Shown here piece by piece: positions 1-35,729 of a DNA stretch of 35,729 bases. The stretch lies in assembly GCA_021740125.1 (NCBI GenBank), contig JAIPAJ010000015.1, positions 1 through 35,729 of the forward strand, read 5' to 3'. Source of the DNA: Leadbetterella sp. (GTDB lineage: Bacteria > Bacteroidota > Bacteroidia > Cytophagales > Spirosomataceae). The stretch's first letter is position 1, and each line of letters opens with the position of its first letter. Made by a program: the position numbers and the translations under genes. The notes under the pieces were generated by a model. That model had not been told where the DNA came from. It ran no database searches and saw only the letters and a list, made by a program, of their open reading frames with translations.

Positions 1-1
1 C

Positions 2-1783
2 TGTGTGGGTTTACCAATTTGGGTTAACAACAAAATATACAATTCAGCTTGTGTAATTGCCAATAGACAAATTTTGGGCTTTGTATGCAAACAACATTTG
101 CCCAACTACGGACTTTTCTACGAAGACCGATGGTTTCACAGATGGAAACCCGGACAAACCTCTGAAATTAGCATAAAAGGAATAAAATACCCCGTAGGAG
201 ATTTGGTATTCAATTTTGAAAACATACGCATTGGACTTGAAATTTGTGAAGATGCATGGGTGGCCAACAGGCCCGCCACAAGACATTTCGACAAAGGCGT
301 TGATATAATACTCAACCCGAGTGCTAGTCCATTTGGATTTCATAAGTTCAAAATTAGAGAACAACTGGTAACTGATGCCTCTAGGGCATTTTGCTGTGCT
401 TATGTGTACACCAATTTACTAGGAAATGAATCTGGAAGGCTAATATTTGATGGCGATGCTATGGTTTGCTCAGGAGGGGATGTTTTGGCCTCTAGCCAAA
501 GATTCAGCTATGCTGACTATACACTTACCTCAGCGGTGATAGATATCGGCAAAAACAAAATAGAACAAGCCAAAATAAAGTCTACTCTACTACCAGATAT
601 GAAATTGATTCAATCCAATTTTGAGTTGATCTATTCTGATATTCCGAACACTATTTTTGCCGAAATGGAGCCTTTTGAAAAAGGTGGCTCATTAAAAGAA
701 GAGGAATTTTCGAGATCAGTAAGTTTAGCACTTTTTGACTATCTCCGAAAGTCTCGTTCGTTTGGATTTACTATTTCCCTTTCTGGAGGTGCTGATTCTT
801 GTGCTTGCACTGCACTATGCGGATTGATGGTAAGATTAGGAGACGAAAGCATTGGTTTTGAAGCATTTAAAGAAAAACTCAATTATATACCAGAAGTAAA
901 AAATGCCAAAACTTTAGAAGAACTGACTGAAAAACTGATTCTGACTATTTACCAAGGCACGGAAAATAGCTCAGATGACACCCTGAACTCGGCTAAAAAC
1001 CTTGCTGAATCTATCGGAGCAAAGTTTATGAAAATCAACATCAATGGCTTGGTGGATAGCTACACCAACCTGATAGAAGAACAAATTGGCAGAAAGCTAA
1101 GCTGGGCAACAGACGACATTCCGATGCAAAACATACAAGCTCGTGTTCGTGCTCCTGGTGTATGGATGCTTGCCAACCTCCATAATCATTTACTTTTGGC
1201 CACTTCTAACCGCTCGGAAGTGGCTGTAGGCTATTGTACTATGGATGGCGACACTGCAGGAAGCATAAGCCCAATAGCTGGAATTGACAAAGACTGGTTA
1301 AGAACTTGGCTGATTTGGCTTGAAAAAATAGGTTGTGAAGTAAAAGGCAAACACATAAAAATAGAAGGTCTGAAATACGTAAACGCTTTACAACCAACCG
1401 CTGAACTACGACCAAAAGACAACAAACAAACAGATGAAAAAGACCTGATGCCATATAAAGTGCTAAACCACATAGAGCAGCTGGCCATTAGGGACAAAAA
1501 ATCACCAGTGGAATGTTTTAGAAACTTAGAGAAATTCTACGAAAACCAATATAGCAGAGAAGATCTTTACAATTGGACAAACCGATTCTTCAAACTTTGG
1601 AGCAGAAACCAATGGAAACGTGAACGTTACGCCCCAGGCTTTCACCTCGATACTCACAACCTCGATCCAAGAAGCTGGACCCGCTTTCCTATCCTCAGTG
1701 GAGGTTATGTATTTGAGTTAGAAAAGTTGAAAGAGCATTACGAAGGTAAAAGTAGTGGAGGTAGAAAAAAAATAGGATTCTAA
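2..1783 (+). CDS. nadE: Glutamine-dependent NAD+ synthetase, 5' truncated
   Basis: Last step of NAD synthesis in the cytosol: deamido-NAD plus ATP and glutamine give NAD. The frame is open to the window's left edge, so the gene begins outside; the GTG at position 5 is internal and the N-terminal end of the nitrilase domain is missing. An N-terminal glutaminase (nitrilase-fold) domain shows the lysine region FVCKQHLPNYG and the catalytic cysteine in LEICEDAW (codon 245-247). A C-terminal synthetase domain shows the ATP pyrophosphatase loop LSGGADSC (near 780-800) and the downstream LLATSNRSEVAVGY motif. About 593 residues are visible, most of a family protein of roughly 600-700. It ends 19 bp before the next gene. 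The identification is firm. Confidence 0.95.
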   Translation, partial: CVGLPIWVNNKIYNSACVIANRQILGFVCKQHLPNYGLFYEDRWFHRWKPGQTSEISIKGIKYPVGDLVFNFENIRIGLEICEDAWVANRPATRHFDKGVDIILNPSASPFGFHKFKIREQLVTDASRAFCCAYVYTNLLGNESGRLIFDGDAMVCSGGDVLASSQRFSYADYTLTSAVIDIGKNKIEQAKIKSTLLPDMKLIQSNFELIYSDIPNTIFAEMEPFEKGGSLKEEEFSRSVSLALFDYLRKSRSFGFTISLSGGADSCACTALCGLMVRLGDESIGFEAFKEKLNYIPEVKNAKTLEELTEKLILTIYQGTENSSDDTLNSAKNLAESIGAKFMKININGLVDSYTNLIEEQIGRKLSWATDDIPMQNIQARVRAPGVWMLANLHNHLLLATSNRSEVAVGYCTMDGDTAGSISPIAGIDKDWLRTWLIWLEKIGCEVKGKHIKIEGLKYVNALQPTAELRPKDNKQTDEKDLMPYKVLNHIEQLAIRDKKSPVECFRNLEKFYENQYSREDLYNWTNRFFKLWSRNQWKRERYAPGFHLDTHNLDPRSWTRFPILSGGYVFELEKLKEHYEGKSSGGRKKIGF

Positions 1784-1802
1784 TTATCTTAAAATTAAAA
1801 AA

Positions 1803-2426
1803 ATGAAGATCAAATATCTATTTTTCAGCATTTTATTTATTTGTTGCGTAAGTTCAGTAGCTCAAATAAATGGCAGAATTCTTTCAAAAAGTGAGATACC
1901 AAAAAATATCAAGGTGAAAGGAAACATTCAATCAGCCATTACATGGAAAGAAAAAAATGGAGAGTTTTTGGTTATATTAACCGAATCTGGAAATATTGAA
2001 GTACCGAAATCTGAAGAAAGACAAGCTGAACTTCATGCTTATTGTTTTCAAAAAAATCAGCAATCTTATGCCCAAAAATGGATGGTATTTGATTTTGAAG
2101 AACCCTGCCCATTCGACTTGGAGGTAGGTTTCTTAAAGAAAACTTTGCAGGTTACAGATTTAGACCAAAACGGAATAGCAGAAATATGGCTTGTTTACAA
2201 ATTATCCTGCCGGAGCGACGTCAGCCCATCTGAGTTAAAGATTATCATGTATGAAGGTCAAAAAAAATATGCTATGCGTGGTAAAACCAAAGTTAATCTA
2301 TCAGAAACAGAAACCCTTGGTGGAGAATATAAATTTGACAATGCCTTTATAAATGGCCCAAGTATATATAGAAACTTTGCAAAAAACATTTGGTCTAAAA
2401 ATGTAAATGAAACTTGGGGAGAATAA
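1803..2426 (+). CDS. Secreted hypothetical protein with a D-x-D-x-N-G type motif
   Basis: 207 residues. The N-terminus (KIKYLFFSILFICCVSSVAQ) is a signal peptide, probably cleaved after the VAQ, so the product is likely periplasmic or surface exposed. The mature part contains DLDQNGIAEIWLVY near residue 120, which resembles calcium-binding FG-GAP/EF-hand-like loops (D-x-D-x-N-G-x-x-E). It is followed by SCRSDVSPSELK and a basic, glycine-containing stretch. Similar proteins occur in Bacteroidota as uncharacterised secreted proteins, and I cannot assign a function. It lies 19 bp after nadE on the same strand and may be co-transcribed with it, but nothing in the sequence links the two roles. Confidence 0.75.
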   Translation: MKIKYLFFSILFICCVSSVAQINGRILSKSEIPKNIKVKGNIQSAITWKEKNGEFLVILTESGNIEVPKSEERQAELHAYCFQKNQQSYAQKWMVFDFEEPCPFDLEVGFLKKTLQVTDLDQNGIAEIWLVYKLSCRSDVSPSELKIIMYEGQKKYAMRGKTKVNLSETETLGGEYKFDNAFINGPSIYRNFAKNIWSKNVNETWGE

Positions 2427-2517
2427 ACAATCCAATTGATGATTATAGAAATCAAAAATAAAATTTTGTAAAAAAAATATTCTAACTTGAACTTTCAATT
2501 CAACCTTAAACGAGAAA

Positions 2518-3615
2518 ATGAAAAACTCTAGACGTGATTTTTTAAGAAACATAGCCGCATCAGGAGTATTGGTGCCTTTGGCTGCTCAAAACTTGATGGC
2601 CTACCCTATTGCTACCGACCGAAAATTGCGTGTAGTTCTTTGTGGATTGGGTAGTTATGCCACCAACCAGTTGGCTCCAGGTCTTTCTCAATCAAAAAAC
2701 TGCGAGTTGGTGGGCATCGTGACAGGTTCGCCAGAAAAAGCGGCAAAATGGAAGGAAAAATACAATTTGGCTGATAAAAATATTTACAATTATCAGAATT
2801 TTGAAACAATTGCAAATAATCCTGATGTAGATGTGGTGTATGTAGTTTTGCCGAATTCTATGCATGCCGAATATGTAATGAAAACCGCCAAAGCGGGCAA
2901 ACATGTGATTACCGAGAAACCGATGTCGATGGATGCCAAGCAAGCTCGCGAAATGATAGCATACTGTAAAAGCCAGAAGGTAATACTTGGTGTAGGATAC
3001 AGACTTCATTATGAGCCATTTACCAATGAAGTCATGCGTCTTTCAAGAGACAAAGACTTTGGCAAGCCTAAGTTTATTGAGACCAAATTTGCCTGGAGAA
3101 ACCGTGACCTCAATGCTTGGCGAATGAATAACAAATGGTCGGGTGGTGGTGCATTGATGGATGTAGGTATTTACTGCATCAATGCCAGCCGATATGCCAC
3201 AGGCGAGGAGCCCATTTCTGTGACCGCTCAAGCTATTAAAACAGAACCTGAAGTTTACAGAGACATTGAAGAAACCATTTTATGGCAGTTGAAATTCCCC
3301 AGTGGTGCTATAGCTAGTGGAATGAGTTCGTATGCTACAAATGCCCATGAATTATCGATACATTACGAAAAAGGCAGCCTGAGTATGTCCCCAGCCTATG
3401 ACTATGGCCCGCTAAAAGGTACAACTTCCAAAGGCCCGATGGATTTTCCGATAGTTCATCACCAGGCTTATCAAATGGATGGATTCGCAGATGCCATTTT
3501 GAATAATAAACCAATTTTAACTCCCGGTGAGGAAGGACTGAAGGACATGATAATCATTGATGCTATCAAAAAGGCAGCGATTACTGGAAAAGAAGTAAAA
3601 ATTGTAATGAGTTGA
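2518..3615 (+). CDS. Gfo/Idh/MocA family oxidoreductase with twin-arginine signal
   Basis: 365 residues. It is an NAD(P)-dependent oxidoreductase of the glucose-fructose oxidoreductase type, probably exported. The N-terminus carries a twin-arginine motif (NSRRDFLRN) followed by a hydrophobic stretch ending near LMAYP. The Rossmann domain begins with RVVLCGLGSYAT (about residue 38), then VDVVYVVLPNSMHAEY and the family's catalytic-lysine motif ITEKPMSM. The C-terminal alpha/beta domain has GGALMDVGIYCINASRY. The substrate is unknown; many family members act on sugars or cyclitols. The start is fixed by the Tat signal. Its first residues closely match the second oxidoreductase at 24725 (both MKNSRR.F.RN). 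A strong terminator follows. Confidence 0.9.
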   Translation: MKNSRRDFLRNIAASGVLVPLAAQNLMAYPIATDRKLRVVLCGLGSYATNQLAPGLSQSKNCELVGIVTGSPEKAAKWKEKYNLADKNIYNYQNFETIANNPDVDVVYVVLPNSMHAEYVMKTAKAGKHVITEKPMSMDAKQAREMIAYCKSQKVILGVGYRLHYEPFTNEVMRLSRDKDFGKPKFIETKFAWRNRDLNAWRMNNKWSGGGALMDVGIYCINASRYATGEEPISVTAQAIKTEPEVYRDIEETILWQLKFPSGAIASGMSSYATNAHELSIHYEKGSLSMSPAYDYGPLKGTTSKGPMDFPIVHHQAYQMDGFADAILNNKPILTPGEEGLKDMIIIDAIKKAAITGKEVKIVMS

Positions 3616-3634
3616 TTAACCATTAGCTTTTATC

Positions 3635-3673
3635 AAAAAAAATACATCCTTAAAATTAAGGATGTATTTTTTA
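3635..3673. terminator. Bidirectional intrinsic terminator
   Basis: A near-perfect palindrome, AATACATCCTTAA then TTAAGGATGTATT, has an A-run on its left and a T-run on its right, so it can terminate transcription from both sides. It sits between two convergent genes. The stop codon of the minus-strand gene (3671-3673) directly abuts the stem. Confidence 0.85.
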
Positions 3674-4822
3674 TAAATACCTCAACCAAGTTTTAGACTT
3701 ATTGGCCTCTTTATAAGCACCATACCATTTACACAAAGGATACATAAAAACCACAATAGCTAGCCAAATAAGATATATATAAGGCAGCGAAACTCCTCCA
3801 CCCGTCTCTGGTCGACCAAATTTAAATGGCCCAAAGATCAAATCAGAAGCCTTGTAACCCTTCGCAAAAACGATTGCAAACATAGTGAGATGAACTATAT
3901 ACCAGTGTATCAAATAATAAAAAAGCGGCACTTTGCCATACACTTTCATAATGTCAATAAACTTGTTGGTTCTTCCCTCAGCCCACCACATTTTCAAGAA
4001 TATAATTCCCAAAGTAACAAACACATACAAAGGTGATGGCGGATATTTTGAAACATTAAAAAACGACAATAATGTATAAACTGGGCTTTTTTGCAAAGAC
4101 CAATGTGCTGGATCTCCATAAAGATCAATAAACCTTAATATCACAAAAATTACTAAAAAAATCAGGCCGTATTTAAAGAATAGAGCCTTATTATTTTTGT
4201 CCAAAAACAAACGACCAAAACCAAAACCCAGCAACATGATAGCCAACCAAGGAATTGGAGGATAGGACATAAAAAATGTAAAACTAGTGCCGATTGGTAT
4301 CAAACCAGGGAAAAATAAGATACCAGCTGAATTCTTAATGCTGTCAGAAAATGGGATAAAAGCCAATAAGGGATATAGAATCAATATTAAAAAACCTATT
4401 TTACCAACATACCTAGTAGTTAACTTCAACAATAAACTCAAGATAATAAAACCAAAACCAATGGTACCAATTACCTGAAACATGATGGTCTGAAAATGAA
4501 TATCAAACCAGATTCCAAAATTGACAACTGTAACTTCCAAAAAAAAAAGCCATAAGCCTCTTTTAAATAGAAACCTTCTTAATTCAGCTAAGCTTTTACC
4601 TGATTCCATAGACACGAACACTGAAACTCCCGATAAAAAGACAAAAGTAGGTGCACAAAGATGGGTAATCCACCTCGTAAAAAATAGAATGGGTGTGGTG
4701 GTATTCAAATCTGTTGGATCTTGTGTAAAGGCATCGGTATGCATCAAATCTCTAACATGATCGAGAGCCATAATAACCATCACTAATCCACGAGCAAAAT
4801 CTATACTTTGAATTCTTTTCAT
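3671..4822 (-). CDS. DUF1624 / heparan-alpha-glucosaminide N-acetyltransferase-like membrane protein
   Basis: 383 residues, polytopic inner-membrane protein with roughly ten hydrophobic segments. The N-terminus RIQSIDFARGLVMVIMALDH is the hallmark of the DUF1624/HGSNAT catalytic domain, with the conserved DH pair after the first helix. CAPTFVFLSGVSVF follows in the second segment. Family members transfer acetyl groups across membranes onto sugars, but the acceptor here is unknown. The ATG is well placed, 13 bp after the stop of the upstream phosphatase-type gene on the same strand, which suggests a two-gene operon (minus strand, 6030 to 3671). It shares a terminator with the convergent oxidoreductase. 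Confidence 0.85.
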   Translation of the reverse strand: MKRIQSIDFARGLVMVIMALDHVRDLMHTDAFTQDPTDLNTTTPILFFTRWITHLCAPTFVFLSGVSVFVSMESGKSLAELRRFLFKRGLWLFFLEVTVVNFGIWFDIHFQTIMFQVIGTIGFGFIILSLLLKLTTRYVGKIGFLILILYPLLAFIPFSDSIKNSAGILFFPGLIPIGTSFTFFMSYPPIPWLAIMLLGFGFGRLFLDKNNKALFFKYGLIFLVIFVILRFIDLYGDPAHWSLQKSPVYTLLSFFNVSKYPPSPLYVFVTLGIIFLKMWWAEGRTNKFIDIMKVYGKVPLFYYLIHWYIVHLTMFAIVFAKGYKASDLIFGPFKFGRPETGGGVSLPYIYLIWLAIVVFMYPLCKWYGAYKEANKSKTWLRYL

Positions 4823-4835
4823 AACAATAACATTT

Positions 4836-5954
4836 TTATTTCATTAAATACCAAGCCTTTACAGGATAATGATCAGAAAACGGCACATTGGAAATAGTCA
4901 AAAAATCGATATTCTTTATATGCCTATCATCAAAAAACTGATTATCAATCCTTAAAAAAGTCAAAACCTTGTGGTAGGTAAATCCAAAACCGAAACCAGT
5001 TTCTTCAAATGCGTTGTTGAGTTTTTTTCTAATTCTTCCATAAGCATAGCCGTAGGGAAGTTCGTTAAAATCTCCAGCCAAAATTACGGGATAAGGACTT
5101 TCCTCTATCCAATTCTCCAGCAAATTCACTTGTAATCCCCTATCCTCAAAACCTCCTTTCAATTTTGACAAAACGTTCTTGGTTTCCGTTCGATCTATTT
5201 TATTATCCCCTCTAATAATATTTTGAACCCTTATTCCCATAGATTTCAATTGTGCATTGATAATCCTTATCGTATCCTTATCTACAACAATATCAGCCGA
5301 TAACATTCCATTATTGTTTGGCGGCCAATAAAGTTCTTTCTTTGATATTATCGGAAATCTACTAAAAATAGCTAGGCCGATAGCCCCTTGTCCTTTGTTG
5401 TTATTGGTATTCGAATGCATGTAAACATAGTAGGCATTTCTTTTCGAAATACGTCTAAGCAAATCAAATTCATGGTATTTTTCAGTGTTATACATTTCCT
5501 GAAAACACTTAATATCAGCAGATAAGGTATCTAAAACATTGGAAAGGCCAATAGCAGATTTTATATTTTTTTTGTCCACAAACTGATGATAGTCGCCATA
5601 CATAAGGTTATAGCTAAGTAGCGAAAAAGTAAACGGTGGATTTGGATTAATATCAGGTGGGTTGATTTTCAGTGTTCTGTCAAAAATGGAATAGGTAATG
5701 AGTAACATAAACAGTGAAAGTAGAGCCTTGGGTGATGCACCTATAACCCAAACCAAGAAAAACAACAAATGACCAAGCAAAACCAAAGGAAAAGTCAACA
5801 TCAAAAAACCACCTAACCAATGCCTAATATCTGCCGAAAGAACCAATTGATAGACCAAAAGGGAATACAGACCAAATGCAATATTGATCAAAAAGAAGAA
5901 TTTTTTTATAAAATTGAGTATGCCCAATAAATAAATTAGTTTATAGAAATGCAA
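4836..5954 (-). CDS. Membrane-anchored endonuclease/exonuclease/phosphatase family protein
   Basis: About 370 residues. Three hydrophobic segments lie in the first 110 residues (FFFLINIAFGLYSLLVY, GFLMLTFPLVLLGHLLFFLV, LLSLFMLLITY). An EEP-fold domain follows, with LSYNLMYGD, the metal-binding glutamate in IKCFQEMYN, the catalytic NAQLKS, VILAGDFNELP and the closing SDHYPVKA. The family hydrolyses phosphodiesters (nuclease, sphingomyelinase or phosphatase); the exact substrate is unknown. The start is unresolved: the frame is open back to a TAA near 6024 with no ATG before the first membrane segment. TTG at 5952-5954 is used here, and another TTG lies about nine codons downstream. It is probably the first gene of an operon with the acyltransferase. 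Confidence 0.8.
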   Translation of the reverse strand: MHFYKLIYLLGILNFIKKFFFLINIAFGLYSLLVYQLVLSADIRHWLGGFLMLTFPLVLLGHLLFFLVWVIGASPKALLSLFMLLITYSIFDRTLKINPPDINPNPPFTFSLLSYNLMYGDYHQFVDKKNIKSAIGLSNVLDTLSADIKCFQEMYNTEKYHEFDLLRRISKRNAYYVYMHSNTNNNKGQGAIGLAIFSRFPIISKKELYWPPNNNGMLSADIVVDKDTIRIINAQLKSMGIRVQNIIRGDNKIDRTETKNVLSKLKGGFEDRGLQVNLLENWIEESPYPVILAGDFNELPYGYAYGRIRKKLNNAFEETGFGFGFTYHKVLTFLRIDNQFFDDRHIKNIDFLTISNVPFSDHYPVKAWYLMK

Positions 5955-6235
5955 TAATAGCCAATCTGCTCCAAAATATAAAAAAGCAAAGCAATTAATA
6001 ACGCTAAAATAGATATCTGGTCTTTAAAATATTATCCATTAGAAGCGTCATTTTGATAAGAAATATAATTTTAAAATTCCAATAATAATACCGAAAGACC
6101 ATAAGTAAGGGAAGCTCTGATTTATGACAAAAACACTGTTTTGACCAATTAATTTATGAAAATTAAGGACGCCATTTGCAATAAGATTTTATATAGTTTT
6201 TTTTAAAATAATATGGAATTTACCAAAAAATAGAC

Positions 6236-6243
6236 TAATTTTG
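6236..6243 (+). promoter_or_regulatory. Candidate -7 box of the rimP-nusA-infB promoter
   Basis: TAATTTTG matches the Bacteroidota -7 consensus TAnnTTTG. No good TTTG is found at the expected -33 spacing. Transcription would start near 6249, just before the leader hairpin. Confidence 0.4.
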
Positions 6244-6257
6244 CATCGAAAAGAAGA

Positions 6258-6317
6258 ATGAGGGGGTCTAAAACCTCCTTTTTTGTTGGTAATCATCTTA
6301 GTTTTGTAGTTTTTTGA
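6258..6317 (+). CDS. Possible 19-codon leader reading frame overlapping rimP start
   Basis: ATG at 6258, after AAGAAGA, opens a 19-codon frame beginning MRGSKTSFF and ending with TGA at 6315-6317. This stop overlaps the rimP ATG in the arrangement TGATG, a common geometry for translational coupling. Codons 2-8 cover the leader hairpin, so a translating ribosome would melt it. The peptide has no recognisable domain. It could be chance, because short frames are frequent in AT-rich leaders. Confidence 0.3.
   Translation: MRGSKTSFFVGNHLSFVVF
6260..6284 (+). promoter_or_regulatory. Terminator-like hairpin in the rimP-nusA-infB leader (putative attenuator)
   Basis: GGGGG (6262-6266) pairs with CCTCC (6274-6278, one G-U) around a 7-base loop. 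The stem is extended by A-T and G-U pairs and followed by a run of six T (6279-6284). The shape is an intrinsic terminator placed about 35 bases before the rimP start and 10-35 bases after the predicted transcription start. This fits attenuation of an operon that encodes NusA, a pausing/termination factor. Confidence 0.5.
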
Positions 6318-6772
6318 TGGCTCTTAAAGAAGCAGTAGTGAAATTTTTAGACGAAATAATATCCACCACGGATTATTATTTGGTTGACATAGTTGTTTCC
6401 GACTCCAAAATCAGAAAAAAAATAACTGTATTTATTGATTCTGATGAAGGCATTTCCATAGACGAATGTGGTGAAGTTAGTCGAAAACTGGGCATAGAAC
6501 TAGAAGAAATAATTGACGTAGCATTTGTTTTGGAAGTTTCATCTCCAGGTGCAGATAGTCCGCTAAAGTTTGAAAGACAATATACCAAAAATATAGGAAG
6601 AACCTTAAAAGTGACGTTGGAAGATTTGAGTGAAGTAAAAGGTACACTCACACAAGTTTCCGAAGGGAAAATAACCTTAGAACCTGAAGCAAAAAAGAAA
6701 ATAAAACCTGAAGCGATGACTTTATTGATTGAAAATATCAAAGAAGCTAAAGTTATCATTTCATTTAAATAA
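6317..6772 (+). CDS. rimP: Ribosome maturation factor RimP
   Basis: 151 residues. It assists maturation of the 30S ribosomal subunit in the cytosol. The N-terminal alpha/beta domain has YLVDIVVSDSKIRKKITVFI, then GISIDECGEVSRKL and the conserved VLEVSSPGADSPL segment. The C-terminal SH3-like domain begins with NIGRTLKVTLEDL. The length is normal for the family. The frame also permits a TTG one codon earlier, but ATG at 6317 (MALKEAV) is preferred. It is the first gene of rimP-nusA-infB, a conserved arrangement across bacteria, with 13 bp to nusA. Confidence 0.95.
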   Translation: MALKEAVVKFLDEIISTTDYYLVDIVVSDSKIRKKITVFIDSDEGISIDECGEVSRKLGIELEEIIDVAFVLEVSSPGADSPLKFERQYTKNIGRTLKVTLEDLSEVKGTLTQVSEGKITLEPEAKKKIKPEAMTLLIENIKEAKVIISFK

Positions 6773-6785
6773 AACATAGACACGT

Positions 6786-8030
6786 ATGCATAGTGGTGAT
6801 TTAATTGAATCGTTTGCTGAGTTTGCCAGAGAAAAAAACATCGATAGGCCAACCATGATAGCCATCCTTGAGGATGTGCTAAGAACCATGATTCGTAAAG
6901 CTTACGGCGATGATCATAATTTTGACATCATCCTAAACGCCGAAAGTGGTGACTTAGAGATGTGGAGAACCAGAGAAATTGTTGACGATAACTCCGAAGA
7001 CATTTGGGATACAGATAAAATCCCTTTGTCTGAAGCTAAGAAAATAGAGCCTGACTTCGAGATAGGTGAAGAAGTTGCAGAAGAAGTAAAAATCGAAGAT
7101 TTTGGTAGAAGAATTGTTCAAACTGCACGCCAAACATTGATTCAAAAAGTTAAAGATCTTGAAAAAGAAATGCTCTTTGACCAATACAAAGATCAAGTTG
7201 GAGAATTAGTAACTGTAGATGTTTATCAGATTTTGGGCAAGGAGGTAATATGTATGGATGAAGAAGGCAATGAGCTATCTCTCCCAAAAGGTGAGCAAAT
7301 TCCAAAAGATAGATTCCGTAAAGGAACCAGCATAAGAGCAATAATTCACAAGGTTGAAATAAACAATGGTAATCCAAAACTTACACTTTCAAGAACTTCC
7401 CCAGTTTTCTTAGAGCGTTTGTTTGAACTTGAAATACCAGAGATTCAAGACGGCGTAATATCTATTCGTAAAATAGTAAGAGAACCAGGTGAAAGAGCTA
7501 AAGTAGCAGTAGAATCCTTCGACGACAGAATAGACCCAGTAGGAGCTTGTGTGGGTATGAAAGGTTCGAGAATTCACTCCATCGTGAGAGAGCTTGAAAA
7601 TGAAAATATCGACGTTATCCAATGGACTGACAATACCAACTTACTGATTTCAAGATCACTAAGTCCCGCAAAAATCAGCAACATCAGAATTAACGAAAAC
7701 AATGAAAGAGTTTCAGTTTTTCTAAAACCTGATCAAGTTTCTTTAGCAATTGGTAAAGGTGGTCTTAATATCAAATTGGCTTCAAAACTTATTGGTTTAG
7801 AAATAGATGTTTTCAGAGACATCGAAGGTGTCGTGGAAGAAGAAGACGTAGACTTGATGGAGTTCACTGATGAAATAGACGAGTGGATATTGTTAGAGTT
7901 CAGAAAAATTGGCTTAGACACTGCAAAATCTGTATTGACTATTGGTAAGGCTGATTTAGTAAGAAGAACAGAGCTTGAAGAAGAAACTGTTGACGAAGTA
8001 TTGGATATCCTAAGGAAAGAATTTGATTGA
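6786..8030 (+). CDS. nusA: Transcription termination/antitermination factor NusA
   Basis: 414 residues. It binds RNA polymerase and nascent RNA and controls pausing, termination and antitermination. In order: an N-terminal polymerase-binding domain (residues 1-130, including MIAILEDVLRTMIRKAYG), an S1 domain (about 135-200), KH1 with VGACVGMKGSRIHSIVREL (about 252-272) and KH2 with LAIGKGGLNIKLASKLIG (about 320-337). A short C-terminal helical region follows in place of the two acidic repeats of the E. coli protein, as is usual outside gamma-proteobacteria. It lies between rimP and infB in one operon. The leader hairpin upstream of rimP would be a natural target for NusA feedback. Confidence 0.97.
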   Translation: MHSGDLIESFAEFAREKNIDRPTMIAILEDVLRTMIRKAYGDDHNFDIILNAESGDLEMWRTREIVDDNSEDIWDTDKIPLSEAKKIEPDFEIGEEVAEEVKIEDFGRRIVQTARQTLIQKVKDLEKEMLFDQYKDQVGELVTVDVYQILGKEVICMDEEGNELSLPKGEQIPKDRFRKGTSIRAIIHKVEINNGNPKLTLSRTSPVFLERLFELEIPEIQDGVISIRKIVREPGERAKVAVESFDDRIDPVGACVGMKGSRIHSIVRELENENIDVIQWTDNTNLLISRSLSPAKISNIRINENNERVSVFLKPDQVSLAIGKGGLNIKLASKLIGLEIDVFRDIEGVVEEEDVDLMEFTDEIDEWILLEFRKIGLDTAKSVLTIGKADLVRRTELEEETVDEVLDILRKEFD

Positions 8031-8089
8031 TACGTAAAACACTAAGCCACACCAAATTACAATTGTTTTATAAAATTTAAGAAATATTT

Positions 8090-11000
8090 ATGGCAGAAGA
8101 AAAAATGATGCGACTTAGCCAAGCGGCCAAGAAACTTAACGTAGGTACAATTACCATTATTGAGATTCTCAGCTCAAAAGGGCATCGTATTGATAATAAT
8201 CCCAACGCCAAACTTTCATTTGACTTACTTGAGGTTTTATCAAAAGAGCTACATGCCCCCGAGCTTCTAAGTGAAATGGGTGGCGGTTCTACTTCAGTTT
8301 CACCATCTGAATCATCGTCACCAGCCAAATCTAGTGAAGAAATCTTGTATTTCAGAGAAGAACCTGAAGAGCCTGAAATAATCAAAATAGAACACAACCT
8401 CCAAGGACCTAAAGTTCTGGGAAAAATAGACCTAAACAGCAAAGGACCTGCCAAAATTGTTCCTATCGATTTTGAACCTGAGGCAATAAAAGAAGAACCG
8501 AAAGTTGAAATAAAACCAGAGCCAGTTATACCAATTGTGGTAGATAAGCCTGTCGAGGTTGTTCCAATTATAATTGAAGAAAAACCAGCACCAGTGGTTG
8601 AATTTAAACCAATCGAAGTTGTTAAACCTGTTGAAGTTGTACCTGAGGTTGTACCTGAGGTTGTTATTGTAAAAGAGGAGCCAAAAGTAGAACCTAAGGT
8701 AGAGGAACAGAAAGTTGAGATTAAAGAAGAAAAACCAAAAGCACCGGTTTTAGCTGAAATAATTGATGAGGTATTTGAGGAAATAGAAGAAACCCCAAAA
8801 CCTAAAATAGTTGTAGAAGAAGATAAAATCGATGAAATCCTACCTCCAAAGCTCATTAAAGCCCAAGGAGATAAGCTTCAAGGATTGAAGGTTTTAGGCA
8901 AAATTGAACTTCCTGTTGAGCGTAAGCCGCTCACCAAAGAGGAGCTCAAGCAAAAACGTAAAAGAAAAAGAGTAATAGTTGGTGGTGAAAAAGTAGGTGA
9001 TACTACGAAGTCGAATTTTGAAAACTTCAGAAAAGATCCAAAGGCAGTTGGACCCAATAGACCGCATACGCCAAATACTCCTAATACTCCTAATACAGGT
9101 GCACCTAAACCACCATTTAGTGGAGTTGGAGCTAATACAGATAACAAACCGTCTACTACAGCTCCTAACCAAAACCAAGGTGGCGGCGGAAACACTGGAG
9201 GTAAGAAAGACTTCAAAAAAGGCGGAAATAGAAAAGAAACGGTGTCTCAAGATGATGTAAAGGACAACATCAAGACTACCATGTCTAAATTGCAAAATAA
9301 AGGCAACGAGTTTGGCTCTAAGTATCGTAAAGAAAAACGTAGAAACCGTGCCGAGGCTCAGGACGCATTAGATCAACAAGAATTGGAGGAAAGCGGTACC
9401 CTGAAAGTAACTGAATTCATTTCGGCTTCAGAGTTGGCCTCATTGATGAATGTTACTGTAACAGAAGTAATTGCAAGCTGTATGAAAATGGGTATTTTCG
9501 CTTCAATCAACCAAAGATTGGATGCAGAAACCATTCAAATGATTGCTCTTGAATTTAATTTTGACGTAGAATTTATTTCTGCAGAAGAAGAAGTTTCTTT
9601 TGATACCGAAATAATGGTTGATAAAGAAGAAGACTTGATTCACCGTGCTCCAATCGTAACTATAATGGGACACGTTGACCACGGTAAAACTTCATTACTT
9701 GACTATATCAGAAGATCTAAAGTAGCCTCTGGTGAAGCCGGAGGAATCACGCAGCACATCGGAGCTTATTCTGTAACTATAAAAGAAGGAGAAAATAAAG
9801 GGAAATCTATAACCTTCCTTGATACGCCTGGTCACGAGGCATTTACAGCCATGAGAGCCAGAGGAGCCAAAGTCACTGACGTTGTAATCATTGTAATATC
9901 TGCCGACGATAGTGTGATGCCTCAGACCAAAGAGGCCATCAACCATGCTCAAAACGCTGGAGTTCCTATCGTATTTGCATTCAATAAAATAGATAAACCA
10001 AATGCCAATCCTGCTAAAATCAGAGAAGATTTGGCCAAGGAAAATATTTTGGTGGAAAGCTGGGGTGGTAAATACCAAGAGCAAGAAGTATCTGCAAAAT
10101 CTGGAATCGGTATAGATGAATTATTGGATAAAGTTTTATTGGAAGCTGAATTGCTTGAACTTAAAGCAAATCCGAACAGAAACTCATTTGGAACGGTCAT
10201 AGAAGCCTCACTTGACAAAGGTCGAGGTTATGTATCTACGATATTGGTAGAAAACGGAACACTAAAAATTGGAGATATCATGTTGGCCGGACAATACTTT
10301 GGCAGAGTTAAAGCCTTAGTAAACTCCTTAGGTGAGAGAGTAAAAGAAGCTGGACCTTCACAACCTGTACAGATATTGGGCCTACCAGGTGCACCACAAG
10401 CGGGCGACAAGTTCAATATCATGGAGTCAGATAGAGAGGCTCGTGAAATTGCCAACAAACGTGAGCAACTTAACCGTGAGATGAGCATCAGAGCCAAGAA
10501 ACACATCACATTGGATGAAATTGGTAGAAGAAAAGCAATTGGAACATTTAAAGAACTTAACGTTATTGTTAAAGGTGACGTGGATGGTTCAGTTGAGGCC
10601 TTGTCTGATTCATTATTGAAACTATCAACAGATGAAGTTCAAGTAAATATTGTACATAAAGCGGTAGGTCAAATATCTGAGTCTGACGTTACACTAGCTT
10701 CTGCAGCTGATGCTATCGTTATCGGTTTCCAGGTGAGACCTTCAAACAATGCAAGAAAAATAGCCGACTCCGAGCAAATCGAAATCAGACTATATTCTAT
10801 CATCTATGACGCCATCAATGAAATAAAAGCGGCCATGGAAGGTATGTTGGCTCCGAAAGAAGAAGAGGTAGTGACAGGAAATATTCAAGTCAGAGAAGTA
10901 TTCAAAATCAGCAAGGTAGGTACAATTGCGGGATGTTATGTAACTGACGGTTATGTGAAACGTAACAATAAAGTGAGAATAATCCGTGAAGGTATAGTGG

Positions 11001-11161
11001 TTCATGAAGGTGAGATCGCCCAGTTGAAACGTTTCAAAGACGATGTAGCTGAAGTGAAAAATGGCTATGAATGTGGATTGAGTATCAAAAACTTTAATGA
11101 TATCATGATGGATGACATCATTGAAAGTTTTGAAATAAGAGAACTTAAAAGAACCTTGTAA
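8090..11161 (+). CDS. infB: Translation initiation factor IF-2
   Basis: 1023 residues. It is a GTPase that places initiator tRNA on the ribosome. An N-terminal IF2_N helical domain ([20 protein letters not shown]) is followed by a long low-complexity linker (about residues 65-400). The linker is rich in E/K/P/V and then N/G/T, with two short in-frame tandem repeats. A second IF2_N-like segment is at [20 protein letters not shown]. The G domain starts near residue 520 with [17 protein letters not shown] (G1), [10 protein letters not shown] (G2), DTPGHEAF (G3) and FNKIDKPNA (G4). Domains II, III and IV reach the C-terminus. Length is within the family's range, the variation being in the linker. 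A terminator follows. Confidence 0.97.
8636..8659 (+). repeat. 12-bp tandem duplication in infB linker
   Basis: GTTGTACCTGAG occurs twice in a row and is followed by a partial GTTGTT. It encodes V-V-P-E twice in the unstructured linker of IF-2, so expansion or contraction would stay in frame. Confidence 0.8.
9074..9096 (+). repeat. 9-bp tandem repeat in infB linker
   Basis: AATACTCCT occurs twice, followed by a partial AATAC. It encodes the N-T-P repeats in the flexible part of IF-2 and is likely length-variable between strains. Confidence 0.8.
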
Positions 11162-11170
11162 ATAAAATTG

Positions 11171-11193
11171 AGAAAGCCTTTCGGGGCTTTTTT
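11171..11193 (+). terminator. Intrinsic terminator after infB
   Basis: AGAAAGCC pairs with GGCTTTTT around a six-base loop (TTTCGG) and is followed by T residues. It starts 10 bases after the infB stop and ends the rimP-nusA-infB operon. Confidence 0.85.
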
Positions 11194-11243
11194 AATATAA
11201 AATTATTTTCATTATTTTCTGAAAATATAATATAAATAATAAA

Positions 11244-11276
11244 TTTGGAATTTACAAAATAATATTTTTATTTTTG
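11244..11276 (+). promoter_or_regulatory. Bacteroidota-type promoter for the O-methyltransferase operon
   Basis: TTTG (11244-11247), 21 bases, then TATTTTTG (11269-11276) matches the Bacteroidota sigma consensus TTTG-N19-21-TAnnTTTG at both boxes and in spacing. The downstream ATG is only 7 bases after the -7 box, so transcription should start at or within a few bases of the start codon. Confidence 0.65.
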
Positions 11277-11283
11277 CATATAG

Positions 11284-11925
11284 ATGAATGCAGCAGATGA
11301 GACGTTGTACGAATATTGTGAAAATCACAGCAGCAATGAACCCGAGGTTTTAAGGCAAATAAGTAGAGATACTCATGCCAATTTACTAAAACCCAGGATG
11401 CTATCTGGTCATTTGCAAGGAAGGTTACTTTCAATGATTTCGCAAATTCTCCAACCTAAAAGTGTTCTTGAGATTGGAACTTTTGTTGGTTACTCGGCCA
11501 TTTGCTTGGCAGAAGGTTTAGCGGAAAATGGTCGATTAATTACCATTGAAGCAAATGAGGAATTTGAAACAAGGATAAAAAGTAATATAAACTTGGCGGG
11601 TCTAAATGATAAAATAGACCTAAAAATTGGCAATGCTTTGGAAGTGATACCAAAATTGGATCTTAAGTTTGATTTAGTTTTTATTGATGCAGATAAGTTA
11701 AACTATATCAACTATTATGATTTAGTAATTGAAAAACTTAACATTGGAGGCTTAATAATAAGTGACAATGTACTTTGGGATGGTAAAGTATTGGACATAT
11801 CCAAAAACGATGCGACTACCAAGTTACTAAGAGCATTCAATGTACATGTCCAAAATGATAACAGAACTAATAAAGTGCTATTACCCATAAGAGACGGATT
11901 ATTTGTCTCCAGAAAAATAAAATGA
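11284..11925 (+). CDS. O-methyltransferase, class I SAM-dependent (caffeoyl-CoA OMT-like)
   Basis: 213 residues, soluble. It transfers a methyl group from S-adenosylmethionine to a hydroxyl of an unknown acceptor. The SAM-binding motif is VLEIGTFVGYSAICLAEGL (about residues 60-78), followed by LITIEANEEFE and the metal-binding aspartate region FDLVFIDADKLNYINYY with GGLIISDNVLWDG. This is the cation-dependent family that includes bacterial homologues of catechol and caffeoyl-CoA methyltransferases. It is the first gene of a four-gene unit; its stop overlaps the next start as ATGA. No clear ribosome binding site and a promoter very close to the ATG are notable. Confidence 0.9.
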   Translation: MNAADETLYEYCENHSSNEPEVLRQISRDTHANLLKPRMLSGHLQGRLLSMISQILQPKSVLEIGTFVGYSAICLAEGLAENGRLITIEANEEFETRIKSNINLAGLNDKIDLKIGNALEVIPKLDLKFDLVFIDADKLNYINYYDLVIEKLNIGGLIISDNVLWDGKVLDISKNDATTKLLRAFNVHVQNDNRTNKVLLPIRDGLFVSRKIK

Positions 11926-14201
11926 AAATGAAAAAAATTTTAGCTTTCTTATTGATCTACCCTATCTTTTTCTTGGCTATTGCCCAAACACAAGTGAGTA
12001 TTCCAGAAGCTCCTAAAAAAGTGGAATTTGCAAACATTCTCATTGAGCTGAACCCAGAGGCTTTAAAAGCTTTAAATGCCGAAATCACCTCCTTGCTAAC
12101 TCCTCAAAACAAGTTTCTTGAACAAAAACTGGAAAGAATGCAATGGTATTTCCCAATCATTGAGAAAATATTAGAAGAAGAAGATATTCCCGAGGACATG
12201 AAGTATATAGCTGTTTTGGAAAGTTCTTTACTTCCTGAGGCTATTTCTAGTTCAAATGCCGTCGGATTTTGGCAGTTCAAAGAAGCCACAGCGAAAGAAG
12301 TTGGCCTAAAAGTAGATAACAAGCAAGATGATAGGAAAAACGTATTTCTTTCAACGAAAGCTGCTGCTTTATACCTTAAACGTCACAATCTCATTTTCAA
12401 AAACTGGCTTTCATGTATGATGGCTTACAACATGGGTGTTGAAGGTGCTTCGGATAAAATAAATCCAGAATGGTCATTTGCAAGTGAAGTCAAATTTGAT
12501 GAAAACACCGATCCCTATTTAATTAAAGCCCTCGCTCACAGAATAGCTTTCGAACATCGTTTAAATAGACTCAAAGATTCTCCAAAAAAATTCGTAGAAT
12601 ATGCAACGAAAGGCAAATCTCTGGCCGAAATAGCTGTTGAGCTTACGATAGATATTACCGAACTTCGTAAATATAATCCATGGTTATATGCCCCAAACAT
12701 TCCTGAAGACAAACCCTACAAAGTACTCGTTCTTTCACGAATTGAAGATGTTGAAGAAATAACCAATAAGATACAAAAAAGAGTTGATGCCAATAAAATT
12801 GATGTGGGTTTTCCCCAACTTAAAAGAATCACCATGGTTTCAACCTCGCCAGATGACCCTGTATATTATGAAATAAATGGAAAAAAGGGAATTTTGGCTC
12901 AATCTGGCGAAGAAGTAGCACAGTTGTCTACAAAAGCTAAAATGAAAATCGGGAAATTTTTGTCATATAATGACATGACAGACAAAGACTTAACCAAAGA
13001 AGGCAGTATTTACTATTTACAGAAGAAAAGCAAGAAAGCGGCCACACAATTCCATACTGTGCACGGAGAACAAACACTCTGGGATGTCTCTCAAATATAT
13101 GGTGTGGGATTAAAATATCTTCTGAAGTACAACCGAATGAAAAAATCGGAAAGATTACAACCGGGAAGAGTTATTTGGTTACAAAAAACTAGACCAAAAA
13201 ATGAGCCAATTGAAGTTATTAAAGAGGCAATAGAAGAGGAAGATAAATTGCCTATTAGAGAAGATTACACAAAAAAAGAAGAAGTGGTATTCAATGTACC
13301 TCCTGTGATTAAAGAGAAAACCGAAGTTATAGAAAAACCGAAAGAAATAATAAAAGAAACACCGAAGGAAATTAAAACTGAAACCGTTGTAGATAGTCCA
13401 AAAACTGAAGTATCAAAGAAATCAGAAATTGTTAAAACTGAAAAACCAATTGTTGACACTAAATCTGATGGTCTTAAAGTCAATGACGACTTATTTGTAC
13501 CAAAGAATACATCGGTCACCAAACCTCCAATAGTGACAACAAGTGAGACTAAATCTACTACAAAAGTTGTCAATACAAAACACATGGTAAAACCTAGTGA
13601 AACGATGTTTTCGATTGCCAAACGTTACAATTTATCAGTAGATGAGCTACGCAAAATGAACAATATGAGCAGCACAGCTACATTAAAAGCCAATCAATTA
13701 TTGACTATTGGCACATCCACGATTGTTACAAAAGACGAGGGAATAGCTAAAACACCAGCAAAAAAGCCAATTTCTGATGAACCGATTGGTGAGGAGGAAT
13801 TGGTAAAACCTAAGCCAATTGTAAAAGATCCAGTTGCCACAAAGCCTCAAACCCACGTGGTGAGTTTTGGTGAGACGCTTTTCAGTATTTCTAAAAAATA
13901 TGACGTTTCAGTTTCTCAAATTAAAGAATGGAACAACATAACTGGAAATAGTATAAATTCAGGTCAGAGCTTGGTGGTTTCGAACAAAAAAACATCTAGT
14001 GCAGTAATTGGCAAAGAGTCTGTTAAGGAGGCCAAAAAACCAGCAAGTAATTCAGGTAGTACATCTCATACAGTGACTAGAGGAGAAACATTATATAGTA
14101 TTTCTAAAAAATATGATGTTAGCGTAAATGACATAAAGAAATGGAACAACATGGCAGATAGCGAAATCATGGTTGGTTCAAAAATTATTATAAAGAAATG
14201 A
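11922..14201 (+). CDS. MltD-like membrane/periplasmic lytic transglycosylase with four LysM domains
   Basis: 759 residues. It cleaves peptidoglycan glycan strands with 1,6-anhydro product formation, in the periplasm. Signal peptide: [19 protein letters not shown]. The SLT domain (about residues 80-200) has the catalytic glutamate in [20 protein letters not shown], then [12 protein letters not shown] and [10 protein letters not shown]. Four LysM peptidoglycan-binding modules follow: about 385-425 ([20 protein letters not shown]), 548-590 ([20 protein letters not shown]), 643-685 ([20 protein letters not shown]) and 715-758 ([20 protein letters not shown]). K/E/P/T-rich linkers separate the modules. 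The last two are near copies, suggesting recent internal duplication. It overlaps both neighbours by four bases (ATGA), implying coupled translation. Confidence 0.92.
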
Positions 14202-14767
14202 TCTTAATAGAAGACACCTGCATAAGTGATGACGTTGCTGAAAAGTTTTTTGTATGTGACATAGAAAAATGCAAAGGTGCTTGTTGTGTTGAAGGAGATC
14301 TTGGGGCTCCGCTAGAGGATGTTGAGTTACCCATTCTCGAGGAAATTTACGAAAAAATAAAACCCTATTTATCTCCAGAAGGCATAAAAGCAATCGAAGA
14401 ACAGGGTAAATACATTAAGGATTGGGAAGGTGACTATTCTACCACGACAATTGATGAAAAAGAGTGTGCTTATGCCGTTTATGACAAAAAAGGAATCTTG
14501 CAATGTGGCATTGAACAAGCTTATAACGACGGAGTTGTGGATTTCAAAAAACCAATTTCTTGCCATTTATACCCCATCAGAATCACAAAGTACGAAAGCT
14601 ACCATGCAATAAACTATGACCGGTGGAGCATCTGCTCTGACGCCTGTGCTTTGGGCGATAAACTAGGGGTTGAAGTTTATAAATTTTTGAAAGAGCCCCT
14701 TATAAGGGCCTACGGTGAAAAGTGGTACCATCAACTGGTCAAAGAAATCGAAGATGCAAAGCTTTGA
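14198..14767 (+). CDS. DUF3109 family cysteine-rich protein
   Basis: 189 residues, no signal peptide, so probably cytosolic. The protein has ten cysteines: 8, 20, 25, 29, 30, 90, 103, 122, 146 and 150. The cluster C-x4-C-x3-CC ([17 protein letters not shown]) and the later [11 protein letters not shown] and ICSDAC groups are conserved marks of DUF3109, and such clusters usually bind a metal or iron-sulfur centre (inference). Function is unknown. The start codon overlaps the stop of the transglycosylase gene as ATGA, and its 3' end overlaps the next gene by 14 bp, so it belongs to the same operon. Confidence 0.88.
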
Positions 14768-15071
14768 GGAGGTATATGAGGTTGTAAAACTAATACCAAA
14801 AGGCAAAGTGACCAGTTATGGAGCCATTGCCAAATATTTAAATACCGGTGCAAGGCTAGTGGGATGGGCTATGAATGCTGCCCATGGCCTTCAAGATGTT
14901 CCCGCTCATCGGGTAGTAAATCGCAACGGTTTACTAACAGGAAAACTCCACTTTGAAAGCCCAACACGGATGCAAGAACTTTTAGAAATAGAAGGAATAG
15001 AAATAATTGCTGACAAGATTCAAAATTTCTCCAAAATCTATTGGGATCCCCAAATTGAACTCTCACTTTAG
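14754..15071 (+). CDS. Alkyltransferase-like (ATL) DNA-binding protein, MGMT family
   Basis: 105 residues from ATG 14754 ([11 protein letters not shown]). An upstream in-frame start at 14715 would deepen the overlap with the preceding gene and adds residues absent from the family. It is the C-terminal DNA-binding domain of O6-alkylguanine methyltransferases: [14 protein letters not shown] (Tyr22), [12 protein letters not shown] (arginine finger Arg34) and, at residues 50-53, PAHR in place of the catalytic PCHR. The cysteine acceptor is alanine, so the protein should recognise O6-alkylguanine without repairing it and hand the lesion to nucleotide excision repair, as known for ATL proteins. It is the last gene of the operon. 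Confidence 0.9.
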
Positions 15072-15233
15072 ATAGAGTTTTTGTAATATTTTTATTTAAA
15101 ATATTATTATTTACACAAATGCTATATCCTTCATACCATCAAAAAAGAAGTTTATTTAAATAATTTAAAATTTTAAGATAAAATAGTATCTTTACACAGA
15201 ATAAAATTCTGAAATCATCAATCAAACAAATCA

Positions 15234-15704
15234 ATGGCTGTCGGTAAATTAGATCAAATTGATCACAAACTTTTAGAAATACTCCAGAGCAACGGAAAAA
15301 TAACAAACGCTCAACTTTCCAAAGAAATTGGACTTTCTCCTGCACCAACTTTGGAAAGGGTAAAAAAACTTGAAAACACAGGTATTATTGAAAGCTATCA
15401 TGCTCAAATAGATAGAGAAAAAGTGGGCTTAGGTGTGATGACTTTTGTTCAAGTTACATTGTCTGGTCACCGAAAATCTATTACGGAGTCTTTCGTAAAA
15501 ACGATAGAAGCTGTACCCGAAATCATTGAATGTCATCACGTTACAGGATCTTGCGATTTCTTACTGAAAGTAATAGCGAGAGACATAGCATCCTATCAGA
15601 CATTAATAATGGAAACAATAAATGAAATTGAAGTAGTGGCTAGCACGCAAACTATGGTCATATTGTCAACTTTCAAAAATACGAAAGTTCTTCCTATTCC
15701 TTGA
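15234..15704 (+). CDS. Lrp/AsnC family transcriptional regulator
   Basis: 156 residues. The N-terminal winged helix-turn-helix (LDQIDHKLLEILQSNGKITN then LSKEIGLSPAPTLERVKKLE) and a C-terminal RAM/AsnC ligand-binding domain (VMTFVQVTLSG to STQTMVILSTFK) are both complete. The VTGSCDFLLKVIARD segment is the family's effector pocket region. These proteins form dimers to octamers and respond to amino acids; the ligand and targets here are unknown. The gene stands alone, with about 160 bases upstream, and ends at a terminator shared with the convergent gene. Confidence 0.92.
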   Translation: MAVGKLDQIDHKLLEILQSNGKITNAQLSKEIGLSPAPTLERVKKLENTGIIESYHAQIDREKVGLGVMTFVQVTLSGHRKSITESFVKTIEAVPEIIECHHVTGSCDFLLKVIARDIASYQTLIMETINEIEVVASTQTMVILSTFKNTKVLPIP

Positions 15705-15726
15705 AATTAGAAGATTTTGATATACC

Positions 15727-15758
15727 AAAGGGGAAAAATCACTTTTTCCCTTTTTTTT
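15727..15758. terminator. Bidirectional terminator between Lrp-type and TPR genes
   Basis: GGGAAAAA (15731-15738) pairs perfectly with TTTTTCCC (15743-15750), loop TCAC, flanked by AAA on the left and an eight-T run on the right. The stop codon of the minus-strand gene (15739-15741) is inside the loop. Confidence 0.85.
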
Positions 15759-16959
15759 GTGCCTTTAACCTCTTGGTTAGATCTTCCAATGCTTTTTTTG
15801 CTTGCTTATACGAATTAGAATTTTTCTCTGAATTCTTCAAAACTTCGGCAAAGTATTCAACCGCTGCCTTATTTTCATTTTCTTTCAAAGCAATATTGCC
15901 CAAAGCCATATTAGAAGCAACATAGTAGCCTGATTCTTTGGTATTATTGCTCAAAGAATAATTGATACATTTTTGGTAGAAGAACTTGGCTTGCGTATCG
16001 TTATTCTTATAATTTTGGTTTATGTAACCCAAAATATAAGCTGCATATCTGCCGTCATTGTCACCATATCCATACCTTTTTTCATCCAACCTGGCCATTA
16101 ATTCGTTGGCGTAAATCTCTGCTTCGTCTAATCTTCCAAGAGCAAAACTATTGCGAGCTACAAATCTATGAAAAAATGAATTATTGGGATAGAGGGCGTG
16201 CATTTGGCGAGCCATCGTCAAAGATTTTGCAGATTGATTCTCCGCAGCGTATATTTGAATGAGAAAATACCTGGCTTCCATTCTAGAATAGAATGCATTG
16301 TTGGCTACATTTTCTAACTGCTTAATTCCCAAATTCTTATCTCCTTTCCTAAAAAAAGATAATAATGGTTTCAATGATTTATAGTTGTCATGAATCCATT
16401 TTGAATAGTAGTTGTAGACCCCATCACCAAATAACAATTCAGGATTTATATTTTCTTCTCCCCTACTGTAGTCTAGGTATTTGATGGCCTGCTTCCCAGC
16501 CCATGCTGATTTTACCCATTTTTCTCGCTCTGCATATAGTCTTCCTTTGATAGCATAGGCAGCCGAGAGAAAAAAAGCAGCCTCCTTATTCTTTTTATTT
16601 TCATCAAACATGTCGTCAGCCTTATCTATTGCCGCATCCATGTAGTTATGGCATTGCTCGTCAAAACGCTCCTGCTTTGTGTCAGGCACTATTTTCCACC
16701 ATTCATTTAACCCCAACAAAAAATCTCCGAGTGGATGTTCAGGATATTTCACTTTAAGCCATTTATATTCCTTCTCAGCCTCTGAAAAATTAAAGTTGTA
16801 CATATTGTTAACAGCGGCTGTAGTGCTAATCTGCACGCCTCTGTCGAGCAACAACATTTCAGCTTTAGGTTTTTCTTTTGAATTAAAAAAAGAAAAGAGT
16901 TGGGCTTTTGAAATGAAATGTGAACTAACAAAAAGAATAATTAAAAGGCTTTTTTTCAA
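15739..16959 (-). CDS. Secreted tetratricopeptide-repeat protein
   Basis: 406 residues. Signal peptide KKSLLIILFVSSHFISKAQ, so periplasmic or outer-membrane associated. The rest is almost all helical. TPR-like units are visible as YNFNFSEAEKEYKWLKVKYP (about 55-75), AKSLTMARQMHALYPNNSFF, LGRLDEAEIYANELMARL and, near the end, NIALKENENKAAVEYFAEVL. The C-terminus is strongly basic. TPR proteins act as scaffolds; no partner can be named. It is transcribed away from hpt, from a region with a good -7 box. Confidence 0.82.
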   Translation of the reverse strand: MKKSLLIILFVSSHFISKAQLFSFFNSKEKPKAEMLLLDRGVQISTTAAVNNMYNFNFSEAEKEYKWLKVKYPEHPLGDFLLGLNEWWKIVPDTKQERFDEQCHNYMDAAIDKADDMFDENKKNKEAAFFLSAAYAIKGRLYAEREKWVKSAWAGKQAIKYLDYSRGEENINPELLFGDGVYNYYSKWIHDNYKSLKPLLSFFRKGDKNLGIKQLENVANNAFYSRMEARYFLIQIYAAENQSAKSLTMARQMHALYPNNSFFHRFVARNSFALGRLDEAEIYANELMARLDEKRYGYGDNDGRYAAYILGYINQNYKNNDTQAKFFYQKCINYSLSNNTKESGYYVASNMALGNIALKENENKAAVEYFAEVLKNSEKNSNSYKQAKKALEDLTKRLKAQKKGKK

Positions 16960-17008
16960 TGTGTATATTTTTGTGAAAAACGAAATAGACTTACGAATAA
17001 TTGCATGA

Positions 17009-17016
17009 CAAAATTA
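17009..17016 (-). promoter_or_regulatory. Candidate -7 box for the TPR gene
   Basis: On the minus strand TAATTTTG matches TAnnTTTG. It lies about 50 bases before the TPR protein start. No clean -33 TTTG is seen at the expected spacing. Confidence 0.35.
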
Positions 17017-17093
17017 GAGAAATTTGAAATTTCATTTGCTAAAAAAAGTAATCTTAACAAAATATTATTTTATTTTACATGAAAAACTAAAAC

Positions 17094-17627
17094 ATGGTAG
17101 AGGTACTGGATTTAAAATTCAAAGAATTAATCACAAGCGAACAAATACAAGAAAGAGTAAATGATATTTCCAAAAAACTGAATGATCGTTTTCAAGGCAA
17201 AAATCCAGTATTCCTTGGCATTTTGAATGGTTCTTTTCTATTCATTGCGGATATTTTCAAAAAACTCACCATACCATGCGAAGTAAGTTTTTTAAAGATA
17301 CACTCCTACCAAAACACAGAATCAACAGGTAAAATGAAAGAACTGATAGGTTTAAATCAACCTATCGAAGGTCGACATGTGGTAATATTAGAAGATATCG
17401 TAGATACGGGTCGCACCTTAGATTTTTTAATGAAAACCTTAGAAATTCATAATCCTGCCAGTATTTCTGTTGCTACCTTACTCCACAAACCCGAGGCAAT
17501 GCTTGTGCCTATACAGCTTGATTATGTTGGATTTGAAATTCAAAACCAGTTTGTGGTAGGCTATGGTCTTGATTACAATGGATATGGAAGAAACAGCAGC
17601 TCTATATTAATCAAAGTAGATGATTGA
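17094..17627 (+). CDS. hpt: Hypoxanthine phosphoribosyltransferase
   Basis: 177 residues, cytosolic purine salvage: hypoxanthine (or guanine) plus PRPP gives IMP (GMP). The PRPP-binding signature is VVILEDIVDTGRTLDFLM (about residues 98-115) with the acidic pair E-D. FLGILNGSFLFIADI near residue 41 is the first conserved loop, and the region DYVGFEIQNQFVVGYGLDYN is the purine-binding end of the family. Length is standard. Its last 21 bases overlap the 3' end of the convergent ABC ATPase gene. Confidence 0.94.
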   Translation: MVEVLDLKFKELITSEQIQERVNDISKKLNDRFQGKNPVFLGILNGSFLFIADIFKKLTIPCEVSFLKIHSYQNTESTGKMKELIGLNQPIEGRHVVILEDIVDTGRTLDFLMKTLEIHNPASISVATLLHKPEAMLVPIQLDYVGFEIQNQFVVGYGLDYNGYGRNSSSILIKVDD

Positions 17628-18545
17628 AGTGAGATTAAACCTAAGTGTGTGCCCAACCACAAAAGGTTTTTTACTCAAACAATAAATACTTATTGCTTGA
17701 AAGTCTATGATTATTTCATAAAAAGCTCCTTTAAAAATATTATTGGTCACGGTAGCTTCATACTCCCCTTCATCATTTATTTCAATATTTTCAGCCCTTA
17801 CAAAAGATTCTTTCCCCGCAATATTTATCATAAAACCATCGCCAGTTAGTAAGGCCACGTATTTATTTTTGGGCGAATTATAAATTACTTCTGAGCTTCC
17901 TTTCTGTACCATCCTGCCATTTTTAAGTATAAATAACTCATCTACCAACCCAAAGGCATCATGAATATCGTGTGTCACAAAAATACAAGCAATGGATTCC
18001 TTACGAAGCACCGATTGTAAGTTGATCAGAACTTTTTTTTTGATGATTGGGTCAAGATTAGCAAATGGCTCGTCTAACAACAATACCAAGGGCTCGTCAG
18101 CAATGGCTTTGGCCAACATCACTCTTTGGATTTCTCCACCTGACAATTCTCTTGGAAACTTTGTCAATAAATGATTGATATTTAAATCCTTAGAAAGTTT
18201 TTTTACACGTTGAGATTGATATTTTTTCTCGAAATATCGCAACTCATAGGCTATATTTTCAGCAATAGAAATATTGGGAAAAAGTGTATTTTGCTGTGTT
18301 ACCATCTTAATCTGTTTATGGCCAGCTATAAGTTTTTTAGAAGGAGGTTCTAATGGTACTTTGTTGAGAAATATAGCTCCGGAACTAGGATCTTTTAGAC
18401 CAGCTAACATTTTAAGTAAAGTCGTTTTTCCAGAACCACTTTGGCCTATAATTCCCAGAATCGTCCCCTTTTCAACTTTAAGATTTATGTTTTTTAAGGA
18501 AAATACATCGGAATATTCGAAATTTACTTTTCTAGCTTCTATCAT
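17607..18545 (-). CDS. ABC transporter ATP-binding protein (orphan)
   Basis: 312 residues from ATG 18543-18545 (MIEARKVNFEY); the frame allows an earlier TTG at 18554, which is less likely. Walker A GQSGSGKTT (residues 34-42), Q-loop KMVTQQNTLFP, signature LSGGEIQRVMLAKA, Walker B LVLLLDEPFANLDP and H-loop CIFVTHDIHD are all intact. A C-terminal region of about 80 residues (ENIEINDEGEYEATVTNNIF onward) resembles the TOBE regulatory domain of sulfate/iron/spermidine import ATPases. No permease or binding protein is adjacent, so the transported substrate is unknown. Confidence 0.9.
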   Translation of the reverse strand: MIEARKVNFEYSDVFSLKNINLKVEKGTILGIIGQSGSGKTTLLKMLAGLKDPSSGAIFLNKVPLEPPSKKLIAGHKQIKMVTQQNTLFPNISIAENIAYELRYFEKKYQSQRVKKLSKDLNINHLLTKFPRELSGGEIQRVMLAKAIADEPLVLLLDEPFANLDPIIKKKVLINLQSVLRKESIACIFVTHDIHDAFGLVDELFILKNGRMVQKGSSEVIYNSPKNKYVALLTGDGFMINIAGKESFVRAENIEINDEGEYEATVTNNIFKGAFYEIIIDFQAISIYCLSKKPFVVGHTLRFNLTSIIYFD

Positions 18546-18551
18546 ATTTAG

Positions 18552-18559
18552 CAAAAGTA
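18552..18559 (-). promoter_or_regulatory. Candidate -7 box for the ABC ATPase gene
   Basis: On the minus strand TACTTTTG matches TAnnTTTG, and the ATG follows only six bases later. No TTTG at -33 is visible. If active, the mRNA would be leaderless or nearly so. Confidence 0.35.
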
Positions 18560-18607
18560 AAATGTATTCTCCAATTTTTTTTTATTAATTTGTAAAAAAA
18601 CCTATGT

Positions 18608-19315
18608 ATGCTCGACCTTTACAACAAACAAATCAAGTGTCTTGTTGCACTTGACTCTATAATTTTTGGATTTGACGGTGAAGAATTAAAAATATTACTC
18701 GTAAAAAGAGGTCTAGAAGAAACAACTGAAACTTGGTCGCTCATGGGCGGGTGGCTTCAAGAAAATGAAGGGCTAAATGAAGCCGCAGATAGAATTTTAT
18801 TTGAACATACTGGCTTGAGAGACGTTTATCTAGAACAGCTTGCAGCCTTTGGAAACCCCAAAAGAGACCCTGTTATGCGAACTGTTTCTGTTACCTACAA
18901 AGCACTTTTGAATATTGCTGATTATGACCACAAATTGACCAACAAAATAAATGCCAAGTGGTTTTCTCTAAAAGAACTCCCAACACTACTATTTGACCAT
19001 TCTGAAATGGTAGCTCTTGCGGTAGAGCGTCTCAGAGCAAATGCATCACTTCACCCCATTGGATTTGAACTTTTGCCAGAGAAATTTACACTTCCACAGC
19101 TTCAAAACCTATACGAGGCTATTTTTGACACCAAATTTGACAAAAGGAACTTTACAAGGAAGCTTCTAAGTACCAACATTCTTTCAAAAACAGATGAGAA
19201 ACAGAAAGGTTTTTCAAAAAAAGGGGCCTATTTCTACACTTTGAACAAAGTCAATTATCAACACAGTACCTCATTCAATTTTCTTTCTTTAACCAACCCC
19301 GACAAAATATTATAA
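18608..19315 (+). CDS. Nudix-domain transcriptional regulator (NrtR-like), degenerate Nudix box
   Basis: 235 residues. The N-terminal Nudix fold (residues about 8-145) carries the box as GGWLQENEGLNEAADRILFE followed by HTGL. The consensus R-E-U-x-E-E is read as R-I-L-F-E-H, so two of three catalytic glutamates are missing and hydrolysis is doubtful. The C-terminal part (FTLPQLQNLYEAIFDTKFDK and NFTRKLLSTNILSKT) is the winged-helix DNA-binding domain of the NrtR family. In Bacteroidota such proteins often control sugar catabolism and in other phyla NAD synthesis (family knowledge). A sugar-acid dehydratase gene lies 1.4 kb downstream. The regulated target is not shown by the sequence. Confidence 0.85.
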   Translation: MLDLYNKQIKCLVALDSIIFGFDGEELKILLVKRGLEETTETWSLMGGWLQENEGLNEAADRILFEHTGLRDVYLEQLAAFGNPKRDPVMRTVSVTYKALLNIADYDHKLTNKINAKWFSLKELPTLLFDHSEMVALAVERLRANASLHPIGFELLPEKFTLPQLQNLYEAIFDTKFDKRNFTRKLLSTNILSKTDEKQKGFSKKGAYFYTLNKVNYQHSTSFNFLSLTNPDKIL

Positions 19316-19354
19316 AAAAAGCTCAATAAACTATATAAGTCTACTGAGCTTTTT
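19313..19354. terminator. Bidirectional terminator between Nudix regulator and OmpA-fusion gene
   Basis: AAAAAGCTCA (19316-19325) pairs with TGAGCTTTTT (19345-19354). A 19-base loop contains a small inner ACT/AGT pairing. A and T runs flank the stem, and the site lies between convergent genes. Confidence 0.7.
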
Positions 19355-19377
19355 CATATTTTCTTAGAAATCAGTTC

Positions 19378-20619
19378 TTATTTGGTTACGACTTTAATTC
19401 TGGGATAATTCCCACCATTTCCACCCGAACCAGTGTCTATTCTTATTGTATTAACACCTTTTCTCAACAATACTTTCTTTACTGCGAAGGCTCGCTTGTT
19501 GTTTAGCTTTGGGTCTCCACCTTCTGAAAAAGCCGTTATCTTAATTTGTAAACTTTCATTTGCGTTCATTAAACTAGCAATACTGTCAATAACGGGTATA
19601 GACTCATTGCTAAGGTCAAACGATTTGTCTAAGTATTGAATACTTTTAAAATCAAATTCAGATCCTTGTCCTTTAGTTTTGTCGTTGACATATTGTTTCA
19701 AAACAACAAATTCAGATGTAATAGGGGTTTGTACCGTTTTTGAAGAGTCTGCTGATTCATTAATTTTAACAGAATCCTCGGATACTCTGTCTAGTGAGTC
19801 AGCAAACATCAACTCTTCGTCAATAGATTCTACAGGAGTTTCTTCCTTACTAAAAAAACCAAAATCACCACTTTTTACCCAGAAATAATAAAGAATTCCT
19901 CCCAAGAGAACCAATGCCAACAAACCTAGAAGTACTTTTTTATTAAAAAAAGTCTCAGAACTAGAGTCGTGGTTATAACCTTCTGAAAAAGAGCCTATTG
20001 TAGGTGCAACCGTTTCTTCTTCAGAAGCTTTTACCTCCGGTTTTTTAGGAGCGACAATTTTTGTATTGATCAGTTCTTGTAATCCTAGTGCTGGAATCAT
20101 CTTTTCCATCAATGATTCTGGAGCTTGCTGAAGCAACAATTCATGATGTTGTTTGAGATAATAAATCATATCATCCTTGTTCATATTCTCAGAATTAATT
20201 CTTTTTCCGAGCAAATCGATTAACAATGAGGAGGTAAGACCCGATGTAATAACTGTAACGTTTTTGCTTGTATTGGCATAAGAACCAATCATGCTAAGCA
20301 AAGGACTTTTGTAAGCTGGAAAAATCTGACTGATGATTTTGGAGCCATCTTCGGCAACTTTTTCAATCAAACCTTTTTGTGAAAAAAGCAATGATTTATC
20401 TTCTGGAACTGAACTCTTATTATATTTTTCTTTGATTTGGTTGAACAACATTCCAGCACTCATATCGCTGTTGGTTCTTCTTATTAACCCTGCCACCAAA
20501 GTATAAAAAACACCCTTAACTGCCACTTCAACATATCCTAAATTATCAGTAGAAATTGATTTTAATTTGGTTATAAAATCTTCATTGATAATATCTTCAA
20601 AGCTTTCGAAAAGATTCAT
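19378..20619 (-). CDS. DUF937 - transmembrane - OmpA-like fusion protein
   Basis: 413 residues from ATG at 20617-20619 (MNLFESFEDIINEDF). Longer starts would add a hydrophobic stub not expected in DUF937. Residues 1-190 are a DUF937-like helical domain (cytosolic). One membrane span is near residue 230 (VLLGLLALVLLGGILYYFWV). An acidic S/D/E-rich linker follows, and residues about 320-413 look like an OmpA peptidoglycan-binding domain: KSIQYLDKSFDLSNESIPVI, DSIASLM, then LQIKITAFSEGGDPKLNNKR and RAFAVKKVLLRKGV. The protein would connect the cytosol with the cell wall. Function is unknown; it is divergent from the dehydratase gene. Confidence 0.8.
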   Translation of the reverse strand: MNLFESFEDIINEDFITKLKSISTDNLGYVEVAVKGVFYTLVAGLIRRTNSDMSAGMLFNQIKEKYNKSSVPEDKSLLFSQKGLIEKVAEDGSKIISQIFPAYKSPLLSMIGSYANTSKNVTVITSGLTSSLLIDLLGKRINSENMNKDDMIYYLKQHHELLLQQAPESLMEKMIPALGLQELINTKIVAPKKPEVKASEEETVAPTIGSFSEGYNHDSSSETFFNKKVLLGLLALVLLGGILYYFWVKSGDFGFFSKEETPVESIDEELMFADSLDRVSEDSVKINESADSSKTVQTPITSEFVVLKQYVNDKTKGQGSEFDFKSIQYLDKSFDLSNESIPVIDSIASLMNANESLQIKITAFSEGGDPKLNNKRAFAVKKVLLRKGVNTIRIDTGSGGNGGNYPRIKVVTK

Positions 20620-20729
20620 TTTTATGTTAAAGTTTAAAATTAGCATGCAAAAAAACAAAAAAAACGTTGTTTTACCTATATTTATGCGGGCTATTTATAA
20701 TTTTACAGTCAAATTTTATTCAATCATTC

Positions 20730-22457
20730 ATGGAAAACGACAACAAAGAAGATTTAAGGAGTAAGGACTGGTTTGGCAAAACTGGAAAGGATGGATTTAT
20801 TTATCGTTCTTGGATTAAGAATCAAGGCTATCCAGCTCACCAATTTAAAGGTAAACCTGTTATAGGAATTTGCAATACCTGGTCAGAAACCACTCCTTGC
20901 AATGGCCATTTTAGAGAAATTGCTCAGTTTGTAAAAAACGGTATCTATGAGGCGGGTGGTTTTCCACTAGAATTCCCTGTGATGTCCTTGGGCGAAACTA
21001 TCATCAGGCCGACAGCCATGCTTTATAGAAACCTCGCAGCTATGACTGTCGAAGAAAGCATTCGTGGCAATCCTTTTGATGCTGTGGTGTTGTTGACAGG
21101 TTGTGACAAAACCACCCCTTCTTTGGTAATGGGTGCCGCAAGTGTAGATTTACCCACAATCGTTGTTCCAGGTGGACCAATGCTCAATGGCAAATTTCAA
21201 GGGAAGGATATAGGCTCAGGAACCGACGTATGGAAATTTGCAGATGATTTCAGAACAGGAAAGATGTCGGCAGAAGATTTTGAAGAAGCAGAGGCTTGCA
21301 TGAGTCGTTCGGCTGGACATTGCTCTACCATGGGTACAGCCTCTACAATGGCCGTAATGACAGAAGCCTTGGGTCTTACATTGCCTGGTATATCTGCAAT
21401 TCCGGCCGTGGATTCTCGCAAAAAAATGCTTGCACATATGAGCGGCATGCGTATCGTAGAAATGGCGAAAGAAAATCTTAAGATTTCGGATATACTTACA
21501 AAAGGTGCTTTTGAAAATGCCATAAAAGTAAATGCGGCTGTGGGTGGATCTACAAATCTTATTTTACACTTACTTGCTATCGCAGGACGAATTGGTATAG
21601 ATTTAAAACTAGAGGATTTCGATGACTTAGGTAGTAAAATCCCTCTTTTGGTGAACCTCATGCCTTCCGGAAAATTCCTAATGGAAGACTTTTATTATGC
21701 GGGTGGACTTCCAGTGGTAATTAAAGAAATGTCTGAGATTTTGAGAAAAGACACCATCAGTGCCAACGGTAAAAGCATCATAGAAAACTCTGAAAAAGCC
21801 AGAAATTGGAATCCAGAAGTGATATTCCCTTACAACAATCCACTCAAAGAAGAGGCAGGAATAACGGTTGTAAGAGGTAATCTTTGCCCAGACGGATCGG
21901 TTATTAAAGTCTCTGCTGCAACTGATAAACTACTGACGCACAGAGGAAAAGCCGTAGTTTTTGAGACTATAGAAGATTATCATGCTCGAATTGATGATCC
22001 AGAACTAGATATTGACGAAAACTCCATTATGGTTCTGAAAAACTCTGGCCCGAAAGGTTATCCAGGTATGCCAGAGGTAGGAAGTATGGCACTTCCTAAA
22101 AAAATATTGGAAAAAGGCATAACTGACTTGGTAAGAATTTCTGATGCTCGCATGAGTGGAACTGCCTTCGGTACTGTTTTCCTACATGTTTCGCCTGAAT
22201 CTGCCGTGGGCGGACCATTGGCGTTTGTACAAAACGGCGATATGATCACAGTGGACGTTCCGAATAAAAAACTTAATCTCGATATTTCGGAAGAAGAAAT
22301 GGAAACCCGTAGAAAGAATTGGAAACCAATTGACCTTGGATATGTGAGAGGCTACGCCAAAATGTACATAGAATCTGTTAATCAAGCACATTTGGGTGCT
22401 GATTTTGACTATTTGGTAGGCAAGTCAGGCAGCAAAGTAAATCGTGAGTCACATTAA
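20730..22457 (+). CDS. IlvD/Edd family sugar-acid dehydratase (L-arabinonate dehydratase-like)
   Basis: 575 residues from ATG 20730 (MENDNKEDLRSKDWFG); an upstream in-frame start adds a hydrophobic stub and is rejected. Iron-sulfur dehydratase: cluster cysteines appear in TWSETTPCNGH, LLTGCDKTTPS and AGHCSTMGTAST. The opening RSKDWFGKTG...YRSWIKNQGYP and the end VNQAHLGADFDYLVG match the L-arabinonate / aldonate dehydratase branch rather than amino-acid dihydroxyacid dehydratase, so a role in oxidative sugar degradation is likely (inference). The exact sugar acid is not determined. It is followed one base later by the GSCFA gene. Confidence 0.88.
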   Translation: MENDNKEDLRSKDWFGKTGKDGFIYRSWIKNQGYPAHQFKGKPVIGICNTWSETTPCNGHFREIAQFVKNGIYEAGGFPLEFPVMSLGETIIRPTAMLYRNLAAMTVEESIRGNPFDAVVLLTGCDKTTPSLVMGAASVDLPTIVVPGGPMLNGKFQGKDIGSGTDVWKFADDFRTGKMSAEDFEEAEACMSRSAGHCSTMGTASTMAVMTEALGLTLPGISAIPAVDSRKKMLAHMSGMRIVEMAKENLKISDILTKGAFENAIKVNAAVGGSTNLILHLLAIAGRIGIDLKLEDFDDLGSKIPLLVNLMPSGKFLMEDFYYAGGLPVVIKEMSEILRKDTISANGKSIIENSEKARNWNPEVIFPYNNPLKEEAGITVVRGNLCPDGSVIKVSAATDKLLTHRGKAVVFETIEDYHARIDDPELDIDENSIMVLKNSGPKGYPGMPEVGSMALPKKILEKGITDLVRISDARMSGTAFGTVFLHVSPESAVGGPLAFVQNGDMITVDVPNKKLNLDISEEEMETRRKNWKPIDLGYVRGYAKMYIESVNQAHLGADFDYLVGKSGSKVNRESH

Positions 22458-22458
22458 T

Positions 22459-23436
22459 ATGTCAGAATTCCGAACCGTCATTGAAAAAATAAATCCAGAG
22501 TTTCAGATTTCTTTGAAATCCAAAATCTTGACTTTAGGCTCATGTTTTTCTGATGTTTTGGGAAATTATTTGGTAGAAAACAAAATTGAATGTTTAGCCA
22601 ACCCATTTGGAAATGTTTTTAATTTAAGTTCTATCAGTAACCTCCTAGATGAACTCTTAGAACCGTCTGAAAATAATGAAGACACCATTGTAGAAAACGA
22701 TGGTGTCTTTTTTCATTATAATTATCATTCTGAAATTAGGGATTTCACTAAAGTTGGACTAGTAGAAAAAATAAAAACTTTAAACAACAGTATCGGGTCA
22801 TTCTTAAAATCAGCTAATTTTTTAATCATTACTTTGGGGACAAGCTGGGTTTATGAGCAAAAACAAACTCAGAAAATTGTTTCGAATTGCCACAAACAAA
22901 AAGCAGCTTTGTTCAATAAAAAGCTTATAGGAGAAAAAGAACAATTAGATATTTTTGAAAACATCTATTCAAAGCTTAAAACATTTAATCCTAATCTGAA
23001 AATTATACTTACGGTTAGTCCAGTTAGGCATATCAAAGACACAATTCAATTGAATAGTGTATCAAAATCCATTCTTAGAACTTTATGCTATGCTATAACC
23101 AGCAGATATTATGATACTTACTATTTCCCATCCTACGAAATAGTAATAGATGATTTAAGAGACTATAGATTTTATAAATCTGATTTAATTCATCCAAATG
23201 AACAAGCTGAAAAGTACATTCTAAATATTTTCTCTGAAACCTACTTCGACAATACGCTAAAAATTTTCATAAATGATTGGATTAAAATAAAAACTGGGAT
23301 AGATCATAGGCCTTTTAACCCCAAATCTAAAAATCACAAAAAATTTCTACAAAATCTATTAATCAAAATACAAACATTTGAAAATCAAATAGATATTTCA
23401 AAAGAAGAAGCTGCTATTAAGAATCAAATCAGCTAG
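22459..23436 (+). CDS. GSCFA domain protein
   Basis: 325 residues from ATG 22459, one base after the dehydratase stop; an earlier GTG at 22444 overlaps that gene and is less likely. The N-terminal motif KILTLGSCFSDVLGNYLVE is the GSCFA signature, followed by ANPFGNVFNLSSI. LIITLGTSWVYE, KIILTVSPVRHIKD and DLIHPNEQAEKYI complete an SGNH-hydrolase-like arrangement (Ser in GS, His in HPN). No signal peptide. The biochemical role is not established for the family in my knowledge; a hydrolase or esterase activity is inferred from fold-like motifs. The gene is probably co-transcribed with the dehydratase. Confidence 0.88.
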   Translation: MSEFRTVIEKINPEFQISLKSKILTLGSCFSDVLGNYLVENKIECLANPFGNVFNLSSISNLLDELLEPSENNEDTIVENDGVFFHYNYHSEIRDFTKVGLVEKIKTLNNSIGSFLKSANFLIITLGTSWVYEQKQTQKIVSNCHKQKAALFNKKLIGEKEQLDIFENIYSKLKTFNPNLKIILTVSPVRHIKDTIQLNSVSKSILRTLCYAITSRYYDTYYFPSYEIVIDDLRDYRFYKSDLIHPNEQAEKYILNIFSETYFDNTLKIFINDWIKIKTGIDHRPFNPKSKNHKKFLQNLLIKIQTFENQIDISKEEAAIKNQIS

Positions 23437-23499
23437 TTTAGCATTTGCTCGAACTTTAAGCCTTTTGCCAATGTTTGCTATTTTAGTATAAAACTATTC

Positions 23500-24603
23500 A
23501 TGGGAGAATTTACAGTTACAAAAGAAAAATTATTACAAGCATTAAGCACAGTAGAAGAGCCTGATCTTAAAAAAGATTTGGTGACTCTTAACATGATTTC
23601 AGATATCGAAATCGGGGTAAATCAAGTTACATTCACTGTAATTTTGACTACTCCTGCGTGTCCGCTAAAAGAACTCATCAAACAAAGGTGTGTTGATGCT
23701 ATTCATAGAGACTTGGGAGATGATTTTGAAATAAACATCAACATGACTTCAAATGTCACCTCTATTTTAAATAAAAACTTGCTACTACCGCAAGTAAAAA
23801 ATATCATAGCCATATCCTCTGGCAAAGGTGGCGTAGGAAAATCTACGGTGACTGTAAACCTTGCCATGGCCCTGAAAAAATCAGGTGCTAAAGTTGGAAT
23901 TATTGATGCGGATATTTCTGGTCCTTCCATTCCAATCATGTTTGGAGCTGAAAATATGCAACCGTTGGTTTCGGTAAAAGACGGGAAAAACTTCATCTCT
24001 CCTATTATGCAGTATGGCATCAAAATGATTTCAATTGGCTTTCTTACTCCACAAGACAGTGCCGTAGTCTGGAGAGGCCCAATGGCTAGCCAAGCCTTAA
24101 AGCAATTTTTTGGTGACGTGGACTGGGGTGAATTAGACTACCTTTTGTTAGATTTACCTCCAGGAACAGGTGATATCCACTTAACTTTGGTACAGACAGT
24201 ACCAGTTACGGGAGCAGTTATAGTAACTACCCCTCAAAAAGTAGCCTTGGCCGATGCCACCAAAGGCGGTTCTATGTTTAGCCAAGCCAATATCAATGTG
24301 CCTATATTGGGAATAATTGAAAACATGGCTTATTTTACACCAGAAGAACTTCCTGACAATAAGTACTTTATATTTGGAGAAGGAGGTGGTCAACAATTGG
24401 CCGACAAATTCAACGTACCAGTTTTAGGGCAAATTCCTTTGGTACAAAAAATCAGAGAAGGGGGCGACTCAGGCAGACCAATTATGATGGACGAAAGCGA
24501 AGTAGTTTCTGATGCATTTTTCTCAGCTGCTGAAAATCTCGCCCAACAAATAGCGATCAGAAATGCTAATTTGCCAAAAACAGAACCTGTGAAAATGAGA
24601 TAA
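23500..24603 (+). CDS. mrp: Mrp/NBP35 (ApbC) family iron-sulfur carrier ATPase
   Basis: 367 residues. It assembles and delivers [4Fe-4S] clusters in the cytosol. The N-terminal MIP18/DUF59 domain (residues 1-90) has TTPACPLKELIKQRC. The P-loop, of the deviant Walker A type, is ISSGKGGVGKSTVTVNLAMA near residue 105. Then IIDADISGPSIPIMFG, MASQALKQFF and YLLLDLPPGTGDIHLT follow. The usual CPxC pair that binds the bridging cluster is absent: the corresponding stretch reads IIENMAYFTPEELPDNKYF. This also happens in other Bacteroidota Mrp proteins (my recollection). A terminator follows. Confidence 0.93.
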   Translation: MGEFTVTKEKLLQALSTVEEPDLKKDLVTLNMISDIEIGVNQVTFTVILTTPACPLKELIKQRCVDAIHRDLGDDFEININMTSNVTSILNKNLLLPQVKNIIAISSGKGGVGKSTVTVNLAMALKKSGAKVGIIDADISGPSIPIMFGAENMQPLVSVKDGKNFISPIMQYGIKMISIGFLTPQDSAVVWRGPMASQALKQFFGDVDWGELDYLLLDLPPGTGDIHLTLVQTVPVTGAVIVTTPQKVALADATKGGSMFSQANINVPILGIIENMAYFTPEELPDNKYFIFGEGGGQQLADKFNVPVLGQIPLVQKIREGGDSGRPIMMDESEVVSDAFFSAAENLAQQIAIRNANLPKTEPVKMR

Positions 24604-24623
24604 AACATTTCAAAATATTTTAC

Positions 24624-24653
24624 AAAAAAGACTTCCTTACGGAGGTCTTTTTT
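24624..24653 (+). terminator. Intrinsic terminator after mrp
   Basis: GACTTCC (24630-24636) pairs with GGAGGTC (24641-24647) around TTAC, extended by six A on the left and six T on the right. It lies 20 bases after the mrp stop. Confidence 0.9.
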
Positions 24654-24724
24654 GTTTATAAATTATATCAATTTGTAACAGTTTTTTCATAACTTTCTGA
24701 TTGAAAATTCAACCTGAATAATAA

Positions 24725-26068
24725 ATGAAAAATTCTAGAAGACAATTCGTGAGAAATGTAGCTTTTTCAAGTCTTGCATTTCCCAGCATTTCAACTGCCT
24801 TGGCCAATTCCCGCCCAAAAAGTGTAGCACCATCAGACAAAATGAAGATTGGTTTGATTGGCTGTAAAGGAATGGGTTTCTCAAACCTTCAAAGGCACAT
24901 AAAAAACAAAGGCATTGAATGCATTGGCTTGTGCGATGTAGACCAAAACGTTTTAGACGAACGCTCGGCTCAATTAGAAAAAATGCAGGGAAGCAAAGCC
25001 AAAACCTATGGCGACTACAGACAAATGCTTGATAACAGGGAAATTGATTACGTGATTGTGGGTACACCTGACCATTGGCACTGTCTAAACATGATTGGAG
25101 CTCTGGATGCAGGCAAGCATGTTTATGTTGAAAAACCGATTGCTCATAACATGGATGAGTGCAATTTGATGGTCAAAGCAGCAAAAAAATATGGAAAAAT
25201 AGTACAAGTAGGACAATGGCAAAGAAGCGGCCCGCATTATGAAGAAGCCTTTAAGATGGTGAAGTCAGGTATGCTGGGCAAAATTCGATTGGTAAAGGTA
25301 TGGGCTTACCAAGGTTGGATGAAACCCGTGAATGTATTGCCTGACACTGCTGTACCAAAGGGTGTTAATTATGATATGTGGCAGGGTCCTGCCCAAAGGC
25401 ACCCATTTAACGAAAATCGCTTCCATTTTAACTTTAGGTGGTTTTGGGATTATGCGGGTGGATTAATGACCGACTGGGGTGTGCATGAAATTGACATAGC
25501 CTTACACGCCATGGGAGCCAAAGCACCGATATCAGTGATGGCTTCAGGCGGCAAATTTGCTTATCCTGATGATGCTTCTGAAACACCAGATACTTTACAA
25601 ACCGTCTTTCAATACGATGGCTTCAATATGCTTTGGGAACACGCCACGGGCATTGATGGCGGAAATTATGGAAAAACTGAAGGCATTGCATTTATAGGAA
25701 ATAACGGCACACTGGTGGTTCATAGGGGTGGATTTGAGTTGATTCCAGAGACTTACACCGAAAATAGTATCAAAAAACCCAAAGTAGAACCATTACCTAT
25801 TTTTACCAAAAAATCTGAAGATGATTATTTATACAATCATGCTGAAAACTTCATCAATGCCATCAGAAATAATGACCCGAAATCGCTCAAATGCGGAATA
25901 GAAACGGGCAGTATTGCTGCCATAAATGCTATAATGGGCAATATTTCTTATAAATTGGGCAGAAAAGTATTTTGGGATGAGGCGAACGGAAACTTTAAAA
26001 ATGACAAAGAAGCCAATGCTTTAATGGTTTCACATTATAAAAATGGTTATTCTTTGCCCAAAGTTTAA
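24725..26068 (+). CDS. Gfo/Idh/MocA family oxidoreductase with twin-arginine signal (second)
   Basis: 447 residues. An exported NAD(P)-dependent oxidoreductase. Tat signal NSRRQFVRNVAFSSLAFPS, processed probably near the alanine-rich TALANS. The Rossmann domain starts with KIGLIGCKGMGFSNLQRH, and the catalytic lysine motif is VYVEKPIAHNMDE. The C-terminal domain has FRWFWDYAGGLMTDWGVHEI and DIALHAMGA. It is longer than the family member at 2518 and differs in the C-terminal domain, so they are not recent duplicates apart from the shared N-terminal segment. Substrate unknown, probably a sugar derivative. It stands alone between a terminator and the CAP-domain gene. Confidence 0.9.
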   Translation: MKNSRRQFVRNVAFSSLAFPSISTALANSRPKSVAPSDKMKIGLIGCKGMGFSNLQRHIKNKGIECIGLCDVDQNVLDERSAQLEKMQGSKAKTYGDYRQMLDNREIDYVIVGTPDHWHCLNMIGALDAGKHVYVEKPIAHNMDECNLMVKAAKKYGKIVQVGQWQRSGPHYEEAFKMVKSGMLGKIRLVKVWAYQGWMKPVNVLPDTAVPKGVNYDMWQGPAQRHPFNENRFHFNFRWFWDYAGGLMTDWGVHEIDIALHAMGAKAPISVMASGGKFAYPDDASETPDTLQTVFQYDGFNMLWEHATGIDGGNYGKTEGIAFIGNNGTLVVHRGGFELIPETYTENSIKKPKVEPLPIFTKKSEDDYLYNHAENFINAIRNNDPKSLKCGIETGSIAAINAIMGNISYKLGRKVFWDEANGNFKNDKEANALMVSHYKNGYSLPKV

Positions 26069-26166
26069 TAAATTTTTTTGAATTTTCTAGAGGTATTTCC
26101 GTTTTAAAGAAGTTCACAAGTTTTGGAACAAATTTTGTATCAAGTTTCCTAATTGATTGAATTCTA

Positions 26167-26652
26167 ATGCGTAAATACCTCTATTTTTTCTTAGCTTTTG
26201 TATTTTTTTCATGTAATAAAACAGATTCTTTAATAGAAGAAAAATCTAAATCAGTAAATGAAGACTTCTTAAAACTGGTAAACAAAGCCAGGGCTGAAGG
26301 TCGAAAATGCGGAACGCAACATTTTGCTCCGACTAGTCCAGTAAGTTGGAATAGCAACCTTGAAAAGGCCGCTTACCTTCACAGCAAAGATATGTTTGAA
26401 AACAAATACTTCTCTCATGTCTCAAAAAATGGAGTTGAGCCCTCTACCCGTATATTGGCTCAAAATTATCTCTTTAAATCATTTGCAGAGAATATTTATG
26501 CAGCGGCTGGATTTTCTCCAACACCTGAAGAGATAATAATACAATGGGTTAATAGCCCATCACATTGTGCAAACATTATGACACCAAACTTTAAGGACAT
26601 GGGAATTGGAGGATACCAAAACCACTGGACACAATTATTTGGTTCAAAATGA
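26167..26652 (+). CDS. CAP-domain (SCP/PR1-like) lipoprotein
   Basis: 161 residues. Lipoprotein signal peptide YLYFFLAFVFFSCNKTDS, with the lipobox ending in FFSC, so it is lipid anchored. The CAP domain has its four hallmark elements: LHSKDMFENKYFSHVSKNG (His and Ser-His), FAENIYAAAG (Glu), and SPSHCANIMTPNFKDMGIGG (His). Bacterial CAP proteins are secreted and mostly uncharacterised. It is followed by a NifU-like gene 49 bp downstream, which is probably unrelated functionally. Confidence 0.9.
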   Translation: MRKYLYFFLAFVFFSCNKTDSLIEEKSKSVNEDFLKLVNKARAEGRKCGTQHFAPTSPVSWNSNLEKAAYLHSKDMFENKYFSHVSKNGVEPSTRILAQNYLFKSFAENIYAAAGFSPTPEEIIIQWVNSPSHCANIMTPNFKDMGIGGYQNHWTQLFGSK

Positions 26653-26701
26653 ACAAATATCAGCCATTTTTTGTAGTATTGTAAGAAGTTTCAACCACCA
26701 G

Positions 26702-26953
26702 ATGGACGAATTAATAGAAAAAGTAGAACAAGCATTAAACAATATTAGACCTTACCTTATCGCTGATGGTGGTAACGTTGAGGTAGTTGAAATCAACTCC
26801 GATTTTACTGTCAAGTTGGAGTTTACTGGTTCATGTGGATCCTGTCCAATGTCTTCTATGACTTTTAAAGCAGGCTTAGAAGAAGCCATTCTGAAAAACG
26901 TCCCGGAAATCAAAAAAGTAGAAGCTATCAACATGGTTGCCTCCAATGCTTGA
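26702..26953 (+). CDS. NifU C-terminal-like (NFU) iron-sulfur scaffold protein
   Basis: 83 residues from ATG 26702 (MDELIEKVEQAL). A longer frame opening at 26606 overlaps the CAP-domain gene and is not needed. This is the stand-alone NFU domain that carries or delivers Fe-S clusters: IRPYLIADGGNVEVVEI, then the cluster-binding CGSCPMSSMTFKAGLE (C-x-x-C) and EAILKNVPEIKKVEAI. Length is typical for the isolated domain. It may work with Mrp encoded 2.1 kb upstream (inference). Confidence 0.93.
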   Translation: MDELIEKVEQALNNIRPYLIADGGNVEVVEINSDFTVKLEFTGSCGSCPMSSMTFKAGLEEAILKNVPEIKKVEAINMVASNA

Positions 26954-27054
26954 TATTTAAAAAAATATCCATTCCTTACTTCTAAATTGTCCAATTGGCA
27001 AATTCTTTTTATAACTTGCAAAATTATTTTGTAGCTGCATGTCCCTAAATCACT

Positions 27055-28824
27055 ATGGATAAGAAAATAAAAGTTGGAATATTCTTTGGAGGCCAATCTC
27101 GTGAAAGAGAAATATCTTTTTTAGGTGGAAGAACTGCCTATGAACACATCGACAGGAGGTATTTTGAGCCTGTAGTAATTTTTGTAGACAGCATCGGAAA
27201 CTTCATTAAAATAGACCCTCAATTACTCTATGAAGAAGACATTAGAAGCTTTTATCCTTCCAAAAATCAAAACAATGGTTACAAAGTTTATATAGAATCT
27301 TTGGGCCCATTACGAGATACCCAACTCTACAAATTGATTTATAAAATTGGTTCTCAAATAAAAGTTGAAGAACTAAAAGATCACTTAGATTTTGCTTTTG
27401 TAGTTATGCACGGACCTTACTCTGAGGATGGCAACATCCAAGGAATGATGGAATGGCTGAACATACCCTACATGGGTCCTGGTATATTGGGTTCAGGGGT
27501 GGGCATAGACAAACCTGTACAAAACCGACTTATGGAGTTGGCAACTGGCCAAACAAAAAAATACAAGACTATTTCCAAAGATACTTGGGAATCTTCTGAT
27601 AAATCGAAACTTTTTACCAGCCTTATTGCCGAATTGGGCTTTCCTTTAGTTGTTAAAGCTCCTCACCAAGGTTCCTCTATCGGAGTAGCAATTGTAAAAA
27701 AGCGTAGCTTAGAAGAATTCTCAAAAAGCATGAGTCAGTGCTTTTTTGAGACCCAAATCCAGAAAAAGGATTGGATAAAGCTTAGCTCTCGTCAGAAGAA
27801 AAATCTTATGGAAAAAACTTCCAATTTAGACGAAGGAATAGGTTTTCCTGTAGTGCTAGAAAATGAGGTAATATACCATCCATCAGATTTACTTAAACGA
27901 TTAGACATTTATCTAAACTTCCATGAAAGTGCAATTATAAGCTCTACCAATGCGGAAGATTATGTGTTGATAGAGGAATTTATTTCAGGTCAAGAATTTT
28001 CTGTAGGTGTTATTCAAGATGATTCTGGAAAAGCATTTGCACTACCCCCTGCCGAAGTTTATGGCGATGTGCAAACTTTCGATTTTAAATCAAAATACAA
28101 ATCTACAGTTAGTAAAAAGAGAATCCCGGTGGAGACCAAATATGAAAATTTGGAAAAAATCCATGAAAATATCCTCAAGGCATTTGAAATCACCAATATG
28201 AGCGTCATTAGCCGAATTGACGGTTTTCTTACTGCCGACGATGTGGTAATCCTCCACGATCCCAATACCATTCCAGGTATGTCTCCGGCTTCGTTTATTT
28301 TCAAACAAATGGCTGAAATCGGTTTCGGAATTACTGACTCCATCACCTACTTGATCAGGCAATCAATCCGTGAAAGAATCAGAAGTGGAAAAAACGTTTT
28401 CAATCTTAGAAATCTCCTTAAAAACATAGATGGTAAGATAGAAACTGCCAAACTTAAGCCACGAAAAAAACTTGCCGTATTATTTGGAGAAAACGAAGAA
28501 GAATTCAAAATCGCAAAAGCTAAATTTGGCCAATTTGGAGGTAATGAAGAATTTGAACCAGTTGCGGTTTGTTCTGCACTAAACGGAGGAAAATACAGAA
28601 TCCCACTTAATTTGATGTTCAAGCCAGATATTATGGAGTTTGGTATGTCTATTGGGAAACCGAAACATCCATTTATTCAAAAAAATATAGAAAGTACGGC
28701 AGCCATACGTCAGTTTTATATAGGCGAAGTAGATTTTTCTCTATCAAAAATATCAGAAGAAGCTTTTGTTAAGGACTATGTGGCTGTTTTTGACTGCAAA
28801 AACCAAGAGCTTATCCGGTCTTGA
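27055..28824 (+). CDS. Long D-alanine-D-alanine ligase paralogue
   Basis: 589 residues, against about 300-370 for ordinary Ddl. The N-terminal domain (KVGIFFGGQSREREISFLGG), the loop HGPYSEDGNIQGMMEWLNIP (119-138), the ATP-grasp lysine strand FPLVVKAPHQGSSIGVAIV and the glutamate strand VLIEEFISGQEFSVGVIQ are recognisable. Two departures matter: the E-x-N metal site is D402-P403-N404 in LHDPNTIPGM, and about 50-60 residues are inserted near 230-290. After the ATP-grasp domain a segment from about 468 (KKLAVLFGENEEEFKIAKAK to FEPVAVC) resembles a second Ddl N-terminal domain, with no second ATP-grasp domain. Ligase activity is uncertain; a dipeptide ligase with altered substrate, or a regulator, is possible. 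It is followed by rnhA three bases downstream. Confidence 0.85.
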   Translation: MDKKIKVGIFFGGQSREREISFLGGRTAYEHIDRRYFEPVVIFVDSIGNFIKIDPQLLYEEDIRSFYPSKNQNNGYKVYIESLGPLRDTQLYKLIYKIGSQIKVEELKDHLDFAFVVMHGPYSEDGNIQGMMEWLNIPYMGPGILGSGVGIDKPVQNRLMELATGQTKKYKTISKDTWESSDKSKLFTSLIAELGFPLVVKAPHQGSSIGVAIVKKRSLEEFSKSMSQCFFETQIQKKDWIKLSSRQKKNLMEKTSNLDEGIGFPVVLENEVIYHPSDLLKRLDIYLNFHESAIISSTNAEDYVLIEEFISGQEFSVGVIQDDSGKAFALPPAEVYGDVQTFDFKSKYKSTVSKKRIPVETKYENLEKIHENILKAFEITNMSVISRIDGFLTADDVVILHDPNTIPGMSPASFIFKQMAEIGFGITDSITYLIRQSIRERIRSGKNVFNLRNLLKNIDGKIETAKLKPRKKLAVLFGENEEEFKIAKAKFGQFGGNEEFEPVAVCSALNGGKYRIPLNLMFKPDIMEFGMSIGKPKHPFIQKNIESTAAIRQFYIGEVDFSLSKISEEAFVKDYVAVFDCKNQELIRS

Positions 28825-28827
28825 AAT

Positions 28828-29451
28828 ATGGCAAAAAAAGTCAAATTTTATGCAGTTTGGTCTGGAAGAGAAAAAGGTGTTTTTAGCTCGTGGGACGATT
28901 GCAAAAAACAAGTAGATGGATTTGATGGTGCCCAATACAAATCCTTTGAAAGTAAAACAGAAGCAGAAAACGCTCTAAAAAGAAACTACTTTGCAGTAGT
29001 AAATCAAAAATCTACCGCTAGCCAAACTGTTATAAAACAACCCACACCTGCTATTGCTGCTTGGGCAGTAGATGCAGCATGGAACACCAAAACTGGCGAC
29101 ATGGAATATCAAGGAGTGGACCTGCAAACCAAAACCTTGATATTTAGAAAAGGTCCGTTTTTTGATGGGACCAACAATATTGGAGAGTTTTTGGCTATTG
29201 TGCATGCTTTGGCTTTGTTGAAAAAACACAATTCCGATGTGCCTGTATTTTCAGATTCTAAAACGGCCATTTCTTGGGTAAAAGCAAAAAAAGCGAATAC
29301 AAAATTGGAATCAACCTCCAGAAACTCCGAGTTATTTGAACTCATAGAAAGAGCGGAAGCCTGGTTGAAGGACAATAATTATAAAAACAAAATACTAAAG
29401 TGGGAAACCAAATGGTGGGGCGAAAACCCTGCTGACTTCGGTAGAAAATAA
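28828..29451 (+). CDS. rnhA: RNase HI with N-terminal viroplasmin-type (HBD) domain
   Basis: 207 residues. It degrades RNA in RNA-DNA hybrids. The N-terminal hybrid-binding domain KFYAVWSGREKGVFSSWDDC with GAQYKSFESKTEAENAL spans residues 4-53. The RNase H domain starts near 70. Acidic catalytic residues are in WAVDAAWN (D), NNIGEFLAIVHAL (E), PVFSDSKTAISW (D) and NPADFGRK (last D). Length fits this two-domain family. It begins three bases after the ligase paralogue, and its stop overlaps the next start in the form TAATG. Confidence 0.94.
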   Translation: MAKKVKFYAVWSGREKGVFSSWDDCKKQVDGFDGAQYKSFESKTEAENALKRNYFAVVNQKSTASQTVIKQPTPAIAAWAVDAAWNTKTGDMEYQGVDLQTKTLIFRKGPFFDGTNNIGEFLAIVHALALLKKHNSDVPVFSDSKTAISWVKAKKANTKLESTSRNSELFELIERAEAWLKDNNYKNKILKWETKWWGENPADFGRK

Positions 29452-30152
29452 TGTTCCGGTTTAAACACTTCATCATAAAACAAGAACGTGCTGCCATGAA
29501 AGTCTGCACTGACTCTTGCTTATTTGGCTCTCTCATCGATTCAGAAAACATAAAAAATGCTTTAGATATTGGCTGCGGGACCGGACTGTTGTCACTTATG
29601 GTTGCACAAAAAAACCTCAAGATACAAATAACGGCTTTGGAGATTGACCAAAACGCAGTTTTCGATGCTGCCGAAAATATTCATGAAAGTCCCTTTGCAA
29701 ACCAAATTACACTGCATCACAATACTGTTCAAGATTTTGTAAAAAAATCTAATGAAAAGTTTGACCTTATCTTTTGTAATCCACCTTTTTTTCAGAATAA
29801 TCTAAAGTCTGTCAAAATAGATAAAAACATTGCTCATCATGCAGAAACACTGACTTTCGATGATTTAGCAGAATCTATTGATGTTTTGCTTGGAGAAAAA
29901 GGAAGTGCATGGATACTTTTGCCGCCTTTTGAAATGCGAGAATTCATAAGCATAGTTGAAGAAAAAAAGCTCTACGTTTCGAAAAAAATTGAAGTGAGAC
30001 ACAATGAAAATAAGCCTATTTTAAGGGTAATTGTGAAGTTAAAAAGAACCAAAGAAATTTTGGAGGAAATCTCTCTGATAAATATTTATGAAAACAACCA
30101 ATATAGCCCTATTTTTGTAGAGCTTTTAAAAGACTATTATCTGATATTTTAA
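29451..30152 (+). CDS. tRNA1(Val) (adenine37-N6)-methyltransferase family protein
   Basis: 233 residues. A class I SAM methyltransferase of the TrmN6/YfiC type. It modifies adenine 37 of tRNA1(Val) in E. coli. The family features are FKHFIIKQERAAMKVCTDSC at the start, SAM-binding ALDIGCGTGLLSLMVAQ, and the catalytic IFCNPPFFQNNLKS (NPPF motif, shared by N6-adenine methyltransferases). HHAETLTFDDL completes the fold. The start is TAATG-coupled to rnhA. The function assignment follows the family; the exact base was not tested. Confidence 0.88.
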   Translation: MFRFKHFIIKQERAAMKVCTDSCLFGSLIDSENIKNALDIGCGTGLLSLMVAQKNLKIQITALEIDQNAVFDAAENIHESPFANQITLHHNTVQDFVKKSNEKFDLIFCNPPFFQNNLKSVKIDKNIAHHAETLTFDDLAESIDVLLGEKGSAWILLPPFEMREFISIVEEKKLYVSKKIEVRHNENKPILRVIVKLKRTKEILEEISLINIYENNQYSPIFVELLKDYYLIF

Positions 30153-30163
30153 GAAACCCAAGT

Positions 30164-31120
30164 ATGAGCAAAGTGGATATTTCTGTTGTTATTCCTTTTT
30201 TTAATGAAGACGAGTCTTTGAGCGAACTGCATGCTTGGATAAAAAAAGTAATGGATGAAAATGCTTTCTCATACGAAGTTCTTCTGATAGACGATGGTAG
30301 CAGAGACGACAGCTGGAACATCGTAAAAAAACTCAAAGAGACCAATCCAGAAGTAAAGGGTTTTAAATTCTCCAAAAATCATGGAAAAACAGCCGCCCTT
30401 CAAGTTGGATTTAATGAATGTATGGGCGAGGTAGTGATTACCATGGATGCCGACCTGCAAGACAGTCCCGATGAAATACCGAGCCTTTACAAAATGATAA
30501 AAGAGGAAAAATACGATATCGTATCTGGCTGGAAACAAAAACGTTATGACCCAATAACCAAAACTTTACCAACCAAACTTTTCAATGCTACTACTCGCTA
30601 TATTTCAGATATTTACCTACATGACTTCAACTGTGGACTAAAAGCCTATGACAGTAAGGTAGTCAAAAATATCACGATTTATGGCGAAATGCACCGCTAT
30701 ATTCCAGTAATTGCCAAATGGAATGGATTTACCAAAATAGGAGAAAAAGTGGTTCAACACCGCCCCCGAAAATATGGAACTACAAAATTTGGTTTAGAAC
30801 GTTTCTTGAATGGATTTCTAGATTTACTTTCAATAACTTTTGTAAACAAATTTGGTAAAAGACCAATGCACTTCTTTGGATTATTTGGTGTGATATCCTT
30901 TTTTTTGGGTTCGTTCATGACCATATTTTTGATTGCAGAAAAAATAATTTCGATTTACAACCGACAACCTTATCGCAACGTCACCGACAATCCACTTTTT
31001 TATTTAGCTCTTGTTGCTATCATTATTGGTTCCCAACTGTTTTTGGCTGGATTCCTTGGTGAGTTATTTGTCAAACAAGGCATTACTAAAGACGATTATT
31101 TCGTTTCAGAAAAAGTATAA
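30164..31120 (+). CDS. Family 2 glycosyltransferase with two C-terminal membrane helices
   Basis: 318 residues. Transfers sugar from an activated donor to an acceptor, probably polyprenyl phosphate (GtrB/DPM1-like architecture). The GT-A domain shows VVIPFFNEDESLSELHAWIK, LLIDDGSRDDSW, FSKNHGKTAALQVGF and the metal-binding TMDADLQDSPDEIPSL, plus GLKAYD and HRPRKYGTTKFGLERF. Two membrane helices lie near residues 235-263 (FFGLFGVISFFLGSFMTIFL) and 277-303 (FYLALVAIIIGSQLFLAGFL). It follows the methyltransferase by 11 bp, so it is likely co-transcribed. Donor and acceptor are not determinable. Confidence 0.92.
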   Translation: MSKVDISVVIPFFNEDESLSELHAWIKKVMDENAFSYEVLLIDDGSRDDSWNIVKKLKETNPEVKGFKFSKNHGKTAALQVGFNECMGEVVITMDADLQDSPDEIPSLYKMIKEEKYDIVSGWKQKRYDPITKTLPTKLFNATTRYISDIYLHDFNCGLKAYDSKVVKNITIYGEMHRYIPVIAKWNGFTKIGEKVVQHRPRKYGTTKFGLERFLNGFLDLLSITFVNKFGKRPMHFFGLFGVISFFLGSFMTIFLIAEKIISIYNRQPYRNVTDNPLFYLALVAIIIGSQLFLAGFLGELFVKQGITKDDYFVSEKV

Positions 31121-31148
31121 TTAAATATTAAACACAAACATTTACCTA

Positions 31149-31676
31149 ATGAAAAAACAGATTTTCATCTTTTTTGCAGTTTTGGGATTAGGAATTAGCT
31201 CATGCTCGAAAAAAGATGAAGTAATACCATCGACTTTGGAAGGAACCTACAATTTGGAGAACATCTCGCTCAAATCTAAAGTTGCTGATCAAGCTGCAGA
31301 AAATGAAAACGAAAATGTATCTGCTCAAAAAATGTATTATACTTTTAATTCAGACGGTACTTACAAAACCAATGCTAGTTGGTCTATTGGAGAAATTAAC
31401 TCAAGTGGTACAGTCTCAACAGGAAAATATACCATAAACGGAAATAAATTAAATATTACCTACCAAGATGGAGATTTAAGAAAAGAAATAACCCAAACCA
31501 TGCAAATTAAAACCAATTCTGACTCTCAACTGGTTTTGTTTATCGGTATTGACGAACTCAAAACCAGCCTAAAAGCAGCTGCTGGAGGCCTAGATGCTTT
31601 GACAGCAGCATTTCTTGAGATATTATTAAGCCAGATGATTGAGTTTGAATATACACTAACATTCAAAAAAGCTTAA
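31149..31676 (+). CDS. Lipocalin-like lipoprotein
   Basis: 175 residues. Lipoprotein signal KKQIFIFFAVLGLGISSCSK with lipobox ISSC, so it is a lipid-anchored envelope protein. The mature domain has a beta-strand pattern with LEGTYNLENISLKS, YYTFNSDGTYKTNASWSIGE and GTVSTGKYTINGNKLNITYQ, typical of lipocalin-like lipoproteins of Bacteroidota. The C-terminal half contains an unusual Ala/Leu-rich helix (LKAAAGGLDALTAAFLEILL) before the last strand. No ligand can be named. It lies 28 bp after the glycosyltransferase. Confidence 0.82.
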   Translation: MKKQIFIFFAVLGLGISSCSKKDEVIPSTLEGTYNLENISLKSKVADQAAENENENVSAQKMYYTFNSDGTYKTNASWSIGEINSSGTVSTGKYTINGNKLNITYQDGDLRKEITQTMQIKTNSDSQLVLFIGIDELKTSLKAAAGGLDALTAAFLEILLSQMIEFEYTLTFKKA

Positions 31677-31702
31677 TTTTTTAAGCATATAAATATAATC
31701 TA

Positions 31703-31728
31703 ATTAGAGCTTTCAAGCTCTTTATTTG
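31703..31728. terminator. Bidirectional terminator between lipoprotein gene and rarA
   Basis: AGAGCTT (31706-31712) pairs with AAGCTCT (31715-31721) and is followed by T-rich TTATTTGTT. It lies directly before the rarA stop codon (31729-31731, minus strand). Confidence 0.65.
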
Positions 31729-32997
31729 TTAATAACCATACCAATCCCCCCACCAATTCTGCAAGGAACGTTTTATTTCATTTTCACGTGCATTGTTGCT
31801 AGGCTCGTAGAGTTTTTCACCTTTAAGTTCGTCTGGTAAAAAATTTTGTCTCGCAAAATTACCTTCATAATTGTGCGAATATTTGTAGTTTTTTCCATAG
31901 CCAATCTCTTTCATCAGTTTAGTTGGAGCATTTCTCAAATCGACTGGAACAGGCAAATGTGAAGTCTTTTCGGCCAAAGCGATAGCCATGTCAATGGCGA
32001 CGTAAGATGCATTGGATTTAGGAGAAGTGGCCAAATAAAGAGCGGTTTGCGAAAGAATAATTCTGCCCTCAGGATAACCAATTTTCATGATGGCATCCAT
32101 ACAAGAGTTGGCCACCATCATGGCTGTGGGATTGGCCAAACCAATGTCCTCACTGGCCAAAATCAGCATTCTTCGGGCTATAAATTTCGGATCTTCACCC
32201 GCAATAATCATCCTGGCCATCCAGTACAATGCTGCATTGGGATCAGAACCACGAATAGATTTTATAAAAGCCGAAATAATGTCGTAATGTTGCTCCCCAG
32301 ATTTGTCATATCTAGCCAAATTTTTCTGCACCACTTCTTCTACCAAATCGTTGCTGATGACAATCTCTGGTTGACCTACTTGTGCATTCACTACCAACTC
32401 TAAAAGATTCAAAAGTTTGCGACCATCTCCCCCAGATATTCTAAAAAGCGAATCAGAAGTTTCAACTTTAATCTTTTTTTCTCTGAGCCAAGCATCTGAT
32501 TTCAAAGCCCTTTCGAGCAATGATTCTAATTCTTTTTTTCCAAAAGCTTCTAAGATATATACCTGACAGCGAGAAAGTAAAGCTGAATTTACCTCAAACG
32601 AAGGATTTTCCGTAGTGGCTCCAATCAGCGTCACTTGGCCTTTTTCTACCGCCCCTAAAAGCGAATCTTGTTGAGACTTATTGAATCGGTGAATCTCATC
32701 AATGAATAAAATCGGTGGAAATAAACCAGATGGTTTTGACAAAACCTCACGCAAGTCTTTAACACCAGCACTGATAGCACTCAAGCTGTGAAACTGACGT
32801 TTGGTAATCTCAGCCATCATCAAAGCCAATGTAGTTTTGCCCACACCCGGAGGTCCCCAAAGAATCATAGAAGGCACCAAGCCCGACTCTAGCGTACGTC
32901 TGAGAGGCTTATTTTTACCCAAAATATGCTCTTGGCCAATGTATTCGTCCAGATTTCGAGGCCTAAGTCTTTCGGCCAATGGTGCACAGGGTTCCAA
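31729..32997 (-). CDS. rarA: Replication-associated recombination protein A (RarA/MgsA), AAA+ ATPase
   Basis: 422 residues. Acts at stalled replication forks. APLAERLRPRNLDEYIGQEH opens the AAA domain; Walker A ILWGPPGVGKTT, Walker B PPILFIDEIHRFN, sensor-1 IGATTENPSFEVN and arginine finger ALLSRCQV follow. The C-terminal tetramerisation region has SIRGSDPNAALYWMARMI, VDLRNAPTKLMKE and YSHNYEGN. The start is TTG: a TAA lies 12 bases upstream in frame and no ATG precedes the domain, giving MEPCAPLAERL. The family's usual length is about 420-450. It is transcribed towards the lipoprotein gene, with which it shares a terminator. Confidence 0.95.
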   Translation of the reverse strand: MEPCAPLAERLRPRNLDEYIGQEHILGKNKPLRRTLESGLVPSMILWGPPGVGKTTLALMMAEITKRQFHSLSAISAGVKDLREVLSKPSGLFPPILFIDEIHRFNKSQQDSLLGAVEKGQVTLIGATTENPSFEVNSALLSRCQVYILEAFGKKELESLLERALKSDAWLREKKIKVETSDSLFRISGGDGRKLLNLLELVVNAQVGQPEIVISNDLVEEVVQKNLARYDKSGEQHYDIISAFIKSIRGSDPNAALYWMARMIIAGEDPKFIARRMLILASEDIGLANPTAMMVANSCMDAIMKIGYPEGRIILSQTALYLATSPKSNASYVAIDMAIALAEKTSHLPVPVDLRNAPTKLMKEIGYGKNYKYSHNYEGNFARQNFLPDELKGEKLYEPSNNARENEIKRSLQNWWGDWYGY

Positions 32998-33280
32998 GTA
33001 TTGTTTTTATTTATACGTAAAATTCCAAAATAAAAGCAGAATTGCCAATGGATATTCCATCTGATTCAAAATTTATATATTTCTTAGCATTCTGTTAAGT
33101 GCTTTTATTGACTTTTCTTAGAACGAGTTCATTTTGAAGATTGTGAAATATCAATTAAAATGAAAAAGGTTCACATAACTAATGTTTGAGTATAACGCAA
33201 ATCTATTATTTGTAAAAAATAAAGTACCGGCAAACAACATATGAAATTGTTCATTTGCAAAATCCTAATTTTATATTCTT

Positions 33281-33466
33281 ATTGTTCCATATAATTCCTG
33301 AACAGTCCGTTGTGAAATTTTGATTAATTCTAATGTTTCCATAACTTTCTAATCTTTATCAAAATTTCACAGAGGATCATTGTTCAGGAAGTGTTTTTTT
33401 GGTTCTTTTTTTCAAACGGTGCGACGACTCGCAAAAAAGAATGCCCGCCTGGCAAGGCACACAAAG
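33281..33466 (+). repeat. Structured intergenic repeat, copy 1
   Basis: About 186 bases, matching 34651-34837 in the same orientation with about 14 differences by hand alignment. Part one (33295-33390) is an imperfect hairpin: TTCCTGAACA pairs with TGTTCAGGAA at its base, and GTGAAATTTTGAT (33312-33324) pairs perfectly with ATCAAAATTTCAC (33358-33370). A seven-T run follows after GTG. Part two (33403-33441) has TTCTTTTTT pairing with AAAAAAGAA around a hairpin TGCGA-CGAC-TCGCA. Part three is TGCCCGCCTGGCAAGGCA, where TGCC can pair with either of two GGCA copies. No reading frame longer than a few dozen codons is present. It could be a non-autonomous mobile repeat or a shared leader RNA. Confidence 0.85.
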
Positions 33467-33533
33467 CATATAATTTTTACAAGTTTTAAAATTCGAAACT
33501 TTACATATTTCACCTAAAACCCCCAATTTTTAC

Positions 33534-33541
33534 TAATTTTG
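33534..33541 (+). promoter_or_regulatory. Candidate -7 box of first aldo/keto reductase
   Basis: TAATTTTG matches TAnnTTTG and lies 22 bases before the ATG. The -33 position has TTTC (33508-33511), one mismatch to TTTG and with 22-base spacing. If used, the repeat would be upstream of the transcript rather than in its leader. Confidence 0.4.
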
Positions 33542-33563
33542 AAAACTCAACCAAAACAAATAA

Positions 33564-34550
33564 ATGAATTTTAGAAGATTCGGTAAAACCAATCAAAATA
33601 TCTCAGAAATAGGCCTAGGCACATGGCAAGTGGGCGGCAAATGGGGTTCGGCATTCGACCACAAATTAGCCGAAAACATCCTCAATACAGCAGCAGATAA
33701 TGGCATAAACTTTATAGACACCGCTGATGTATACAGCGATGGTGAAAGCGAAAAAGCCATCGGTAATTTCTTAAAAACACGCTCTGAGAAGTTTTTTGTG
33801 GCTACAAAATGCGGCCGCCAAATTAACCCACACACCAACGAAGGCTACACACCTGCAGTTTTGCGAAAATATGTGGAAGACAGCCTAAAAAGACTACAAT
33901 TAGAAACACTAGACTTGGTTCAGCTTCACTGCCCTCCTACCCAAGTGTTTTATAGACCAGAGATTTTCGGTCTTTTCGAGGACCTCAAAACCGAAGGAAA
34001 AGTACAAAATCTGGGCATAAGTGTTGAAAAAGTAGAAGAGGCACTGAAAGGAATTGAATTTGACAATGTGGTTTCTGTTCAAATCATCTTCAACATGTTT
34101 CGTCAGCGGCCATCCGAATTGTTTTTCGAACAAGCGAAAAAGAGAGATGTTGGCGTTATCGTCAGAGTGCCGTTGGCTAGTGGACTTTTGACAGGAAAAT
34201 ACACCAAAGATACCAGTTTCGAAGCGGGAGACCATCGCTTTTTCAATCGAAATGGCGAAATGTTCGACAAAGGCGAGACTTTCTCAGGCATAGATTATAA
34301 CACTGGTTTAGAAGCAGTTGCAGAGCTCAAAGAATTATTCTCTGGCCAATTGAATTTGGCAGAAATAGCTTTGAGATGGATTTTGATGTTCGAGAATGTG
34401 AGTACGGTTATTCCAGGAGCGTCCAGACCTGAGCAAGTAACAGAAAACCTCAAATGCTTACAACAGCAAGCATTGAGCGACCTACAAATGAACCAAGTAA
34501 AAGAGATTTACCTTAAATATTTCAAAAATACAATACACCAGTGGTGGTAA
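33564..34550 (+). CDS. Aldo/keto reductase
   Basis: 328 residues, cytosolic NADPH-dependent oxidoreductase with a TIM barrel. The catalytic tetrad is visible: Asp and Tyr in NFIDTADVYSDGESE (residues about 50-64), Lys in FVATKCGRQ and His in LVQLHCPPTQ. The cofactor-binding end is STVIPGASRPEQVTENLKCL. Substrate unknown. Its DNA is GC-richer than most of the window in places (34 of 60 bases G or C at 33601-33660 by hand count). A repeat copy precedes it and another follows it. Family assignment is firm. Confidence 0.93.
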   Translation: MNFRRFGKTNQNISEIGLGTWQVGGKWGSAFDHKLAENILNTAADNGINFIDTADVYSDGESEKAIGNFLKTRSEKFFVATKCGRQINPHTNEGYTPAVLRKYVEDSLKRLQLETLDLVQLHCPPTQVFYRPEIFGLFEDLKTEGKVQNLGISVEKVEEALKGIEFDNVVSVQIIFNMFRQRPSELFFEQAKKRDVGVIVRVPLASGLLTGKYTKDTSFEAGDHRFFNRNGEMFDKGETFSGIDYNTGLEAVAELKELFSGQLNLAEIALRWILMFENVSTVIPGASRPEQVTENLKCLQQQALSDLQMNQVKEIYLKYFKNTIHQWW

Positions 34551-34553
34551 TCT

Positions 34554-34574
34554 AAAGCTTCAAGCTGTTTTTTA
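34554..34574 (+). terminator. Weak terminator after the first aldo/keto reductase
   Basis: AGCTT-C-AAGCT (34556-34566) followed by GTTTTTT forms a short hairpin with a T-run. The stem is short, so termination may be partial. Confidence 0.4.
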
Positions 34575-34650
34575 AAGCACTTAAAAAATAGTCACTTATA
34601 CCATAATTTTAGGCTTAAATTGTATTTGTATGATCAGTCAATAAATACTA

Positions 34651-34837
34651 ATTGTTCTTAATAATTCCTGAACAGTCCGTTGGAAAATTTTGATTGTTTC
34701 AAATGTTTCCATAAATTTCTAATGTTTATCAAAATTTTACAGAGGATCATTGTTCAGGAAATGTTTTTTTTGGTTCTTTTTTTCAAACGGTGCGACGACT
34801 CGCAAAAAAGAATGCCCGCCTGGCAAGGCACGCAAAG
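34651..34837 (+). repeat. Structured intergenic repeat, copy 2
   Basis: Same architecture and orientation as 33281-33466, starting 1370 bases downstream of it. The outer stem TTCCTGAACA / TGTTCAGGAA (34665-34674 and 34751-34760) is unchanged. In the inner stem a G-C pair of copy 1 (33314/33368) is A-T here (34684/34738), a compensatory double change, while a neighbouring T-A has become G-A. The tail from about 34772 (GGTTCTTTTTTTCAAACGGT and onward through TGCCCGCCTGGCAAGGCA) is identical in both copies. The repeat ends 43 bases before the next reductase start. Confidence 0.85.
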
Positions 34838-34880
34838 TTTATTATTTTATACACTATTCTTAACAAAACCTAACATTCTT

Positions 34881-35729
34881 ATGTACATAGCAGACGAAAA
34901 AAGATACGAACAAATAAGCTACAGACGTTGTGGCAAAAGCGGCATCAGGTTGCCAGAAATTTCGTTGGGCTTATGGCACAATTTCGGGGGTGTGGATACC
35001 TTCGAAAACTACCGAGCTATACTCAGAACGGCATTCGACAAAGGCCTGACGCACTTTGACCTCGCCAATAACTACGGTACACCTCCAGGCTCGGCCGAAG
35101 AGAATTTTGGCCTTTTGATGAAAAAAGACTTTGCCGCTTACCGCGACGAACTCATCATATCGTCAAAAGCAGGCTACCTGATGTGGCCTGGCCCGTATGG
35201 TGAATGGGGTTCAAGAAAGTACATCATAGCCAGCTGCGACCAAAGCCTCAAACGCATGGGTCTTGATTATGTGGACATATTTTACTCGCACCGCCCAGAC
35301 CCCGACACCCCGATGGAGGAAACCATGGGTGCATTGGACACGCTCGTTAGACAAGGAAAAGCACTGTATGTGGGTTTATCTAACTACGACGCCGACCAAA
35401 CCAAAGAAGCCTTGGCGATACTGAAGCAACTCGGTACGCCATGCCTCATACACCAGCCGAAATACTCGATGCTCGTGCGTGACCCAGAAAACGGACTATT
35501 GGATGTTTTGGGTGAAAATGGCGTGGGTTGTATCCCTTTCTCGCCATTGGCACAAGGTATCTTAACCAACAAATACCTCCACGGCATTCCTGAGGACTCC
35601 AGAGCCGGAAAATTAACGGGATTTTTGCAAAAAGACCAAGTGACCACCGAGACCATCAGCAAAGTAAAAGCCCTACACGAAATAGCCGAAAAACGAGGCC
35701 AAAGCCTAGCCCAAATGGCCATAGCTTGG
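34881..35729 (+). CDS. gpr: L-glyceraldehyde-3-phosphate reductase-type aldo/keto reductase, 3' truncated
   Basis: 283 residues are visible; the window ends before the stop, and about 50 or more residues are missing. MYIADEKRYEQISYRRCGKS followed by GIRLPEISLGLWHNFGG matches the YghZ/Gpr subfamily (aldo/keto reductase 14 type), which in E. coli reduces L-glyceraldehyde 3-phosphate and helps with methylglyoxal detoxification. Catalytic residues: Asp and Tyr in THFDLANNYGTPPGSAEENF, Lys in IISSKAGYLMWPGPYG, His in IFYSHRPDPDTPMEET. The frame is open upstream to an ATG at 34812 inside the repeat tail, but the family start fits 34881. G+C is clearly higher than in most of the window (36, 35 and 30 of 60 bases in three hand-counted blocks). 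Confidence 0.93.
   Translation, partial: MYIADEKRYEQISYRRCGKSGIRLPEISLGLWHNFGGVDTFENYRAILRTAFDKGLTHFDLANNYGTPPGSAEENFGLLMKKDFAAYRDELIISSKAGYLMWPGPYGEWGSRKYIIASCDQSLKRMGLDYVDIFYSHRPDPDTPMEETMGALDTLVRQGKALYVGLSNYDADQTKEALAILKQLGTPCLIHQPKYSMLVRDPENGLLDVLGENGVGCIPFSPLAQGILTNKYLHGIPEDSRAGKLTGFLQKDQVTTETISKVKALHEIAEKRGQSLAQMAIAW

What the first reader, a model, noticed from the sequence alone, without database searches (positions are those of the whole stretch)
33281..34837. Pair of ~186-bp direct repeats with conserved secondary structure and a compensatory base change
Two copies (33281-33466 and 34651-34837), same orientation, about 14 differences. Each has an outer 10-bp inverted repeat (TTCCTGAACA / TGTTCAGGAA), a 13-bp inner stem (perfect in copy 1), a T-run, then an invariant tail with a TGCGA/TCGCA hairpin inside a TTCTTTTTT/AAAAAAGAA stem and a TGCC segment with two alternative GGCA partners. 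The inner stem changes from G-C to A-T on both sides between copies, which suggests selection on pairing rather than on sequence, though one event is weak evidence. No known element was recognised. It could be a structured RNA leader, a MITE-like mobile element or a REP-type repeat.
Basis: partly seen in the sequence, partly recalled or inferred. Interest (0 to 1): 0.72.

Follow-up and report, generated by a model that had tools for sequence, protein, structure and literature searches.

The report
Hairpin-core mobile repeat of Lacihabitans
Two similar stretches upstream of two enzyme genes belong to a family of small non-coding mobile DNA elements in Lacihabitans bacteria; their folded core is kept intact by matching changes on both sides of its stems, even in these two copies, whose jumping ends have decayed, which suggests that the fold itself matters.

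Summary
In detail: two copies (33281-33466, 34651-34837) with 13 substitutions and one indel, folded as described. They belong to a dispersed element found in 10 of 10 genomes held of the genus (Lacihabitans, by contig titles) and, strongly, in four other genera of the family. In 87 copies 96.6% of cells pair; 28 of 40 pairs have changes on both sides; 655 such cells against 217 +/- 11 in shuffles. The core lies inside a MITE of about 315-345 bp: inverted ends CTAAAGTTTCGG/CCGAAACTTTAG at near-fixed offsets, perfect 7-9-bp target duplications in 7 of 21 copies with an end pair, empty sites, and one decayed IS4-type insertion sequence with the same ends. Both window copies have degenerate ends yet pair at 79 of 80 cells. 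Nearly fixed wobbles and an excess of G-T over A-C point to the + strand as the folded one; the next gene is sense in 48 of 65 sites. The window cores resemble each other because one was apparently overwritten by the other. So it is a MITE with a maintained fold; 'RNA leader' and 'MITE' are not exclusive. Its function, perhaps a hairpin terminator or processing site, is inferred only.

The parts
33179..33504 (+). copy 1, whole MITE with degenerate terminal inverted repeats
   Evidence: end-pair scan: length 326, 3 and 2 mismatches to the consensus ends; letters checked
33179..33190 (+). left inverted end of copy 1, degenerate (CTAATGTTTGAG vs CTAAAGTTTCGG)
33281..33466 (+). copy 1, structured core (covariance model match, 172.3 bits)
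33295..33390 (+). copy 1 long hairpin: outer stem, GTCCGTT / AGAGGATCATT internal part, inner 13-bp stem, variable apex
   Evidence: fold; covariation
33391..33400 (+). copy 1 GTG plus a run of 7 T directly after the long hairpin
   Evidence: sequence; a run of 6-8 T was found in 94 of 100 copies
33401..33442 (+). copy 1 T/A-rich stem with a GC-rich insert (TGCGACGACTCGCA) in its loop
   Evidence: fold; helices 4-6
33443..33466 (+). copy 1 tail with the GCC..GGC hairpin; on the - strand flagged as terminator-like (hairpin then T's)
   Evidence: (helix 7)
33493..33504 (+). right inverted end of copy 1, degenerate (TCGAAACTTTAC vs CCGAAACTTTAG)
34552..34563 (+). left inverted end of copy 2, degenerate (CTAAAGCTTCAA)
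   Evidence: read by eye at the expected offset, letters checked; the scan did not report a pair for copy 2
34651..34837 (+). copy 2, structured core (173.3 bits)
34864..34874 (+). right inverted end of copy 2, strongly degenerate (CAAAACCTAAC)
   Evidence: read by eye, letters checked; weak
33564..34550 (+). aldo/keto-reductase-like gene downstream of copy 1 (name recalled from the sequence, not searched)
   Evidence: ORF
34881..35729 (+). second aldo/keto-reductase-like gene downstream of copy 2, runs off the window (name recalled; start is an in-frame ATG read by eye)
   Evidence: ORF; in G009 the two genes are about 4 bases apart with no element between

Best explanation
A family of non-autonomous transposable elements (MITEs) with IS4-type ends. 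Each carries a core of about 172 nt that folds, on the + strand, into a long interrupted hairpin followed by a T-run, a T/A-rich stem and a small GC hairpin. SHOWN: dispersal, inverted ends, target duplications, sites empty in relatives, retention at orthologous sites, pairing kept through double changes, a bias to sense orientation upstream of a gene, a + strand asymmetry. INFERRED: cores are partly homogenised between copies by recombination (the two window cores are an example), and the fold acts at the RNA level where the site is transcribed, most likely as a hairpin/U-run terminator or an RNase III-type processing site that separates the upstream transcript from the downstream gene, much as ERIC and NEMIS MITEs are said to act. 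My odds: about 0.85 for the identity (MITE with a maintained fold), about 0.35 for this RNA mechanism.
For: Copies in 10 of 10 genus genomes and 25 of 200 family genomes, the 10 included. Ends CTAAAGTTTCGG/CCGAAACTTTAG at near-fixed offsets; 21 of 100 copies with an end pair under a loose threshold, 7 of them with perfect 7-9-bp duplications. The same ends and a 7-bp repeat bound a 1.6-kb element in G002 with a broken IS4-family transposase. Sites empty in G009 (one) and G003 (three). Fold: 28 of 40 pairs with double changes, 655 cells vs 217 +/- 11 shuffled and 43-135 when slid. In 20 comparisons at 14 orthologous sites 66 pairs changed on both sides and stayed paired, 13 changed on one side and stayed paired, 35 broke on one side, 2 on both. 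Pairing 96.9% in 9 copies with good ends, 96.6% in 75 others (ends decayed, of another kind or not recognised), 79 of 80 cells in the window copies. Strand: 41 G-T/T-G against 10 A-C/C-A cells outside two nearly fixed wobbles (counts; p 1.5e-5, rows not independent); those wobbles are G-T in 69 and T-G in 86 of 87 copies. Downstream gene sense in 77 of 100 as called, 48 of 65 after thinning (p 1.5e-4). T-run of 6-8 in 94 of 100.
Against: No excess of Bacteroidetes-type promoter motifs upstream (7 of 100 with a match, 10.0 expected); a slight excess downstream of the core instead (14 against 7.3), so the core may often lie outside the next gene's transcript (mononucleotide shuffles, windows that can run into genes). 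17 of 65 sites are antisense to the next gene, 8 of them between convergent genes. Downstream genes share no obvious pathway (by eye). Wobbles are rare at variable positions, unusual for an RNA. The parent IS is known from one decayed copy. The double-change counts are inflated by relatedness and by an alignment fitted to the model.
Confidence: 0.6

Rival explanations
1. Plain MITE whose palindrome is maintained by mutation, not selection: template switching and hairpin-directed repair copy changes from one arm to the other, and gene conversion swaps hairpin tips between copies.
For: At the AKR1 and MATE sites the hairpin tip cannot be told from shuffled sequence (56% and 72%; shuffled means 62 and 61, maxima 89 and 85) while the arms are 78-93% identical; the window copies share the core only (left arms 63% vs 63% shuffled, right arms 70% vs 66%); few wobble intermediates.
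Against: Mismatched or bulged stretches around GTCCGTT and AGAGGATCATT are invariant or nearly so in the 26-copy alignment (other subfamilies vary there), and the T-run length is kept; palindrome repair should have removed the mismatches. Other subfamilies with unrelated stem sequences keep the same order of parts (by eye). G-T over A-C asymmetry.
Confidence: 0.25
2. A single-stranded DNA hairpin read by a protein, for example a transposase or recombinase, rather than an RNA.
For: Almost only Watson-Crick changes and kept mismatches; tandem arrays in G001 and opposite orientation at two orthologous sites (sulfatase L004/L022, recN L030/L075) show DNA-level activity.
Against: No match at E below 0.01 around 30 of the 53 Y1-transposase matches; no partner gene found, and no other kind of partner was sought.
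Confidence: 0.2
3. Invertible promoter segment (phase variation) bounded by the CTAAAGTTT repeats.
For: At the sulfatase site the repeat-bounded segment lies in opposite orientation in G000 and G004, and the recN site also differs.
Against: The other compared orthologous sites keep the orientation of the corresponding element. Duplications and empty sites fit transposition. No invertase gene was sought.
Confidence: 0.07
4. Riboswitch or other leader controlling one regulon.
For: Frequent sense upstream position and covarying structure.
Against: Diverse neighbours (aldo/keto reductase, sulfatase, lipoamide dehydrogenase, MATE, recN; names recalled); mobile ends; no Rfam match at the element.
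Confidence: 0.05

Closest known systems
ERIC / NEMIS-type bacterial MITEs (passages of PMC2229807, and PMC3733652)
   Same: short, non-coding, intergenic; MITEs as described there have TIRs, and their transcripts are said to form stable stem-loops that affect neighbouring mRNAs (RNase III proposed for NEMIS, RNase E and orientation for ERIC)
   Different: further structural domains after the hairpin; many double changes in stems; other ends and hosts; no RNA data here
BrickBuilt MITE of Porphyromonas gingivalis (passages of PMC4596501)
   Same: Bacteroidetes MITE, intergenic, predicted stem-loops, ends resembling those of an IS; that paper too remarks that SNPs might suggest selected and compensatory mutations
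   Different: built of 23-nt tandem repeats; IS5-type ends; no fixed multi-hairpin core in the passages seen
MITECca01 of Cardinium (passages of PMC9769881)
   Same: IS-derived MITE, mostly intergenic (same phylum: recalled)
   Different: IS982 parent; the words 'secondary structure' and 'hairpin' do not occur in that text
REP / REPIN with RAYT transposases (PMC3733652 passages; PMC3116915 listing only)
   Same: dispersed palindromes
   Different: REPs are 20-40 bp (abstract start); no Y1 transposase beside this element among those scanned. Small GC-rich inserts inside some copies look REP-like

Membership tests
MITE | short, non-coding, many dispersed copies | tested here: met
   no coding capacity was tested beyond the ORF list
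MITE | terminal inverted repeats at fixed ends | tested here: met
   11 of 100 copies with at most 3 mismatches over both ends, 21 under a looser limit; in the rest the ends are degenerate, of another kind or not found
MITE | target-site duplication | tested here: met
   perfect 7-9 bp in 7 of 21 copies with an end pair, two of them orthologous; score 7 or more in 4 of the 11 best against 2.25% of mismatched pairs; other good copies show partial or no duplication
MITE | empty site in a relative | tested here: met
   one in G009, three in G003; the exact pre-insertion joint was not resolved, so loss is not excluded
MITE | parent IS with the same ends | tested here: met
   one decayed IS4-type copy in G002; no intact copy found
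REP/REPIN with RAYT | repeats beside a Y1 transposase | tested here: not met
   30 loci of 53 matches in 9 genomes, best E 0.019
Known structured RNA (Rfam 15) | match to a curated family | tested here: not met
   at the element only matches far below the gathering scores
Cis-regulatory RNA leader | transcribed as leader of the downstream gene | not testable with these tools
   no RNA data; no promoter-motif excess upstream
Cis-regulatory RNA leader | sense orientation upstream of genes | tested here: inconclusive
   48 of 65, biased but not exclusive
ERIC/NEMIS-like function | RNase cleavage of the transcript hairpin | not testable with these tools
   needs bench work
Integron attC array | integrase and cassette array | not tested
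   considered because of same-direction spacing; no integrase search made

The most novel reading that the evidence does not exclude
The core is a mobile RNA (or + strand ssDNA) module that is selected on its own, rides on different sets of transposon ends (CTAAAGTTTCGG in one group, TACTGGYRTCC in others, the latter seen by eye only), is overwritten between copies by recombination, and is kept upstream of genes as a portable expression insulator across a bacterial family.
Probability: 0.25. Interest if true: 0.75.

Novelty: new variant of a known kind. Interest (0 to 1): 0.5.

Why it matters
If true, the fold of a MITE is kept through many double changes while its transposition ends decay, and apparently on two kinds of transposon ends. 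That gives a natural system for asking whether MITE folds are selected for the host, for the element, or arise from hairpin repair. It also warns that covariation alone does not separate an RNA gene from a mobile palindrome.

Tried and rejected
Rfam, window region and eight loci including other subfamilies: nothing credible at the element. REP/RAYT: Y1 transposases in 9 of 10 genomes, but the element is not beside the 30 of 53 matches scanned. Promoter upstream of the core: no excess. Common regulon: neighbours differ. Terminator scan: flags only the small GC hairpin on the - strand; its rules (loop 3-8) exclude the long hairpin. Intact parent IS: only the decayed copy itself plus weak matches. 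Order-wide: 16 of 291 genomes, outside the family only weak matches (best E 1.8e-9), not followed up. Papers: seven searches on MITEs, exaptation, Lacihabitans, covariation or RNase III listed no paper whose title or abstract start describes this element; searches returned none at all.

Not done: tree-aware covariation test, RNA-seq, integrase or invertase search, search for an IS with the second kind of ends, test of replication-strand bias as a cause of orientation.

Rows dropped and limits: the loci fetched are a choice among listed matches, and the list was capped. Of 162 matches, 100 were used; left out were 26 matches of the G001 arrays (L037-L040) and 36 others, mostly opposite-strand echoes of the palindrome, with at least two weak separate matches (L044:728-901, L058:6239-6423). 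One search used 65 of the 100: 25 entries (orthologous repeats, and both members of the two inverted sites) and the remaining ones under 80 bits were removed; one gene call (window 34651) was corrected by hand. Gene calls are longest-ORF calls from ATG and some are wrong. In one search copies too near a locus start were skipped. In one search the 3 copies of L036 were left out of the end-status comparison, and several of its 20 comparisons share a site. In one search the SDR line compared a copy with itself by mistake and is not used. Alignment A3 is fitted to a model whose structure I drew partly from RNAalifold and partly by hand, so its pair counts lean towards it; the MAFFT alignment gave 16 of 30 predicted pairs with double changes.

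Full report
The observation. The outer stem, inner stem, T-run, T/A stem and tail hairpin are present. The + strand fold has z = -5.5 and the - strand z = -4.5 against dinucleotide shuffles.

Copies elsewhere. In the window's own draft genome (267 contigs, completeness 77%) a DNA search found nine places, one of them the opposite-strand echo of copy 1. In the genus, DNA search found it in 7 of 10 genomes and a covariance model in 10 of 10 (G001 and G005 only with weaker, divergent matches). In the family 25 of 200 genomes, 7 of 36 genera, had a match at E 0.001, the 10 of the genus included; matches below E 1e-9 outside the genus came from G023, G028, G030, G079, G097, G118 and G127, four genera. 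Contig titles in a scan of named genomes point to Lacihabitans; equating G numbers with strains rests on equal contig lengths, and G030 with Arcticibacterium luteifluviistationis on equal genome length (abstract start of PMC6258284 in the listing).

Pairing. On 26 copies aligned by sequence, 16 of 30 predicted pairs show kept double changes. On 87 copies aligned to the model, 28 of 40 pairs do; 655 cells against 217 +/- 11 in shuffles and 43 to 135 when the partner is slid. All nine outer pairs vary by double changes. Relatedness inflates these counts, since subfamilies share changes; but subfamilies with quite different stems keep the same layout (by eye). In 20 comparisons at 14 orthologous sites, 66 pairs changed on both sides and stayed paired, 13 changed on one side and stayed paired, 35 broke on one side and 2 on both. 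Some of these comparisons involve replaced subfamilies rather than changes in place, and some share a site.

Which strand. Two wobble pairs are nearly fixed: G-T in 69 of 87 and T-G in 86 of 87 copies. Elsewhere 41 cells are G-T or T-G and 10 are A-C or C-A (summed). Both favour folding of the + strand, as RNA or as single-stranded DNA. Wobbles are nevertheless rare at variable positions, which fits a DNA hairpin or hairpin repair better than a typical RNA.

Ends. Inverted repeats CTAAAGTTTCGG / CCGAAACTTTAG lie about 107-110 nt before and 27-29 nt after the modelled core in the best copies. Of 100 copies, 21 had an end pair under a loose limit and 11 with at most 3 mismatches over both ends; the best-preserved are 315-346 bp, three with inserts about 400 bp. 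Seven of the 21 have a perfect 7-9-bp duplication, two of them orthologous; in the 11 best copies 4 scored 7 or more, against 2.25% of mismatched pairs. Copy 1 of the window has degenerate ends and no clear duplication. The ends of copy 2 were read by eye and are weak. A 1.6-kb element in G002 with the same ends carries a transposase broken into pieces; one piece passes the Pfam cut-off for DDE_Tnp_1, and the pieces match the NCBI IS4-family model best, below its whole-protein cut-off. Several other subfamilies have a different end, TACTGGYRTCC (seen by eye, no statistics).

Insertion history. Many orthologous sites keep an element in two to four species; the site of copy 1 is occupied in G009 and G004 too, that of copy 2 in G004. 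Empty sites: G009 between the two aldo/keto-reductase genes, about 4 bases apart there, and three sites in G003; loss is not excluded. At the TetR site G004 has one subfamily, G009 another and G003 none. At the sulfatase and recN sites the element lies in opposite orientations in two species. These gene names are recalled from the protein sequences.

Core replacement. At the AKR1 site the arms of the window copy and of the G009 copy are 78-80% identical and the flanks 89-94%, but the hairpin tips are at shuffled level (56% against 62%). The core of window copy 1 is instead 93% identical to that of copy 2, while the arms of copies 1 and 2 are at or near shuffled level (left 63% against 63%, right 70% against 66%). 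The simplest reading is gene conversion of one core by the other. At the MATE site the arms are 92-93% identical and the tip 72% (shuffled mean 61%, maximum 85%); at PSD arms 77-80%, tip 73% (shuffled mean 58%, maximum 83%). At the Lpd and AKR2 sites the tips are conserved (91% and 89%).

Context. Of 100 copies the next gene was called sense in 77; after thinning 48 of 65 (p 1.5e-4), with 29 against 9 between co-directional genes (p 0.0017). The upstream gene is sense in 37 of 64. The median distance to a sense start codon is 110 nt over the 77 unthinned cases. Convergent and antisense cases exist, so it is not obligatorily a leader. Promoter motifs TAnnTTTG are not enriched upstream (7 of 100, 10.0 expected) and slightly enriched downstream (14 against 7.3).

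Mechanism. On the + strand a long hairpin is followed by a U-run, and the tail hairpin followed by T's on the - strand was flagged by the terminator scan in both window copies. I therefore prefer a terminator or processing module. Delihas's review (passages of PMC2229807) reports RNase III regulation proposed for NEMIS and orientation-dependent RNase E effects for ERIC. This is analogy; nothing here measures RNA.

Verdict. A MITE family with a strongly maintained pairing core: a new variant of a known kind. The structural evidence is strong, the identity as a mobile element is strong, and the function is open.

Noticed in passing
L038, L037, L039, L040 (genome G001): Tandem arrays of a shorter relative of the core (about 110-130 nt matched), mostly 230-300 bp apart, the matches in one direction within each fetched stretch, with GC-rich inserts in the second stem.
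   Followed up: partly
L086, L017, L021, L030, L034, L036: Small GC-rich hairpins (for example around CGGGCCGCCGGTGCGG) inserted into bulges and loops of the core, and the GC-rich insert in the T/A loop of both window copies; they look like REP-type repeats nested in the MITE.
   Followed up: no
L096-L125: Diverse Y1 transposases (PF01797) in 9 of 10 genomes; many of the 30 fetched loci hold their own direct repeats.
   Followed up: partly
L086:2437-2609, L068:2671-2861, L089: The same site upstream of a TetR-like gene (name recalled) holds one subfamily in G004, another in G009 and none in G003.
   Followed up: partly
L126:1561-3162: Decayed IS4-type insertion sequence with the MITE's ends and a 7-bp duplication; the protein search found no other close copy in the 10 genus genomes.
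   Followed up: yes
G387, G220, G262, G382: Weak, mostly ~90-120-nt matches in small genomes of another family of the order; may be unrelated AT-rich hairpin repeats.
   Followed up: no
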